Source: Alistipes sp.
GTDB taxonomy: Bacteria; Bacteroidota; Bacteroidia; Bacteroidales; Rikenellaceae
Reading direction: 5' to 3'
Assembly (NCBI GenBank): GCA_017474235.1
Contig: JAFVIB010000009.1
Span: forward strand, 45,010-109,009
DNA: 64,000 nt
The first letter of the stretch is position 1; each line of letters begins with the position of its first letter. The notes below the pieces were generated by a model. That model worked only from the letters and a program-made list of their open reading frames with translations, was not told the origin of the DNA and made no database searches. Below, piece by piece: positions 1 through 64,000 of the stretch. The position numbers were made by a program, and so were the translations under genes.

Positions 1-1
1 A

Positions 2-811
2 TCGCCTTACCACCGCGCAACTGCAAACGATATCGATTGGGTAGCAAAGGTGCGTATGCAGGGTGCTATTCAGAAGTGGGTTGACCACTCAATCTCTGTA
101 ACTGTAAACCTTCCGAACAATGTCTCTGAGGAGCTTGTAGCCGATGTATATCGCACAGCTTGGGAGTGTGGCTGTAAGGGTGTTACTGTATATCGTGACG
201 GTTGCCGTGCAGGTGTGCTTGTAGATAAGAAGTCGAAGAAGGAGCAGCCAAAGTGCGAGGAGCCTACACAGTCAAATCGCCGACCAAAGTCTATTCCGGC
301 AGAGGTTGTCCGCTTCAAGAACGGTAAGGAGGATTGGATTGCATTTGTAGGTATGCTCGAGGGTCATCCATACGAGATTTTCACAGGTAAGATTGAGGAT
401 GACGCAATGTACATCCCGCCAAAGATTACTAAGGGAAATATCCTCAAGGTACGCGAGGAGGATGGCACAAAGCGTTATGACTTCCAATATACCGACCGCT
501 ACGGTTATACAAACACTATCGGCGGCATCTCGCGTCTGTTTGACGAGAGCTTCTGGAACTACGCAAAGCTTATCTCAGGTGTTCTGCGCTACAATATGCC
601 TATCGACAAGGTTGTATCGCTCATCGACGGTCTGCACCTTGACGACGAGAATATCAACACTTGGAAGAACGGTGTCAAGCGCGCGCTGAAGCAGTATATC
701 GAGGATGGTACACGCTCAAAGGGCAAGTGCCCACAGTGTGGTCAGGAGAATATGGCATACCAGAACGGTTGTCTTACCTGTATGAGCTGTGGCTACTCAA
801 AGTGCGGTTAG
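2..811 (+). CDS. nrdJ: Adenosylcobalamin-dependent ribonucleotide reductase, C-terminal part (5' end outside window)
   Basis: The reading frame is open from base 2, so the gene begins upstream; 269 residues are visible. It contains a stretch typical of the end of class II reductase cores (SISVTVNLPNNVSEE, then ECGCKGVTVYRDGCRAG). It ends in a Cys-rich tail with CPQCG and CMSCGYSKCG, the zinc-ribbon and redox-cysteine tail found in B12-dependent (NrdJ, TIGR02504-type) enzymes. In the family, the tail cysteines re-reduce the active site after dNTP precursor formation. A hairpin terminator follows immediately. The family call is firm; only the catalytic core cannot be inspected. B12 use here fits the methylmalonyl-CoA mutase genes near the far end of the window. 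Confidence 0.9.
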   Translation, partial: SPYHRATANDIDWVAKVRMQGAIQKWVDHSISVTVNLPNNVSEELVADVYRTAWECGCKGVTVYRDGCRAGVLVDKKSKKEQPKCEEPTQSNRRPKSIPAEVVRFKNGKEDWIAFVGMLEGHPYEIFTGKIEDDAMYIPPKITKGNILKVREEDGTKRYDFQYTDRYGYTNTIGGISRLFDESFWNYAKLISGVLRYNMPIDKVVSLIDGLHLDDENINTWKNGVKRALKQYIEDGTRSKGKCPQCGQENMAYQNGCLTCMSCGYSKCG

Positions 812-831
812 TAGATACCATATCTATAATA

Positions 832-870
832 GCAGCGCGGTAACAGAGATGTTGCCGCGCTGTTGTTTTT
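832..870 (+). terminator. Rho-independent terminator of nrdJ
   Basis: An 11-bp stem (AGCGCGGTAAC with GTTGCCGCGCT, one G-T pair) is followed by a T-rich run. The T-run reads into the TTTG at 868-871, which also serves as the -33 box of the next promoter. Confidence 0.8.
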
Positions 871-900
871 GGTCTTTTTTATAGTCTGCGCATAGTTTTG
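868..900 (+). promoter_or_regulatory. Bacteroidetes-type promoter for the OmpA-like gene
   Basis: TTTG at 868-871, a 21-base spacer and TAGTTTTG at 893-900 match the Bacteroidetes sigma consensus TTTG-N19-21-TAnnTTTG. The start codon at 943 lies about 40 bases downstream. Confidence 0.7.
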
Positions 901-942
901 CACAATTCGTGTATAAAGATAGGCATCTAACATTTGATGCTT

Positions 943-2160
943 ATGAAAAAATTATTCTCACTTATTGCGGTTATCGGTACATTTACTGCTACCGCACAAC
1001 AGGTTACAGTAATCGAAGAGCAGCCCAATACGCATGTCGCGGGTTTTGTAACCAACCGTTTTTGGGACAATTGGGAGATTCAAGGAGGTGCCGGTATGTC
1101 ATTCACTCTCGGCACAGGCAGTAAGATTGGCGATGCTTGGCAAGGCATAGGCTATGCAGCCGTAGGTAAGTGGTTACACCCCGTCTTTGGTATGCGTATG
1201 GCAGTGGAGGGTGGAAAGATAGACTACCTGAGCGGCATAGATAACAGCCACACAAAGACCTCATTCCTCTTTGCCCACCCTGACCTTACAATCAACCTGA
1301 GCAATTGGATTGGCGGCTATCGTGATGACCGCGTATATAACGCCATCCTTACAACCGGTGCGGGTATTGCAGGCACAAGTCTTAACCATAGTGCCACCCG
1401 CAAGTTTGAGTTTGCAGCCAGCGTAGGTATGCAGAACAGATTTAATGTTTGCCGTTTTCTCTCTGTCGATCTTACGGTAAACTATACCCTCGCCCGCTCT
1501 ACACTCTATCCCGTTCCGACAATCAAAACCCCGCGTTTCAACGCTCTGAGTTGCTATGTAGGCGTCACCTACCGCTTCAATAAGCGTAATTTCGACCGTG
1601 TAGGAGCATCCGATGCCGAGGTGGCAGCTATGCTTGCGATGATTGCCACAACCGAGAACAAGCTCGCCGAGGTAAATGCCGAGAATCAGAAGCTGATGCA
1701 GCAGAATGCCGAGCAGGCACGAGAACTCGAGCAGGCGACCGTCAAGATTACCGAATATACCACAACCATACAAGAGATTGAGCAGGTTGAGAGCAGTTAT
1801 AACCACACCCCTGCCGCCAACGCCAAGGAGGCTATTGCTACGGGAAACTATAACGAAATTCTCTTCTATCTCTATGGCTACGGCATCTTGAGCGCAGATA
1901 ATAAGGCTCGCCTTGACCTACTTGCAGAGCATATTAAAAAGTGTGATAGCGACCATAAATTCCGCATCGAGGGCTTTGCAGACCCACAGACCGGTAGTGA
2001 GCAGAACAACATCCGTCTTGCAGCTAAACGAGCTCGTCTTGCATACGACTACCTCGTCTCAAAGGGTGTCAATCCCGACAAACTCGAATGGATAAATGGC
2101 GGCACAAAGAATCTGCCGTTTGACCATCCTGAGCAGAATCGTGTAGTAGTAATCTTCTAA
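943..2160 (+). CDS. OmpA-family outer membrane protein with beta-barrel, coiled coil and OmpA-like C-terminal domain
   Basis: The 405-residue product starts with a signal peptide (MKKLFSLIAVIGTFTATAQQ). An in-frame ATG at 937 is an alternative start; I prefer 943 because it gives a clean signal peptide. A beta-rich region up to about residue 220 is probably an outer membrane barrel. A predicted coiled coil follows (EVNAENQKLMQQNAEQAREL, about 235-285). The last 100 residues form an OmpA-like peptidoglycan-binding domain (NNIRLAAKRARLAYDYLVSKG). The family links outer membrane to cell wall. It ends VVVIF rather than the more usual Arg-rich NRRVE motif. Single-gene transcript with its own promoter and terminator. 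Confidence 0.85.
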   Translation: MKKLFSLIAVIGTFTATAQQVTVIEEQPNTHVAGFVTNRFWDNWEIQGGAGMSFTLGTGSKIGDAWQGIGYAAVGKWLHPVFGMRMAVEGGKIDYLSGIDNSHTKTSFLFAHPDLTINLSNWIGGYRDDRVYNAILTTGAGIAGTSLNHSATRKFEFAASVGMQNRFNVCRFLSVDLTVNYTLARSTLYPVPTIKTPRFNALSCYVGVTYRFNKRNFDRVGASDAEVAAMLAMIATTENKLAEVNAENQKLMQQNAEQARELEQATVKITEYTTTIQEIEQVESSYNHTPAANAKEAIATGNYNEILFYLYGYGILSADNKARLDLLAEHIKKCDSDHKFRIEGFADPQTGSEQNNIRLAAKRARLAYDYLVSKGVNPDKLEWINGGTKNLPFDHPEQNRVVVIF

Positions 2161-2178
2161 CATAAAAATAAGAAAAGA

Positions 2179-2218
2179 AATAGGCTGTCGCAACTTTTTG
2201 TTGGACAGCCTATTGTTG
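2179..2218 (+). terminator. Hairpin terminator after the OmpA-like gene
   Basis: AATAGGCTGTCGCAAC pairs with GTTGGACAGCCTATT around a TTTTT loop, with one bulged base. No strong T-run follows, so termination efficiency is uncertain. Confidence 0.6.
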
Positions 2219-2220
2219 TA

Positions 2221-2323
2221 TAACAAGAGAGATTTCAAGGCTTGCAAAGCCCGAAAAAGCAGAGTTTACTTAAGCGTAAATGAGCATTTTGAGGGCAAGC
2301 GTAACGCAGAAATCACCTTGTTA
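2221..2323. repeat. Nested palindromic element R1 (GCGTAACGC type)
   Basis: Outer arms TAACAAGAGAGATTTC (2221-2236) and GAAATCACCTTGTTA (2309-2323) pair imperfectly. Inside, GCCCGAAAAAGC...GTTTAC pairs with GTAAATGAGC...GAGGGC around a loop reading ACTTAAGC. The right half carries GCGTAACGCAGAAATCACC, which recurs in the remnant at 37894. It lies 17 bases beyond the stop codon of the minus-strand lumazine-synthase-like gene. Same family as the elements near 15.7, 36.6, 53.2 and 57.3 kb. Confidence 0.65.
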
Positions 2324-2340
2324 GGCAGCTTCTTTGTGTA

Positions 2341-2724
2341 CTATGCAAGTTTCTGTGGCTTCCGATCCGTCATCCCATTAGCCTCTTCTGCCATCGAACT
2401 TTGCAGTTGTACCATTCTTATAACCGCGTCACAGTCGAGTGCAGGAGCCACAGTATAGTCTATCGGCATATTCCACTGAATCTGTAAATCGAGCAGTGAT
2501 GAGGCAATTTGTGCATTATACTCACGGCTGATGACAATAGTACAATCCACATCGGTATATTCGGCAAAGAAGAGTGCGCCGAGGGCGAGCTGAAACGATG
2601 GTACATATTTAACAACGACATTCTCGTCCGCGCAACCACTCTGCTTAAGGCAAGTGAGTGCAGACCAAATATCGAGTCCCTGCTCGGCAACAATACCGAC
2701 TTTTATCTCCGATGGTGATATCAT
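2341..2724 (-). CDS. Lumazine-synthase-like (RibH-fold) protein lacking the catalytic region
   Basis: The 127-residue product follows the RibH pattern: IKVGIVAE near the start, a central PSFQLALGALFFAE that resembles the RibH substrate-binding PGSFELP helix, then a dimer-interface-like helix (YNAQIASSLLDLQIQWNMPI). The catalytic His of the family (in the GxxIxGxTxHxD segment) is absent; the matching region reads TIVISREYNAQ. The length is slightly short for RibH (about 150-165). The start is the ATG at 2724; the longer frame from TTG at 2760 would run through a terminator hairpin. I infer a degenerate paralogue or a repurposed fold. It lies downstream of a TPR gene, a neighbourhood where Bacteroidetes often carry ribH (recalled, unchecked). 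Confidence 0.6.
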   Translation of the reverse strand: MISPSEIKVGIVAEQGLDIWSALTCLKQSGCADENVVVKYVPSFQLALGALFFAEYTDVDCTIVISREYNAQIASSLLDLQIQWNMPIDYTVAPALDCDAVIRMVQLQSSMAEEANGMTDRKPQKLA

Positions 2725-2734
2725 AACTTGTAAA

Positions 2735-2766
2735 AAGAGAGTCGAGAGTACTACTCCCAACTCTCT
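2735..2766 (-). terminator. Hairpin terminator or attenuator between TPR gene and RibH-like gene
   Basis: On the minus strand, AGAGAGTTGGGAGT pairs with ACTCTCGACTCTCT (two mismatches) and is followed by TTTTT. The next gene starts only about 10 bases later, so the RibH-like gene depends on read-through or is weakly expressed. Confidence 0.65.
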
Positions 2767-2787
2767 ACTTATTTGATAGTCTGTAAA

Positions 2788-3468
2788 TTACAAAGTACCC
2801 ATAACCTTCTCAGCCTCACGAGCCTCTACAGACATAGGATACTGTGCCTGAAGAGTATCGTAGCACTTCTGAGCCTCAGCCTTATTACCAAGAGCTACAT
2901 AAGCAAGAAGCTGCTTGTAGAGGAAAAGAGGAGCTGTATATACATTCTCTGAAGCAGCAACAGCCTTCTTGTAGAGGGCAACAGCAGCCTCGTACTCACC
3001 TCTCTCAACAGCGATATCGCCACGAAGACCGAGGTTCTGCGCATTTACAACCTCTGCACCGAGCTCATTAACGCTCTTATACATAGACAGATACTTCTCT
3101 GCATTCTCCAAATCGCCAAGACGAAGATAGCAAATACCTGCGTAGTGCTTTGCAAGATTACCGGCAGCTGTAGAGCCATACTGCTCAACTACATCGAGGA
3201 AACCTGCGCCATTCTCGTCGCCATTAAGAGCCAAAGCGAAGTCCGGATTCTGAACGCCGAAACGATCCTGAGCCTCAATGATAAGCTCTGAAGCCTTCTC
3301 TGCATTTGCATCAACAACAAGGCTCTTGTAGAGGTAACCTGCTACTGCTACAACAACGATAGCGACAACAGCAATAACTACCTTCTTGCCATTCTCCTGA
3401 AAAAACTGTTCTGTTTTGCTTACAGCCTCGGCAACTGCTGCCTCCTGCTGATTCTGAATTTTTGCCAT
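2788..3468 (-). CDS. Membrane-anchored tetratricopeptide-repeat protein (YfgM/Tol-Pal-like)
   Basis: The 226-residue product has a short cytoplasmic N-terminus, one hydrophobic segment at about residues 30-46 (VVIAVVAIVVVAVAGYLY), then a helical region with at least two TPR-like pairs (AKHYAGICYLRLGDLENAEK and GDIAVERGEYEAAVALYKKA). The topology resembles YfgM-type proteins, which sit in the inner membrane with their TPRs in the periplasm. No enzyme motif is visible; a scaffold role is inferred. It is divergent from recF, and its transcript probably continues weakly into the RibH-like gene. Confidence 0.75.
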   Translation of the reverse strand: MAKIQNQQEAAVAEAVSKTEQFFQENGKKVVIAVVAIVVVAVAGYLYKSLVVDANAEKASELIIEAQDRFGVQNPDFALALNGDENGAGFLDVVEQYGSTAAGNLAKHYAGICYLRLGDLENAEKYLSMYKSVNELGAEVVNAQNLGLRGDIAVERGEYEAAVALYKKAVAASENVYTAPLFLYKQLLAYVALGNKAEAQKCYDTLQAQYPMSVEAREAEKVMGTL

Positions 3469-3509
3469 AGTGTTTCTATTATTTATTTGTTATTTTTCTC
3501 TTCAAACCG

Positions 3510-3517
3510 CAAAATTA
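3510..3517 (-). promoter_or_regulatory. Putative -7 box for the TPR gene
   Basis: On the minus strand this reads TAATTTTG, a TAnnTTTG match. No convincing TTTG is seen at 19-21 bases spacing. Confidence 0.4.
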
Positions 3518-3589
3518 AGATTTTTTAATCAATAATCCACCTTTTGCACACTTTTTTTTCAAAAATATCGATTGTTCAATAGAATTTAG

Positions 3590-3597
3590 TAACTTTG
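3590..3597 (+). promoter_or_regulatory. -7 box of the recF promoter
   Basis: TAACTTTG, a full TAnnTTTG match, 18 bases before the recF ATG. The TTG that could open a longer frame lies inside this box, which argues for the ATG at 3616. The -33 box is not clear. Confidence 0.55.
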
Positions 3598-3615
3598 AGC
3601 AGACAAAATTGCGAT

Positions 3616-4704
3616 ATGAGACTAAAAAAGCTATCTCTTATAAACTTCAAGAACCTTGCACAGCAAGAGATTGTGTTCGGACAGAGTATAAACTGCTTTG
3701 TGGGCGACAATGGCACCTGCAAGACAAATATTGTCGATGCCATACACTACCTCTCGCTCTGCAAATCTGCACTCGGAATGAGCGACTCACAGTGTGTACT
3801 ACACGGCGAAGATGCCTTTGTCATTGACGGAACTTACGAGAATGACGAGGGACGACGCGAGCAGATTGTATGTACATATAATCGTGGTAATCAGAAGATT
3901 ATCAAGCGTAACGGCAAGGCTTACGAGCGTTTTTCGGACCACTTGGGTCTTATTCCGGTAGTCATCGTCTCGCCTGCCGACTCGATGCTTATCAGCGAGA
4001 GTGCCGAGGAGCGACGAAGGTATATCAACGCCTTCATTTCGCAATTTGACCACGACTATCTCCACCAGATGATTCGCTATAATGCAGCCCTTGCCGAGCG
4101 TAATAAGTACCTCAAAATCGGCTCTGACGAGCAGATGTTGCAGATTTACGATATGCAACTTGCCGCCACTTCAAAGGGTATCTACGAGCGTCGTAAGGAG
4201 ATGATTGAGATGCTGCAACCTATCGTGGCAAAATACTACGGTATGCTGTCGGGCGATAGAGAGAGTGTTGCTCTTGCATACCGCTCCGACCTCCAAAACG
4301 GAGAGCTGACAGAGCTGCTTACAGATGCCCGTCAGAAGGATATAATTTTGGGTCACACAACAGTCGGCATACACCGTGACGAGATACTCTTTACAATAGG
4401 CGATGTACCACTTCGCAAGTATGGCTCTCAGGGGCAGCAGAAGTCCTTTATCATTGCGCTAAAACTTGCTCAGTATCAGATAATTGCCGAGCAGACAGGA
4501 CGCGCCCCGATACTCCTGCTCGACGATGTGTTTGACAAGCTCGACGAGAGCCGTGTGGCAGAACTTATTGCCATTGTTGCAAGCGACGCTTTCAGTCAGA
4601 TTGTAATCACCGATTGCAGCTATGAGCGTATGGAGCGACTGCTCTCTGGTAGCAATGCCGACTACAAACTATTCAATGTCACATACGGAAAAGTTCTTGA
4701 CTGA
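3616..4704 (+). CDS. recF: DNA replication and repair protein RecF with an altered Walker A
   Basis: The 362-residue product has the RecF/SMC-like layout: N-terminal MRLKKLSLINFKNL, Walker A at residues 30-37, the signature SQGQQKSF, and Walker B LLLDDVFDKLD. RecF binds gapped DNA and helps load RecA. Walker A reads GDNGTCKT: the Gly before the catalytic Lys is Cys35 (codon TGC at 3718-3720), departing from GxxxxGK[ST]. All other motifs look intact, so this is either a lineage-specific substitution or a point mutation. The stop codon overlaps the start of the next gene (ATGA), so the two are co-translated. Confidence 0.92.
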   Translation: MRLKKLSLINFKNLAQQEIVFGQSINCFVGDNGTCKTNIVDAIHYLSLCKSALGMSDSQCVLHGEDAFVIDGTYENDEGRREQIVCTYNRGNQKIIKRNGKAYERFSDHLGLIPVVIVSPADSMLISESAEERRRYINAFISQFDHDYLHQMIRYNAALAERNKYLKIGSDEQMLQIYDMQLAATSKGIYERRKEMIEMLQPIVAKYYGMLSGDRESVALAYRSDLQNGELTELLTDARQKDIILGHTTVGIHRDEILFTIGDVPLRKYGSQGQQKSFIIALKLAQYQIIAEQTGRAPILLLDDVFDKLDESRVAELIAIVASDAFSQIVITDCSYERMERLLSGSNADYKLFNVTYGKVLD

Positions 4705-4994
4705 TGAAACGCACAGACCCAAAACCTATCGGAGACCTCTTTGACCAACTCTTCAAAAGCCCCGATATAGCGGCAAAAATCGCCGAGGGCGGGCTACCAA
4801 ACAGCTGGCGAAAAGTTGTCGGACCAATCATTGCCGAATATACCCGTCAGGTACGCTTTGTCGGCGGTACTCTCTATGTGCATGTCACCTCATCGGTCAT
4901 CCGAACAGAGCTTATGATGCAGCGAGATGCCCTTGTAAAGGCTATAAATGCAGAAGCCGGAATAGATATTGTCAAGCAGGTGACAATCCAATAA
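4704..4994 (+). CDS. DUF721/DciA-like protein
   Basis: The 96-residue basic product fits the DUF721 family (SWRKVVGPIIAEYTRQVRF, then GGTLYVHVTSSVIRTEL). Family members include DciA, which loads the replicative helicase in bacteria lacking DnaC; that role here is inferred. The gene overlaps the recF stop codon by one base (ATGA), a common pairing in Bacteroidetes that suggests a replication-linked operon. Confidence 0.8.
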   Translation: MKRTDPKPIGDLFDQLFKSPDIAAKIAEGGLPNSWRKVVGPIIAEYTRQVRFVGGTLYVHVTSSVIRTELMMQRDALVKAINAEAGIDIVKQVTIQ

Positions 4995-5153
4995 ATTTAC
5001 CGCCATAAATATCTGATTTACAAATATTTATCACGCGCGCGAGGAATAGAACATAAATTTTTATCTGTTTTATCGCTATAAAATGGATTTTTTATCGTAT
5101 CTTGCACCGTTAAAAGGAAATAACAACTTAATAAACAATCTAATATAATTTTT
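4995..5153. other. Intergenic region before the large lipoprotein gene
   Basis: AT-rich. It holds a small inverted repeat (ATAAATAT with ATATTTAT, about 5005-5030) that may end the recF operon, a short run of alternating CG near 5034-5041, and a weak TATCTTGC at about 5098 that could be a degenerate -7 box. Nothing else is convincing. Confidence 0.4.
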
Positions 5154-7949
5154 ATGAAAAAGTTTTTCTACATTCTGTCGCAGTTGGCGATAGTTTTTGC
5201 TGTTATGGTAATGGCAGCTTGTCAGCCTACACCAAACACAGGTACAGATGAGCCGGATCCAGGACCGGATGTTCCAACTCCACCGGTAGTAGAACTCGAT
5301 GTTAAGTTCGAGGCGTCACTCGTGAGCGTAAATTCTTCTTCTGCCGAGATTAAGCTCGTTACAAATGATGTTGCCAAGTTTGCCTATGTTGTCGAGACTA
5401 AGGACGCAACCCTTACTCCGGACATCATATTCGCAACCGGCATAAGCGAGACTTGTAAGGATGGCGAGACCACTGTTGTCGTATCAGGTCTCTCTCCTGC
5501 GACAAACTATGTGGTTATCTTTGCTGCTGCCACTGTTGCAGACGAGTTCCACACAGAGCTTGCTAAGGTATCTCTCTCTACAAGTGCATTTACCGAGGAG
5601 CTGACAATCTATGATGTTGGCTATGATGGTTTCTCTGCACATCTTAACTTCCCTAAGGATAAAGTCCAGCCGGGTAATGTTTTGAAGTGGGGTCTTACAG
5701 AGCTTCCTCAGTACTACACAAACTATATGAGTTTGGCAGATGCAGATATGATTAACCTCAATGACGGAGCATATCACAATTACTTCTCAGAGTCTAAGAC
5801 TTGGGTTTTCAACGAGAAGAACAGCTTTATTGGAGATCCGGCAGATGACGATACACTGTACAGCCCAATGGTTCCGGGTCAGCCTATGTACCTGATGATT
5901 GGCGAGTTCTCTTGGGATACAAATAACCACTGGGGTTGGGGCGATGGCTATTATGCTCCGCTCTTCGACCATCAGAACTACTGGACAGATTTCCAAATGA
6001 CAGGCAAACAGCCAGACCAGTCTAAGTATTGGAGTGGCTACTATCGTCGTGAGTATGTAGAGACTAAGTCTCCTGCAAAGATGAGTGCAAAGCCAACAGT
6101 TACCATGAATCTTACACCTCGTGGCGGTACTATTACCATCACCCCTACCGACAAGATTTACGGTATGTGTTTTGCAGTTATCCCGCCTGCTCTTCAGATG
6201 GAGATTAATGCAGTTCTCAACAACCAAAGCAAGTATATGCAGTGGTATCTGACCTCTTACCATGCATTTATGAGTGGCGTCTCTATGACAGCTTTCACAG
6301 AGACTACAATTCAGTTGGAGGATCTCTTCTGGGATGGTATGAAGCAGAATACTCAGTACACACTTCACATCGTATCTTTGGGAGATGATCTTGGTTCAAA
6401 GCAGTCGTATATAACTCAGAGCTTCACCCTTCCAAAGCCTACAAAGGCTGCTTCAACAGTAGAGGTTAAGGGTGTTAAGAACCCTACAGGCGATGATCAG
6501 TGGGATCAGGTTTGGTTCAACATCAAGTGTACTTCAAAAGATGCTTACAAGGTTAAGTATGTTGCAAACTATGAGCGCGAATGGATGGCTCTCTATAACA
6601 GTTTTATCAAGACCGGTTATACAGAGGCTGAGGCGCACGACTATATTATCAGCAACTATGGTGCAGAGTTCTCTGCTGAGGAGGTAGCCCTTATCAACTC
6701 CGATCAGGGTCTTAATTTGAGCTTCGACAGCCGCGCAGATGCTACAACATTCCTTGGTGTACGAGTAATGAACGATGAGGGTCTTATCACCTCTAAGGTC
6801 GGCTCAAGGCGTTCTGTTAAGGAGCCTGCTGCTACACCTGTAAACTCAACTCTCTTTGAGGATTTGAAGGGCGAGTGGACAGCATCTACTACTATCCAAT
6901 ACACCCACTATCACTTCCGCGAGAATCCTGCAGAAGGCGAGGAGCACAACTATCAAATTACTACCGAGGAGCCATTGAGCTGTAAGGTTGTTATCGGCGA
7001 TGTTGGTTATGAGAAGACTCTCCCAGAGGAGGTATATCAGCTCTTCTTCTCTTCATCTTCACTCAAGACTAAGGCAGAGGTAGATGCTGTATATGATCAG
7101 TTTAAGACTACCGTTGATGACTTTAATGCTCACACTCGCGGTCAGAACCGTATCCTCTGTCAGGGCTTCGACCTTGAGTATGACTACGACCTGCTCCCTT
7201 GTCCAAGTCCGGACCACAAAAAGGATATTGACGGTACAACCTATGCTAAGTATGCATCTCCATACGACCTCTTTATTGCTGATGCAGATACATACTCGGC
7301 TTACAACTATGAGTCACCTGTATTTGACTTCGGTCCAAAGTGGTTCCTTGAGATTGCAGCAGACGGCACTGTTACCGCTCCGTTCAATACATCATACTTT
7401 GCACCTATGTCACAGTGGTTTAAGAATCAGTACTACTTTATCGGTGCAAGTGACAAGTACTCTCTCCCTTACATCTCTGTTAAGGATGGCGACGAGACTA
7501 AGGCTACAAATGGTCACTTCCCTGTAACCGTTTCTGCAGATAAGAACACTATTACTATCCTCCCTCTGGAGCATACATACACAACTACCAACAATGCAGG
7601 TGCAACTATAACAGAGAAGGGTATGTTCTATCCAAACATCGCTCGTGGTTACAACGGAACATACCAGTTCTACAGCCGCATTATCGCACCTATCGTTCTT
7701 ACTCGTAATGGAGCTAAGGCTGCAGCTGTTCAGAGTTCTGTAACAGAGTCAAAGGTTGTTAAGAGTGCAAACACAGAGATTAAGTCGTTGGCTAAGTTCT
7801 CTGTTCGTCAGGCACCTAAGAGCCGTACTGCTCTGCCTACAAACAAGGTTGTAACCGCTCGCAACAAGGTTTCATACAGTGTTCTCTCAACTGAGCAGTT
7901 CAAGGCTAATTGTGAGAAGTTTAACCAAACTCGTTACGGTCGTAACTAA
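5154..7949 (+). CDS. Large surface or periplasmic lipoprotein, function unknown
   Basis: The 931-residue product has a lipoprotein signal peptide with lipobox MAAC followed by Gln, then a Pro/Asp-rich linker (TDEPDPGPDVPTPP). An Ig/FN3-like start (SSAEIKLVTNDVAKFAYVVE, then GLSPATNYVVIFAAA) resembles fibronectin type III domains in Bacteroidetes surface lipoproteins. The middle and C-terminal parts are rich in Tyr, Trp and Phe, suggesting beta-sandwich domains that could bind glycans or proteins. I recognise no catalytic motif. It is a single gene followed by its own terminator. Function is unknown. Confidence 0.75.
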   Translation: MKKFFYILSQLAIVFAVMVMAACQPTPNTGTDEPDPGPDVPTPPVVELDVKFEASLVSVNSSSAEIKLVTNDVAKFAYVVETKDATLTPDIIFATGISETCKDGETTVVVSGLSPATNYVVIFAAATVADEFHTELAKVSLSTSAFTEELTIYDVGYDGFSAHLNFPKDKVQPGNVLKWGLTELPQYYTNYMSLADADMINLNDGAYHNYFSESKTWVFNEKNSFIGDPADDDTLYSPMVPGQPMYLMIGEFSWDTNNHWGWGDGYYAPLFDHQNYWTDFQMTGKQPDQSKYWSGYYRREYVETKSPAKMSAKPTVTMNLTPRGGTITITPTDKIYGMCFAVIPPALQMEINAVLNNQSKYMQWYLTSYHAFMSGVSMTAFTETTIQLEDLFWDGMKQNTQYTLHIVSLGDDLGSKQSYITQSFTLPKPTKAASTVEVKGVKNPTGDDQWDQVWFNIKCTSKDAYKVKYVANYEREWMALYNSFIKTGYTEAEAHDYIISNYGAEFSAEEVALINSDQGLNLSFDSRADATTFLGVRVMNDEGLITSKVGSRRSVKEPAATPVNSTLFEDLKGEWTASTTIQYTHYHFRENPAEGEEHNYQITTEEPLSCKVVIGDVGYEKTLPEEVYQLFFSSSSLKTKAEVDAVYDQFKTTVDDFNAHTRGQNRILCQGFDLEYDYDLLPCPSPDHKKDIDGTTYAKYASPYDLFIADADTYSAYNYESPVFDFGPKWFLEIAADGTVTAPFNTSYFAPMSQWFKNQYYFIGASDKYSLPYISVKDGDETKATNGHFPVTVSADKNTITILPLEHTYTTTNNAGATITEKGMFYPNIARGYNGTYQFYSRIIAPIVLTRNGAKAAAVQSSVTESKVVKSANTEIKSLAKFSVRQAPKSRTALPTNKVVTARNKVSYSVLSTEQFKANCEKFNQTRYGRN

Positions 7950-7967
7950 TATTTGACTATCCTCTGT

Positions 7968-8002
7968 CATTGGCTCTCCACTATGAAGAGCCAATGGCAT
8001 TT
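7968..8002 (+). terminator. Terminator of the large lipoprotein gene
   Basis: A perfect 10-bp stem, CATTGGCTCT (7968-7977) with AGAGCCAATG (7987-7996), followed by GCATTTTT. Confidence 0.85.
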
Positions 8003-8024
8003 TTAATCTAAGAAGCTAACCATT

Positions 8025-8510
8025 ATGAAAAAACTTTTATCTCTTATTTTGGCACTTTTTGCTGTAGCAACTGCTACTGCACAGCAGCTGCCCGATGTAA
8101 AGGTTGAAAATGCAGAGGGTAAGATTATCTCTGCTCGAGAGTTGGTAGGCAAGCCACTGATTATCTGCTATTGGTCTATCACCTGCAAGCCTTGTATTCA
8201 GGAGCTGATGACAATCCTTGACCAGATTGAGGATTGGAAGGCAGAGGCAGATTTTGAGGTCGTTGCCGTATCTGTAGATGATGCCCGCCTCAAGGCAACA
8301 GCAAAGGCGAAGGCAAAGGCATTTAGCAATGACTTTATCTGTCTTTTTGACAGCAATCAGGACCTTAAGCGCGCAATGAATGTCTCTCTGACACCACAGA
8401 GCTTTGTTGTCGATAGCAAGGGTAATATAGTCTATTCTCACACAGGTTATACACCGGGTAGTGAGCAGGAACTGATTGACAAGGTTATCGCTATTTCAAA
8501 GAAGAAGTAA
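8025..8510 (+). CDS. Secreted TlpA/AhpC-type thioredoxin-fold protein
   Basis: The 161-residue product has a signal peptide (cleavage likely after ATATAQQ) and a thioredoxin-fold domain with the active site CKPC (in ITCKPCIQEL) and a cis-Pro region (SLTPQSFVVD). Family members act as periplasmic thiol reductases or disulfide handlers. It is the first gene of an apparent operon with the beta-barrel gene at 8530 and the Omp28-like gene at 10128, giving two exported thioredoxin-fold proteins around one outer membrane protein. Confidence 0.85.
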   Translation: MKKLLSLILALFAVATATAQQLPDVKVENAEGKIISARELVGKPLIICYWSITCKPCIQELMTILDQIEDWKAEADFEVVAVSVDDARLKATAKAKAKAFSNDFICLFDSNQDLKRAMNVSLTPQSFVVDSKGNIVYSHTGYTPGSEQELIDKVIAISKKK

Positions 8511-8529
8511 CAAACTGTTTTCTAACACA

Positions 8530-10122
8530 ATGAAGAGACTAATTTTTTCGGTTGTAGCCCTCTGTTCGCTCCTCTCAGCCTCGGCACAGATAACCCTTGG
8601 CGAGAAGGGTGGTGTAATCTCGGGCAGTATCGAGAGTAACAATATCGTCTATTTCAACGATAAGGCACTCTCTACCCCTGCGCCTGATACACACTTCGGC
8701 TCAAACGACTATATCAAGGTCGATTATGCTATCGACCGCTTCTCGGCAGGTATCCAACTTGAGACCTACCTGCCAGCCCTTCAGGGTTACGAGATTGGCA
8801 ACTACGGTAAGCAATTTAAGGTTCTTACCCCTATGGTCTATGCACAGTGGCAGGACAAGAGCTACTCTGTAACTGTAGGTAATCTCTACGACCAATTTGG
8901 TAACGGACTGATTTTCCGTACATTCGAGGACCGTCAGCTCGGTTTTAACAACACTCTGCTCGGTGTTCGCGCAACGGCTAATATCGGCAACTATGTCGCA
9001 GTAAAGGCACTCTACGGTCGCCCACGCCTATATACAAACTATAAGAGTTGTTGGGCAGGTGGCGCAGATTTGAGCCTCTCGCTTGGCGATATGTTCGGTA
9101 TGAAGCAGGGCTCACTCTTTATCGAGGGTAGCTATGCCAACAGAATGGATGATCAGATTGGCAAGGCGACTGACAACCTCCTTAATATGTACTCGGCTCG
9201 CCTGAATATGGATATTGCAGGTGTTACCCTCCGCGGAGAGTATGCCGGCAAGGGTATTGATAAGTCAAATGCCTCTAATTCATCAGATAAGGGCAAGGCT
9301 ATCTATGGAGAGTTGGGTTACTCTGTTGGTAACTTCAGCTTTACCGCTATGGGTCGTGTGCTGGACAAGATGGGTACACCTCTCTGTGCAACAGGTAACG
9401 GCACGGGCAATACCCTTAACTACCTCCCTGCACTTACTCGCCAATATACCTATATGCTTGCAAACCTCAACCCTTATCAGGTAAATGTCGAGGGCGAGGT
9501 TGGTGGTCAAGCAGACTTCTACTACTCATACCGTAGCAAGACAAACCGTTACCGCTATTGGAATATCCACGCAAACTACTCTACCTACTACACTCTTCGT
9601 AAGAGTCAGAGTAAGAGCGGTAACCGTGAGCGTCTGTGGCAGGATATAAATGTAGATGTAGAGCGTCAGTGGGGCAAGAAGCTCAAAACTACGCTCCTCT
9701 ACTCTTTCCAAGAGTGGAATCCATACCACGGTTATCACCACCGCACCTATGTATCGAACATCTTTGTTGCCGATGTGCAGTACAAGTTCAACCGCAAGAC
9801 CTCTATGCGCGTAGAGGCTCAGTATCTGCTTTCAGGCGAGTACGAGGGCGATTGGGTAGCAGGTTTGGTCGAGTTTAACCTCGCGCCAAAGTGGAGTTTC
9901 TTTGTGAGCGATATGTACAATATCGGTCGAACAGACAGAAATGGCGAGTACAAAGGCACAAAGAAGAACTACTACTCTGTTGGCGGTAGCTACACAATCA
10001 AGCGTACACGCATACAGCTGAGCTATGGCAGAAACCGTGCAGGATTTATCTGCTCGGGCGGTGTATGTCGCTACTCTCCTGAGTATAACGGAATCAACAT
10101 TGCTGTAACCTCTTCATTCTAA
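8530..10122 (+). CDS. Outer membrane beta-barrel protein (DUF6029-like)
   Basis: The 530-residue product starts at the ATG at 8530, which gives the signal peptide MKRLIFSVVALCSLLSASAQ; the longer frame beginning at 8476 overlaps the previous gene. The rest is a run of alternating aromatic/polar beta strands typical of an outer membrane barrel (GGQADFYYSYRSKTNRYRY, and many YGR/WNI strands), ending in IAVTSSF with the C-terminal Phe expected of barrel proteins. It resembles proteins I recall as DUF6029. Substrate unknown; its redoxin and Omp28-like partners suggest a thiol-related role, which is inference only. Confidence 0.75.
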   Translation: MKRLIFSVVALCSLLSASAQITLGEKGGVISGSIESNNIVYFNDKALSTPAPDTHFGSNDYIKVDYAIDRFSAGIQLETYLPALQGYEIGNYGKQFKVLTPMVYAQWQDKSYSVTVGNLYDQFGNGLIFRTFEDRQLGFNNTLLGVRATANIGNYVAVKALYGRPRLYTNYKSCWAGGADLSLSLGDMFGMKQGSLFIEGSYANRMDDQIGKATDNLLNMYSARLNMDIAGVTLRGEYAGKGIDKSNASNSSDKGKAIYGELGYSVGNFSFTAMGRVLDKMGTPLCATGNGTGNTLNYLPALTRQYTYMLANLNPYQVNVEGEVGGQADFYYSYRSKTNRYRYWNIHANYSTYYTLRKSQSKSGNRERLWQDINVDVERQWGKKLKTTLLYSFQEWNPYHGYHHRTYVSNIFVADVQYKFNRKTSMRVEAQYLLSGEYEGDWVAGLVEFNLAPKWSFFVSDMYNIGRTDRNGEYKGTKKNYYSVGGSYTIKRTRIQLSYGRNRAGFICSGGVCRYSPEYNGINIAVTSSF

Positions 10123-10127
10123 AGGCT

Positions 10128-11573
10128 ATGAGAAAGTTTTTATATACACTAATCGCTATTGCAGCGACACTCTTGACAACATCTTGTCTATACGGTTTAG
10201 GTAGTGACGATGGTCTTGAGATTGAGGATACTTCGGGCTTTAAGGTAGAGGTTTCGTCAAATGTTATCTCGGCAGATGGCGAGGATATAGCTGTATTCCG
10301 CGCATTTTACAATGGCGAGGAGGTTACCTCTGAGTGTACTCTCTACAACACCACAGCAAACGAGACTATGGAGGATATGAGCTTCTCGACCTATGTGCCG
10401 GGTATGTATATGTTCTATGTCAAGTATCAGGATTATCAGAGTGAGAGTATTACCGTCACAGCCGTTGTAGATATCGACTTCAGCGACAAGGAGGAGAGCG
10501 GACTGAGTGTTACCCTCTCGACAAACTTGGTACAGGTAAGTCAGGGCTATGCTGCATTTATAGTTCGCTACAATGGTAAGGTAATTCTTCCTGATGAGAT
10601 TGAGAAGGTCAAGTTCTACGATGCCGAGACTGACAGTCCGATTACTGTCGATTACACAGCCTTTGTATCAGAGTCGGGAACAGAGTATGTTCTGCCTGCA
10701 TATGTAGCAATAGAGGTGGGCACAAAGAGTTTTTGGGCAAGTTATAAGACCTCTAATACACGCGAGACTCCGGTATCTATCATCTCTGTAAACTCCAAAA
10801 TTCCGGCTCGTCCTGCCGATGCAGAGCCTAATAATCTCGACTTTAAGCACCGCGCACTCTTCACTCAGCTTACAGGTACTTGGTGCGGATACTGCCCTAA
10901 TATGATTGCAGCATTCCACTATATGTTTGAGGAGGCAAACTATAAGGATAAGTTTGTACACACAGCAGTTCACGGTGGCGACAAGTTTGCTACCACGCTG
11001 CCTGACGGTCGTGATTTGGCAAGCATCCTCAACACATCGGGAGGCTACCCTTACACTATCGCAAATCTCTCTTATGGTCTTTCGACAAATAATAGCCTTG
11101 AGAACAATATCGGTGCTATTATGGGTGCTATTGAGGGTACTATGAAGAGCGAGGCGCGCGCAGGTATTGCAGCCCGTACAGAGCTGAAAGACAATATGTT
11201 GCTTATCCGTGCATCTGTCAAGGCTTCGCACGCGGGCGAGTACTATATCGGTGCTTGGTTGGTGGAGAGTAACCTTCAGGCAGCGCAGAGTAACTATACA
11301 GATATTAAGGAGGACTTTCTTGATATTCACGAGAATGTTGTTCGTATTGCAGATAGCAACACAACCAACTTCTTGGGTCATCCACTCGGAAATATCGGCA
11401 AGGGAGAGCGTGCAGACCACCTCTTCATTATGGAGCTTGACCCATCGTGGAAGGTAGAAAACTGCCACTTGGTGCTCTTCGCCTCAACTGTGCAGTTTAA
11501 CTCGCTGACTATGACAAATGCAGTTAAGACTACATCTCTTACTTCGGGTGTCGATTTCGAGTACAAGAAGTAA
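10128..11573 (+). CDS. Omp28-related lipoprotein with thioredoxin-like CxxC domain
   Basis: The 481-residue product has a lipobox (LLTTSC), two Ig-like N-terminal modules (about residues 35-125 and 130-220), and a C-terminal domain starting ALFTQLTGTWCGYCPNM. The WCGYC motif plus AVHGGDKFATTLP matches the Omp28 family, named from a Porphyromonas gingivalis outer membrane protein. A role in surface or periplasmic redox or adhesion is possible; the CxxC is intact. It starts 5 bases after the barrel gene, so the two are co-transcribed. A terminator follows. Confidence 0.85.
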   Translation: MRKFLYTLIAIAATLLTTSCLYGLGSDDGLEIEDTSGFKVEVSSNVISADGEDIAVFRAFYNGEEVTSECTLYNTTANETMEDMSFSTYVPGMYMFYVKYQDYQSESITVTAVVDIDFSDKEESGLSVTLSTNLVQVSQGYAAFIVRYNGKVILPDEIEKVKFYDAETDSPITVDYTAFVSESGTEYVLPAYVAIEVGTKSFWASYKTSNTRETPVSIISVNSKIPARPADAEPNNLDFKHRALFTQLTGTWCGYCPNMIAAFHYMFEEANYKDKFVHTAVHGGDKFATTLPDGRDLASILNTSGGYPYTIANLSYGLSTNNSLENNIGAIMGAIEGTMKSEARAGIAARTELKDNMLLIRASVKASHAGEYYIGAWLVESNLQAAQSNYTDIKEDFLDIHENVVRIADSNTTNFLGHPLGNIGKGERADHLFIMELDPSWKVENCHLVLFASTVQFNSLTMTNAVKTTSLTSGVDFEYKK

Positions 11574-11589
11574 CAGAACATAATCTATC

Positions 11590-11627
11590 GAAATAGGGGT
11601 TTTATTTGAAAAATCCCTATTTTTATT
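11590..11627 (+). terminator. Terminator of the redoxin/barrel/Omp28 operon
   Basis: AATAGGGGTTTT pairs with AAAAATCCCTATT and is followed by a T-rich run. The loop contains the TTTG used as -33 box of the coaD promoter. Confidence 0.8.
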
Positions 11628-11635
11628 TACCTTTG
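11605..11635 (+). promoter_or_regulatory. coaD promoter, embedded in the preceding terminator
   Basis: TTTG at 11605-11608, a 19-base spacer and TACCTTTG at 11628-11635. Only 8 bases separate the -7 box from the coaD ATG, so the mRNA leader is very short or absent. Confidence 0.75.
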
Positions 11636-11643
11636 TAGCTAAT

Positions 11644-12114
11644 ATGAAGAGAATTGCACTTTTCCCGGGTTCGTTTGACCCATTTACTCGCGGTCACGAG
11701 TCACTTGTCGAGGGGGCTTTAAGGCTCTTTGACGAGGTTGTTATCGCTGTGGGCGAGAATGTCTCAAAGCGAGGTCTGCTCACTGTCGAGCAGCGTCAGA
11801 GGCTCATCTCTGACCGCTATGCCGGCGAGGAGAGGGTCAAAGTAACATCGTACAGCTGCCTTACAGGCGACTTTGCTCGTCAGGTGGGTGCTGTGGCGAT
11901 GATTAGAGGTATCAGAAATACTACCGACTTCAACTTTGAACGCTCTATAGAGGCTACAAACCGACGCATATTTCCGGAGATTACAACCGTGATGCTCGTA
12001 ACACCCGATGAGTATGCACATATCTCGTCAAGCATCGTCAGGGAGCTTCTCAGCTTCGGTCACGATGTGGCTGAGTTTATGCCCGAAGGCATTGATATTA
12101 AGAACTATTTGTAA
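11644..12114 (+). CDS. coaD: Phosphopantetheine adenylyltransferase
   Basis: The 156-residue product has the nucleotidyltransferase motif GSFDPFTRGH (residues 9-18), IRGIRNTTDF for phosphopantetheine binding, and the C-terminal ISSSIVREL (the ISSTxVRE motif). The enzyme converts 4'-phosphopantetheine and ATP to dephospho-CoA, the penultimate step of CoA synthesis, in the cytoplasm. Length is normal. It is the first gene of a run with lpxD and two DUF4369-like lipoproteins. Confidence 0.95.
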   Translation: MKRIALFPGSFDPFTRGHESLVEGALRLFDEVVIAVGENVSKRGLLTVEQRQRLISDRYAGEERVKVTSYSCLTGDFARQVGAVAMIRGIRNTTDFNFERSIEATNRRIFPEITTVMLVTPDEYAHISSSIVRELLSFGHDVAEFMPEGIDIKNYL

Positions 12115-12132
12115 TTTTATAGGATAGATAAC

Positions 12133-13170
12133 ATGCAATTTACAGCTGAAATGATTGCCGGACTTATCTCCGGCGAAGTAGTTGGCGACAAGAACGCTAC
12201 AGTACATACAGTATCTTCGATAGAGGATGGCAAAGAGGGAGGTCTTGCCTATCTGTCTAATCCTAAATATGAGCAGTATCTATACACTACTCGTTGCTCT
12301 ATCGTGCTGGTGGATAAGGCTTTCGAGCCGAAGAGCGAGGTTGCAGCTACCCTTATTAAGGTCGAGAATGTGGGTGCTTGTGTACTCCAACTGCTTCAGA
12401 TGTATCAGGCAATGAAGCCACAGAAGAGCGGCATCTCCCCTCGCGCATCTATCTCCGAGAAGGCGACTATTGGTCAGAACTGCTATATCGGCGACTTCGC
12501 CGTTATTGAGGCTGGTGCTGTTGTGGGCAATGGCGTAAAGATATATCCACAGTGCTATGTGGGCGACAATGTGAAGGTGGGCGATAATACCACTCTCTAC
12601 CCTCGCGTGACTATCTATGAGGGCTGCTCTGTGGGTAACCGCTGCATTATCCACGCAGGCGCAGTTATCGGTGCTGACGGCTTCGGCTTTGCTCCAAATG
12701 CGGCAGGTGGTTTCGACAAGATTCCGCAGCTGGGTAATGTGATTATCGAGGACGATGTAGAGATTGGTGCAAACACCTGTATCGACCGTGCAAAGACCGA
12801 CTCGACAATTATCCGTCGTGGTGTGAAGCTGGACAACCTTATTCAGGTGGGTCACAATGTACAGATTGGCGAGAATACCGTATCTTCAGCGCAGATGGGT
12901 ATTGCCGGTACATCCAAAGTTGGTAAAAACTGCTTCCTCGCAGGTCAGGTGGGCATTGCCGACCATATTACCGTGGGCGACAATGTAAAGATTGGTTCAC
13001 AGAGTGGTATCGACCGCGATGTTCCTTCGGGTGAGGTACGCTTCGGTTCACCTGCACTCAAGGGTATGGGCTACTACCGCAGTTTTGCAGTCTTTAAGGA
13101 GCTTCCTGAGATGGCACGACAGCTCCGAGCTTTGGAGAAAAAGGTTGCCGAACTTACAAAGGAGGAGTAA
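12133..13170 (+). CDS. lpxD: UDP-3-O-acylglucosamine N-acyltransferase
   Basis: The 345-residue product has an N-terminal uridine-binding domain (to about residue 100), a left-handed beta-helix of hexapeptide repeats (from about 105) and a short C-terminal helix. The catalytic His is H241 in [10 protein letters not shown]. The enzyme adds the second acyl chain in lipid A synthesis. It lies 18 bases after coaD; co-transcription is likely. Confidence 0.95.
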
Positions 13171-13172
13171 CG

Positions 13173-13802
13173 ATGATTTTAGCACTTATCCTTACACTAC
13201 TCTTCGGAGGCTGCAACAGAGACGCTGACAGCTATCTGATTGAGGGTACTACAGCCAAGCAGAGTGGCTACTACTATCTGCTTGAGGGGTACAACATTGT
13301 CGATTCGGCAGAAGTCGTAAATGGTCACTATCGCTTTGAAGGTCAGATAGATGCCCGCGTACCGGTACGCAACATCGCCAGCGCATCGAGTGCAATTGAG
13401 GTTGTGGGCAATACACGCTTTGCGCAGGTTATCCTTGAGGGTGGCACTATAGAGGTGTCGGAAGATGACTACAGCCCGACAGGAGGTCTGAAGGTTGTCG
13501 GCACAAAGGGTAATGAGGCGATGTACAACTTCGCTGTTGAGGCTATGGCTCTGCAAGAGCAGATTAGAGATTGTTTCGACAACACTACCCGCAAGCGTCT
13601 GATGACTCGCTACGAGAAGTTGGTCGATAGAACGATAAGGCGAAACCTTGACAACTACGCCGGCGTCAATCTGCTTATGGCAAGCGGTGGCAGATACAGC
13701 GCAGAGCAGCGCAGAGAGTTTATTGAGCGAATGAGCAGCAGTATGCGTCAGACAGAGGCTGTAGAGAGTATGATTGAAAATTTAAACACAAATAATAACT
13801 AA
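13173..13802 (+). CDS. DUF4369-like lipoprotein without a thioredoxin domain
   Basis: The 209-residue product starts two bases after lpxD and has a short lipoprotein signal (TLLFGGC). The N-terminal half resembles DUF4369 (YYLLEGYNIVDSAEVVNGHY, where a DS-x-x-x-x-x-G-x-F pattern is typical), followed by a helical region. The next gene has the same layout plus a thioredoxin domain, so this looks like a truncated paralogue or dedicated partner. No catalytic motif is visible. Confidence 0.7.
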   Translation: MILALILTLLFGGCNRDADSYLIEGTTAKQSGYYYLLEGYNIVDSAEVVNGHYRFEGQIDARVPVRNIASASSAIEVVGNTRFAQVILEGGTIEVSEDDYSPTGGLKVVGTKGNEAMYNFAVEAMALQEQIRDCFDNTTRKRLMTRYEKLVDRTIRRNLDNYAGVNLLMASGGRYSAEQRREFIERMSSSMRQTEAVESMIENLNTNNN

Positions 13803-13803
13803 T

Positions 13804-14868
13804 ATGAAGAAGATTTTTGCAATTTTGGCAGTAGCAGCAGTGGCTGTAGGCTGCAATAACCACCGCTCAACAATCAGCGGTAATGTCCTCGGCATTGAGG
13901 ATGGCACTATCTACTTGGCAGAGGCAGGTCGTAACGGTGCTTTGGTAGATTCTACAGAGATTAAGGGCGGCAAGTTCGTCTTTAATATTGACGATGCAGC
14001 ACAGTTGCTCACCCTGCGTACAGCAGAGGAGGGCGTGGCTGCCGTATTTACAGAGGATGGTAATATTACTGTCGAGGGTAACCTTGCAGATAACTCTGTG
14101 AAGGCTGTAGGTACACCTGCAAACGATGCATTCAACGCCTACAACGAGGCTATGACATCAATCAACCAGCGTTATGCCGAGGCTGAGGATGCAGAGGCGC
14201 GTAAGGCTATCTATGAGGAGTATAACACATTTGTCGAGCAGACTATCGAGAGCAATATGGGCAATATCTTCGGTGTCTTCATGTTCATAGAGAACAAGAG
14301 CTACGAGCTGTCTGCAGCAGAGATGGTGAAGAGCCTCAACTCCCTGAGCGAGGAGCTTAAGAGCCTGCCATTGGTGACTAAAACTATCGAGAAGGCTACA
14401 CGCAAGATGCGCACAGAGCCAAAGAGAGAGGGTAGCGACTTTATCCCTACATACATCAACATCGAGCAGCCAAATGTCGATGGTACAGCAGTATCTCTTC
14501 AGAGCGTTGTCGAGAAGCAGGGCAACAAGTATGTACTGCTCGACTTCTGGGCTTCTTGGTGCAATCCTTGCATGGGCGAGATGCCATATCTGAGAGCTGC
14601 TTACGCGAAGTACCACAAGAAGGGCTTTGAGATTTACGGTGTCTCTTTCGATAGCAAAGCCGAGGCTTGGAAGAGTGCAATCGAGAAGCAGGAGATGAAG
14701 TGGGTCAATGTTAGCATCCTCCAGAGCTTCAATAACCCTGCAGCTGAGGATTATGTTGTCGAGAGCATCCCTACAAACTTCCTTATCGACTGCTCAAATG
14801 GCGAGATTATCGCTAAAAATCTCCGTGGCGAGGCTGTAGCAGAGAAGCTTGCTGAGCTGCTGAAGTAA
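13804..14868 (+). CDS. DUF4369-thioredoxin lipoprotein (TlpA/ResA-like thiol-disulfide oxidoreductase)
   Basis: The 354-residue product has a lipobox (AVAVGC), an N-terminal DUF4369-like beta domain (about 25-100), a helical linker (110-200) and a C-terminal thioredoxin domain with FWASWCNPC and the cis-Pro segment SIPTNFLID. Such proteins are common in Bacteroidetes and sit in the periplasm as membrane-tethered disulfide reductases. The active-site cysteines are intact. The gene follows its shorter paralogue with a one-base gap. Confidence 0.88.
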   Translation: MKKIFAILAVAAVAVGCNNHRSTISGNVLGIEDGTIYLAEAGRNGALVDSTEIKGGKFVFNIDDAAQLLTLRTAEEGVAAVFTEDGNITVEGNLADNSVKAVGTPANDAFNAYNEAMTSINQRYAEAEDAEARKAIYEEYNTFVEQTIESNMGNIFGVFMFIENKSYELSAAEMVKSLNSLSEELKSLPLVTKTIEKATRKMRTEPKREGSDFIPTYINIEQPNVDGTAVSLQSVVEKQGNKYVLLDFWASWCNPCMGEMPYLRAAYAKYHKKGFEIYGVSFDSKAEAWKSAIEKQEMKWVNVSILQSFNNPAAEDYVVESIPTNFLIDCSNGEIIAKNLRGEAVAEKLAELLK

Positions 14869-14884
14869 GAGTAAATCACAAGAT

Positions 14885-14921
14885 AGAAAAAGAGAGTTTT
14901 TAAATAAACTCTCTTTTTTTA
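14885..14921. terminator. Bidirectional terminator between the thioredoxin gene and ruvC
   Basis: AAAGAGAGTTT and AAACTCTCTTT form an 11-bp stem with runs of A upstream and T downstream, so it can act for both convergent genes. It touches the ruvC stop codon. Confidence 0.85.
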
Positions 14922-15527
14922 TTGAATCACCTTTTTTGGATTCTCCGCCACAAACTGCTCCCACGACTTCGTACCACGCTTTCGAGCGGTCTTTTCGCCA
15001 CCAAGACCCTTAATGCGAGAAGAGCCGAGTGCCTGATTTATAGGGCTTGAGATGCTATAATAGTGGGTTAGAGCCACAGCCATACCATCTGTAGCATCCA
15101 AACGACGCGGAGGGTCGGCAAACTTCAATGTTCGAAGAACAATCGATGCTACTTGCTCTTTTGAGGCTGCACCACTACCTGTAATCGACTGCTTTATGCG
15201 CGTAGGGGCATACTCGGCAACACTCTTATTACAGCTCAACGCAGCTGCCATAGCCACACCCTGCGCACGACCGAGCTTGAGCATACTCTGCACATTTTGC
15301 CCAAAGAATGGCGACTCAAGAGCCACCTCTCGCGGAGAGTAATTATCTATCAACTCTCTTACACGCTCAAAGATATAACGCAACTTGTCATACGGGTCGG
15401 CAATCTTGTGCAGGTCAATATCTCCCATAACCACAGCCCGAAGCTGATTTCCCTCAACCTCAAGTACGCCATAACCCATATAATTAGTTCCCGGGTCAAT
15501 GCCAAGAATACGAAACGGTCTATCCAT
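14919..15527 (-). CDS. ruvC: Holliday junction endonuclease RuvC
   Basis: The 202-residue product has the four acidic active-site residues with RuvC spacing: D11 (GIDPGTN), E71 (ALESPFFGQN), D144 and D147 (RRLDATDGMAVALTH). It resolves Holliday junctions with RuvAB. The C-terminal tail after about residue 165 (basic, ending ENPKKVIQ) is longer than in E. coli. It is convergent with the thioredoxin lipoprotein gene. Confidence 0.95.
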   Translation of the reverse strand: MDRPFRILGIDPGTNYMGYGVLEVEGNQLRAVVMGDIDLHKIADPYDKLRYIFERVRELIDNYSPREVALESPFFGQNVQSMLKLGRAQGVAMAAALSCNKSVAEYAPTRIKQSITGSGAASKEQVASIVLRTLKFADPPRRLDATDGMAVALTHYYSISSPINQALGSSRIKGLGGEKTARKRGTKSWEQFVAENPKKVIQ

Positions 15528-15543
15528 TGTTATATTGTTTTCA

Positions 15544-15551
15544 CAAAGATA
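15544..15551 (-). promoter_or_regulatory. -7 box of the ruvC promoter
   Basis: On the minus strand this reads TATCTTTG, 16 bases before the ruvC ATG. No TTTG at the usual spacing is seen. Confidence 0.5.
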
Positions 15552-15611
15552 GTGATTTTTATCAACACTACCCTTTTTGTTGTTATAACTTTCGTATTCA
15601 GCTTATAGTTC

Positions 15612-15786
15612 GCACCGATTTTATCGTCAGAATTTGTACTCCGCTCACACTCTGCACCATTTTGTTGTCAAAATACGGTAGATGCAACGCTCGGCAAAAA
15701 TACCCGCGAAGGGTAGTACTGTGCGTACGACCCTTTGCGGGTACTTTTTGTTAGCGGCAGCAGGTGCCGTATTTTCACAACAAAAT
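15612..15786. repeat. Nested palindromic element R2 (CGCTCGG/TTAGCGG type) at the end of the hut operon
   Basis: The core is 15659-15786. Outer arms 15659-15680 and 15765-15786 pair over 22 bases with one G-T pair and one C/C mismatch. CGCTCGGCAAAAA faces TTTTTGTTAGCGG, then an inner hairpin (15701-15714 with 15730-15743) has a loop containing AGTACTGTGCGTACG. The right arm includes the first base of the TAA stop of the last gene of the hut run. A second degenerate copy of the left arm, GCACCGATTTTATCGTCAG, lies at 15612. In RNA from the minus strand this would be a long 3' hairpin that could end or protect the transcript. Confidence 0.75.
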
Positions 15787-16112
15787 TAGCCTTTAGAGGC
15801 AATCTGTACTTGCAACCTAAACTCCGCCCCCTCAATATCGGTCTTAAGTCGAATATAGTTGCCGAAGTGGGTAACTTTTACGAAGTGTAAGCCCTTTTCG
15901 GTGATTGGGTTAAAAACTGTACCTTCGTCTGCCCAATGGATGCCGTCGAGGGAGATTTGCACGCGGGCGTTTAGTGTTCCAGAGCCGATAATATCTTCAA
16001 CAAGGATAAAGAAGATGACTTCATCTGCCCAGCCGACCTCGTATGGGTGTGTCTCAAAGCCCTCAGAGAAGGACTTTTTTATCTCTAAGTGTGCTGCATT
16101 AAACTGTTTCAT
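15786..16112 (-). CDS. Small unknown beta-rich protein at the end of the hut run
   Basis: The 108-residue product has no signal peptide. It alternates short strands (VIFFILVEDI, ARVQISLDGIHW, GLHFVKVTHFGNYIRLKTDI) in a pattern like a small beta-sandwich. I do not recognise a named family. It follows the 313-residue unknown gene by 24 bases and probably acts with it. The stop codon abuts palindromic element R2. Confidence 0.65.
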   Translation of the reverse strand: MKQFNAAHLEIKKSFSEGFETHPYEVGWADEVIFFILVEDIIGSGTLNARVQISLDGIHWADEGTVFNPITEKGLHFVKVTHFGNYIRLKTDIEGAEFRLQVQIASKG

Positions 16113-16136
16113 AGTAAGGTATATTCTATAAATTTA

Positions 16137-17078
16137 TTACTCCTGGGATACTACAAATGAATCTATATATAGGAATACTCGTCGATTAGTATCTGTTTCG
16201 AGCCATATCACAGGATTAATAAGACCATCTATACGGCGATACTTATCCACAGCGGTAATCTTATGTCCGCGCAGGTCGAAAATCTTATTTTGGCACTGCA
16301 TCTCGACATACTCTTTATCGATAATATCGACCTTCAAGCGCAAATACTGCCAATTGATTTTGCAGTCGGTCTCGTTATAGATAAGGTTTTGAGTACCATT
16401 TGGTACATCTTTATATCCTGCGTGGTAACCATCAGGGCGACGCTCGCCAAACCACCAGCAGTCCACGCCCCACTTGCACCAATCGCCATCAAGACCGAAA
16501 GCCCAATCTTTATCGGTGCCGGGTGTAGCCTGAATATACTGCCACTTGCGCATAGGCTTGCCATCGACCGTATTAAGGTAGCGAATACCCCAGAAGAATC
16601 TATTTCCGTCGTCCTGCGTATCTGAGCCTATACCGAAGGCGCGAATAGAGTCCTCGTGCAGACCGGGTTGTTCGCCTGTACCATCGACAGCGTTCTGCTC
16701 GCCCGTATAGGCAAACCAGCACTCAAGTTGCAGGTAGCGGGCATTTGGGTCCATATTTGACAGACGCTTAATGGCGTGACCCATAGAGCCCGGGGCTGGC
16801 GGCATAGAATAAGGATTTGCCACGGGGCGTGTAGAGAGTTTAAGCGAGTAGGTACCCGAGAATGAGCCGTGCGTACCCGGAAAACGGTATGTAGCCGAGC
16901 TGAGCATTACAGGGGGCCACTGGTCTTTATTGACCTTTGTTGGTGGCACATCAAAGTCGGGATGCTCGGTAAAGTTTGGCAACAGCACCATCCAACCGTT
17001 AAAGCCACGGTCAAAAATATCATAGCACAACACCCTCTTAAGCGGGTTGAAACGGCTATAAAGCATAATTTTATCCAT
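16137..17078 (-). CDS. Unknown conserved-looking protein, probably beta-sandwich (possible DUF6772 relative)
   Basis: The 313-residue product has no signal peptide. It is rich in Trp and Tyr with beta-strand patterns (RYLQLECWFAY, RFFWGIRYLN, WQYLRLKVDIIDKEYVEMQC), suggesting a jelly-roll fold related to carbohydrate-binding or laminin-G-like modules. I see no catalytic signature. It overlaps the upstream FAD oxidoreductase gene by 8 bases, so the two are translationally coupled. I recall DUF6772 proteins next to FAD oxidoreductases but cannot confirm membership. Confidence 0.6.
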   Translation of the reverse strand: MDKIMLYSRFNPLKRVLCYDIFDRGFNGWMVLLPNFTEHPDFDVPPTKVNKDQWPPVMLSSATYRFPGTHGSFSGTYSLKLSTRPVANPYSMPPAPGSMGHAIKRLSNMDPNARYLQLECWFAYTGEQNAVDGTGEQPGLHEDSIRAFGIGSDTQDDGNRFFWGIRYLNTVDGKPMRKWQYIQATPGTDKDWAFGLDGDWCKWGVDCWWFGERRPDGYHAGYKDVPNGTQNLIYNETDCKINWQYLRLKVDIIDKEYVEMQCQNKIFDLRGHKITAVDKYRRIDGLINPVIWLETDTNRRVFLYIDSFVVSQE

Positions 17079-18372
17079 ACAACTCTATACCTTTATCTGT
17101 TAAACGATTTTGTAATCTCTTCACATCGAGTTCTCTTGGTGTACAACCCTCTGCTGCACACATTGCCGCTGCCGTACCCACAGCCTCTCCCATAGCCATA
17201 CAGATACTCATCACGCGGTATGATGCGTGTGCGCGATGCGTTCCAGAGATGCAACGACCTGCTGTATAGAGGTTTTCGACACCCTTTGGTGTAAAGCAAC
17301 GGTATGGCAAGTCGTACGGGTCGCAATACTGTATATGCTCCTCGGCTTGACCCGACCCTGCCGGATTGTGTATATCGACAATAAACTCTGCGCGGTGTAC
17401 AATAACATCCTCAAAGCGACAGCCTGCAGCCATCTCCTCGGCAGTGATGACATAGTCGCCCATAACTCGTCGCGTCTCCCTCACACCCGTAGTCGTTCCG
17501 CTCGAAATCACGCGGCACTGCTCATAGCCCGGGATATGCTTATGGAAGAAATCGACAAGTGTAAACATCTGCTCACGCAACTCAAGGTCGGCACTGAAAA
17601 TCTGCTCTACGCGGGTCATATCCACGCCATTGACCTGCGTAGTATTTACCTGTCGGCAACCCTTATGTACCGTAGGATGGAGTCGTACGGCAGCAAGACG
17701 CTCCGGCAGCTCTCCCTCAAGGCTCAGACGCTTGCAGTAGTCCAAAAAACGCTCGTCGCCAAGGCGAACATCATCCACATCGCCAATGCAAATCACACCC
17801 TTCTCTTCATCCACGCCCGAGATAGTAAACTCAAGTGTTACGGGCTGCATCAGCCCATCCTCACGACCCTTTTCGGTCGGCGCACCGGCAAGATAGCTGA
17901 CAAGACCATCTCCTGTAGCATCTACCGTAACGGCACCAAGTAGTGCGAAAGTACCCTCGCCGGCTGTAACAATCACACCACGAAGTGTATCGCCCTCCTT
18001 TACCACATCGGCAACCGTAGTCTGCAGAAAGACATCTATATTAGGGTGATTTACAAACTGTGCAAGGGTCATCTTTGCCCTCTCAAAGTCGTGTGCAAAA
18101 CCTGTACGACCAATCATATCGTTCTGTGGCACACCCAGCAGTTCGACCAGCTCGTCACGCATCGTACCCTTGCCGACCATACCGAGTATAGGACCTACAT
18201 AGCCCGCTGTAAGGTTACCACCCACAACGCCATAACGCTCCACCAAAGCCACCTTTGCGCCTTCGCGTGCCGCAGCCACTGCTGCACATATTCCCGCAGG
18301 ACCCGAGCCGGCAACGATAACATCGTAGCGACCCCGCACCTCAACTGTTTTTGTATAGTTAATTCTCTCCAT
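17071..18372 (-). CDS. FAD-dependent oxidoreductase (FAD_oxidored type)
   Basis: The 433-residue product has an N-terminal FAD-binding Rossmann motif, VIVAGSGPAGICAAVAAARE (GxGxxG), the acidic end ALVERYGVVGGN, a second nucleotide motif VTVDATGDGLVSYLAG, and a C-terminal ENLYTAGRCISGTHRAHASY typical of this family. Substrate unknown; relatives oxidise small organic molecules. It overlaps the symporter gene upstream by 14 bases and the next gene by 8, so it belongs to the same transcript as the hut genes. Whether it acts on a histidine-pathway compound is untested inference. Confidence 0.85.
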   Translation of the reverse strand: MERINYTKTVEVRGRYDVIVAGSGPAGICAAVAAAREGAKVALVERYGVVGGNLTAGYVGPILGMVGKGTMRDELVELLGVPQNDMIGRTGFAHDFERAKMTLAQFVNHPNIDVFLQTTVADVVKEGDTLRGVIVTAGEGTFALLGAVTVDATGDGLVSYLAGAPTEKGREDGLMQPVTLEFTISGVDEEKGVICIGDVDDVRLGDERFLDYCKRLSLEGELPERLAAVRLHPTVHKGCRQVNTTQVNGVDMTRVEQIFSADLELREQMFTLVDFFHKHIPGYEQCRVISSGTTTGVRETRRVMGDYVITAEEMAAGCRFEDVIVHRAEFIVDIHNPAGSGQAEEHIQYCDPYDLPYRCFTPKGVENLYTAGRCISGTHRAHASYRVMSICMAMGEAVGTAAAMCAAEGCTPRELDVKRLQNRLTDKGIELYG

Positions 18373-20098
18373 CTCTCTTTGAATCTATATACCTATAAAT
18401 AGCATACACCACAGCAATACCCACCATAACAGCCACGCCTCGGACCATTATGCTCTCCACAGCAGGGGTATGGGTATCGGTAAAGAGCTGCACCACCAAC
18501 AGAACTGCAATGGCAAGCAGAGTTACCACGAAGCAGGTTACTGCCATCTGCGAATATCGCTTTGTTGCCCGTTTCATCTCTGCACTCGGCTCTAAGTCTG
18601 CCTCGGGGTCGAGAATAGCCTGCACCCTCTCGTAACCCGGGTCGGTAGTACCCTTCCACTTTGCCCATAGCTCCATAATGGCGAGCAGGATTACCGGCAC
18701 AACCGTACCGATTACAGACTCAAGCACATTCGGATTTATCCACTCAAAACTCTCTTTTACAGCGTCACTAAACTTAAATGCCAAGCCAAAAATTCCGCAG
18801 GCGTATGTTATAACCATAGCCGTAAGCAGATGCTTCTGCGTAAGTCGCTTTGAGAACACTCCCCACACAGACGGTATGTAGAGAGGACCGATAATCATTG
18901 TCAGCACCGTAACCACAACCTTCTCTGCACCACCTGCATACGGGATAAGCAGTGCCAAAAGTACTATCGCAGCACCAAAGGCGAAGGTAAATATTCGACC
19001 GGTGCGGATAAGACCCTTCTCTCCGACCTCGGGATGTTTCTCGCCGTAAATATCGTATGTAAATACATTTGCAAAGACATTGAGCGTACCCGACACAGTC
19101 GAGAGGGTTGCCGAGACCATTGCTGCCAGCATCACGCCCAACATACCCTTCATCAGCACATGGCTCGACATAAGGATATACGCCTGCTCAGGGTTTGCAT
19201 CGGGAACAATCTGACGGAACACCATAGCCGGAAAGTACCAAATCAGCGGTGTGAGCAGGTATAGCACGCCTACAAGGTATGTACTCTTGCGGGCATCGCT
19301 CACCGTCGGCACACTGATATATCGCTGCACAAAGGGCCAGTCGCCACCAATAGTAAAGCTATTTACAAAGAACCACAGTATCAGCCAAAACCACGGATAC
19401 TCTTTGCTCACAGGCGTAAAGTACCCCTCCGGAGCCCCTGCCACAAAGGCGTCAAGACCACCGACAGCATCTATCGAGAGCGGTATCATAAATATAACCA
19501 CCGTAATCAGCACACCAAACTGCACTACATCGGTCATAAGCACCGCCAAAAAACCGCCTAACACAGTGTATAACAGCGTAATAACACCAAGAATAAGTAT
19601 CGCCCAACTTACCGACAGATGTCCGTCAGCACCTGCCATAAAGTGACCCTCGGGCAGTGTCATCAGCGTTGACATCACAACTGCAATGGCATATAGAGCC
19701 ACAGCCGTATGGAAACCCCTGCCGATAATACCCAGCAGCGTATAGAAACTCAGTGAACGCTTGCCAAATCGTATTGTAAGGTACTCCCCGGGCGACTTAA
19801 TCTTCATCTCGCGCCACTTACCCGTAAGGTAACGACCCACAAAGAAGCTCGCAAAGCCGAGGATATTACCTATCAGCACAGCCACAAAGCCCGAGCGATA
19901 AGCCACACCACCCCAAATTACAAATGTACTTGCCGAGAAGAGTGTCATATATGTTGACATTCCCGACAACCACCACGACGAATTTCTGCCGGCGATAAAC
20001 ATATCGGCAGACGACTTAATGCTGCGCGACACCCATATACTCACGCCAATAAGCCCCAAAAAGTAGAGTACAATTACGATATAGTCAATTCCTACCAT
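18359..20098 (-). CDS. Sodium:solute symporter family transporter
   Basis: The 579-residue product has about 13-14 hydrophobic segments and the SSS signatures RSIKSSADMFIAGRNSSWWL near residue 30 and GEYLTIRFGKRSL near residue 105. It sits in the inner membrane and imports a solute with Na+. Position 14 bases after hutI suggests histidine or urocanate as substrate, but its overlap with the FAD oxidoreductase gene equally allows a substrate of that enzyme. The C-terminus has a soluble loop followed by two more segments. Confidence 0.88.
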   Translation of the reverse strand: MVGIDYIVIVLYFLGLIGVSIWVSRSIKSSADMFIAGRNSSWWLSGMSTYMTLFSASTFVIWGGVAYRSGFVAVLIGNILGFASFFVGRYLTGKWREMKIKSPGEYLTIRFGKRSLSFYTLLGIIGRGFHTAVALYAIAVVMSTLMTLPEGHFMAGADGHLSVSWAILILGVITLLYTVLGGFLAVLMTDVVQFGVLITVVIFMIPLSIDAVGGLDAFVAGAPEGYFTPVSKEYPWFWLILWFFVNSFTIGGDWPFVQRYISVPTVSDARKSTYLVGVLYLLTPLIWYFPAMVFRQIVPDANPEQAYILMSSHVLMKGMLGVMLAAMVSATLSTVSGTLNVFANVFTYDIYGEKHPEVGEKGLIRTGRIFTFAFGAAIVLLALLIPYAGGAEKVVVTVLTMIIGPLYIPSVWGVFSKRLTQKHLLTAMVITYACGIFGLAFKFSDAVKESFEWINPNVLESVIGTVVPVILLAIMELWAKWKGTTDPGYERVQAILDPEADLEPSAEMKRATKRYSQMAVTCFVVTLLAIAVLLVVQLFTDTHTPAVESIMVRGVAVMVGIAVVYAIYRYIDSKRDGEN

Positions 20099-20112
20099 AG
20101 TAAGTTTAGGTT

Positions 20113-21351
20113 TTATTTCACAATCTTTCCCGCCAACACTACTCGCTCTATCAGCGGTGTATTATAGGCGTAAGTAAAGAACTCAAATGATGGCAACGGC
20201 TTGGTAATAAAGAAGTTGGCAACCTTACCGACGGTTATCGAGCCATACTTGTCGCTCAACCCCATCGCGGCTGCGCCATTCAGCGTTGCTGCCCACAGAG
20301 CCTCTGTCGGAGTCATACGCATACGCATAGAGGCAAGCGATGTGACAAAACGCATATTGCCCGACGGAGACGAGCCCGGATTATAGTCTGACGCCAACGC
20401 CACCGTAACCCCACTCTCGACCATCGCCCTTGCCGGAGGATAGTTCATACCCAAAAATAGTGCAGCCCCCGGAAGCAGAGTTGCCACTGTACGGCTTGAC
20501 CTCAAGCACTCTATCTCCTCTGTGCCACTACTCTCAAGATGATCTACCGACATAGCACCCAGCTCCACACCGAGCTGAACACCACCCGAAAAATCAAGTT
20601 CGTTGGCGTGTATCTTCGCCTTCAAGCCATACTTAGCACCACACTCAACAATGCGGCGGGTCTGCTCAAGGGTGAAGAATCCACGGTCGCAGAAGACATC
20701 CACAAACTCAGCTATCGACTGCATAGCAACAGCCGGTATCATCTCTCGGCAGACCAAATCGACATACTCATCCTGACGACCTTTATACAGCTTCGGCACT
20801 GCGTGCGCACCCAAGAATGTAGCCTTTACTGCCAACGGAGTACTACTCTTTATGCGGGCAATAACCCTGAGCATCTTCAGCTCATCCTCCGTAGTAAGAC
20901 CATAGCCCGACTTTATCTCCACCGCACCTGTACCCATCAGCATAATCTCCTCTATGCGCTCCATAGCCTGACGGTAGAGTTCATCCTCCGAGGTGTTGTG
21001 CAGACGCTCTGCCGAGTTGAGTATTCCTCCACCTCGTGCCGCTATCTGCTCATAGCTCAGACCGTGTATCTTATCTAAAAACTCCTGCTCACGACTACCT
21101 GCATAGACAATATGGGTGTGTGAGTCGCAGTACGACGGAAAGAGCATACCTCCTGCGGCATCAATTCTCTCGGCATCCTCAACATCGGGGCAACAATCCA
21201 TCGTGCCGAAACCACTAATTACCCCATCTTCTGCAAGCAACCAGCCATTTTCGACCCTCTCCATACTATCCATATCCGCACCCGCAACAGAGTGGCGGTT
21301 ATGGGTATCTATGCCCACAATAGTTCCGATATTTATAACGAGCAGTCTCAT
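20113..21351 (-). CDS. hutI: Imidazolonepropionase
   Basis: The 412-residue product is an amidohydrolase with the metal site DSHTHIVYAGSREQE, the HutI-typical RGGGILNS, and a later KIHANELDFSGGVQL segment. It hydrolyses imidazolone-5-propionate to N-formimino-glutamate. It overlaps the hutH stop codon by 4 bases (ATGA), so translation is coupled. Confidence 0.95.
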   Translation of the reverse strand: MRLLVINIGTIVGIDTHNRHSVAGADMDSMERVENGWLLAEDGVISGFGTMDCCPDVEDAERIDAAGGMLFPSYCDSHTHIVYAGSREQEFLDKIHGLSYEQIAARGGGILNSAERLHNTSEDELYRQAMERIEEIMLMGTGAVEIKSGYGLTTEDELKMLRVIARIKSSTPLAVKATFLGAHAVPKLYKGRQDEYVDLVCREMIPAVAMQSIAEFVDVFCDRGFFTLEQTRRIVECGAKYGLKAKIHANELDFSGGVQLGVELGAMSVDHLESSGTEEIECLRSSRTVATLLPGAALFLGMNYPPARAMVESGVTVALASDYNPGSSPSGNMRFVTSLASMRMRMTPTEALWAATLNGAAAMGLSDKYGSITVGKVANFFITKPLPSFEFFTYAYNTPLIERVVLAGKIVK

Positions 21352-22832
21352 CCTCTTCTCTGCAAAAATCTCACTGACGCATCAATGAGCGGGTACATTA
21401 CTCTGTCATTATCAATATAAGGTACAACCTCACGATAGGCTGCCACAAAGTTCTCAACAGCCGCAGAGGAGCGCAGAGGGCGACGGAACTCGAGTGCCTG
21501 AGCTGCGTTGAATAGCTCTATGGCGAGTACACGCTCGGTATTATCGACCACACGAGCAAGTTTTGTAGCTGCATTTGAGCCCATACTCACATGGTCCTCC
21601 TGGCTCTGCGACGACGGTATAGAATCTACCGAAGCCGGCATACAAAGACCCTTTGTCTGACTTACAATAGATGCTGCCGTATATTGCGGAATCATAAATC
21701 CGCTATTCAGACCCGGATTGGCAACAAGGAACGACGGCAGACCACGACTGCCCGAAATAAGGCGATAAGTTCTACGCTCCGAGATATTGCCCAACTCCGC
21801 CACAGCGATAGCCAAAAAGTCCATCACAAGGGCTATCGGCTGACCGTGGAAGTTACCTGCACTCACAACCATATCCTGCTCCGGAAAGACTGTCGGGTTG
21901 TCCGTAACGCTGTTTATCTCATTCTCAAGCACCGATGAGACATAGGCTATCGTATCTTTTGTAGCACCGTGTACCTGTGGGATGCAACGGAACGAATACG
22001 GGTCTTGAACATGCGCCTTTGGTTGCGCCAAAATCTCACTACCCTCAAGCAACGAGCGCATAGTTCGAGCCGTTGTCAACTGTCCACGATGGCTGCGAAC
22101 AATATGAACCTCGTCGCAGAACGGCTCTATACGACCATCAAAGGCATCGAGTGACACTGCTGCAATACGGTCTGCCTGATTGCTCAAACGCATAGCCTTA
22201 AGTAGCGACCACACGCCATAGGCACTCATAAACTGTGTACCATTCAACAGCGCAAGACCCTCCTTAGAGTGCAAAGTTATCGGCTCCCAACCGAACTGCT
22301 CCAACACCTCTGCCGCAGAGATTACAAGACCATCGACCTCAACCTCTCCCATACCTAATAGTGGCAATGAGAGGTGCGCAAGTGGCGCAAGGTCGCCCGA
22401 AGCACCTAAAGAGCCCTGCTGGAACACCACAGGCAGCACATCGTTATTATAAAAATCTACAAGTCGCTGGACGGTAATAAGTTGCACGCCCGAATGACCA
22501 TAGCTCAGTGACTGAATCTTCAGCAGCAGCATAAGCCTTACAATCTCGCTCGGCACTCTGTCGCCCGTACCGCAGGCGTGAGACATTACAAGATTGTTTT
22601 GTAATTTACCAAGTTCATCTGCACTGATGCTTATATTGCACAGCGAGCCAAAGCCCGTAGTGATACCGTATATAGGCTCTTTTTGGCTCTCCATCTTGCT
22701 ATCGAGGTAGTCACGACAGCGGGTTATGCGCTCACACGCCTCTGCACTTAGTGCTATAGGAGTTTTATTTGCCAATAGCTGACCAACACGCTCAATGGTA
22801 AGTCGCTCTGATGATATATAGTGGATATCCAT
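21348..22832 (-). CDS. hutH: Histidine ammonia-lyase
   Basis: The 494-residue product carries the MIO-forming Ala-Ser-Gly at residues 144-146 (GSLGASGDLAPLAHLS), GITTGFGSL near residue 57, and QDPYSFRCIPQVHG. It deaminates histidine to urocanate, the first step of degradation. Length is normal. It follows hutU by 57 bases and is coupled to hutI. Confidence 0.96.
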   Translation of the reverse strand: MDIHYISSERLTIERVGQLLANKTPIALSAEACERITRCRDYLDSKMESQKEPIYGITTGFGSLCNISISADELGKLQNNLVMSHACGTGDRVPSEIVRLMLLLKIQSLSYGHSGVQLITVQRLVDFYNNDVLPVVFQQGSLGASGDLAPLAHLSLPLLGMGEVEVDGLVISAAEVLEQFGWEPITLHSKEGLALLNGTQFMSAYGVWSLLKAMRLSNQADRIAAVSLDAFDGRIEPFCDEVHIVRSHRGQLTTARTMRSLLEGSEILAQPKAHVQDPYSFRCIPQVHGATKDTIAYVSSVLENEINSVTDNPTVFPEQDMVVSAGNFHGQPIALVMDFLAIAVAELGNISERRTYRLISGSRGLPSFLVANPGLNSGFMIPQYTAASIVSQTKGLCMPASVDSIPSSQSQEDHVSMGSNAATKLARVVDNTERVLAIELFNAAQALEFRRPLRSSAAVENFVAAYREVVPYIDNDRVMYPLIDASVRFLQRRG

Positions 22833-22889
22833 TATTGTAGGTATGTTCTATAAATTAGGTTAAACTATTATTCCGTTCTTGTGTAGATT

Positions 22890-24911
22890 CTATTTCGGTC
22901 GCTTTAGTGTTTTTTTGATTAACTGTTCATCTGCAAAGTTCGGCAGGGTTACCTTCAACCCCTCTGTGCGCGCCATCTCTCGGCGGATAGCATCTATCGC
23001 CCCCTTATTTCGCGCCCAGCTACGGCGAGCAATGCCGTTATTGACATCCCAGAGCAACATTCGTCTGATATGTTCATCTGACGCCTCGCTGCCATCTATC
23101 ACCATACCGAAACCGCCATTGATAACCTCTCCCCAGCCTACGCCGCCGCCATTATGGATAGAGACCCAAGTAGCACCGCGGAAGCTGTCGCCAATAACAT
23201 TATGCACAGCCATATCTGCCGTAAGGTTTGAGCCGTCATAGATATTCGATGTCTCACGATAAGGGGAGTCTGTACCCGACACATCGTGGTGGTCACGACC
23301 CAGCACCACAGGAGCAGATATTTCACCCGACGCTATGGCGCGGTTAAATGCCTGTGCAATCTTCATTCTACCCTCACAATCGGCATAGAGAATACGCGCC
23401 TGAGAGCCCACAACAAGGCGATTCTTACCCGCCTCGATAATCCAATGGATATTATCCTCAAGCTGACTGCGAATATCTGCCGGAGCTGATGTAGCAATCT
23501 CTGCCAACACCTCTGCCGCTATACGGTCTGTGGCTGCCAAATCCTCCGCCTTGCCCGAAGTACATACCCAGCGGAAAGGACCAAAGCCGTAGTCAAAGAA
23601 CATCGGACCCATAATATCCTGCACATAAGACGGATAGCGGAAAGTGCCATCTGCCTTGAGTATATCCGCACCCGCTCTTGAACTCTCAAGCAGAAAGGCG
23701 TTACCGTAGTCAAAGAAGTACATACCCCGCTCTGTGAGGCTGTTTATCGCTGCCACTTGACGACGCAAAGAGCTATGCACCGCCTCGCGGAAACGCTCCG
23801 GCTCCTCTGCCATCATACGGTTGGACTCCTCGTAGCTATACCCGACAGGATAGTAACCTCCCGCCCACGGGTTATGGAGTGATGTCTGGTCAGAGCCCAA
23901 ATCTACCGCTACACCATCAGCAGCAAGACGCTCCCACAACTCAACCACATTACCCACATAGGCAAGACTTACAACCTCCTTTGCCGCAACAGCCTTAGCA
24001 ATTCTCTCCATAAGCGAGTCGAGGTTGTAGTGCAACTCATCAACCCAGCCCTGCGAGTGACGCTTCTCGGCAGCCTTTGGATTTACCTCGGCAACAACAC
24101 TTACCACCTGCGAGATATTACCTGCCTTTGGCTGTGCGCCCGACATACCTCCCAAGCCCGAAGAGACAAACAACATTCCGCGAGCATCCTTCTGACCCTC
24201 ACTAAAGCGTTTGCGGGCTGCATTCATCACTGTAATAGTTGTACCGTGAACAATGCCCTGCGGACCGATATACATATACGAGCCGGCTGTCATCTGACCA
24301 TACTGCGACACACCCAAAGCATTAAGTCGCTCCCAATCATCAGGCTTTGAGTAGTTCGGAATAACCATTCCGTTTGTAACCACCACCCTCGGAGCGTCTG
24401 CGTGTGACGGGAAGAGTCCAAGCGGATGACCCGAATACATCACAAGGGTCTGATTGTCTGTCATCTGACTCAGATACTGCATCGTAAGGCGATACTGCGC
24501 CCAATTTTGGAACACAGCACCATTTCCGCCATATGTTATCAGCTCGTGCGGATGCTGTGCCACTGCCTTATCGAGGTTATTCTGTATCATCAGCATAATT
24601 GCAGCCGCCTGACGAGATTTTGCCGGATAGTGGTCTATCGGACGGGCATACATATCATAGTCAGGACGAAAACGATACATATATATTCGACCATAGCGAG
24701 CCAACTCCTCGGCAAACTCAGGCGCAAGTGTTGCGTGGTGCTTCGGGTCGAAATAGCGCAATGCATTGTGCAGTGCAAGCTCCTTCTGCTCGGCAGTAAG
24801 TATATCTTTACGCTTTGGAGCGTGATTTATCGTTGTATCATACGGTTTTGGCTGTGGCAGAGTCTCGGGAATACCCTCAACAATGCTCTGTTGAAACTCC
24901 TTCAGTGTCAT
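22890..24911 (-). CDS. hutU: Urocanate hydratase (long Bacteroidetes form)
   Basis: The 673-residue product has the HutU signatures TYGGNGAVFQNWAQYRLTMQ, VVLGRDHHDVSGTDSPYRET and the NAD+-binding GLGGMSGAQPKAG. It hydrates urocanate to imidazolonepropionate. The family in proteobacteria is about 555 residues; the extra length is an N-terminal extension and insertions, as in other Bacteroidetes (recalled). It starts 3 bases after the ftcD stop. Confidence 0.94.
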   Translation of the reverse strand: MTLKEFQQSIVEGIPETLPQPKPYDTTINHAPKRKDILTAEQKELALHNALRYFDPKHHATLAPEFAEELARYGRIYMYRFRPDYDMYARPIDHYPAKSRQAAAIMLMIQNNLDKAVAQHPHELITYGGNGAVFQNWAQYRLTMQYLSQMTDNQTLVMYSGHPLGLFPSHADAPRVVVTNGMVIPNYSKPDDWERLNALGVSQYGQMTAGSYMYIGPQGIVHGTTITVMNAARKRFSEGQKDARGMLFVSSGLGGMSGAQPKAGNISQVVSVVAEVNPKAAEKRHSQGWVDELHYNLDSLMERIAKAVAAKEVVSLAYVGNVVELWERLAADGVAVDLGSDQTSLHNPWAGGYYPVGYSYEESNRMMAEEPERFREAVHSSLRRQVAAINSLTERGMYFFDYGNAFLLESSRAGADILKADGTFRYPSYVQDIMGPMFFDYGFGPFRWVCTSGKAEDLAATDRIAAEVLAEIATSAPADIRSQLEDNIHWIIEAGKNRLVVGSQARILYADCEGRMKIAQAFNRAIASGEISAPVVLGRDHHDVSGTDSPYRETSNIYDGSNLTADMAVHNVIGDSFRGATWVSIHNGGGVGWGEVINGGFGMVIDGSEASDEHIRRMLLWDVNNGIARRSWARNKGAIDAIRREMARTEGLKVTLPNFADEQLIKKTLKRPK

Positions 24912-24914
24912 AGC

Positions 24915-26606
24915 TTACCCAATCTTTTCGTTTACAATATCAAGAACTCGCTGCTCAAGCTCTACTGCCTGCTGCGCAATCTGAGCCGCCTCTGCTGTAA
25001 GGCTATCAGCAACAGCCCTATCTTTAAGACCTGCGGCATTAATTCTCACATTCAACTGCGCACCCAACACGGCACTACGAGCAGCCAACGCACCCACACC
25101 GGCATCAGATACAGAGTTTGGATTACCGCTTGCAGCCATAGCCTCGACAATCTCAAAGACACGAAGCGACGCCTTCATAGTCTTCAGTGGCACCTGTGTA
25201 GCATACAGCGTAGCCTCCTGCAACGCAGCACTACGGGCAGCCTTCTCCTCCGGCGTACCCTTCGGCATTGCAAATACAGCCATTATACGGTTAAATGCCT
25301 CGGTATCTTCATCCACAAGTGCAAGCAACTCAGAGAGCAGCTGCTGTCCGCGCTCGGCATAGTCAGAGAAGTACTCCCACTGCTCGTCCCAACCCGCCTT
25401 ATGTGACGAGAGGTTTGCCACCATAGCACCCAAAGCTGCACCCAAAGCACCCATATATGCCGATATAGAGCCACCACCCGGGGCAGGGGACTCACTCGCT
25501 GTCTCAAGCGCAAACTCCTTGCAGGTCATATCTACAAGTCTCTTTGCAGACCTATTCTCAAGCATATACTCGACAACCTTCTCCTCCGCCTTGAACGGCT
25601 TGAGTTCATCAAGACCCATACTCTTGACAGCTATACGGATAATCTCCTCCTCGGCAATACCTACGGAGCGATGTTGCTTTCTGAGGAAGTACTTACCCGC
25701 CTCAATAAGCGTACGCTTTGGTACAAGACCGACAATCTCAGTACCTGTAACTCTAACGCCCCTTGCATCGGCAGCGCGACACACCTCATCAAAGGCAATA
25801 TGGAGCGGAGTGGTTGCAATATCCGTAATATTCATCGACACCTGAGCAATGCCGTACTCCTCAATATACCAGCCGATAGCCTTTGTACCCTTCAGAGTTC
25901 CGGGGCGCATCACAGGCTCGCCATTGCTATCTGTCACAATCTTACCAACTATCGGATTACCCTCTCTTACCGGACGACCCTTCTCGCGCACATCAAATGC
26001 AATGGCATTGGCTCTACGGGTAGAGGTGGTATTGAGATTATAGTTTACCGCAATCAAAAAATCTCGCGCACCTACCGCCGTAGCACCCGTCTGTGCAGCA
26101 CGCTCTGTCCACTGCTCACCGCCAAAATCGGGAGCATCAGCCGTACCAAAACGCTTTGCAAGACCCTCATACTCGCCCTGACGACATACGGCAAGGTTCT
26201 TACGCTCCTCTGTAAATGCCGCAGCCTCATAGCAGTATGTCGGCACTGCAAGCTCACGAGAGATACGCTCTGCAAGCTCTCTTGCCATAGCTGCACACTG
26301 CTCAAGGGTCACCCCCGACACCGGCACAAGTGGCAACACATCGGTAGCACCCATACGCGGATGCGCCCCCTTATGCTTGCGCATATCTATCAGCTCTGCC
26401 GCACGCTTAACACCGGCAAAGGCAGCCTCAACAACCGCCTCCGGAGAGCCGGCAAAGGTGACAACAGTACGATTTGTCGCCTCGCCCGGATCGACATCAA
26501 GCAGACTGACATCTGCCGCAGCAGTTATAGCATCGGTAATCTGGCGAATAACCTCCATATCTCGCCCCTCACTAAAGTTGGGTACGCACTCGATAATCCT
26601 CTTCAT
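24915..26606 (-). CDS. ftcD: Bifunctional glutamate formimidoyltransferase / formimidoyl-THF cyclodeaminase
   Basis: The 563-residue product joins a formiminotransferase domain (IIECVPNFSEGRD at the N-terminus, HKGAHPRMGATDVLPLVPV near residue 80, to about 325) and a cyclodeaminase domain (ESPAPGGGSISAYMGALGAA, about 365-563). It transfers the formimino group of formiminoglutamate to tetrahydrofolate, giving glutamate, and then makes 5,10-methenyl-THF. It is the promoter-proximal gene of the hut run. With it no HutF or HutG is needed, so histidine nitrogen and carbon go to glutamate, ammonia and one-carbon folate. Confidence 0.95.
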   Translation of the reverse strand: MKRIIECVPNFSEGRDMEVIRQITDAITAAADVSLLDVDPGEATNRTVVTFAGSPEAVVEAAFAGVKRAAELIDMRKHKGAHPRMGATDVLPLVPVSGVTLEQCAAMARELAERISRELAVPTYCYEAAAFTEERKNLAVCRQGEYEGLAKRFGTADAPDFGGEQWTERAAQTGATAVGARDFLIAVNYNLNTTSTRRANAIAFDVREKGRPVREGNPIVGKIVTDSNGEPVMRPGTLKGTKAIGWYIEEYGIAQVSMNITDIATTPLHIAFDEVCRAADARGVRVTGTEIVGLVPKRTLIEAGKYFLRKQHRSVGIAEEEIIRIAVKSMGLDELKPFKAEEKVVEYMLENRSAKRLVDMTCKEFALETASESPAPGGGSISAYMGALGAALGAMVANLSSHKAGWDEQWEYFSDYAERGQQLLSELLALVDEDTEAFNRIMAVFAMPKGTPEEKAARSAALQEATLYATQVPLKTMKASLRVFEIVEAMAASGNPNSVSDAGVGALAARSAVLGAQLNVRINAAGLKDRAVADSLTAEAAQIAQQAVELEQRVLDIVNEKIG

Positions 26607-26637
26607 AGTTGAATAATTAAGTAGCTATATTTGTTAC

Positions 26638-26668
26638 CAAAGATAAGTAGAATTTTGTTAAAAACAAA
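26638..26668 (-). promoter_or_regulatory. Promoter of the hut operon
   Basis: On the minus strand, TTTG (26668-26665), exactly 19 bases, then TATCTTTG (26645-26638), a full consensus match, 31 bases before the ftcD start. No obvious operator palindrome is seen beside it. The divergent XRE regulator gene is a candidate controller by position. Confidence 0.8.
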
Positions 26669-26696
26669 TAGGCAACAACCCTCCATCTCAAATGAT

Positions 26697-26728
26697 TTTG
26701 TTTTTTTGCAAAATTATTCATACCTTTG
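26697..26728 (+). promoter_or_regulatory. Promoter of the XRE regulator gene
   Basis: TTTG at 26697-26700, a 20-base spacer and TACCTTTG at 26721-26728. The TTG that opens a longer reading frame lies inside the -7 box, so the ATG at 26759 is the real start. Confidence 0.7.
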
Positions 26729-26758
26729 TATATTGATAAATGTGAATATATTGTAACT

Positions 26759-26962
26759 ATGGCAATAAATATTAAACTTTCATCGTTAATGGCTAAGAAA
26801 AATATCTCGCTCACTGAGCTGGCAGAGAAGATTGGCATCACTCAAGCCAATCTGTCTATTCTCAAGACCGGCAAGGGGCGAGCTATACGATTTTCGACTC
26901 TTGAGGCTATCTGCAAGGTGCTCAAGTGCCAGCCCGGGGATATTCTTGAGTTCGGAGATTAA
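26759..26962 (+). CDS. Small XRE/Cro-type helix-turn-helix regulator
   Basis: The 67-residue product is almost entirely one HTH domain: NISLTELAEKIGITQANLSI followed by STLEAICKVLKCQPGDILEF, as in the YozG/Cro-C1-type family. It should bind DNA as a dimer. It is divergent from the hut operon and upstream of the M16 peptidase gene, whose promoter contains an inverted repeat (GGTGCAAA...TTTGCACC), so either could be its target; this is inference. Confidence 0.88.
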   Translation: MAINIKLSSLMAKKNISLTELAEKIGITQANLSILKTGKGRAIRFSTLEAICKVLKCQPGDILEFGD

Positions 26963-26976
26963 TTTTTCAGCCATCA

Positions 26977-27033
26977 GGTGCAAAAATATCCCCAAAAATT
27001 TGGAAAATTGATGGGGGGGGGTAAATTTGCACC
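26977..27033. repeat. Inverted repeat spanning the M16 promoter
   Basis: GGTGCAAA (26977-26984) and TTTGCACC (27026-27033) are exact inverted copies; inside them CCCC (26990-26993) faces the G9 tract. The repeat encloses the whole promoter, including its -7 box. It could be the terminator of the XRE gene, an operator, or both. Confidence 0.55.
26999..27029 (+). promoter_or_regulatory. M16 peptidase promoter with a G9 homopolymer spacer
   Basis: TTTG (26999-27002), a 19-base spacer and TAAATTTG (27022-27029) match the consensus. The last 9 bases of the spacer are all G (27013-27021), directly against the -7 box. Slippage would change the spacer length, the classic arrangement for phase-variable promoters. 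Confidence 0.65.
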
Positions 27034-27096
27034 GAAGTTTTGCAAAACAGGTTAATGAGATACAATCAAGTAAGTTCAAATTAAATTTTTACGACT

Positions 27097-29931
27097 ATGA
27101 GAAGATTTTTCACTCTCGCCGTTGCTGCTCTACTCTCTTTTGCAGCTATGGCACAGGCAAGTCAGCAGCCCGCTCTGCCTATCATCCCTAACGATGAGCA
27201 GGTAAGATATGGTCAGCTGGAGAATGGTATGAAGTACTACATTCGCCACAATGACAAGCAGAAGGGTCTTGCAGACTTCTACATCATCCACGATGTAGGC
27301 GCAATTCAGGAGGATGACAACCAGCAGGGTTTGGCTCACTTCCTTGAGCACATGGCTTTCAACGGCACAAAGAACCTGCCGGGCAAGATGCTTATCGAGT
27401 ATCTTGAGAAGGTGGGCGTCAAGTTTGGTGCAAACCTCAATGCAGGTACCTCTTGGGATTACACACAGTATCTGATGAAGGATGTTCCTGTTGCTCGTCA
27501 GGGCGTTATCGATACTGCAATGCTCATTCTTCATGATTGGTCACACTTCATCACTCTCGACCACGATGAGATTGACAAGGAGCGTGGCGTGATTATGGAG
27601 GAGTTGCGTATGCGTGACGGTGCATCTTGGCGTTCTACAATCAACCTGCTCAAGACCCTCTTCAAGGGTACAAAGTATGAGCACCGTAACCTTATCGGTC
27701 ATCTTGACGGTCTGAAGTCTTTCAACTACGATGCTATCAAGAGTTTCTATGACAAGTGGTATCGCCCTGATTATCAGGCAGTAGTAGTTGTAGGTGACAT
27801 TGATGCCGACAAGATTGAGGCACAGGTTAAGAGCCTTATGTCAGACATCCCTGCTCCGGCAGCAGATGCAGCAACAAAGGAGACAATCGTTGTTCCTGAC
27901 AATCAGGAGCCTATTGTATCTGTCTTTGAGGACCCTGAGATGCTCGAGAGCGACATCAGCCTCTTTATCAAGCGTCCTGCAATGCCTCGTATGTATCGCA
28001 ACACCGTTATCGGTGAGCAGGTAACTCTTATCGAGGCTCTTGGTAGCACAATGGCAAATGCTCGTCTTGCAGAGATTGCAGCAAAGCCTGATGCTCCATT
28101 TACAAATGCATATATTTCAAATGGCGGTGTTGGTATCTGCCCTACTTTGGATGGCGTTGTTTTGGGTGTAAATACAAAGGATGGCGGTCTTCTGAAGGGC
28201 TTTGAGGCTGCACTGACCGAGCTTGAGAGAGTTCGTCGTCACGGCTTTACCGAGGGTGAGCTTGAGAGAGCAAAGGCACAGGTACTCCGTCGTGAGGAGC
28301 AGGCTTATATGAACCGCAACGACCGTATGAATGGTCAGTATGTAAACCGTTACCTCTCTGCATTCCGTCGTGGCACTGCATTCCCTGATGCCGAGATTGA
28401 GTGGAAGATGGATAGCGTGATTATCTCACAGCTGCCTCTTGAGGCTATCAATCAGACCTTTGCAAGCTATATAACCGACCATAACAATGTAGTTATTGCC
28501 AACGCTCCTAAGAAGGATGGTATTGTAAACCCTACCGAGCAGGGCATCCTCGAGACTATGGCAAAGGTTAAGGCTTCAGAGATTGCTCCTTACAAGGATA
28601 ACACCGTAAAGGTTCCGCTTATCGACAATACTGACGCTCTGAAGGGCTCAGTTGTAAAGAAGGTGGCAGAGAATACTACTCTCGGCACAACAGAGTGGAC
28701 CCTCAAGAATGGCGTTAAGGTTGTTGTTAAGCCTACAACATTCAAGGCTGACGAGGTTCAGATTCAGATGATTGCACAGTCGGGTGTAAGTAACCTCTCT
28801 GACGAGGACTACTACACAGGTAAGTATCTCTCACTTGCAATGAGTCAGATGGGTGTTGGCAAGTTCTCATCTACAGAGCTTCGCAAGCAACTCTCAGGCA
28901 AGAGCGCATCTACAGGCGTATCTCCTGATGACTATGTGACAACTATCTACGGTAGCGGCTCTCCAAAGGATTTGGAGACTATCTTCCAGCTGCTCTACCT
29001 CCGCTTTACCGAGCCACGCTTCAGCAAGGATGACTTTGATGCAACTATGGCGCAGTATATCAGCTATGTAGAGAATCTTAAGACCAACCCTGACTTCAAG
29101 GCATCGTCAGAGCAGATTAAGACCCTCTTTAACAACAACTACCGCCGTCAGCAGATCTCTACCGAGGTGCTCAATGCTATCAAGTACGACCGTTTGGAGA
29201 GTGTCTATAAGTCACTGACTGCAAATGCTGCCGACTATACCGTATATATTATAGGTAATGTCGATTTGGCAACCCTTAAGCCAATGGTTGAGAAGTATAT
29301 CGGCTCACTGCCTGCTAAGAAGTGCAAGGTTACAAAGCGCGTAGATGATGGTGTTCGCTATGCAAAGGGCGAGGTTGTAAACGACTTCAAGCACCCAATG
29401 CAGCAGCCAAAGGTTAGCGTATGTCGTATCTACACCGGCGATATGGAGTACAACCTCGAGAACTCTGTTACTATGAACTTCTTGCAGGATATTCTCCGCG
29501 CACGCTATACAGTCTCTATCCGTGAGGAGAAGGGCGGTACTTACAGCGTAGGCGTAGGTGGTTCACTCGACCCATTCAACGCTCCAAGCTACCAGATTGT
29601 TGTGCAGTTTGATACAAACGAGGCTATGGCAGACGAGCTCTCTGAGATTGTTGTTGCCGAGCTTAAGCAGATTGCAGAGAATGGTCCTAAGAGCGAGGAT
29701 ATGGAGAAGGTTCGCGAGTACCTTATCAAGGAGTGGAACAACCGCCTTGTTCAGAACGGACACTGGGTAAACTACATCTACCAGTACTACACCTTTGGCG
29801 AGGCTGTAAACCGCGTTGCAAACTATGAGAATGTTGTTAAGGCTATGAATGGCGAGAAGATTGCGGCACTTGCTGCAAAGATTCTTGCAGACAACAATAT
29901 GACCTATGTTGTAATGCGTCCTGAGAAGTAA
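27097..29931 (+). CDS. Secreted M16-family zinc metalloprotease
   Basis: The 944-residue product has a signal peptide (AALLSFAAMAQA) and the inverted zinc motif HFLEH at residues 81-85 (GLAHFLEHMAFNGT), with the further Glu expected near DKERGVIMEELRMRDG (about 160-175). Two pitrilysin halves follow each other, the second without HxxEH (SQMGVGKFSSTELRKQLSGK), as in full-length clamshell M16 enzymes. It probably degrades peptides in the periplasm. Its promoter carries a G9 tract that may make expression variable. Confidence 0.93.
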   Translation: MRRFFTLAVAALLSFAAMAQASQQPALPIIPNDEQVRYGQLENGMKYYIRHNDKQKGLADFYIIHDVGAIQEDDNQQGLAHFLEHMAFNGTKNLPGKMLIEYLEKVGVKFGANLNAGTSWDYTQYLMKDVPVARQGVIDTAMLILHDWSHFITLDHDEIDKERGVIMEELRMRDGASWRSTINLLKTLFKGTKYEHRNLIGHLDGLKSFNYDAIKSFYDKWYRPDYQAVVVVGDIDADKIEAQVKSLMSDIPAPAADAATKETIVVPDNQEPIVSVFEDPEMLESDISLFIKRPAMPRMYRNTVIGEQVTLIEALGSTMANARLAEIAAKPDAPFTNAYISNGGVGICPTLDGVVLGVNTKDGGLLKGFEAALTELERVRRHGFTEGELERAKAQVLRREEQAYMNRNDRMNGQYVNRYLSAFRRGTAFPDAEIEWKMDSVIISQLPLEAINQTFASYITDHNNVVIANAPKKDGIVNPTEQGILETMAKVKASEIAPYKDNTVKVPLIDNTDALKGSVVKKVAENTTLGTTEWTLKNGVKVVVKPTTFKADEVQIQMIAQSGVSNLSDEDYYTGKYLSLAMSQMGVGKFSSTELRKQLSGKSASTGVSPDDYVTTIYGSGSPKDLETIFQLLYLRFTEPRFSKDDFDATMAQYISYVENLKTNPDFKASSEQIKTLFNNNYRRQQISTEVLNAIKYDRLESVYKSLTANAADYTVYIIGNVDLATLKPMVEKYIGSLPAKKCKVTKRVDDGVRYAKGEVVNDFKHPMQQPKVSVCRIYTGDMEYNLENSVTMNFLQDILRARYTVSIREEKGGTYSVGVGGSLDPFNAPSYQIVVQFDTNEAMADELSEIVVAELKQIAENGPKSEDMEKVREYLIKEWNNRLVQNGHWVNYIYQYYTFGEAVNRVANYENVVKAMNGEKIAALAAKILADNNMTYVVMRPEK

Positions 29932-29948
29932 TATAACACAATAAGTAG

Positions 29949-29982
29949 CAAAAAAGCATCCAAAATTTGGGTGCTTTTTTGT
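29949..29982 (+). terminator. Terminator of the M16 peptidase gene
   Basis: AAAAAAGCATCCAA pairs with TTGGGTGCTTTTTT (14 bp, one G-T pair). The T-run ends in TTTG at 29978-29981, which is also the -33 box for the next gene. Confidence 0.88.
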
Positions 29983-30009
29983 TTATTTAGTAATCTTTTA
30001 CTAACTTTG
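29978..30009 (+). promoter_or_regulatory. Promoter of the tandem BspA-like genes
   Basis: TTTG at 29978-29981, 20 bases, then TAACTTTG at 30002-30009. The leader to the ATG at 30105 is about 90 bases and contains a G10 tract. Confidence 0.7.
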
Positions 30010-30029
30010 TGGTATAAGTGGCAAAAGAT

Positions 30030-30063
30030 TCCCTCTCCGAAAAATTCGGGGGGGGGGATTTTG
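30030..30063 (+). promoter_or_regulatory. G10 tract and hairpin in the 5' leader of the first BspA-like gene
   Basis: Ten G at 30048-30057 form the 3' arm of a hairpin: CCCTCTCCGAA faces TTCGGGGGG with G-T pairs. A GTG at 30018 opens a frame that crosses the tract and joins the lipoprotein gene in frame with the present 10 G. Confidence 0.5.
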
Positions 30064-30104
30064 CTGATAATCAACACTTTACAGACATAAACACACACAA
30101 AATT

Positions 30105-32981
30105 ATGAAAAAGTTGATTCTCGCAGCCATTATAGCTCTTACCGCAGCTGCCTGCACAAAGGAGGATACTACTGTTACAAATAACAGTAATGTTACCGCC
30201 GTCGAGTTTAATATATCACTTGCAGATAGAGCCTCACGAGCCTTTGCAAAAGCAGAGAGCGTCGATTGTTTACACTACAATATCTTCCTTGCGGGGGAGG
30301 AGAGTGCTATTCTCTCAGGAAGTGAACAGATTGACACCGACGGAGAGTTCCACTTCTCGCTCAACCTTGCCAAAGGTGTGGAGTATGACATTGTATTTTG
30401 GGCGCAAGATGCCTCTTGTACTGCCTATACCCTTACAGGCAAGAGTGTCACTATTGATTATACAGCCATTAGCGCAAATGACGATGCTGCCGATGCCTTC
30501 TTTGGCAGCGCGAGCAGTTTCAATCCATCGGAGGATAGTTCGACCTTTACCCTCAAGCGACCTTTTGCACAGCTCAACGCCGCAACAAAAGATTATCAGG
30601 CGATAGCTGACTTGGGTGCAGTATCTATGACAAGCACAGTTTCGCTGAAGGCTCACAATAAGTTTAATATCGCAACAGGCGATGTTTTTGGCGACAAAGT
30701 AGATGTAGCGTTCACGGCAACGGCTATCCCTGCTGAGACATTCCACATCAGCGGTTATAAGTACCTGCTGATGAACTACATCCTTGCGCCAAAGGCAGCC
30801 TCTACACTTACAAATACCACATTTACCTTTATCGGCAAGAGAGCAGACAACTCTACGATAAATATTCCGAGCCAAACCTACACAAGCATCCCGTTGCAGC
30901 AGAACTGCCGCACAAACATCCTCGGCTCTCTGCTCACAAGCCCTACACAGTTTAATGTCGAGCTGAGTTTAGGTTTTGGAACAAATGAGCACGACCACGA
31001 TATTGTCCCTGCAAACCAATTCTGGTACACCACCGCGACAGGCGACCCACTGCCATTCAATCTGTTCAACATCTTTAACAAGGGCTTTGTTTCACAGAGC
31101 TACAATGCAGAGGATGGTCGCTGGGAGGCTACATTCAACGGTGCAATAACCGAAGTGTATGGCATATCGGACTTTAATATCAGTAATGAAGAGATTCTTC
31201 TGCGTAGCAACATCACATCTATTCAGCTACCGGAGGGTGTTCAGACTATCGGTTTGGGAGCCTTTGCGCTGACATCAATTACGGAGTTTACCGTTCCTCA
31301 GAGCGTTACAAGCCTCGGATATGGTGCTGTGGCAGGTTGTATATACTTAAAAGCAGTCTATGGCAAGTATGCCTCGGCAGATAACCGCTACCTTGTCGAT
31401 GGCGGAGTTCTCAACTCCCCTGCTCTTGCAGATGTTACAACAAGCGAATATACACTTCCGACCGATGTTGTAGCAATTGGTCCGCTCTGTTTTGCCATGT
31501 TAGACTCTCAATTCAGCAAGTTGATAATTCCTGACAATATTCAGTATATCTCGCCTCTCTCATTCTATGGCAACCCGAGCATCAAGGAGGTTGTAATCGG
31601 CAGTGGCGTCACATTCCTTGAGGGCGCATCATTCTCCGGAGCATCAGCTCTTGAGAGTGTAACTATCAGCGGCTCGCTGTCATACAGTGGCTCTTATGTC
31701 GCTTTATTGGGCGACTTTATGCGCGCCTTTGACAGTTGCCCTGCGCTGAAAGAGTTTAACTCTCCGCAGGCGTCAAGCGATAAGCGTTGCCTTATCATCG
31801 GTGGCAGCTTGGTTGAGATTGCTTTGGCAGGCGTTGGAAACGAGTACTCAATACCGTCAGGCATTACGACATTGAACGAGGAGGTATTCCGCAATGTTGC
31901 GCTTGACAAGCTCATTATAGGCAACAATGTCGAGACAATCTCAAGTAACGCGCTATATCGCAGCGAGATTAAGGAGGTTGTTATCGGCGATAGTGTACAA
32001 AGTATCGGAAAGAGCTGTTTCTCAGAGTGTTCATCCCTTACAAAGGTTACTATCGAGGGTAGTACGACAATCGATGAATATGCTTTTGCAGAGTGTGGCA
32101 ACTTAGAGCAGCTACACATCACCTCTCTGAAGGATTGGTGCGAGACTGAACGCAAAAATGAGTACTCTAACCCACTTGTCTATATCAAATCTGAGAATGC
32201 AAATTGCGGTCTGTACCTCAATGGCACAAAGGTCGAGGGTACACTTACAATCCCTGATGGCACAACCACCATCAAGGACTTTGCATTCTTAAATCTTACG
32301 ACAATTACAGGTGTAGAGGTCCCTGCAAGCGTGCAGTCACTTGGCGACGGAGTCTTTAAGGGTTGTACAAATATCAGCTCTTTCTCAGGACCTAACGCTT
32401 CGGCAGATGGCAGTTATCTGAAGATTGGCAGCACTTTGGCGGCATTTGCACCGGCTTCGGCTGTAACAACTTTTGCTATTCCTGCCGGCACAACGACTAT
32501 TGGCAACTACGCTCTATATGATGCTAAAAAACTCACATCAATCACTATACCCGACTCAGTTACCACCATTGGCGACTACTCGTTTAGCGGATGTAAGTTG
32601 ATACAAACTATTGTTATTCCGGACAGTGTGGTATCTATAGGAGCTTACGCCTTTGACCGTTGCTACAAATTGAACACAATCACTCTCGGCAGTGGTTTGC
32701 AGAGCATTGGCGAGTATGCGTTTACTAATTGTAGCATTAATTGGATAGATGCAAACGAGAGTACGGGTCATATTGAGGATATAACAGTATATTGCCGCAG
32801 TACCGTTCCGCCAACTGTGCAGCAGACAATCAATACTACCACTAACGAGTACTTCTACAGCAAGATATTTGACACAAATGACACCTATATCTATGTTCCT
32901 GCAAGTGCTGATGATAGCATCATCAACGCCTACAAGAACGCAGGTGGCTGGAACTTGTATAGCAACTTTATTGAGTATTAG
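30105..32981 (+). CDS. BspA-like leucine-rich-repeat surface lipoprotein (first of two)
   Basis: The 958-residue product has a lipobox (ALTAAAC), an N-terminal fimbrillin-like domain (about 25-280; VFWAQDASCTAYTLTGKSV and NCRTNILGSLLT resemble DUF6562), a linker VPANQFWYTTATGD, and then many BspA-type LRR_5 units (SITIPDSVTTIGDYSFSGCK, TIVIPDSVVSIGAYAFDRCY). Such proteins are surface adhesins in Bacteroidetes. I use the ATG at 30105 because it gives a proper lipoprotein signal; a GTG at 30018 is in frame and would add 29 residues and bury the signal. It forms an operon with the paralogue 26 bases downstream. Confidence 0.85.
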   Translation: MKKLILAAIIALTAAACTKEDTTVTNNSNVTAVEFNISLADRASRAFAKAESVDCLHYNIFLAGEESAILSGSEQIDTDGEFHFSLNLAKGVEYDIVFWAQDASCTAYTLTGKSVTIDYTAISANDDAADAFFGSASSFNPSEDSSTFTLKRPFAQLNAATKDYQAIADLGAVSMTSTVSLKAHNKFNIATGDVFGDKVDVAFTATAIPAETFHISGYKYLLMNYILAPKAASTLTNTTFTFIGKRADNSTINIPSQTYTSIPLQQNCRTNILGSLLTSPTQFNVELSLGFGTNEHDHDIVPANQFWYTTATGDPLPFNLFNIFNKGFVSQSYNAEDGRWEATFNGAITEVYGISDFNISNEEILLRSNITSIQLPEGVQTIGLGAFALTSITEFTVPQSVTSLGYGAVAGCIYLKAVYGKYASADNRYLVDGGVLNSPALADVTTSEYTLPTDVVAIGPLCFAMLDSQFSKLIIPDNIQYISPLSFYGNPSIKEVVIGSGVTFLEGASFSGASALESVTISGSLSYSGSYVALLGDFMRAFDSCPALKEFNSPQASSDKRCLIIGGSLVEIALAGVGNEYSIPSGITTLNEEVFRNVALDKLIIGNNVETISSNALYRSEIKEVVIGDSVQSIGKSCFSECSSLTKVTIEGSTTIDEYAFAECGNLEQLHITSLKDWCETERKNEYSNPLVYIKSENANCGLYLNGTKVEGTLTIPDGTTTIKDFAFLNLTTITGVEVPASVQSLGDGVFKGCTNISSFSGPNASADGSYLKIGSTLAAFAPASAVTTFAIPAGTTTIGNYALYDAKKLTSITIPDSVTTIGDYSFSGCKLIQTIVIPDSVVSIGAYAFDRCYKLNTITLGSGLQSIGEYAFTNCSINWIDANESTGHIEDITVYCRSTVPPTVQQTINTTTNEYFYSKIFDTNDTYIYVPASADDSIINAYKNAGGWNLYSNFIEY

Positions 32982-33007
32982 AGCATAGACAAACAGAGAA
33001 TCATATT

Positions 33008-35737
33008 ATGAAAAAGTTTATTCTTGCGACATTTGTAGCTATTGCTACATTGGCTTGTTCAAAAGAGAATATCTCAGATATAGATAAAGGCGACATTACA
33101 ACCGTCGAGTTTAATGTAGCACTTGCAGATGTCGCTTCACGCGCCTTTGCAAAGGGCGAGAGCGTCGATTGCCTATACTATAACATCTATCCTGCGGGTG
33201 AAGATAATGTAGTTATCTCAGGCAGTCAGGCTATTGGTACAGACAGAAAGTTTCACTTTGCCCTCGACCTTATAAATGGTGCTCAGTACAATATTGTATT
33301 TTGGGCTCAGGACGCCGATTGCACAGCTTATGCACTTAGTGGCAAGACAATCACTGTCGATTATACAAAAGTTGCAGCCAATACAGATGCCGCAGATGCT
33401 TTCTATGGCAGTGCTACCAATTTTAACCCATCGGTGGACGAAGCGAACTTCACACTTTCACGCCCTTTTGCACAGCTCAATGCCGCTACAAACGACTATC
33501 AATCTATGACAAATATAGGTATTGTCTCGATGACAAGTACCGTTGCACTCAAGGCGCACAATAAGTTTAATATCGCAACAGGCGATGTTTTTGGAGATAA
33601 AGTAGATGTAGCGTTCACGGCAACAACCATTCCGACAGAGCAGTTCCACATCTCGGGTTACAAATACCTCTCGATGAACTACCTCCTTGCACCAAAGAGT
33701 ACCCCTACACTGACAAATACAACCTTTACTCTTGTTGCAAAGTGGGGCGACAACTCTACTACTACAATCCCGAACACATCATACGCAAGTGTTCCATTGC
33801 AGCAGAACTGCCGAACAAATATCCTCGGCTCTCTGCTCACAAATCCTACCGACTTTACCGTTAAGTTGGACTCAAATTTCAGTTCTAACGAGCACGAGCG
33901 CGAAGTTGTCCCTGCAAATCAGTTCTGGTACACCACTACGAGCGGCTCACTACCATTCGATCAGTTCGACCTATTCGACAAGGAGTTTGTTTCTCAGAGT
34001 TACAACACCGAAAAGGGTCGCTGGGAGGCTATATTTAACGGTGCTATAACCGAAGTGCATGGTCTGTCAGATTTCGATATCGACCCTACAGAGTTGGCTC
34101 TGCGCAGCAGTATCACATCCATTCAGCTACCCGAAGGTGTTCAGGCTATCGGTAGCGGTGCTTTTGCGCTGACATCTATCTCTGAGATTACCATTCCTCA
34201 GAGCGTGACAAGTATTGGAGATGCTGCCATATCGGGTTGCAGCCAGCTCCGTGCTGTCTATGGCAAGTACGCTTCGGCAGATAACCGCTGTCTTGTTGAT
34301 GGTGGCAAGCTTATCTCTCCGGCTTTTGCAGGTCTTACAGAATATACTCTGCCAGATGAGGTTACGACAATCGGAATGCTCAGTTTTGCTTTTTATGCAC
34401 AGACTGCAACAAAGATTACCATTCCGGATAGTGTCTTGTATATCTACCCTATGGCGTTCTTCAATAGTCTGTCTCTCCAAGAGATTGTTATCGGCTTGGG
34501 CATTACCGCTCTTGAGGCTGATACATTCTCACTCTCTCAAGCTCTTACGACAGTAACTATCAATGGTTCTCTTCTGTATAGTGGCTCCGATATTTTAGGC
34601 ACATTTAAGCACGCCTTTGACAACTGCCCAAGCCTTACAACATTTAATGGTCCTCAAGCATCTCAAGACCACACTTGCCTTATTATTAACAAGGAGTTGG
34701 CAGAGATTGCTTTGGCTACAATCAGTGGCGAGTATGCTATACAAGCAGGTATCGAGTCGGTTGCAGATAAGACATTCTCATACTCTAAAAATATTACCAA
34801 GATAACCTTCGGTAATGATGTGAAGCATATTGGTAGTGAGGTCTTCTTTGGTAGCGAGGGTCTTAAAGAGGTGGTTATTGGCGACAATGTAGAGGTTATC
34901 GAGAACTCCGCTTTTGACGAGTGTAACAGCATCGAGACTGTAACTATCGGTCCTAAAGTAAAGCGTATCGGTCAGCATGCATTCTTTGCCAATACGGGCA
35001 ATAGCCACTACACCCCTATTAAGCGAGTGAATATAAGCGATTTAAGCGCGTGGTGCAATATCGAGTTTGTCAATATCGACTCCAATCCTCTCTATGAGGG
35101 ATATGCAACACTATACCTTAATGGAAGTAAGATTGAGGGTGCAATGACTATTCCAAGCGATGTCACTGCTCTTAAAGACTACGCATTCTACAACTATGAC
35201 GCCATTACAAGCGTTGCTATTCCTGATAGTGTTACCTCTATCGGTCAGTGCGTATTTACATTGTGTAGCAATTTGGAATCATTCAGCGGCAAGTTTGTCC
35301 CTGCAAGTGATAACCGCGCAGTTATCTACAACGACACCCTTGTAGCATTTGCCGGTAAGAATGTTACGCAGTACACCACCCCTGCTGTCCCAACAATTCA
35401 GCAGTATGTATTCTCAGGCTGCGCACTTACAGAGGTAACCCTGCACGATAGCGTTACTACATTGGAGAACAATGCTTTCGACTCTTGCCCTAACCTTGCA
35501 AAGGTTACACTGAGCAAGAATTTGGCAACTATCGGCAACTTTGCATTCTTTAACAGTAATAACCTACACGACCTCTATTGCCGAAATAGCACTCCGGCAA
35601 CACTCGGCTCTACAATCTTCGGAAGCGTTCCTGATATTTGGGTTCCTACGGGCAGCCTTGATGACTATAAGACAGCTTGGAGCGCATACCACAATCAGGT
35701 AACTCACAATATCCAAGAGTACACGGTGGTGTATTAA
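33008..35737 (+). CDS. BspA-like leucine-rich-repeat surface lipoprotein (second of two)
   Basis: The 909-residue product is a paralogue of the preceding gene: lipobox (ATLAC), the same fimbrillin-like N-terminal domain (RAFAKGESVDCLYYNIYPAG), the linker VPANQFWYTTTSG, and an LRR_5 array (SVAIPDSVTSIGQCVFTLCS). A 68-base segment (33557-33624) matches 30654-30721 with only two differences, although the proteins differ more elsewhere. That points to gene conversion or strong constraint. A perfect hairpin terminator follows. Confidence 0.86.
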   Translation: MKKFILATFVAIATLACSKENISDIDKGDITTVEFNVALADVASRAFAKGESVDCLYYNIYPAGEDNVVISGSQAIGTDRKFHFALDLINGAQYNIVFWAQDADCTAYALSGKTITVDYTKVAANTDAADAFYGSATNFNPSVDEANFTLSRPFAQLNAATNDYQSMTNIGIVSMTSTVALKAHNKFNIATGDVFGDKVDVAFTATTIPTEQFHISGYKYLSMNYLLAPKSTPTLTNTTFTLVAKWGDNSTTTIPNTSYASVPLQQNCRTNILGSLLTNPTDFTVKLDSNFSSNEHEREVVPANQFWYTTTSGSLPFDQFDLFDKEFVSQSYNTEKGRWEAIFNGAITEVHGLSDFDIDPTELALRSSITSIQLPEGVQAIGSGAFALTSISEITIPQSVTSIGDAAISGCSQLRAVYGKYASADNRCLVDGGKLISPAFAGLTEYTLPDEVTTIGMLSFAFYAQTATKITIPDSVLYIYPMAFFNSLSLQEIVIGLGITALEADTFSLSQALTTVTINGSLLYSGSDILGTFKHAFDNCPSLTTFNGPQASQDHTCLIINKELAEIALATISGEYAIQAGIESVADKTFSYSKNITKITFGNDVKHIGSEVFFGSEGLKEVVIGDNVEVIENSAFDECNSIETVTIGPKVKRIGQHAFFANTGNSHYTPIKRVNISDLSAWCNIEFVNIDSNPLYEGYATLYLNGSKIEGAMTIPSDVTALKDYAFYNYDAITSVAIPDSVTSIGQCVFTLCSNLESFSGKFVPASDNRAVIYNDTLVAFAGKNVTQYTTPAVPTIQQYVFSGCALTEVTLHDSVTTLENNAFDSCPNLAKVTLSKNLATIGNFAFFNSNNLHDLYCRNSTPATLGSTIFGSVPDIWVPTGSLDDYKTAWSAYHNQVTHNIQEYTVVY

Positions 35738-35739
35738 CA

Positions 35740-35776
35740 AGAACAGCTGTCAGAGCATTCTGACAGCTGTTCTCTT
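35740..35776 (+). terminator. Terminator of the BspA-like operon
   Basis: A perfect 15-bp stem, AGAACAGCTGTCAGA (35740-35754) and its complement (35759-35773), with loop GCAT. The downstream T-run is weak; it may also serve the convergent redoxin gene. Confidence 0.8.
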
Positions 35777-35799
35777 AGAAGTTGTATATATCACTGCTT

Positions 35800-36354
35800 C
35801 TACTTACCTTGACTGCTAAGAGTAAGCAGTGAATTTATAATCTTTACGATAAGCTCGAACTCTGCACTATCGTACTCTGCCGAGAGAGCTACGATACGAC
35901 CCAAAGAGTCGATTACAAAGCATCGAGGCACATAGTGTGTTGCATACATTGAGTATATCTCAGCCTTTGGATCTACACCGACATTGAACTTGTAGCCCAT
36001 TCGCTCTATATACTCACGCACCACATCCCTCTTCTCACCACGAGAGATGGCAAGTATCTCAAACTTCTTACCACCGAAGTCTGCTGCTACGCCATCAAGC
36101 AGAGCCAACTGCGCCTGACAATCCGGGCAGGTAGAGTCAAAAAATACCAACAAAACAGTCTTGCCCTGCAAATGAGATAGAGTCACAGTGCTACCATTGA
36201 GCAGATTGGCACTAAAGTCAGGTGCCAAATCACCCACCCTTACCATCGTAGCCTTCTCATAGCTCGGCAAATCCTCGCTATTCTCCATCACACTGCACGC
36301 CGCAGTAGCAAGCAGAGCCATAATGGCAACTAAAATATTCAAAAATCTCTTCAT
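35800..36354 (-). CDS. Redoxin/TlpA-like lipoprotein
   Basis: The 184-residue product starts at the ATG at 36354, giving MKRFLNILVAIMALLATAAC with a lipobox; the longer frame (from 36390) runs into the promoter. The thioredoxin fold has the active site CPDC in FFDSTCPDCQAQL and the cis-Pro region THYVPRCFVID. It probably reduces or senses thiols in the periplasm. Convergent with the BspA-like operon; single gene. Confidence 0.85.
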   Translation of the reverse strand: MKRFLNILVAIMALLATAACSVMENSEDLPSYEKATMVRVGDLAPDFSANLLNGSTVTLSHLQGKTVLLVFFDSTCPDCQAQLALLDGVAADFGGKKFEILAISRGEKRDVVREYIERMGYKFNVGVDPKAEIYSMYATHYVPRCFVIDSLGRIVALSAEYDSAEFELIVKIINSLLTLSSQGK

Positions 36355-36362
36355 ATCGTGGT

Positions 36363-36393
36363 CAAAGGTAGCAATTTTATTTGAAATCACAAA
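36363..36393 (-). promoter_or_regulatory. Promoter of the redoxin lipoprotein gene
   Basis: On the minus strand, TTTG (36393-36390), 19 bases, TACCTTTG (36370-36363). The start codon is 8 bases beyond the -7 box, so the leader is nearly absent. Confidence 0.75.
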
Positions 36394-36474
36394 ATATTAC
36401 TGCCATAACCACCTTAAAGCCACTGAGATAGAGTTTTCGACACAAGCAAGCCAACTCTCGGGCAAAATAACGGA

Positions 36475-36626
36475 TTGCACTCCGTCACTGCCTTGCACCC
36501 ATTTTATCGTCAAAATAGTGCAAATACCACGCTCGGTCGGATTGACAGCGATGGGACATACTCCTGTATTTCCCATTGCGGGCAAGACGATTAGCGGAAG
36601 TAGTTGTGCTATTTTCACGATAAAAT
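36475..36626. repeat. Nested palindromic element R3 (CGCTCGG/TTAGCGG type)
   Basis: Outer arms 36501-36523 and 36604-36626 pair over 23 bases with two G-T pairs and one C/C mismatch at the same place as in R2. ACGCTCGG and TTAGCGG flank an inner hairpin (GCGATGGGA with TCCCATTGC) whose loop is CATACTCCTGTATT. The left flank TTGCACTCCGTCACTG also resembles that of R2. It lies in tandem with R4 in the 400-base gap between the redoxin gene and gcvT, which holds no credible gene. Confidence 0.7.
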
Positions 36627-36633
36627 CCTCATT

Positions 36634-36755
36634 GGTGCTTAGAAGGGTGCAGATGCAAGGCACACAAGAAACCGAGCGCGCAGCATACTAAAGCGTATGT
36701 GAGCAGCTCGGTTATCGTAGTGTAACGCAGCAGGTGCGCTCTTATAAGTGCAAAT
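36634..36755. repeat. Nested palindromic element R4 at the end of gcvT
   Basis: The inner hairpin pairs ACCGAG (36671-36676) with CTCGGT (36707-36712) and CATAC with GTATG around ACTAAAGC. GTAACGCAGCAGGTGCGC on the right matches the right half of R1 and R2 (GCAGCAGGTGC). The outer arms (GTGCTTAGAAGGGTGCAGATGC and the reverse of GCAGGTGCGCTCTTATAAG) pair loosely. The right end abuts the gcvT stop codon at 36755. Confidence 0.6.
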
Positions 36756-37849
36756 TATACGAATGGTAGCTTAACTACCTCCGCCTTCAAAAGTCTGCCA
36801 CGCACCTCAACGGCGATAAGAGTACCTACCTTTGAGAACTCGGTTTTGACATAGCCCAAGCCGATGCCGACGCCGAGGGTTGGAGACATTGTACCTGAGG
36901 TTACGATGCCGATAGAGTTACCGTCGAGGTCTGCGAGAGGGTACTCGTGGCGAGGGATACCGCGGTCAATCATCTTGAAGCCCACGAGCTTACGGGTTAC
37001 GCCCTCAGCCTTCTGCGCTGCGAGCAGGTCACGATCAACGAAATCCTTACCATCAACAAACTTAGTAATCCAGCCCAAGCCTGCCTCAAGTGGCGATGTG
37101 GTGTCAGAGATGTCGTTACCATAGAGGCAGAAGCCCTTCTCAAGGCGGAGGGTATCGCGTGCGCCGAGACCGATATTCTTGAGTCCATACTCCTCGCCGG
37201 CAGCCCAAAGTGCGTTCCACATCTTCTCTGCATCGGCATTATGGAGGTAGATTTCGCAGCCACCTGCGCCGGTATAACCTGTAATTGAGAGGATAGCATC
37301 ACAGCCCGCAACGCTCATTTGGCGGAAGGTGTAGTACTCCATATTCTCAACAGGCTCTGCGCACATCTTCTGGACAATCTTCATTGCCAACGGACCCTGA
37401 ACGGCAAGCTGGCAGATGCGGTCTGAAGCATTCTCAAGCTCGATGCCCTCGCGCATACCGAACTGCTCGCCATACTTGAGGATATGAGCCCAATCCTTTG
37501 CGATGTTTGCTGCATTTACGCAAAGCATATACTTGGTATCGCTGAAACGATATACCAAAACATCATCAACAATACCGCCCTGACCATTCGGCATACAAGA
37601 GTAGAGAACCTTGCCGTCATAAAGTTTTGAGCAGTCGTTAGACATAATACGCTGCAAGAGGGCAAGTGCATTTTCGCCCTTAACCCAAATCTCGCCCATA
37701 TGGCTTACATCAAACACGCCTGCGCCATTACGCACGGTTGCGTGCTCGTCTTTGATGCCTGAAAACTCGATAGGCATATTGTAGCCGGCAAACTCTGCCA
37801 TCTTGGCACCTGCGGCAATGTGATAATCTGTAAACGGTGTAACTTTCAT
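36755..37849 (-). CDS. gcvT: Aminomethyltransferase (glycine cleavage T protein)
   Basis: The 364-residue product has the GcvT signatures [34 protein letters not shown], and [15 protein letters not shown] with the Asp that binds folate. It moves the methylene group of glycine to tetrahydrofolate in the glycine cleavage system. The usual GYTGE motif reads [11 protein letters not shown] here, a Glu to Ala change. No gcvH or gcvP is in the window, so the gene is separate from the other subunits. It follows the GNAT-like gene on the same strand. Confidence 0.93.
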
Positions 37850-37893
37850 AATATTAATGTTTTAAGGTTATATAATTTGCTTTTTTTCAAATC

Positions 37894-37918
37894 GAGCGTA
37901 ACGCCGAAACTACCCAAT
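37894..37918. repeat. Remnant R7: right half of a palindromic element
   Basis: GAGCGTAACGCCGAAACTACCC matches the right end of R1 (AGCGTAACGCAGAAATCACC) and runs up to the TTA (reverse stop) of the GNAT-like gene at 37918-37920. The left half is not recognisable. Same position relative to a minus-strand stop codon as R2, R4, R5 and R6. Confidence 0.5.
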
Positions 37919-39132
37919 TACTCCTTTTTAGCCGGGCGTTTGAAACCTACCCTCGGACAACGCGTAAACTCCTTTGTGCGGTCAAAGAGGTAACGATATG
38001 TGGTGTGCATTTTGTGCTGTGTTGCACATACATAGGTCTTAATCATCTTGTTCATCACAGGGTTGAAGTCGCCAATCCACGCAAGCTCAACGGTCTTATA
38101 GTGGTTGCGGTCGCTACGGATGTAACCCTCAAGGATACTGCGCATCATAAAGCTCTCGACGCCCTTGCCCTGATACTCAGGAGTTACGGCGAAGATGATT
38201 CCGAAGATACGGTGTGCAGATTTCTTGACCTTCAGCTCCCACATCAGGCGGAGCTTCTCGATAATGCCGAACTTACCCTTGAATTTGCCGATAATGCAGT
38301 TCAGGTCAGGCACCATAACGAAAAATCCGATAGGCTCGTCGTTGTAGTATGCAAAGAAGATTATATCACGGTCGATAATCGGCTTGAGGGTCTGAACAAG
38401 GTGGCGCGCATCCTGCTCACTCATCGGATTGACACCGGTAAAGAGTGCCCACGCCTTATTGTAGATTGTTCTTAAGTTCTGAGCTGCCACATCGAGGTCT
38501 GTATTGCGAATATCCTCTACGCGATAGCCCGGGGTTGCAGCCACACGCTTCGCCTTCTCGAGTGCCACCTCGCCCAAATCGTCCTCAAACACGCGCCAGA
38601 GGTAGGTGTTTTGGTTAAAGTAGTTCTGAAAACCGTAATTCTCAAACAACGCCTGATAGTATGGCGGATTGTAAGGGTTTGTGTAGAGTGGCTCATAGTC
38701 AAAACCATTTACCAGCAGACCCCACCACGCATCGCGCGAGCCGAAGTTCACCGGTCCGTCCATCGCCTCCCAACCTCTTGCAGCAAGCCAATCGCGCGCA
38801 GCATCGAAGAGCATATTTGCAACCTCCTGACTATCAATCGCCTCGAAGAATCCGCAACCACCTGTCGGCTGCTCGTAATCCTCAAGAGTGTTGCGGTCAT
38901 AGAATGCCGCAATACGACCCACAGCCTTGCCCGACTGCTCCTCTACGACATACCAACGAATAGCCTCGCCATTTGCGAACTTCTTGTTCTTCGCGGGGTC
39001 AAATACCGCCTTTATATCGCTGTCAAGCGGGCAAACCCAATACTTGCAGCCCTCATAAATCGGACGATCAACATGCAACCACACCTTCTCATCCTCTCTT
39101 GTCTTTACCTCTTTAAGAATGTACTTTGCCAT
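37918..39132 (-). CDS. GNAT-superfamily-like acyltransferase, substrate unknown
   Basis: The 404-residue cytoplasmic product has an acyltransferase-like N-terminal half (VGRIAAFYDRNTLEDYEQPT, GGCGFFEAIDSQEVANMLFD, MDGPVNFGSRDAWWGLLVNG) and a second domain with the acetyl-CoA-type loop VTPEYQGKGVESFMMRSILE (Q/RxxGxG/A). The pattern is common in Bacteroidetes proteins annotated as N-acetyltransferases. Substrate unknown. It follows the LRR/SUMF1 gene by 35 bases with no terminator, so it may be the last gene of the ftsY run. Element remnant R7 touches its stop codon. Confidence 0.7.
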   Translation of the reverse strand: MAKYILKEVKTREDEKVWLHVDRPIYEGCKYWVCPLDSDIKAVFDPAKNKKFANGEAIRWYVVEEQSGKAVGRIAAFYDRNTLEDYEQPTGGCGFFEAIDSQEVANMLFDAARDWLAARGWEAMDGPVNFGSRDAWWGLLVNGFDYEPLYTNPYNPPYYQALFENYGFQNYFNQNTYLWRVFEDDLGEVALEKAKRVAATPGYRVEDIRNTDLDVAAQNLRTIYNKAWALFTGVNPMSEQDARHLVQTLKPIIDRDIIFFAYYNDEPIGFFVMVPDLNCIIGKFKGKFGIIEKLRLMWELKVKKSAHRIFGIIFAVTPEYQGKGVESFMMRSILEGYIRSDRNHYKTVELAWIGDFNPVMNKMIKTYVCATQHKMHTTYRYLFDRTKEFTRCPRVGFKRPAKKE

Positions 39133-39167
39133 AGGTTTTAATTGTATTTTGTTCCTCGTTTTAAACC

Positions 39168-42100
39168 TTACTTAGAGTTACACGCAAGGCGGAAGCCGAT
39201 GAGATAGTTACTAAAGTCCTGACCACCCTTGCTACGAACGCTAATACGATTATTGTTTGCAGCATTATCCCAACACCCACCACGTAGGATACGATGAGAG
39301 CCACTACTTGGACCCTTAGGATTAGTCTGCGCTTCGCTACTATAACTTCCATACCAATCTTGACACCACTCCCATAGATTGCCTGACATATCATAAATGC
39401 CAAGTTCATTCTGTTGTTTTTGTCCTACAGGATGATGCTTTTTATTGGAATTATCATAATACCACGCAACATCTTCCAAGTTATTGCTACCGCTATATTT
39501 ATAACCATTACTCTTATTTCCTCCACGAGCAGCAAACTCCCACTCTGCCTCGGTAGGGAGACGAAAAGTTTTACCTGTCTTTGCATTGAGTTTTGCGATA
39601 AACTCTTGAACGTCATTCCAAGAGACTTTCTCTACAGACATTTTATCGCCAGTATAACCGCTCTTATTCCAACCCATTACAGTTTCCCACTGAGTTTGAG
39701 TAACTTCATACCTACCAATATAAAAGTCAGAAACAGTAACAGAGTGTGTAGGACATTCATCGCTATTATAATCAGAGCCCTGCTCCGAGGTTGCACCCAT
39801 AGTAAAAGTTCCGCCCTCGACAAAGACCATATCGAAACCTCCTATAATAGCATCTCCATCCTCAGCCACTATCGCATCGGCATAGTTGCTCCAGCCGGCA
39901 GCGGTCTTGTAAGCATCAACAGATGCGGCAGGAACATAGATTTTACGGTTTGCTGCGTTATTATCAAACATTGCGCTACCACCCGTTGGAGGGGTTGTCG
40001 GCTTACAATAGACGCTTGCAAGGCTGATACAGCCGTTAAATGCGCCATCGCCGACAGTTTGAACAGATTGAGGAATAGTTACAGTTGTAAGCAGAGCACT
40101 ATTGTGCATAGCGTAGTGACCGATAGCCGTAACGCTGCTTGGAATAGTATATTCTGTCACTCCGGCAGATGCAAACGAATTCAGAGTGCCATTAACCACA
40201 AGGCAACGACCATCTTCCGATGCAAATTTACCCTTAAACTCGGCAAGAGATGCGCAGAAACCGAAAGCATTATCGCTGATAGTGGTAACACTCTGTGGAA
40301 TTGTCACGCTACTAATTGAGTTACAGCAGTAGAACGCCTGTGTACCAATCTTTGTCAGAGAGTTTGGCAGAACAACGCTCTCTAACGATTGACAGTTGTT
40401 AAATGCAAGGTTACCTATCTCCGTAACGCCACTCGGGATGTTTATTGCTGTAAGATTTGTACAATCGGTAAATGCAAAGTGGTCAATCTTAGTCACGCTT
40501 TGCGGAATAATAATTGCTTGAAGAGTATTACACTGCTTAAATGCCGAGTTACCAATCTTTGTAATATCGCCGTCAAAGGTTATAATACCCTGATCGCCTG
40601 CGTATGTATTTGACACAATATTTGCACCGAAAACATCAGCAGCATAAGGAGTTACAACATTACCATCGGTCGAGGCGTAGAATATTAGGTGATTCGTGCT
40701 AATCTCAACCCTCTCAACCATAAATGTTGCGTCATAAATCGATAATTTAATATTGTAAGTGCCGGCAGCAATCTTAATATTCTCGCCACTTAACACTCCC
40801 TGATAGGTTTTACCGGCTGTAATTAGTACAGAGCTATCCAGACCATAGTTTATATCCCAGCCGCCATTTGCCGCAAACTTAAATTCGCCATCACTATCAA
40901 ATGTAACTCCGTTTGCAATCGCATAATTGCCCGAAATAGTCATAGGAGTTGCGGTTGCAAAATCCCAACCACAATTAGAACCTATAACAGCCCAATCTGT
41001 AGCAATCGGCTCAGACTTATCTGCCTCAATAGCAGAGGCGTACTCGCTCCAATGCTGGGCTCTCTTATACTCCTCAACAGCTATTGTCGGAACATAAATC
41101 TTTCGACCCGACTTATTATCATCAAACACTCCGTCATTTCCTAACTCCGGAGGGGTTATTGACTTACAATAGACGCTTGCAAGGTTTGTACACTGCCAAA
41201 ATGCACTACCGCCAATAAATCGAACATTCTCCGGCAGAGTGATACTCTTGAGTGCCGAACACTCCCAGAACGAAAATTCGTCAACAGACTCAACACTTGA
41301 CGGTATATTGATAGTTTGAAGCCTATTACATCCTGAGAATACATGACCCACGATAGCCACAACATCGCTATCGATTGTATATTCTGTCAGCGATGCAGGG
41401 GCAAAGGCTATCAACTCTCTATCTCTTACCAATGAGCGGCTATCGCTTGTCGCGAACTTACCATTAAACTCCTTCAGGCTGCTACAACCTATGAATACAT
41501 TATTTTCAACATGATTCACACTCTGAGGGATGGTAATGGATATAAGCGATGTACAATTAGCAAAGGCATTCTCGGCAATAATTTCGAGTTTGCTTGGCAG
41601 GGTAATATTGACAAGACTTGTACAATTTTGGAAAGCGCACTGCCCAATCATCCTCAAATTCGAACTACTTGCATCACGAGAGGTTGCTCCGAAAGTAACA
41701 CTCTTAAGCGCAGTACAATCACAGAATGTGCGTTGTTCAATCTGCTCTACGCTATCCGGAATAGTTATGCTTGCAAGAGCTGTACAACCTGAAAAAGCCT
41801 GAGGACCAATATGTCTCAACTCATTGCTCAACTTTATGCTTGACAGCGAAGTACATTGTCCGAATGCAGTCTCTTCAATCGCCATAACCGTCTGCGGAAG
41901 TTGCACACTTTTAAGCTCCACACAATTATAAAATGCATCAACGGTAATCACATCTATCGGTCTATCGAATGTGATTATACCTTTACCATTCTCGTAGGTA
42001 TTGGATACCACGCCCGACATAATTGTTGATACCCCTTTCCCATTGGTTGTTGTGTACCAAATCTGATTATCCTGAATAGTTGTCGAAACAGGCGGAACTA

Positions 42101-42191
42101 CCTCATTAATCTCATCAAAGACAATAGTCTGTGAACAAGCAGCAGTAAGCAGTGCTGTAAATGCTACTAATATGTATATCAATCTCTTCAT
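39168..42191 (-). CDS. BspA-like LRR lipoprotein fused to a SUMF1/FGE-like C-terminal domain
   Basis: The 1007-residue product (start ATG at 42191; a GTG lies two codons upstream) has a lipobox (TALLTAAC), LRR_5 units in two blocks (about 60-380 and 520-750) separated by a non-LRR domain (about 390-510), and from about residue 784 a formylglycine-generating-enzyme-like (SUMF1) domain: MVFVEGGTFTMGATSEQGSD, RLPTEAEWEFAARGG, MSGNLWEWCQDWY and a final IGFRLA. The catalytic cysteine pair of true FGE in the RGGS region is not seen (RGGCWDNAANNNRIS), so the domain is probably a ligand-binding or structural C-type-lectin-like fold. It starts 10 bases after the PEGA gene; co-transcription is likely. 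Confidence 0.85.
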   Translation of the reverse strand: MKRLIYILVAFTALLTAACSQTIVFDEINEVVPPVSTTIQDNQIWYTTTNGKGVSTIMSGVVSNTYENGKGIITFDRPIDVITVDAFYNCVELKSVQLPQTVMAIEETAFGQCTSLSSIKLSNELRHIGPQAFSGCTALASITIPDSVEQIEQRTFCDCTALKSVTFGATSRDASSSNLRMIGQCAFQNCTSLVNITLPSKLEIIAENAFANCTSLISITIPQSVNHVENNVFIGCSSLKEFNGKFATSDSRSLVRDRELIAFAPASLTEYTIDSDVVAIVGHVFSGCNRLQTINIPSSVESVDEFSFWECSALKSITLPENVRFIGGSAFWQCTNLASVYCKSITPPELGNDGVFDDNKSGRKIYVPTIAVEEYKRAQHWSEYASAIEADKSEPIATDWAVIGSNCGWDFATATPMTISGNYAIANGVTFDSDGEFKFAANGGWDINYGLDSSVLITAGKTYQGVLSGENIKIAAGTYNIKLSIYDATFMVERVEISTNHLIFYASTDGNVVTPYAADVFGANIVSNTYAGDQGIITFDGDITKIGNSAFKQCNTLQAIIIPQSVTKIDHFAFTDCTNLTAINIPSGVTEIGNLAFNNCQSLESVVLPNSLTKIGTQAFYCCNSISSVTIPQSVTTISDNAFGFCASLAEFKGKFASEDGRCLVVNGTLNSFASAGVTEYTIPSSVTAIGHYAMHNSALLTTVTIPQSVQTVGDGAFNGCISLASVYCKPTTPPTGGSAMFDNNAANRKIYVPAASVDAYKTAAGWSNYADAIVAEDGDAIIGGFDMVFVEGGTFTMGATSEQGSDYNSDECPTHSVTVSDFYIGRYEVTQTQWETVMGWNKSGYTGDKMSVEKVSWNDVQEFIAKLNAKTGKTFRLPTEAEWEFAARGGNKSNGYKYSGSNNLEDVAWYYDNSNKKHHPVGQKQQNELGIYDMSGNLWEWCQDWYGSYSSEAQTNPKGPSSGSHRILRGGCWDNAANNNRISVRSKGGQDFSNYLIGFRLACNSK

Positions 42192-42201
42192 TGCCACCTA
42201 T

Positions 42202-44355
42202 TTAGAAAGTAAAACCTATTGAGAGTCTGCCACCTACAGCAATTGCCGATTTCAAATCAAGCTGTGCAGATGTGTATGAATCGACCTTCGGGAAGCTCTG
42301 CATTGTCACACCAGCCATAATATAGAACTTGCCAAACAGCAGACCGTAGCCAACATCTCCAAACACTCCGTTTGCGTGGTAGCCGTATGTGGTATTATTA
42401 TGCTCAAAGTCTCCCTTACCCAACAACTTTGCGCCCATAGAGAGTGCCACAAAATTATTCGCCTTACGACCCATATAGAGGCGCAAGTGTGCATATACAG
42501 GCAGGCTTATCTTACCCGGCGACATCACGCCATAGCTGGTCAATGACTCCTGATTATCAATATTATAGATATTATACTCTGCACCTACACCAAGACCGAC
42601 AAAAAGACTCTTTCCGGCACGCACCCCGCCGATATACGACAGCCCGACATGATTTATCAGGCTTGTTGCCGAGTGCATCGAGTAGCCAATATCTATGCTG
42701 CTCTCGTAGCGCGTAGATGTATCGACCGCAACCTCCTTCTTTGGCTTAGGGCTCTTTGGCTGTTTCACTGTCGGAGTAGTCTTCTTCGGTTGCTGCACAC
42801 TCTTTGGAGTAGCCACGCTCTTGCTCGGTTTGCTTGCAGCCGAGCTACCACTCTCAAGAGTTACATTTACATTTGCAGTTCTATCTTTCTCAACCTCTAC
42901 CTGAGCCGTATATGTACGATAGCCCGCCTTTGAGATTGTCACGGTATGCTTACCGACAAGCATCTGAGAGAGTGTAAGCGGTGTTTCGCCCACAGGTTTG
43001 CCGTCAATCTCAATTTGAGCAAACATCGGGGTACTCTCGATATTCATTGAACCGTAGATAGGCTTCGGCTCTTTAACATTTACGATTTTTGTCGCGGTGC
43101 TGTGTATATCTACAACCTGCACAGACTTATCACAACCCTCCTTGCGACCCTCAACGCTATAAGAGCCGACCTCCAACTCATACTGAGTCGGACCTGTGCC
43201 GATATGCTCGCCATTGAGCCACACCTCAACATCTGCATCGGCTACAAACGACACTCTGGCAAAATTCTCCTCAAGTTGTGGAGTGATAGTTGTCGTATTT
43301 GCATCGGCAATAGTAACCTTTGTACTGTAAGGCTTATAGCGAGGCTTGATAATCTTGATTGTATGCTCGCGGCTTGAGAGTTTAATTCGCTCAGTAGGCA
43401 GTGCACCGAGTCGGTTATTATCATCGTCATAGATTACCGCACCATCGAGATTTTCGCCCGTAACTGCCAAATAACCAAACGACGGCTCAAGCTCGACAGT
43501 CTCGACAACCTTCGAGTCGCGCACTACAATCGTTCCGCTCTTTGTATGGTAGTCGTGCGCCGTAACGGTATATTTATAGCTACCCTGACGGAACGACTTA
43601 CTCATAACGGCATACTCGCCATCGGTTGCCGACATAGAGAGCATTGCCCCCTCAATCTCCACAATAGCATTCGATGGTTTGACTCTAAATATCACATGTT
43701 GCGGTATTGTAGCCTGCACATTTACATCCTGACGGAAATAGACGCTACCGGCGTGAACATTTATCTTTCGCTCCTGCGTAGCACCGCCATAGACAATCTT
43801 AAGGGTATGCTCCCCGGGCATAACATCCTGAACAGTAAGCACAAACTCCTGATTGATATTACCCACAAAGGCATTGTCGATATATACATCTGCGCCGACA
43901 ACATTAGATGAGACCGTAACCGGATAGAGGACATTCAGATACGCCTCCATAACATAGACCTTATTCGGCTCAAGATTGACCATAACCTCATCCGAATCGC
44001 CAAACTTTGCGTGGTGGATATAGAATCGGGTCTGAGGCTTTGCAGTCATCTCGATAATAAGTCCATTATCATAGTCGGCAGTTTTGCACTTCATCAGCTC
44101 ATTATTCGAGTGAAGGCGCACCTCCAAGTTGTTAATCTCCTCCTTGGTCATTCGGTTGATGTGCATCTTAATTCGCGCACAAGGGCGGCGAGAGCTATCC
44201 GTAGCGATAGGGTCAATATTTACACCCGTCAGAGCATCTGTCTGAACAGCCTTAAAGCTCGACTGCTCAAGTACAAGCACTTGTGAGCCTGTTTGCGCCA
44301 CTGCTACACTGAATACAAAGAGTGAAAGTAGTGTGGTTAGTAGTCTTATCTTCAT
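42202..44355 (-). CDS. PEGA-domain protein with C-terminal outer membrane beta-barrel
   Basis: The 717-residue product has a signal peptide (LFVFSVAVAQ), several PEGA-type repeats (DVYIDNAFVGNINQEF near 160, VEVWLNGEHIGTGPTQYELE near 385, and AQIEIDGKPVGETPLTLSQM near 455), a Lys/Pro/Thr-rich linker about 515-560, and a C-terminal barrel (SSIDIGYSMHSATSLINHVG to GGRLSIGFTF, ending in Phe). PEGA domains are often surface or wall-associated in Bacteroidetes, next to SUMF1-type proteins, as here. Function inferred only as a cell-surface anchor or sensor. It is the third gene of the ftsY-rimO run. Confidence 0.8.
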   Translation of the reverse strand: MKIRLLTTLLSLFVFSVAVAQTGSQVLVLEQSSFKAVQTDALTGVNIDPIATDSSRRPCARIKMHINRMTKEEINNLEVRLHSNNELMKCKTADYDNGLIIEMTAKPQTRFYIHHAKFGDSDEVMVNLEPNKVYVMEAYLNVLYPVTVSSNVVGADVYIDNAFVGNINQEFVLTVQDVMPGEHTLKIVYGGATQERKINVHAGSVYFRQDVNVQATIPQHVIFRVKPSNAIVEIEGAMLSMSATDGEYAVMSKSFRQGSYKYTVTAHDYHTKSGTIVVRDSKVVETVELEPSFGYLAVTGENLDGAVIYDDDNNRLGALPTERIKLSSREHTIKIIKPRYKPYSTKVTIADANTTTITPQLEENFARVSFVADADVEVWLNGEHIGTGPTQYELEVGSYSVEGRKEGCDKSVQVVDIHSTATKIVNVKEPKPIYGSMNIESTPMFAQIEIDGKPVGETPLTLSQMLVGKHTVTISKAGYRTYTAQVEVEKDRTANVNVTLESGSSAASKPSKSVATPKSVQQPKKTTPTVKQPKSPKPKKEVAVDTSTRYESSIDIGYSMHSATSLINHVGLSYIGGVRAGKSLFVGLGVGAEYNIYNIDNQESLTSYGVMSPGKISLPVYAHLRLYMGRKANNFVALSMGAKLLGKGDFEHNNTTYGYHANGVFGDVGYGLLFGKFYIMAGVTMQSFPKVDSYTSAQLDLKSAIAVGGRLSIGFTF

Positions 44356-44359
44356 AGTA

Positions 44360-45649
44360 TTATATTATCTCTGCGTATAAATCGTAATCATCTGCATCGG
44401 TGATGCGAACTGTGTAAAATCGCCCACGGAAGAGGCGTTTTGTCGCTGCCGATATGAGTATCTCCTCATCGACCTCCGGAGAGTCGTACTGACTGCGGGC
44501 AACATAGTAGTCGCCCTGACGACCATCCACAATAACCCTCTCAATAGCACCTATACGGCGGCGGTTATTCTCAAGCGAGATAGGGTTTTGAATACGCATA
44601 ATCTCCTCGGCACGATACTCCTTAACGCGCTGCGGAACATTATCTGTCAGTTGTGTTGCCGAGAATGTACCCTCCTCCTCCGAGTATGGGAATACACCGA
44701 GGCGGTCAAATCGCTGCTCACGAACAAAGTCGCACAGCTCTGCAAAGTCCTCTGCGCTCTCATTCGGATAGCCCACAAGCAGTGTAGTTCTGATAGCCAT
44801 CTGCGGCATAGCCTTACGCAGACGAGCAAGCAGCTCTAATGCCTCAGCCTTAGTATGGCGACGGTGCATCAGCGAGAGCTGATTGTCGGATATATGCTGT
44901 AACGGAATGTCGAGATACTTGCAAATCTTAGGCTCGCGTGCCATAACATCGATAACCTCCTGCGGGAAGTCTGTCGGATAGGCATAGTGGAGACGAATCC
45001 ACTCCAAACCCTCTATTCGACAGAGATTTTCAAGCAGCTGAGCAAGGCAACGCTTGCCATACAAATCAACACCATAGTATGTGGTATCTTGCGCAATGAC
45101 CATTATCTCCTTCACACCCTTTGCCACAAGAGTTCTCGCCTCTTCGAGCAGCTGCTCCATAGGCACAGAGATATGTTTGCCCCTAATACCCGGAATGGCG
45201 CAGTAACCACAACGCCAATTACAACCCTCCGAGATTTTGAGATAGGCATAATGCTTTGGAGTAGATAACTCTCGGGCAGTTGAGCCGCTCTGATAGTGAG
45301 CCCCCAAAGCCTCAACGACACCTGCAAGGTCACGCGCACCAAAGTAGTCATCCACCTCCGGAATCTCCTCCCTCAACTCGTCGGCATAACGCTCCGAGAG
45401 GCAACCGATAACAAACAGACGGTCAATATATCCTGCATCTTTTGCTGCAACCGCATCCAAAATAGTATCAATACTCTCCTGCTTGGCATCGCCTATAAAG
45501 CCACAAGTATTGATTACCACAATCTTGGCATCGGTTCTGTCGCTATCAAAAACTATCTCATACCCTGCCTCTGCAAGTTGCGCTGCAATATGCTCGGAAT
45601 CGACACGATTCTTTGCACAACCGAGGGTTATAACATTTATCTTCTGCAT
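44360..45649 (-). CDS. rimO: Ribosomal protein S12 methylthiotransferase
   Basis: The 429-residue product has the MTTase cysteines C11, C49 and C83, the radical-SAM cluster C143-x3-C147-x2-C150 (ISEGCNWRCGYC), and a C-terminal TRAM domain (VIVDGRQGDYYVARSQYDSP). It adds a methylthio group to an Asp of S12. It overlaps the ftsY stop codon by one base (45649). Confidence 0.95.
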   Translation of the reverse strand: MQKINVITLGCAKNRVDSEHIAAQLAEAGYEIVFDSDRTDAKIVVINTCGFIGDAKQESIDTILDAVAAKDAGYIDRLFVIGCLSERYADELREEIPEVDDYFGARDLAGVVEALGAHYQSGSTARELSTPKHYAYLKISEGCNWRCGYCAIPGIRGKHISVPMEQLLEEARTLVAKGVKEIMVIAQDTTYYGVDLYGKRCLAQLLENLCRIEGLEWIRLHYAYPTDFPQEVIDVMAREPKICKYLDIPLQHISDNQLSLMHRRHTKAEALELLARLRKAMPQMAIRTTLLVGYPNESAEDFAELCDFVREQRFDRLGVFPYSEEEGTFSATQLTDNVPQRVKEYRAEEIMRIQNPISLENNRRRIGAIERVIVDGRQGDYYVARSQYDSPEVDEEILISAATKRLFRGRFYTVRITDADDYDLYAEII

Positions 45650-46644
45650 TATTTACCAAATAGGGCTTTAACAAATTCGTGACGGTCAAAAATCTTGAGC
45701 TGGTCAATACCCTCACCCACGCCGATATAACGCACCGGAACACGGAACGAGTCGCTGATGCCGATTACCACACCACCCTTTGCCGTGCCGTCGAGCTTGG
45801 TAATGGCAAGTGAAGTGACCTTTGTGGCGGCAGTAAACTGACGAGCCTGCTCAAAGGCATTCTGACCCGTAGAGCCATCAAGCACAAGCATAACCTCGTG
45901 CGGAGCATCAGGGATAACCTTTGCCATAACATTGCGAATCTTTGTCAGCTCATTCATCAGTCCCACCTTATTGTGCAGACGACCTGCAGTATCTATCAGC
46001 ACCACATCTGCGCCATTTGCCACAGCACTCTTCAGAGTATCATAGGCAACCGATGCAGGGTCTGAGCCCATCTGCTGACTAATCATCGTAGCACCTGCGC
46101 GCTCTGCCCAAACAGCAAGCTGGTCGATTGCAGCAGCACGGAAAGTATCGGCAGCACCGATATAGACCCTCTTGCCGGCACGCACAAGCTGCGCTGCGAG
46201 CTTACCGATTGTAGTTGTCTTGCCGGCACCATTCACACCAACAACCATAACCACATAAGGCATACCCTCCTTAACATCAAGACCGAAGCTTTCGACTTTG
46301 CCCTCAGCCTCCTCCATCAGTCGTGCAATCTCATCGTGCAGAATAGCCTGCAACTCCTCCGAGCCGATATACTTATCTCGAGCAACGCGCTCCTCAATTC
46401 TCTCTATAATCTTCACGGTGGTATCTACACCGACATCTGAGGTTATCAGCACCTCCTCCAACTCATCCAGCACCTGAGCATCTACGGTAGAGCGACCTGC
46501 CACGGCGCGCGCAATCTTCGAGAAAAGACCCTGCTTGGTCTTCTCAAGACCTGCGTCCAAATCACGACGGCTCTGCTCTACAACCTCCGGTTGCTGCTCC
46601 TCTTCACTACTCTTTTTACTCTTAAAAAGGTCAAAAAATCCCAT
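45649..46644 (-). CDS. ftsY: Signal recognition particle receptor FtsY
   Basis: The 331-residue product starts at the ATG at 46644 (MGFFDLFKSKKS); the longer frame overlaps the promoter. It has the NG GTPase motifs GVNGAGKTTTIGKLAAQLV, DTFRAAAIDQL, DTAGRLHNK and TKLDGTAKGG. The acidic A domain is short. FtsY docks the ribosome-SRP complex at the inner membrane. It leads a run with rimO, the PEGA gene and the LRR/SUMF1 gene. Confidence 0.95.
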   Translation of the reverse strand: MGFFDLFKSKKSSEEEQQPEVVEQSRRDLDAGLEKTKQGLFSKIARAVAGRSTVDAQVLDELEEVLITSDVGVDTTVKIIERIEERVARDKYIGSEELQAILHDEIARLMEEAEGKVESFGLDVKEGMPYVVMVVGVNGAGKTTTIGKLAAQLVRAGKRVYIGAADTFRAAAIDQLAVWAERAGATMISQQMGSDPASVAYDTLKSAVANGADVVLIDTAGRLHNKVGLMNELTKIRNVMAKVIPDAPHEVMLVLDGSTGQNAFEQARQFTAATKVTSLAITKLDGTAKGGVVIGISDSFRVPVRYIGVGEGIDQLKIFDRHEFVKALFGK

Positions 46645-46670
46645 AATCGAAACATTTGTGTAAAACAACG

Positions 46671-46678
46671 CAAATATA
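46671..46678 (-). promoter_or_regulatory. -7 box of the ftsY promoter
   Basis: On the minus strand TATATTTG, a full match, 26 bases upstream of the ftsY ATG. An ATTG about 22 bases further upstream may be the -33 box. Confidence 0.55.
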
Positions 46679-46724
46679 GTCATTTTTTCAAGACTTATTG
46701 CAATCTTTACCCCATTTTAAACGC

Positions 46725-46762
46725 CAAAAGTGCCACAATAATAGTATCTTGTGGCACTCTAA
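46725..46762 (-). terminator. Terminator of the sulfatase gene
   Basis: A perfect 10-bp stem, AGTGCCACAA (46729-46738) and TTGTGGCACT (46749-46758), followed on the minus strand by TTTTGG. Confidence 0.7.
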
Positions 46763-46789
46763 AGAAAAGTGATAAAATCCAACCTGTTT

Positions 46790-48343
46790 TTACTGTTTTG
46801 GATATGTAATATCGAGTCTGAAAAGCGGATTTTCAATCTCTGTATGCGACTCTTTGACCGCCTGCCACATAGCTTTGATAATCTTTGGATTATCAGCTGC
46901 AACATTATGCTCCTCGCGAGGGTCGATTGTAATATCGAACAACTGCATATCGGTATTTCCATCCGCTACGCTCTCGACAAGTCCCTTCCACTGACCCATT
47001 CTGATACTCAGCCAGCCCCTATCTTGCTTAAATGGCGGGAACTCCCAATAGAGGTAGTCGTGGCTCTTCTGCCTTTTACCGAGCAGCGTCGGCAAGAATG
47101 ATATTCCGTCACTCTTTGGAGATTTAACCCCTGCAATATCGCACAGTGTCGGCATAACATCGGGGAAATAACCGACATAATCACTCACCTTTGGGCTAAT
47201 TCTATCGCCCCACGCCACTATGAACGGCATACGGATACCGCCCTCGTGCAGTGAGCGTTTTGTCCAGCCGCGATCGCTGCGGAATGGGTGTGCGCAGTCA
47301 AACCAATTGGTATTTGTATAGCTGTTGTGCGTAGGTCCATTATCGCTTGTAACCATTATTATCGTATTGTCATACAGACCTTTAGCCTTCAGTAGCTCTA
47401 CAAGTTTACCTATCTGGAAGTCGAGATACGAAATCATTGCTGCGTATGTCGCCTTAGGGTAGCGTGTCGGGAAATAACCCTTACCTGTATATACAGGCTC
47501 TTCGTCGCCAAAACGCTCGACATACTTTGCCACCCACTCATCGGGAGCCGTCAGCGCGCTATGCGGAATTGTCGTTGTCCACATAAGGAAGAACTCCTCA
47601 TCACTGCTACTCTCTACAAAACGCTCTATGCGCTCATAGATAGCATCAGGACTATATGTTGTTCCCTTAAATTTGCTGTAACTCTCACTATTATAGGGAT
47701 CTGCACCTCTATCGAGGCGGTCACCCAAGTCCATCTTCGGATTTGCCGTATATTCCCTCACCTCGCCGTCATAGAGGAACGGAGGGTAGTAACACTGCGC
47801 CATACGCTGACACATATAGCCATAGAAGTAGTCAAAGCCCATATCGGTCGGCTTACTGCTTGATGCAGGACCACCAAGACCCCACTTGCCAATCATAGCC
47901 GTTTTGTAGCCAGCATCCCGCATAACCGTAGCCAGCGTAGTTGTCCCCTCCGCCATCGGAGCCTGACCCTCCAACTCCGGGTTTTTATTCATCGCATCAA
48001 TGCTCCACACATTGCCACGCTCCAACATCTCATCATTCGAGCGAATTTGCGCGTGCCCCGAGTGCAGACCCGTAAGCAGCGTACACCTCGACGGAGCAGA
48101 TACAGGCGCACCTGCATACATATCCGTAAATCGCACACCACGCTCTGCAAGTGCGTCAATATTAGGTGTATCTATCTTCGTCTGACCATAACACCCAAAA
48201 TCTCCATAACCCGCATCATCCAGCAGTATAAAGATTACATTTGGACGCCTGCTCTCCACCTCAGTCACCTCTCTACACTCCGCCTCGGCAGTTGTTGCCA
48301 CCGCAAGTGTAGCTGTTACCACTGTTGCAAACCTTCGCTCCAT
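46790..48343 (-). CDS. Exported Ser-type sulfatase
   Basis: The 517-residue product has a signal peptide-like N-terminus and the sulfatase features LLDDAGYGDFG (calcium ligands), the maturation motif SAPSR at residues 82-86 followed by CTLLTG, GKWGLGG, and MVTSDNGPT. The first residue of C/S-x-P-x-R is Ser82, so this enzyme should need the radical-SAM maturase anSME (not FGE) to make formylglycine. No anSME gene is in the window. Substrate is probably a sulfated host glycan (inference). Single gene with its own terminator. Confidence 0.9.
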   Translation of the reverse strand: MERRFATVVTATLAVATTAEAECREVTEVESRRPNVIFILLDDAGYGDFGCYGQTKIDTPNIDALAERGVRFTDMYAGAPVSAPSRCTLLTGLHSGHAQIRSNDEMLERGNVWSIDAMNKNPELEGQAPMAEGTTTLATVMRDAGYKTAMIGKWGLGGPASSSKPTDMGFDYFYGYMCQRMAQCYYPPFLYDGEVREYTANPKMDLGDRLDRGADPYNSESYSKFKGTTYSPDAIYERIERFVESSSDEEFFLMWTTTIPHSALTAPDEWVAKYVERFGDEEPVYTGKGYFPTRYPKATYAAMISYLDFQIGKLVELLKAKGLYDNTIIMVTSDNGPTHNSYTNTNWFDCAHPFRSDRGWTKRSLHEGGIRMPFIVAWGDRISPKVSDYVGYFPDVMPTLCDIAGVKSPKSDGISFLPTLLGKRQKSHDYLYWEFPPFKQDRGWLSIRMGQWKGLVESVADGNTDMQLFDITIDPREEHNVAADNPKIIKAMWQAVKESHTEIENPLFRLDITYPKQ

Positions 48344-48368
48344 ACTCTATTTATCTCTGTTATTGCCA

Positions 48369-48376
48369 CAAATGTA
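48369..48376 (-). promoter_or_regulatory. -7 box of the sulfatase promoter
   Basis: TACATTTG on the minus strand, 25 bases before the start codon; no clear -33 box. Confidence 0.4.
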
Positions 48377-48394
48377 CTATTTTTTTGAAAAAGA

Positions 48395-48426
48395 TTTGCA
48401 CTGTTTATTCAAATTTTATATCTTTG
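48395..48426 (+). promoter_or_regulatory. Promoter of the tRNA gene
   Basis: TTTG at 48395-48398, 20 bases, TATCTTTG at 48419-48426. The tRNA starts 25 bases downstream. Confidence 0.7.
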
Positions 48427-48451
48427 CAGTCGCAAAACAGAAAAGTTTTCA

Positions 48452-48525
48452 GGACCCATAGCTCAGTCGGTTAGAGCAGCGGACTCATAATCCGAAGGTC
48501 GTGGGATCATGCCCCTCTGGGTCCA
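48452..48525 (+). tRNA. tRNA with CAT anticodon (elongator Met or Ile2)
   Basis: Acceptor stem GGACCCA with TGGGTCC and discriminator A, D arm GCTCAGTCGGTTAGAGC, anticodon loop CTCATAA (CAT). The CCA end is not encoded. G27 faces A43 in the anticodon stem. The T arm is unusual: GTGGG faces CCCTC with one T-T mismatch, and the loop ATCATGC replaces the usual TTCGANY. I cannot separate Met from lysidine-modified Ile2 without identity elements. No initiator features such as three G-C pairs below the anticodon loop. Confidence 0.9.
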
Positions 48526-48529
48526 CTAA

Positions 48530-48557
48530 AGTCTCGATTTTTATCGAGGCTTTTTTG
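48530..48557 (+). terminator. Terminator of the tRNA
   Basis: GTCTCGAT pairs with ATCGAGGC (one G-T pair) around TTT, followed by TTTTTT. The T-run ends in TTTG, the -33 box of the next promoter. Confidence 0.85.
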
Positions 48558-48584
48558 TTTTATTGTCAAGTATCGCTATCTTTG
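48554..48584 (+). promoter_or_regulatory. Promoter of the MalY-like gene, overlapping the tRNA terminator
   Basis: TTTG at 48554-48557 (in the terminator T-run), 19 bases, TATCTTTG at 48577-48584. The ATG is 7 bases downstream, a leaderless-type arrangement. Confidence 0.75.
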
Positions 48585-48591
48585 TGGTACT

Positions 48592-49767
48592 ATGAAGTAC
48601 AATTTCGACCAAATAATTGACCGACGAGGTTCGGGAGCGCTGAAGTGCGATGCGCTTGAGCAGTGGTATGGCAATAGCGAGCTGTTGCCGATGTGGGTTG
48701 CCGATATGGATTTTGCAACGCCCGATTTTATTGTAGATGCCATCAAAGAGCGTCTTGAGCACCCTATTTTCGGATATACAATCGAGCCGGAGCGTTATCG
48801 TGATGCGATTATCACTTGGATTGCATCGCACCACGGCTGGGCAGTTAAGAGGGAGTGGATTTGTTACATCCCGGGCATTGTCAAGGGTATTGCTATGGCG
48901 ATAAATGCGCTGCTCAAAGCGGGCGACAAGATAATTATCCAGCCGCCGGTATATCATCCGTTCCGCAATGTGGCTGCACACAATGGGTTTGAGATTGTCG
49001 AGAATCCGTTACTTGTAGATAGCAACGGCTCTTATAGTATTGATTTTGACCATCTTGAGAGGGTGGCAGACAAGAACTGCCGACTGCTTATACTTGCCAA
49101 TCCGCACAACCCTATCGGCATACTTTGGCAGCGCGAGACGCTTATTCGCCTTGCCGACTTCTGCCACAGCCGCGGCATTATTGTCATCTCGGATGAGATT
49201 CACTCAGATATGGCTCTATGGGGCAAGCGTCACATACCTTTTGCTTCGGTAAGCGACAAGGCTGCTCAGTGCAGCATTACCTTTGGTGCGCCGTCAAAGA
49301 CATTTAACATCGCGGGCATTGTAACCTCCTATGCGATTGTACCAAACGACAAGTTGCGCAACAAATTCTTCGGTTGGATGGAGGGCAATGAGCTAAATCA
49401 CCCCGACATTTTCGCTCCTATTGCCACCATAGCAGCATTTGAGAATGGCGAGCCGTGGCGACAAGAGATGATTGAGTATATTGAGGGCAATATAGAGTTT
49501 ACAATAGAGTACTGCAAGCAGCATATTCCGCAGATTGTGGCGGTACGCCCCGAGGCGTCATTCCTCATATGGCTCGACTGTCGCGGGTTGGGTCTTACTC
49601 ACGACAAGATTGTCGAACTCTTCACACAAAAAGCAGCCCTCGCCCTTAATGACGGTGCGATATTCGGCACACAGGGCGAAGGCTTTATGCGTCTTAATGT
49701 CGGCACACCTCGAGAGGTACTGCAAACAGCACTCGAGAGGCTTAAAACTGCCGTAGATAGTCTGTAG
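48592..49767 (+). CDS. PLP-dependent C-S lyase, MalY/PatB type
   Basis: The 391-residue fold-type I enzyme has PMWVADMDF near the N-terminus, YHPFRNV, NPHNPIG, SDEIHSDMAL and the PLP lysine K236 in GAPSKTFNIAG. MalY/PatB enzymes cleave cystathionine or related C-S bonds, giving a thiol, pyruvate and ammonia. The exact substrate cannot be set from sequence. Convergent with dut, with a two-base gap. Confidence 0.9.
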   Translation: MKYNFDQIIDRRGSGALKCDALEQWYGNSELLPMWVADMDFATPDFIVDAIKERLEHPIFGYTIEPERYRDAIITWIASHHGWAVKREWICYIPGIVKGIAMAINALLKAGDKIIIQPPVYHPFRNVAAHNGFEIVENPLLVDSNGSYSIDFDHLERVADKNCRLLILANPHNPIGILWQRETLIRLADFCHSRGIIVISDEIHSDMALWGKRHIPFASVSDKAAQCSITFGAPSKTFNIAGIVTSYAIVPNDKLRNKFFGWMEGNELNHPDIFAPIATIAAFENGEPWRQEMIEYIEGNIEFTIEYCKQHIPQIVAVRPEASFLIWLDCRGLGLTHDKIVELFTQKAALALNDGAIFGTQGEGFMRLNVGTPREVLQTALERLKTAVDSL

Positions 49768-49769
49768 CA

Positions 49770-50204
49770 CTATCCGCGACCGGTGCTGCCGAAGCCACCT
49801 GCGCCGCGCTCGGTTGCTCCGAGTTGCTCTACCTGCTCCCACTCGATATGGGCGTGCTGAGCCACTACAGCCTGAGCGATACGCTCGCCCGGAACAATCT
49901 CAAACGGGTTATTCGAGAGGTTTACAAGTATAACCTTTATCTCGCCACGATAGTCTGCATCGATAGTACCCGGGCTATTGAGTACTGTTATACCGTGCTT
50001 GGCTGCAAGACCACTGCGCGGGCGAATTTGCATCTCATAACCCTCCGGCAGCTCCACAAAAAGACCTGTCGGCACAAGGGCTCTCTCGAGTGGTGCGAGG
50101 GTAATACTCTGCTCCATAGATGCTCTTAAATCCATACCCGCCGAGAGCGGTGTGGCATAACTCGGACAATCAAAACCCGAATGGTTGATAATCTTTACCT
50201 TCAT
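49770..50204 (-). CDS. dut: Deoxyuridine 5'-triphosphate nucleotidohydrolase
   Basis: The 144-residue trimeric dUTPase shows all five motifs: [45 protein letters not shown], and [11 protein letters not shown] at the end. It hydrolyses dUTP to dUMP. It follows the glycosyltransferase gene by 8 bases, so a housekeeping gene sits at the tail of a surface-polysaccharide-like run. Confidence 0.97.
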
Positions 50205-50212
50205 ATATTCTA

Positions 50213-51271
50213 CTAATTAAAAATTAACTTATACACCCTCTGCATCGCACTATCTGCCGCAATCAGACATCTGCGTTTCCACTGCGGATAGCGCGCCCCG
50301 CGCTGCTCCCAATGGGATAGCAGGTCTATCTTCAGACGACCATTTACAGGAACTGTAAGGCTCTGTGGTGCAAGCTGTTTGAAATGTTCAAGAGTAACAC
50401 TGAACTCCGACATCTCAAACGCCCTATCATCCATCTCAAGCAGATACTTACGCATCACCGTCTGCATACGGCGCACAACTACGCCCGCCAAAAAGTTGTA
50501 TCGTGCCGCAGAGAGACCCTTGCCGTGCTCTCTAAGATACTCAGCCATACTCAACACCACTGCTGTAAGCTGTCCGATACTTTTGAGTTGCACACGGCTA
50601 TCCATAGTCTGTCCCTCGCGCATCAGGTTGTAGCGATAGAGGGCAATATCTGTAAAAGCGACACTCTCAATATTAAATATCGGGAAGAAACACCACTGCT
50701 GGTCAGTATATGATATACCCTCACTCTGACGGTAGCCCATCTGTCGCAACAACTCTGTACGATAAGCCACAGAGTGCATCATAAAGTAGGCTATATGACC
50801 ATCCTCAAACAGACGCTCGGCATTGTACGGCACTCCATAGCCATAAATCTTGCGAGAGTAGAGGTTGTAATCCACGCGATGCTCGCCACGGCTATCAATC
50901 TCCACAAACGGACCTACAACCATATCTGCCCCACTAATCTGCTCCAAATAGCCGACAAATGGTGCAATGGCGGCTGTGTCGAATGTATCGTCGGCATCCA
51001 ATATCTTGACATACTCACCCACAAGTGTCGGCAGGGCGGCATTTATAGTCGAGCCGTAGTTACCATTCTGCTTATCTATCACTCGCACCACATCAGGATA
51101 ACTCTCTGCATAGTGTTGAGCCACAGCGAGTGAGCCATCTTTACTACCATCATTAACCACAACAACCTCTAAAGCCGTAGCCGCCGCAGAGCCTACAAGA
51201 GAGTCAAGGCAGAGTGGCAGCAACTGCTCCATATTGTATGTCGGAATTACTATTGACAGTATCTTTTTCAT
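50213..51271 (-). CDS. Family 2 glycosyltransferase
   Basis: The 352-residue product has the GT2 start [30 protein letters not shown], and the DXD-like motif LDADDTFD near residue 100. It transfers a sugar from a nucleotide donor; substrate unknown. It overlaps the LicD gene upstream by 4 bases, so the LuxE-like, LicD and GT2 proteins are translated in a coupled order and probably decorate a surface glycan. Confidence 0.9.
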
Positions 51272-52107
51272 TTTTCGGTATCGAAAGATAGTTTATATGG
51301 TGCGTGGTTTATCTGCTCCTCAACAGGCAGCACAGGGCGCAAATTCGGGTAGTGGTGGCGCAAGTACTCCTCTACATTATCAGGCACAGGTATCTGCATA
51401 CCGCCAAACTCCATAAGTACCGGATTTTCAGCATACTTACGACGAATCTGGTCTTTCGGCATACGAACAATATTGATAAACTCCGTATCCCAACCGTTAA
51501 AGCGGCTGAGTACTCGGCACATTTTGTTGTATATAGCCCCACGCGACATAAGTGAGCATACAACCCTTATCGCCGCACAACTAATCCACGACTTGGGCAG
51601 CGGAGCATCTATCTGACAGCTGCCACAGTGACCCCACAGCCAAATCTGCTTACCCATAAAGCAGTTAATCCAGAACTTTGCTGCAAAGCGGTGCATCTTC
51701 TCCAACCATTTATTGTCCGGAATGCGGTCATAAGGGAATATATCGACAAAGATACCGTGGTGAATATCCATATTTCTCCACATCTGCTCGACAAAGAGTG
51801 TATTGTTCTTCTTTATCTTGGCAAAGTAGAAGGGTGTGTTGCTCTCCGTGCCGAACCACTCCAAAAAGTAACGAGAATCCAACTCCGCAGGGGCAACCTC
51901 AAGAAAACGGTTATAGTTCTCTCGCGTCATACCCACATCTACATCGTCATCCCACGGCACTACGCCCTTGTTGTAGAATGCACCTATCGCACTACCACCC
52001 TGAATGAAGTAGGGGATGTTGTGCTTCTTGCATACGCGGTCTATCTCTGCCAAAATCTCATATAGCTCCGTATGCAACCTCTGCAAATCTCTGTCGTCGT
52101 ATCTCAT
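51268..52107 (-). CDS. LicD-family phosphotransferase
   Basis: The 279-residue product has the LicD signature: YFIQGGSAIGAFYNKGVVPW followed by DDDVDVGM, then HHGIFVDIFPYDRIPDN. LicD proteins attach phosphocholine or similar groups to surface glycans with a nucleotidyltransferase-like fold. It overlaps both neighbours by 1-4 bases. The substituent added here is not known. Confidence 0.9.
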   Translation of the reverse strand: MRYDDRDLQRLHTELYEILAEIDRVCKKHNIPYFIQGGSAIGAFYNKGVVPWDDDVDVGMTRENYNRFLEVAPAELDSRYFLEWFGTESNTPFYFAKIKKNNTLFVEQMWRNMDIHHGIFVDIFPYDRIPDNKWLEKMHRFAAKFWINCFMGKQIWLWGHCGSCQIDAPLPKSWISCAAIRVVCSLMSRGAIYNKMCRVLSRFNGWDTEFINIVRMPKDQIRRKYAENPVLMEFGGMQIPVPDNVEEYLRHHYPNLRPVLPVEEQINHAPYKLSFDTEK

Positions 52108-53072
52108 TATTGCACAAGTAAATTACAACCTCTTATATCGGCATCTGTCACCCTGCCCTCAATGCGAAAAGTACCGTCGGCATAAGCCACACCCACATCT
52201 TGAGTAGCTATAAACGAGCAGGAGTTGATATTACCCAAATCTATAATATCTATCGCTCCCCTACGCCCTGCATCAAGTCGCTTGAATGGGTCATTTACAT
52301 CTCTTGCCATAACCCTCATCCACGGTGGCACACCAAACAGACCCTCTCCCACAGAGTAACCCTGCGAAAGCAGCTCCGCCATACCATACTCCGAGTGTAT
52401 TCTATCCACGCCAAAGGCACTGCACAACACTCTGTGCAACTCCTCCTTCGGCATCTCCTTACGATAGCCCTTCATTCCGCCCGTCTCCATAACTATCGTG
52501 TTCTCAAACTTTGGAGAGTACTGCTCGGCAAGGTCAAGCAGCGCGTATGTCACACCAAGCAGAATCTTTGGCTTCGGGTCGGCAGCCATATCGGCAAGTA
52601 GCTTTTCATAGTTATCCAAATAGAATCCACCACTGCCACACCTCTCTATCAACTTATCAACCATATAGATAAGCGATGAGCCCTTACGCTGAAGATAGTT
52701 TGGCAACAACCCGTATATGCTCCACTGCTCCACATCTCCATAAAAGATGCGAAAACCCTCTGTAAAATCACGCTCGTATATGGATAGGTCCGCCACCGGA
52801 TGACGCGAAGGGATCATTGCTGTTGTAGCACTCGAGGTAAATACAGCCTGCGGCTCCGTTTCGCCACAATATACCGTATGACTCTTAAAGAGCTCTATCG
52901 GCAACATCGGTATCTGCTCAACGCACTCAACACTGCTCGGCTCAACACCAATTAACTCAAGATATTGCGCATATACAGCACAACGCTCTGCCTGAAGATG
53001 AAATACCTCCAACGCAAGAGCAGAAAACTGCTCCGGCGTTATAATCGAGAATATTTTGTCCGCTATCTTCAC
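52107..53072 (-). CDS. LuxE-type acyl-protein synthetase-like ligase
   Basis: The 321-residue product (GTG start at 53072; a TTG at 53090 lies too close to the -7 box) resembles the LuxE/PaaK adenylating family: VFTSSATTAMIPSRHPVADL matches the TSGTTG-like phosphate loop (SSGTT), then SEYGMAELLSQGY and RVTDADIRGCNLL. LuxE activates a fatty acid as an acyl-AMP for reduction; here the partner is unknown. The first gene of a coupled LuxE-like, LicD, GT2, dut run, so an acyl or other carboxylic modification of a surface glycan is a possible role (inference). Confidence 0.75.
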   Translation of the reverse strand: MKIADKIFSIITPEQFSALALEVFHLQAERCAVYAQYLELIGVEPSSVECVEQIPMLPIELFKSHTVYCGETEPQAVFTSSATTAMIPSRHPVADLSIYERDFTEGFRIFYGDVEQWSIYGLLPNYLQRKGSSLIYMVDKLIERCGSGGFYLDNYEKLLADMAADPKPKILLGVTYALLDLAEQYSPKFENTIVMETGGMKGYRKEMPKEELHRVLCSAFGVDRIHSEYGMAELLSQGYSVGEGLFGVPPWMRVMARDVNDPFKRLDAGRRGAIDIIDLGNINSCSFIATQDVGVAYADGTFRIEGRVTDADIRGCNLLVQ

Positions 53073-53091
53073 GCTGCACTCAATTAACAAA

Positions 53092-53123
53092 CAAATGTAG
53101 TAAAAATCGCTCTATTTTACAAA
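53092..53123 (-). promoter_or_regulatory. Promoter of the LuxE-like/LicD/GT2/dut run
   Basis: On the minus strand, TTTG (53123-53120), 20 bases, TACATTTG (53099-53092). It sets the start at the GTG at 53072, about 20 bases downstream. Confidence 0.75.
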
Positions 53124-53126
53124 TTT

Positions 53127-53302
53127 GCACCGCATTTGTCGTTAGTTTGCACTACGCCCACCACTTGAAACGAATTTTGGATTTTAAGTGCGGGATTTCA
53201 ACGCTCGGCAAAAAAGTGCCGGCGATGGATAGTACTGAAGCGTACAGCCATTGCCGGCACTTTTTGTTAGCGGAAGAAATCACCGCTTAAAATCCAAAAT
53301 TA
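53127..53302. repeat. Nested palindromic element R5 (CGCTCGG/TTAGCGG type) at the end of infC
   Basis: Outer arms 53173-53188 and 53286-53301 are a perfect 16-bp inverted repeat that includes bases of the infC stop codon (53300-53302). Further in, GATTTC faces GAAATC, CGCTCGGCAAAAAA faces TTTTTGTTAGCGG, and AAGTGCCGGCGATGG pairs with CCATTGCCGGCACTT around ATAGTACTGAAGCGTACAG. The left flank GCACCGCATTTGTCGTTAG (from 53127) matches the left module of R2. The whole core can fold as one hairpin of about 130 bases. Confidence 0.75.
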
Positions 53303-53899
53303 ATTCTTCTTTGGCTTCGGCGCCAATATCATATTCATCTTCTTACCCTCCAGCGTCGGCATAACCTCTACCTTTGCGATATCCTCAAGGGCGGTTGCGA
53401 AGCGGAGGAGGAGAATCTCTCCCTGCTCTTTAAAGACGATACTACGACCACGGAAGAAGACATAAGCCTTAACCTTTGCGCCCTCCTTGATAAAGTTCTC
53501 GGCGTGGCGGAGCTTAAAGTTAAAGTCGTGGTCATCGGTCTGCGGACCAAAACGAATCTCTTTGATTACCACTTTAGTCTGCTTTGCCTTAATCTCCTTC
53601 TGCTTCTTCTTCTGCTGATAGAGGAACTTCTGATAATCGACAATACGACATACAGGAGGCTCAGCATTTGGAGAGATTTCGACAAGGTCGAGCTCCATCT
53701 CATCGGCAAGGGCAATAGCCTTTGCGATTGGGAGAACCAGATTTGGCTCAACATTATCGCCTACAACGCGGACTGTAGGTGCTGTAATCTCGTTGTTAAT
53801 GCGGTTTGGATTCTCCTTTGCAGGACGACGACCGCGATTTTGATTTCCCTGTGCATTATTATTCTGCGGACGGGGAGTAAATGGTTTAAAACCAGCCAT
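53300..53899 (-). CDS. infC: Translation initiation factor IF-3
   Basis: The 199-residue product has an N-terminal tail ([20 protein letters not shown]), the IF3-N domain ([20 protein letters not shown]) and IF3-C ([40 protein letters not shown]). It helps select the start codon on the 30S subunit. It follows thrS, as usual in Bacteroidetes, but rpmI and rplT do not follow; the next 200 bases hold only R5 and a promoter for the LuxE-like gene. Start ATG, not the autoregulatory ATT of E. coli. Confidence 0.95.
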
Positions 53900-53942
53900 T
53901 AAAGTTGTTAAATGTTAGTAAAATAAAAAATATGTGTGTATC

Positions 53943-53964
53943 AAGGGCTGCCGAAACAGCCCTT
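53943..53964 (-). terminator. Hairpin between thrS and infC
   Basis: AAGGGCTG (53943-53950) and CAGCCCTT (53957-53964) form a perfect 8-bp stem. No T-run follows closely on the minus strand, so it may be an attenuator or processing site. Confidence 0.4.
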
Positions 53965-53978
53965 ATTATACTCGGGTA

Positions 53979-55922
53979 CTACAATTTGTTTGCCTCAATC
54001 TCAGCATTTACCAAATTGTGCATATAATCACGATACTGCTCAAGAGTCATAGAGCCCTTATCGCCCTCGCCCTGTGCGCGGACTGATACAGTATGCTCAG
54101 CAGCCTCCTTCTCGCCCACGATGAGCAGGTAAGGGATACGCTTAAGCTCGTTATCACGAATCTTACGACCAATCTTCTCGTTACGGTCATCAATCTGTGC
54201 GCGAACATCGTGTGCATTAAGGTAAGAGACAACCTCCTCTGCGTAAGAATTAAACTTCTCAGAGATAGGGAGTACTACGCACTGATCAGGAGAGAGCCAG
54301 AGTGGGAACTTACCGGCAGTATGCTCAAGAAGCACAGCCACAAAACGCTCCATAGAGCCAAATGGCGCACGGTGAATCATAATTGGGCGGTGGAGCTTAT
54401 CGTCTGCACCCTTATAGGTAAGGTCGAAACGCTCAGGCAGGTTGTAGTCCACCTGAATAGTACCGAGCTGCCAGCTTCTACCAAGAGCATCCTTGACCAT
54501 AAAGTCGAGCTTTGGACCATAGAATGCAGCCTCGCCGGTCTCTACAACAGTATTGAGACCCTTCTCCTTACAAGCCTGAATAATTGCATTCTCTGCCTTC
54601 TCCCAATTCTCATCTGTACCGATATACTTAGATGTATTCTCAGGGTCACGGAGTGAAATCTGAGCTGTATATTTATCGAACTTCAGTGTGCGGAAGATGT
54701 AGAGAACAATGTCGATAACCTTCTCAAACTCCTCCAACAGCTGATCCGGACGCACAAAGAGGTGTGCATCGTCCTGAGTAAATGAACGCACACGGGTAAG
54801 ACCGTGAAGCTCTCCACTCTGCTCATAGCGATATACAGTACCGAACTCTGCAAGACGAACAGGCAGGTCCTTATATGAGCGTGGCTTGCTGCGGTAAATC
54901 TCGCAGTGGTGAGGACAGTTCATCGGCTTGAGCAGATACTCCTCGCCCTCAAATGGGGTGTGGATAGGCTGGAATGAGTCCTTACCATACTTAGCATAGT
55001 GACCCGATGTAACATAGAGGTCCTTATTACCGATATGCGGAGTGATAACCTGCTGGTAGCCATGCTCCTTCTGAATCTTACGCAAGAAACGCTCCAGACG
55101 GTCACGAAGCTCTGCGCCCTTTGGCAACCAAAGTGGCAGACCCTGACCTACGCGCTGTGAGAATGTAAAGAGTTCAAGCTCCTTGCCCAGCTTACGGTGG
55201 TCACGCTTCTTAGCCTCCTCAAGCAGCTGAAGGTACTCATCGAGCATAGACTTCTTAGGGAATGAGATACCATAGATACGGGTAAGCATCTTATTCTTCT
55301 CATCGCCACGCCAATAAGCACCGGCAACAGATGTCAGCTTGATAGCCTTGATAAAGCCCGTATTAGGGATATGTGGACCACGGCACAAATCGGTAAATGC
55401 ACCGTTGGTATAGAACGAGATTGTACCATCCTCGAGCGCAGATATAAGCTCAACCTTATACTGGTCGCCCTTCTCGGTAAATGTCTTGAGTGCATCAGCC
55501 TTAGCCACCTCTGTACGAACAAGAACCTCCTTATTACGAGCAAGTTCCATCATCTTCGCCTCAATCTTTGGCAGGTCTGACTCAAGGATAGATACCGGAC
55601 AATCTACATCATAGTAGAAACCCTGCTCGATAGCAGGACCGATACCGAACTTAATGCCCGGATAGAGAGCCTCTAAAGCCTCTGCGAGCAGGTGTGATGA
55701 TGTGTGCCAAAAGGCGTGCTTACCCTCAGCGTCATCCCACTTAAAGAATTTGATAGAGCAGTCGCTCTCAATTGCGCGTGACAAATCTACTGTCACATCA
55801 TCTATCGAAGCAGCCAGACAGTCCGCAGCTAAACGAGGGCTGATACTCTCGGCAACCTGATAGGCAGTTGTTCCCGCAGCATACTCTCTTAATGAGCCAT
55901 CGGGAAAGGTTACTTTAACCAT
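53979..55922 (-). CDS. thrS: Threonine-tRNA ligase
   Basis: The 647-residue product has an N-terminal TGS domain, the editing site [11 protein letters not shown], the class II motifs with zinc ligands ([10 protein letters not shown]), motif 2 [20 protein letters not shown], and a C-terminal anticodon domain ([20 protein letters not shown]). It charges tRNA-Thr. Length is normal. It is followed by infC. Confidence 0.97.
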
Positions 55923-55988
55923 AATCGTTGTTTAATTTTTTAATTGTTATACTTTTGCACCTTCACAGCTCCACAATAACGAGACGGA

Positions 55989-57089
55989 TTACTGCTCAGT
56001 TGTGCCATCTGTTTTAATATCTTTCATCGACATATCTCTACCCTTCTCGCGCTCAAAACGCTCTAAAGGATTGCGACTCCAACGGGCAAAGAGCTCTCTG
56101 CGACGGACAATATCTATCGCAGCATAGATAGCATTACGCATCGACTGTGCATCTGCAACACCCTTACCTGCAATATCATACGCCACTCCGTGATCAGGCG
56201 AGGTGCGAACACAGTCAAGACCCGCAGTGAAGTTTACACCCTCCGGAGAGAGAGCCTTAAATGGTACTAACCCCTGATCGTGATACATCGCCAGCAGCGC
56301 ATCATACCTCTTATAACCTCCACCGGCAAACAGCCCGTCTGCCGCAAATGGTCCGTATGCCAAAACACCCGCCTCATAAGCCTCATTAACCGCCGGACGG
56401 ATAGTCTCAATCTCCTCGGCTCCAAGCAGACCACCATCGCCCGCGTGCGGATTGAGTGCCATAACGGCTATGCGCGGCTCAACGATACCAAAATCCTGCT
56501 TCAGAGTATCCCTGAGCGATGTTATCTGCTCTACTAACGCCTGCTTATCAAGCGCAGCTGCAACCTTATCAACCGGAATATGAATAGTAGCCAAAGCGAC
56601 ACGCAGAATATCTGAACACATTATCATCGTCGCCTTACCTTCACTCTTTGACTCAAAAAACTCGGTGTGACCCGTAAAGCCAAAGCCTACACTATTCATC
56701 GACTCCTTGTTAATCGGAGCTGTTACAATAGCATCAATATTCCCCTGCTCAAAATCAGCCATAGCAGCCTCCAAAGCAGCTACAGCAGCCTTTGCAGCAG
56801 CATCTGTTGCCTTTCCGGGCTCAACAGCAACATCTTTATTGCCAACCTCAACAAGGTTTACCGCGCCAAAACGCGCCTCTGCCCCCGAATTGCAGATGTA
56901 GAAACGCACCGGCTCAAAATCCTCACCCAAAGTGGTTGCATAAACATCTGCAGCCTTGCGATTTCCATAAATCACAGGGGTACAGAGCTCAACCATCATA
57001 GGGTCGGCAAACGACTTTAGGATAACCTCCCAACCAATGCCGTTAATATCGCCCTGAGTAATACCTATTTTTATTCTATTATCGAACAT
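55989..57089 (-). CDS. pdxA: 4-hydroxythreonine-4-phosphate dehydrogenase
   Basis: The 366-residue product has the PdxA signatures ITQGDINGIGWEVILKSF, TAPINKESM, FTGHTEFF, and the metal-binding NPHAGDGGLLGAEE with LLAMYHDQGLVPFKAL. It makes the precursor of pyridoxal phosphate with NAD+. A short C-terminal extension (DMSMKDIKTDG) is extra. The gene lies between the R6 region and thrS. Confidence 0.93.
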   Translation of the reverse strand: MFDNRIKIGITQGDINGIGWEVILKSFADPMMVELCTPVIYGNRKAADVYATTLGEDFEPVRFYICNSGAEARFGAVNLVEVGNKDVAVEPGKATDAAAKAAVAALEAAMADFEQGNIDAIVTAPINKESMNSVGFGFTGHTEFFESKSEGKATMIMCSDILRVALATIHIPVDKVAAALDKQALVEQITSLRDTLKQDFGIVEPRIAVMALNPHAGDGGLLGAEEIETIRPAVNEAYEAGVLAYGPFAADGLFAGGGYKRYDALLAMYHDQGLVPFKALSPEGVNFTAGLDCVRTSPDHGVAYDIAGKGVADAQSMRNAIYAAIDIVRRRELFARWSRNPLERFEREKGRDMSMKDIKTDGTTEQ

Positions 57090-57116
57090 CGTCTAATTTC
57101 TTAACGCTTTAAAAGA

Positions 57117-57124
57117 CAAAGATA
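57117..57124 (-). promoter_or_regulatory. -7 box of the pdxA promoter
   Basis: TATCTTTG on the minus strand, 27 bases before the pdxA start; no clear -33 box. Confidence 0.5.
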
Positions 57125-57193
57125 TATCTTTTTTTTGAAATTAGTACGCACATATTAAAAAAACTTATTCCACGCTCGGGTAAAAAAATTAAA

Positions 57194-57404
57194 TCCACAT
57201 TTTGGCGTCAGAGCAGTGAAGGGTCGCCATAGGCGAGCCAGCGCTCGGTAAAGTTCAATTAGAACAACCGTAATTTCTCGTCAGAAGGCGTAAGATGTGG
57301 TGCATCACAAAAGAAACCCCTTTGGGATAGTACTAAAACGTACAGCCCAAAGGGGTTTACTTTTAGGGATGTGCCGCAGGTTGCGGCTTATCACGAGAAA
57401 TTAC
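57194..57404. repeat. Nested palindromic element R6 at the end of the methylmalonyl-CoA mutase gene
   Basis: Core arms GTAATTTCTCGT (57270-57281) and ACGAGAAATTAC (57393-57404) are an exact inverted pair that includes the mutB stop codon (57401-57403). The arms continue with TCAGAAG facing the preceding CTTAT bases and the same C/C mismatch as R2 and R3. The inner hairpin AAACCCCTTTGGG with CCCAAAGGGGTTT has the loop ATAGTACTAAAACGTACAG. The left flank has two further cores: CCACATTTTGGCGTCAG (57195) and CAGCGCTCGGTAAAG (57239). This fills the 311-base gap between pdxA and mutB; I see no gene there. Confidence 0.7.
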
Positions 57405-59521
57405 TCGGAGAGGATTTCAAGTATCTTGATAGCCGCCACAGAAATCTTCGAACCAGGACCGAAGATAGCTGCTGCGCCATCACGATAGAGCTGATCGTAG
57501 TCCTGTGCAGGGATTACACCGCCGACAACGACGATGATATCCTCACGACCGAGCTTACGGAGCTCCTCGATAATCTGCGGAACGAGAGTGAGGTGACCTG
57601 CTGCGAGTGAAGATACACCAACAACATGAACATCATTCTCAACAGCCTGCTTTGCAGCCTCCGCAGGGGTCTGGAACAATGGACCCATATCGACATCGAA
57701 GCCGATATCTGCATAACCTGTTGCTACAACCTTAGCACCACGGTCGTGACCATCCTGACCCAGCTTAGCAATCATAATACGAGGCTGACGACCCTCGCGC
57801 TTTGCGAACTCTGCGCACATCTGCTTTGCCTTCTCAAACTCTGCATCCTGCTTCATAGCTGAACTATATACACCTGAAATTGAACGAATTACTGCATTGT
57901 AGCGACCTACAACAACCTCACAAGCGTAAGAGATCTCACCGAGGGTTGCACGAACCTTAGCTGCCTCAACAGCAAGCTCAAGGAGGTTACCCTCACCTGT
58001 CTCAACACACTTAGTAATAGCTGCGAGTGCTGCATCAACAGCTGCCTGATCACGATTAGCCTTAAGCTCATTCAGACGAGCAATCTGGCTCTCGCGTACT
58101 GCTGTATTATCTACAGCGAGAATATCGATTGGAGCCTCCTTCTCAAGGCGGTACTCATTCAGACCTATAATCTTCTGCTCACCTGAGTCGATACGAGCCT
58201 GTGTACGAGCTGCAGCCTCCTCGATACGCATCTTAGGAATACCTGTCTCGATAGCCTTAGCCATACCACCAAGCTGCTCAACCTCCTCGATAAGAGCCCA
58301 AGCCTTATGAGCAATCTCATTTGTCAGGCTCTCAACATAGTATGAACCTGCCCATGGATCTACAGAGCGGCATACATTAGTCTCCTCCTGAATGTAAATC
58401 TGAGTATTACGAGCAATACGAGCCGAGAAGTCGGTAGGAAGGGCGATAGCCTCATCCAATGCGTTGGTATGCAGTGACTGAGTGTGACCCAGAGCTGCAC
58501 CCATAGCCTCGATAGCTGTACGACCAACATTGTTGAATGGATCCTGCTCAGTGAGTGACCAACCTGAAGTCTGTGAGTGAGTACGGAGCGCGAGTGACTT
58601 AGGGTTCTTAGGATTGAACTGCTTAACAATCTTAGCCCAAAGCATACGAGCTGCACGCATCTTTGCAATCTCCATAAAGTGGTTCATACCGATAGCCCAG
58701 AAGAATGAGAGGCGTGGTGCGAAGGCGTCGATAGACATACCTGCGTTGATACCGGCACGGAGATACTCAAGACCATCTGCAAGGGTATATGCAAGCTCAA
58801 TATCGGCAGTAGCACCTGCCTCCTGCATATGGTAACCTGAGATAGAGATTGAGTTGAACTTAGGCATATTCTTTGAAGTGTACTCAAAGATATCTGCGAT
58901 AATCTTCATAGAGAACTTTGGAGGATAGATGTAGGTGTTACGCACCATAAACTCCTTCAAAATGTCGTTCTGAATAGTACCGGCAAGCTGATCGAGAGTA
59001 CAACCCTGCTCAAGACCTGTAACAATGTAGAATGCAAGTACAGGGAGTACAGCACCGTTCATAGTCATTGAAACAGACATCTTGTCGAGTGGAATACCGT
59101 TGAACAGTACCTTCATATCCTCAACAGAGCAGATAGATACACCTGCCTTACCAACATCACCTACTACGCGTGGGTGATCAGCATCGTAACCACGGTGTGT
59201 AGCAAGGTCGAATGCCACAGAAAGACCCTTCTGACCTGCTGCAAGGTTACGGCGATAGAATGCGTTAGACTCCTCAGCAGTAGAGAAACCTGCATACTGA
59301 CGGATAGTCCAAGGACGCATAACATACATAGTTGAATATGGACCACGGAGGAACGGTGCAACACCTGCTGCATAGTTCAGATGCTCCATACCCTCAAGAT
59401 CTGCCGCAGTATAGCCATCCTTGACAGATATCTGCTCGGCAGTAATCCAAGGCTCCTTTACAGCCTCAGTAGTGTGGCATGCGCCACCCTGATATTTCAG
59501 TTCTGAAAATTTAGCTCTCAT
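57401..59521 (-). CDS. mutB: Methylmalonyl-CoA mutase, large (catalytic) subunit
   Basis: The 706-residue product has a TIM-barrel substrate domain ([20 protein letters not shown], and [16 protein letters not shown]) and a C-terminal B12-binding domain with DGHDRG (D590, the DxHxxG motif; His is the lower ligand of cobalamin), then [11 protein letters not shown]. It interconverts methylmalonyl-CoA and succinyl-CoA, used by Bacteroidetes for propionate production. It follows mutA by 12 bases; B12 is also needed by the reductase at the left edge. Confidence 0.96.
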
Positions 59522-59533
59522 TGTCTCTGCTGT

Positions 59534-61393
59534 TTAGATACCCATCTGAGCCAAGTAGCTGCGCAGTGTCTCAAGGACATTGCTCTTGACGCTGATGAAG
59601 TTGTTAATACCCTTTGCCTGAAGCTCCTCTGTGCAAGCAGGTGCGCCTGCAACTACAAGGATAGCCTTACCACCAAGAAGCTCCTGAACCTTTGGTGCTA
59701 CCTCTGCGTAGTCGTCGTCTGAAGCACAAACAACTACAATCTGAGCCTCTGATGCCAATGCAGCCTCTACACCCTCCTCAACGCTCTTGAAGAAGTTGTT
59801 GTCCTGTACGCGAATACCTGCGCAAGCGAAGAAGTTGCAAGAGAACTGTGCGCGAGCACGAGCCATTGCAAGATTTCCGCAAGTGAGCATAAATGCCTTA
59901 AGCTCCTTACCACTCTTATCTACGCCATAACGCATAGCCTCGAATGACATAGCACCACGGTAAGGTACAAGTACATTACCCTCTGCTGCAGGGCGAGTTA
60001 CTGCCTCTGCTGCAACAGTACCATCTACAACCTCGTTGAAGTTAGGATACTGGTTTGCACCGAGCAGAATCTGACGGCGAGTAGCGATAGCCTTATCCTT
60101 TGCAGCAGCTGAAGCCTTCACGCGCTCAACAACATAACCGCTCTTGAATGCCTCAACATAGCCACCCTTATCCTCAAGCTCGAGGAAGAGCTTCCAAGCC
60201 TCCTCAGCAATAGTCTTTGTAAGAGTCTCGATGTAGTAAGAACCACCTGCAGGGTCGATAACCTGATCGAAGTGAGACTCGTGCTTAAGAAGCAAGCTCT
60301 GATTACGAGCGATACGCTCAGAGAACTCTGTAGGAGTGCTGTATGCGTGGTCAAATGGAAGAACCTCCAATGAGTGAACGCCTGCGATAGCAGCAGACAT
60401 AGCCTCAGTAGTACCACGAAGCATATTTACATATGGATCATATACAGTCTGGTTCCAAGCAGATGTACGAGCGTGAACAAACATCTTGCAAGAGCACTCG
60501 CAAGCTGGCTCATACTGCTTTACAATGTTAGCCCAGAGCAGACGAGCTGCACGGAACTTAGCCATCTCCATAAAGTAGTTTGAAGTAACGGCGAAAGTAA
60601 AGCGAATCTTCTTTGCTGCCTGATCAACAGTAAGACCTGCCTCCATAAGGCGAACAAGGTACTCGTGTGCAACAGAGAGACCGAAACCAAGCTCCTCAAC
60701 GATAGTAGAACCGCTGTCAGAGAATACATTTGCAGATACATTCACAACGCGAACGCCCTTGTACTCTGCAGTAGCCTTTACAAGGTCAGCAATCTTTGTC
60801 AGACACTTGCCACCCTCGCACTCCTCGCACCACTCACCCTTCTGAGAAAGGTGCTTAACGATAGGATCGATGCAGAAGTTTACGCGAAGAGAATCCTTTG
60901 CAACGCCCTCCTTCTCAGCCTTAGCCAAAACAAGAGTTGCGAGCTTAGCCACACCCTTGCCGCAGAATGTAAGCTCAACTGCCGGAAGAACGATACCTGC
61001 AAGCAATGTATCCAAATCCTCTGCAGTGAACTCGCCCTCTGCATTGCAGAAGCAGAAGCCCAAAGAATCAACACCTGCATTAAGCATCTTCAGCGCAGCC
61101 TCATTGGCAGCCTTAGGACACTTTACAGCAATTGTCTGATGAGTAAGCCAGCTATTGTCGCCGCTTACACCTCTCAAATAAGGGAACTCACCTGCCTGAG
61201 TACCCAAAGTCTCAAGACCCTCAAGGTTTTCGGCGCGATAGTATGGACGGAGGTTGAAGCCCTCAGTTGTACGCCATACCAACTTGCGCTCATAGTCGGC
61301 ACCCTTAAGGTCCACAGCTATCGCCGCCTCCCAAGCCTCGGTCGAAACCTCTGGGAACTCGGCAAATAACTTTTCACAGTTGGTTGTTGCCAT
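59534..61393 (-). CDS. mutA: Methylmalonyl-CoA mutase, small subunit
   Basis: The 619-residue product is a homologue of the large subunit (FNLRPYYRAENLEGLETLGT, GAMSFEAMRYGVDKSGK) but lacks the DxHxxG cobalamin motif: the C-terminal Rossmann-like region reads RAQFSCNFFACAGIRVQDNN. It stabilises the heterodimer without binding B12 itself. First gene of the operon. Confidence 0.95.
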   Translation of the reverse strand: MATTNCEKLFAEFPEVSTEAWEAAIAVDLKGADYERKLVWRTTEGFNLRPYYRAENLEGLETLGTQAGEFPYLRGVSGDNSWLTHQTIAVKCPKAANEAALKMLNAGVDSLGFCFCNAEGEFTAEDLDTLLAGIVLPAVELTFCGKGVAKLATLVLAKAEKEGVAKDSLRVNFCIDPIVKHLSQKGEWCEECEGGKCLTKIADLVKATAEYKGVRVVNVSANVFSDSGSTIVEELGFGLSVAHEYLVRLMEAGLTVDQAAKKIRFTFAVTSNYFMEMAKFRAARLLWANIVKQYEPACECSCKMFVHARTSAWNQTVYDPYVNMLRGTTEAMSAAIAGVHSLEVLPFDHAYSTPTEFSERIARNQSLLLKHESHFDQVIDPAGGSYYIETLTKTIAEEAWKLFLELEDKGGYVEAFKSGYVVERVKASAAAKDKAIATRRQILLGANQYPNFNEVVDGTVAAEAVTRPAAEGNVLVPYRGAMSFEAMRYGVDKSGKELKAFMLTCGNLAMARARAQFSCNFFACAGIRVQDNNFFKSVEEGVEAALASEAQIVVVCASDDDYAEVAPKVQELLGGKAILVVAGAPACTEELQAKGINNFISVKSNVLETLRSYLAQMGI

Positions 61394-61453
61394 AATTTTT
61401 TAAATTTTGTTTATTGTTTAGGGTAAAAATTGTTAGCACTATATAAAATCGCG

Positions 61454-61484
61454 TAAAGTTAGCCATATTTTTCAAGACTTCAAA
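61454..61484 (-). promoter_or_regulatory. Promoter of the mutAB operon
   Basis: On the minus strand, TTTG (61484-61481), 19 bases, TAACTTTA (61461-61454; last base off consensus). It lies about 60 bases upstream of mutA. I see no B12 riboswitch-like folding in the 290-base gap. Confidence 0.6.
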
Positions 61485-61630
61485 ATATTTTGGACAAATA
61501 GTCTGATTTCGACAAAAACTTACAACAAAGTCTTTATTGTATCATCAATTTTACAACTTTAACGATAAACATTAAACCAAAAATTTATATTTAACGAATA
61601 TCATTAAAGCAGTGTATTTTTATTATGATT

Positions 61631-61664
61631 TTTGCATCAATTCAGCGAAAAAGTATTAGCTTTG
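61631..61664 (+). promoter_or_regulatory. Promoter of glnN
   Basis: TTTG at 61631-61634, a 22-base spacer (one longer than usual), TAGCTTTG at 61657-61664; the ATG at 61685 is 21 bases downstream. Confidence 0.6.
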
Positions 61665-61684
61665 TGGCAAAAATAGATAGAAAT

Positions 61685-63859
61685 ATGTCGTTACTTCGTT
61701 TTAATATGCTTGAGCGCGCACTCGAGCAGAGGGCGGTAGAGGTCACTCCGCCGAGCAACAATCCGTCAGACTACTTTGGTGAGAAGGTATTTGGCAGAAA
61801 GCAGATGCGCAAGTATCTGAACAAGCAGACTTTTGAGGCTCTTATTGCTACGATAGAGAACAACACCCCTCTCACTCAGGATGTTGCCGATGCCGTAGCT
61901 GCGGGTATGCGTCAGTGGGCACTCACTCACGGTGCAGACCACTATTGTCACTGGTTTCAGCCACTTACGGGCGGTACAGCAGAGAAGCACGACTCCTTTG
62001 CCGAGCCTGATGGTCAGGGTGGACTGTTAGAGGAGTTTTCAGGCAAGGTACTCATTCAGCAGGAGCCTGATGCGTCGAGCTTCCCGAGCGGCGGTATTCG
62101 CAACACCTTTGAGGCGCGTGGTTACTCTGCGTGGGACCCGACCTCTCCGGCTTTTATCGTCGATACGACACTCTGTATCCCTACGCTGTTTATCGCTTAC
62201 AACGGCGAGGCTTTGGACTACAAGACTCCGCTGCTGCGCTCTATACAGGCGGTAAATCGTGCTGCAACAGATGTATGCCGCTACTTTGACAAGAGCGTAG
62301 AGCGAGTATTCTCTTATTTAGGTTGGGAGCAGGAGTATTTTCTTATTGATGATGCACTTTGGTCTGCCCGTCCCGACCTTGTGCAGACAGGTCGTACACT
62401 TATGGGTCACGAGGCTGCAAAAAATCAGCAGCTTGACGACCACTACTTCGGAGCAATCCCTTCGCGCGTGCTATCATTTATGAAGGATTTGGAGTACGAG
62501 TCTCTCAAGCTCGGTATTCCGCTCAAAACACGACACAATGAGGTTGCGCCAAACCAATTCGAGCTTGCGCCCGTATATGAGGAGGCTAATCTTGCCAATG
62601 ACCACAACCAGCTGCTCATAACCATTATGAATCAGGTGGCAAAGCGTCATCACTTCCGCGTACTGCTGCACGAAAAGCCATTCAAAGGCATCAACGGCTC
62701 GGGAAAGCACAACAACTGGTCACTCGGCACAGATGCCGGCGTAAACCTGTTACGCCCGGGCAAAACAGCCTTTGAGAACTTGCAGTTTATAACCTTCCTT
62801 GTCAATGTTATCGCTGCCGTATATAAGCACAATGGGTTGCTCAAGGCTTCTGTTATGTCCGCCACAAACGAACATCGTTTGGGTGCCGGCGAGGCTCCTC
62901 CGGCAATTATCTCTACATTCCTCGGCTCGCAGATTTCGTCAGTACTTGACAAGATTGAGAACTCAAAGAGCGACGAAGATATACGCTTTGACTCGAAGAA
63001 TGTATTCAGAATGAGCGGTCTGACACAGATACCTACCCTATTGCGTGACAATACAGACCGAAATCGTACTTCTCCATTTGCATTTACCGGAAACCGCTTT
63101 GAGTTCCGCGCCGTAGGTGCATCAGACAACTGCGCCGAGGCTATAATTGTCATCAACACAGCCGTAGCCGAACAGTTGGTTGAGTTCAAGAAGATTGTAG
63201 ATGCAAAAATCGAAAAGGGAGAGAAGAAGGAGCGCGCAATATACGAGACCATCCGCGAGATAATCAAAGAGTGCAAGCCTATCCGCTTTGACGGCAACGG
63301 CTACTCTGACGAGTGGAAAGCCGAGGCTGCTAAGCGCGGACTTGACTGCGAGGTCTCTGCACCCCTTAACTTCGACCGCTTTACCGACCCAAAGACAGTG
63401 CAGATGTTCAGCCGTATGGGCGTCTATAATAAGGTTGAGCTCGAGGCTCGCGCAGAGATTAAACGCGAGATGTATGTCAAGAAGATACAGATTGAGGCTC
63501 GCGTACTCGGCGACTTGGCAATGAACCATATCGTCCCTATCGCCTCAAAATATGAGGGTGTGCTGCTTGATAAGGCTTGGAAACTGCATCAGCTCGGTAT
63601 GAGCTCCGCAACCGACCGAGAGCTGATTGAAAATATCCAAAACCGCACAGCAAAAATCCAAACCCTCGTAGCCGAGATGATAGAGTGCCGCAAAAAGGCA
63701 AACCGTATCGAAGATATCCGCGAGAAGTCTATCGCCTACCACGATACCGTGGCAGTATTCTTCAATACCATCCGCGAAGAGATCGACCGCCTCGAGGAGG
63801 TCGTAGATGACCAAATCTGGACCCTCCCAAAATATCGAGAGATACTGTTTATTAAGTAG
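61685..63859 (+). CDS. glnN: Type III glutamine synthetase
   Basis: The 724-residue product has the type III layout: an extended N-terminal domain (RFNMLERALEQRAVEVTPP), HWFQPLTGGTAEKHDSF, LGWEQEYFLID (catalytic Glu), GSGKHNNWSLGTD, and ATNEHRLGAGEAPPAI. It ligates ammonia to glutamate, as in Bacteroides GlnN. I use the ATG at 61685 (MSLLRFNML); the longer frame from 61625 overlaps the promoter. Nitrogen released by histidine degradation could feed it. Confidence 0.96.
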   Translation: MSLLRFNMLERALEQRAVEVTPPSNNPSDYFGEKVFGRKQMRKYLNKQTFEALIATIENNTPLTQDVADAVAAGMRQWALTHGADHYCHWFQPLTGGTAEKHDSFAEPDGQGGLLEEFSGKVLIQQEPDASSFPSGGIRNTFEARGYSAWDPTSPAFIVDTTLCIPTLFIAYNGEALDYKTPLLRSIQAVNRAATDVCRYFDKSVERVFSYLGWEQEYFLIDDALWSARPDLVQTGRTLMGHEAAKNQQLDDHYFGAIPSRVLSFMKDLEYESLKLGIPLKTRHNEVAPNQFELAPVYEEANLANDHNQLLITIMNQVAKRHHFRVLLHEKPFKGINGSGKHNNWSLGTDAGVNLLRPGKTAFENLQFITFLVNVIAAVYKHNGLLKASVMSATNEHRLGAGEAPPAIISTFLGSQISSVLDKIENSKSDEDIRFDSKNVFRMSGLTQIPTLLRDNTDRNRTSPFAFTGNRFEFRAVGASDNCAEAIIVINTAVAEQLVEFKKIVDAKIEKGEKKERAIYETIREIIKECKPIRFDGNGYSDEWKAEAAKRGLDCEVSAPLNFDRFTDPKTVQMFSRMGVYNKVELEARAEIKREMYVKKIQIEARVLGDLAMNHIVPIASKYEGVLLDKAWKLHQLGMSSATDRELIENIQNRTAKIQTLVAEMIECRKKANRIEDIREKSIAYHDTVAVFFNTIREEIDRLEEVVDDQIWTLPKYREILFIK

Positions 63860-63986
63860 GCTACGCAGTACTGCCCGCTTTTTCGAGAAAAAGCAGGCAA
63901 TCGTAGCGGTTTTCAGACAGCACTGCTGTTGATAAAAATAGTGCTTGACTTTGCAAATAAACTTGCAGTCAGCACTATTTTTTATC
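63860..63986 (+). terminator. Two consecutive hairpins after glnN
   Basis: First hairpin: GCTACG (63860-63865) with CGTAGC (63902-63907), with an inner GCTTTTTC/GAAAAAGC stem and a bulge CAGTACT. Second: GATAAAAATAGTGCTTGAC (63931-63949) with GTCAGCACTATTTTTTATC (63968-63986), 18-19 paired bases. The second likely ends transcription. The CAGTACT bulge recalls loop sequences of the R elements but I would not class this as one. Confidence 0.6.
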
Positions 63987-64000
63987 ATCTCCTACGGAGA

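Follow-up and report, generated by a model that had tools for sequence, protein, structure and literature searches.

Six palindromic elements (R1 to R6) in a 64,000-nt stretch of an Alistipes-type genome, hereafter the window, are probably non-autonomous mobile palindromes of a superfamily that includes the enterobacterial repeat ERIC, with a + strand fold that is maintained, a stop codon that would be restored and modules that would be exchanged among copies. Within Alistipes, the elements are abundant, lie at stop codons, turn over between species and differ there by exchanged modules. The feature maintained is the fold and not the sequence of the stems, as covariation and, in Bacteroidota, an asymmetry between the strands reveal.

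Elements in the window

The elements, nested palindromes of 130-150 nt, are present at the 3' ends of minus-strand genes (Table 1). R2 to R6 fold far below dinucleotide shuffles, and R1, whose piece folded alone is weak (z -1.04), yet scores 102 bits with the cross-phylum class II model, which bears out their earlier description as nested palindromes. The proposal that all six form one family stands as to the common boxes and fails as to a single class: R2, R3 and R5 are class I, R1 and R4 class II, and R6 class III, a by-eye name taken from its internal loop. The class I model finds R2, R3, R5 and, weakly, R6 in the window, with no match to R1 or R4 at E ≤ 10.

All six elements lie the same way round relative to a minus-strand gene. 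For R2, R4, R5 and R6 the element end falls at the stop of the adjoining gene, as the earlier note had stated. The final three bases of R2, TTA, are themselves the stop codon. R3 and R4 form a head-to-tail pair, R3 first, of which R4 alone reaches the gene, at the gcvT stop codon. The left leader of R2 we read, from similar left halves elsewhere in the genome, as the truncated left half of an older element.

Table 1. Elements and adjoining genes in the window (positions within the window; z, fold against dinucleotide shuffles)
Feature	Position	Strand	Evidence and remarks
R1, class II (ERIC-like)	2206..2340	+	model R3 102.3 bits, E 5e-24; row of alignment A4
ORF, 3' end adjoining R1	2341-2760	-	without Pfam match
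Leader to the left of R2, interpreted as a truncated left half	15612..15656	+	arm, then CGCTC, then ACACTCTGCACC; sequence itself
R2, class I	15657..15788	+	class I model 140.4 bits; z -10.61
ORF adjoining R2	15786..16112	-	TAA stop coincides with R2 right end; offset -2; ORF list
R3, class I	36499..36628	+	class I model 115.6 bits; z -7.05
R4, class II core within class-I-type outer arms	36625..36761	+	model R3 66.5 bits, E 1.5e-14; z -5.49
gcvT (aminomethyltransferase), R4/R3 at 3' end	36755..37849	-	Pfam PF01571
R5, class I core, arms of AATTTTGGATTTTAAG type	53171..53303	+	class I model 101.3 bits; z -10.80
infC (IF-3), stop codon at R5 right end	53300..53899	-	Pfam IF3; offset -3
R6, class III, class-I-like arms, different internal loop	57270..57404	+	class I model 47.9 bits, E 2.6e-10; z -10.66
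Methylmalonyl-CoA mutase gene, TAA stop inside R6 palindrome	57401..59521	-	Pfam PF01642; offset -3

Copy number and spread within the genus

The host genome (G000; 1.97 Mb, 98.9% complete) holds about 110 distinct class I places of the R2, R3 and R5 type, besides class II and class III elements. These come from a genome-wide covariance-model search of the kind that the earlier note had suggested: the class I model (named model R1, built from 30 copies) returns 132 rows at E ≤ 1, among them single places read on both strands, with 150 of 910 candidates scored. R2 as a BLAST query gives 64 matches. The common boxes are likewise real, the pattern CGCTCGG N40-70 TTAGCGG matching the genome 48 times and its reversed control once.

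Class I is present in 20 of the 37 genus genomes searched, own included. With at most 55 candidates scored per genome, matches per congener range from 0 to over 50, with at least 30 in 12 of the 37 and none in 17. No class I match occurs in the 24 genomes searched from other families. Scanning named genomes for the pattern yields at least 116 stretches; among the 80 matches listed, 78 belong to Alistipes or Rikenellaceae MAGs, mostly ruminant, and the other two, in Anaerolineae and Halothiobacillus, look like chance and were left out of later counts.

Tandem arrays are present, as are truncated left halves (L239, L240, L247, L256, L279) followed by a short TTGCACC-type linker and then a complete element. 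The own-genome stretches contain neither isolated right halves of this linker-joined kind nor autonomous copies with a gene between two halves, only the truncated left ones. A second, degenerate repeat of TTAGCCATTGGCTA / GGCTAATAGCC-like units fills gene spacers of relatives, sometimes beside hairpin elements, and is located in L452, L477, L196, L502 and other intergenic stretches.

At the Rfam gathering score no element is matched in the window, 20 of 29 order loci, 20 of 28 phylum loci, L562 or L564; the matches at those loci are tRNAs and one sRNA (ES036), all outside the element, and below the gathering score there are four matches in six loci. A tRNA gene at 48452-48525 is the sole Rfam match of the window at that score. 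The literature searched, with subscription journals mostly outside it, gave no description of these Alistipes elements and no link of ERIC to Bacteroidota.

Fold and compensatory change

The class I fold is a single long hairpin whose outer arms lead to an internal loop, in which CGCTCGGC faces GTTAGCGG, followed by an inner arm and by an apex around GTAC. Among the copies of one genome, both sides have changed in 38 of 52 pairs; 88.8% of cells are paired, versus 70.6% when shuffled, with a covariation score of 0.458 versus 0.150. For class II, 30 copies from 29 Bacteroidales genomes reach 95.0% paired cells (67.8% shuffled), a score of 0.673 (0.181) and 37 of 41 compensated pairs, and a 60-copy cross-phylum alignment 91.9% (61.8%), 0.727 (0.189) and 40 of 41, figures that lean towards structure because both class II alignments were fitted to it. 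The latter alignment (A6) combines seven copies from the genus Alistipes, 26 from other Bacteroidales, 20 from other phylum loci and seven proteobacterial ones.

Sliding the partner columns by 1-3 positions gives covariation scores of only 0.08-0.15 in both class II alignments and of 0.10-0.16 for the class I alignment. The apical stem has a G-U pair at its base that persists in 28 of 30 and 55 of 60 class II copies. The arms thus vary and yet stay self-complementary, as had been noticed from the six copies, with compensatory change in the class I, class II and cross-phylum alignments.

Position at stop codons

Among 106 elements from fetched stretches and the window, 84 have no class I element to their right, and 81 of these have a gene neighbour; R3 is counted although R4 follows it, the tandem-neighbour filter having been applied to the fetched stretches and not to the window copies. 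The right neighbour presents its 3' end in 68 of the 81 and its 5' end in 13, some neighbours possibly being wrong because ORFs were called by length only. A stop codon lies within -13..+3 of the right end in 45/81 and within -13..+25 in 61/81, compared with 5.3% of random intergenic ends within -13..+3 (20,289 draws). The left side shows no preference.

The named loci, taken from the best 150 of 165 matches and comprising 105 places (98 with a neighbour), show a right-hand 3' end in 83/98 and a stop codon within -13..+3 in 48/98; stops within -13..+25 in this set are TAA in 47 of 55, versus 991 of 1725 ORF ends. Class II across the order has a weak bias (30 loci, one own, 27 with a neighbour; 3' end in 19/27, p 0.05). 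At the phylum loci, nearly all from the second class, the right neighbour presents its 3' end in only 15/28, and there is thus no orientation bias there.

The right end often abuts the TA of the stop codon, and on the left a C before ATTTT is frequent. In G000, the element at gene 10 is positioned between two operon genes and supplies the stop, and in the relative G003 a new element follows a TGA stop apparently donated by an older element. Templated copying of stop-codon bases into the far arm, where the third base matches TAA in 26/35, TAG in 7/16 and TGA in 4/4, was not adopted because the set is small and mixed with other palindromes.

Strand asymmetry of the fold

The + strand, antisense to the adjoining gene, gives the better fold in 98 of 104 own copies and 81 of 82 named copies. 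In the 60-copy class II set it does so in 50, with 182 G-T versus 61 A-C cells. Class I has 94 G-T versus 20 A-C cells on the + strand (66 versus 20 minus one nearly invariant pair), a count that favours G-T because the structure was derived from this strand. A strand-neutral arm-to-arm alignment retains the excess, with 495 G-T versus 216 A-C in own copies and 412 versus 112 at named loci; in the outer arms alone it is slight in own copies (179 versus 160) and 138 versus 70 in named ones. The + strand also folds better at 21 of 28 phylum loci, and seven proteobacterial stretches, folded with their flanks, divide into four for + and three for -. The better + strand fold and the G-T excess thus indicate that the functional form is probably + strand ssDNA or antisense RNA rather than an mRNA 3' UTR; outside Bacteroidota this is less well supported.

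Turnover and module exchange between species

Orthologous gene ends were compared with modules classed by eye, not all genes being located in all genomes. Several congeners show ordinary terminators at the stop codon of the methylmalonyl-CoA mutase gene, and others class I, II, III or other palindromes. Gene 8 carries different modules in G000, G028, G029/G003 and G006 and none in G030, and gene 15 is filled in all five genomes read, the module being of class I, of class III or a class II core. Flanks and outer arms at gene 13 are common to G000 and G006, around inner modules of class I and class III, respectively, and three further genomes are empty. Genes 3, 6 and 7 are empty in several relatives over the roughly 190-210 nt read.

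One class I copy (L003:1470-1601), with left and right arms of different types and an unpaired outer stem, is likely a recombination product; together with the tandem arrays and truncated left halves, it fits repeated insertion or exchange. Neither a target duplication nor a filled/empty pair with both flanks shared was obtained, and insertion is therefore deduced from presence and absence at orthologous stop codons. The earlier suggestion of a mobile or REP-like family at gene 3' ends accordingly holds for a mobile palindromic family, given 0 to over 50 class I matches per congener, empty or differently filled orthologous sites and compensatory change; it is not supported in the strict RAYT sense of REP-like, the transposase family Y1_Tnp having no match in 61 genus genomes.

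The same data bear on whether the elements might instead be host 3' UTR structures, either ribosome termination structures or mRNA stabilisers, selected after stop codons and spread by gene conversion without being mobile. Their position exactly after stop codons and a sense strand that also folds well (mean -51.1 kcal/mol) agree with this, as do two reports: stop-adjacent structures control re-initiation in E. coli (PMC7518266), and REPs within 15 nt of stops can lower translation (PMC12306157). The better fold and G-U excess on the antisense strand of Bacteroidota copies, the orthologous gene ends of close species that lack an element in the roughly 190-210 nt read, and the 17 of 37 genus genomes without a class I match all argue against it, and we regard it as unlikely. 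A conserved transcript-end structure, the other possibility raised earlier, is not supported as the primary explanation: the antisense strand of Bacteroidota copies mostly folds better with more G-U, ordinary terminators follow some elements or occur by themselves at empty sites, and close species have different elements at the same gene end.

Class II beyond the genus and the link to ERIC

Of 149 genomes searched in the order, 41 carry class II; all but one of these 41 lie beyond the own genus, the 40 being spread over 36 other families. Class II is absent from the one listed own-family genome of another genus. Across the phylum, 25 of 198 genomes are positive at E ≤ 1e-4, 23 of them from one family of another class. 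The element core from this family has matches in 5375 of 5426 E. coli genomes, at 1 to 4 places each (median 2), along with 12 plasmid-collection and 4 phage-collection records from Escherichia, Klebsiella, Salmonella, Aeromonas and Comamonas, several of which are megabase replicons. NZ_OL790696.1 and NZ_CP141089.1, of 4.8-4.9 Mb and labelled plasmids, look like chromosomes.

Model R3, a covariance model of 60 cross-phylum class II copies from which ERIC was excluded, finds E. coli ERIC at full length in a 7.3-kb search with filters off. Three records at two loci are recovered at E about 2e-6 to 3e-5 (ybhJ-ybhI, 31.9 bits; pgk-fbaA, 32.0 and 27.6 bits), the next best match scoring 9.3; the narrower class II model R2, with default filters, does not find ERIC. 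By these model matches, class II is related to ERIC in sequence-structure. Model R3 matches neither class I nor class III in the window at E ≤ 1; these are tied to class II only by shared arms, apex and site, which leaves their descent from ERIC hypothetical.

At ybhI, the start of ERIC and the TAA stop are at most one base apart and the orientation is the same, and at pgk-fbaA its right neighbour is the fbaA start and not a converging stop codon. The + strand of ERIC folds better at both loci (-71.2 versus -62.0 and -58.6 versus -52.5). Class II elements lie up to about 10 nt from a converging stop in K. aerogenes (dnaN), Salmonella (arylsulfatase) and Comamonas. In E. coli the distance to the ucpA stop is about 49 nt, and at pheM-pheS and yjdI the element stands before a gene start; the Aeromonas record is unannotated at its element. 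The ERIC-like element of Klebsiella aerogenes (L571:1455-1588) is positioned between the dnaN stop and recF, and that of an E. coli replicon (L566:1460-1598) in the pheM-pheS spacer, near the pheST leader.

Candidate mobilising enzymes and carriers

RVT_1 occurs in 20 of 61 genomes and is absent from G000 despite its about 110 copies and 98.9% completeness, so a reverse transcriptase was rejected. Three exact-pattern scans of viral_contigs gave 0 matches. A BLAST search of the phage collection with a second-class element yielded four records: two are contigs of Salmonella, and the other two (OR845546.1 and OR851270.1), phage fragments some 2 kb long, contain the second-class core and may be host fragments. 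R1 has a single weak match of 34 nt to plasmids, in a Staphylococcus aureus record.

G000 encodes five Phage_integrase genes, four of which were scanned: one XerD-like, one XerC-like and two others. In integron attC sites, the antisense strand folds and the gene stop lies at the site. Sites of this kind, where a tyrosine recombinase acts on the folded bottom strand at the 3' ends of genes, have the same topology as the elements, and the XerD-like protein passes NF040815 ('site-specific tyrosine recombinase/integron integrase') at 225.6 versus a cut-off of 220. That protein scores higher as XerD, however, and the four scanned recombinases reach 146, 113, 56 and 47 against the 265-bit cut-off of TIGR02249, on which an integron integrase was rejected for four of the five. 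The adjoining genes named are dispersed housekeeping genes and the boxes are internal rather than terminal, leaving attC-like sites improbable.

Bidirectional intrinsic terminators are a shade less credible still. In some inner hairpins (R2, R5) the GC stem is indeed preceded by an A tract and followed by a T tract, whereas other inner modules carry the T tract on the wrong side (GTTTTT...AAAAAG); by eye, a T tract after the GC stem in the direction of the gene is not general, being absent in several inner modules, and hairpins resembling ordinary terminators come after elements or are present by themselves where a site is empty. REPs mobilised by RAYT (IS200/IS605-type) transposases, likewise palindromic, abundant and intergenic, are a very remote prospect, the Y1_Tnp Pfam model matching 0/61 genus genomes versus 5/14 controls, on which this origin was rejected, and the elements being 130-150 nt long.

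Discussion

Under the preferred reading of non-autonomous mobile palindromes, the + strand forms a long hairpin whose unpaired boxes and apex are conserved, and a putative trans-acting factor would recognise this folded strand. Insertion would then account for the position at stop codons. Elements are seen at that position and supply stops; were they inserted there, their bases would complete or supply the stop, so that the gene survives. Inner hairpins and outer arms differ among copies in the manner of an exchange, by a route we can only presume, and such exchange would place different modules at the same stop codon in different species. Counter-points are the 13 of 81 own copies that face a gene 5' end, the one of two ERIC loci off a converging stop codon, and the absence of a mobilising enzyme among the matches to Y1_Tnp (61 genomes), RVT_1 (G000) and TIGR02249 (four of the five G000 recombinases). 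More tentatively, and against our own expectation, insertion could be aimed at functional stop codons in their own right, independently of the surrounding DNA sequence. Targeting would then be linked to translation termination or to the RNA that is exposed at the stop, and the ERIC superfamily would extend over both Bacteroidota and Pseudomonadota.

Beyond what the earlier note described, the analysis brings tandem arrays, truncated left halves, relatives from other phyla and a class I total of about 110 places. It places ERIC, a familiar enterobacterial repeat, in a cross-phylum superfamily with deep compensatory evolution, and identifies a genus in which related elements abound and turn over fast, so that a mobilising factor can be sought there. 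If the reading is true, an element that ends at and restores stop codons would be an unusual harmless insertion beside essential genes, and such elements would be a possible source of gene-end structures.

REP / BIME sequences with RAYT are likewise short palindromes repeated between genes, some of them near stop codons; the elements here are much longer and vary with strong compensation, and no Y1 transposase was found in the 61 genus genomes. The ribosome termination structure, as described in PMC7518266, is a stable structure directly after stop codons too, but is an mRNA property of single genes, whereas here a repeat family folds mostly better on the opposite strand. Four palindromic RNA candidates of 80-132 bp, mostly or entirely from Bacteroidetes (HMP2_4078, 4205, 1065 and 1032), are alike as Bacteroidetes palindromes when compared by description only, and differ in that three of the four are predicted terminators in their report (PMC8040213).

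ERIC (IRU / RU-1, 127 bp) differs from the elements here in that theirs are highly varied, swapped arms and that model R3 detects neither class I nor class III. The TA termini and duplication listed for ERIC in PMC2229807 are not seen at the left side of the elements, and a 2007 paper describes the transfer mechanism of such repeats as not elucidated (PMC2759123). ERIC nonetheless shares with them a full-length imperfect palindrome of similar length in gene spacers, AAGGC and AACGC-like boxes, an apex of the form GGAG-stem-loop-stem-TGA and a + strand that folds better.
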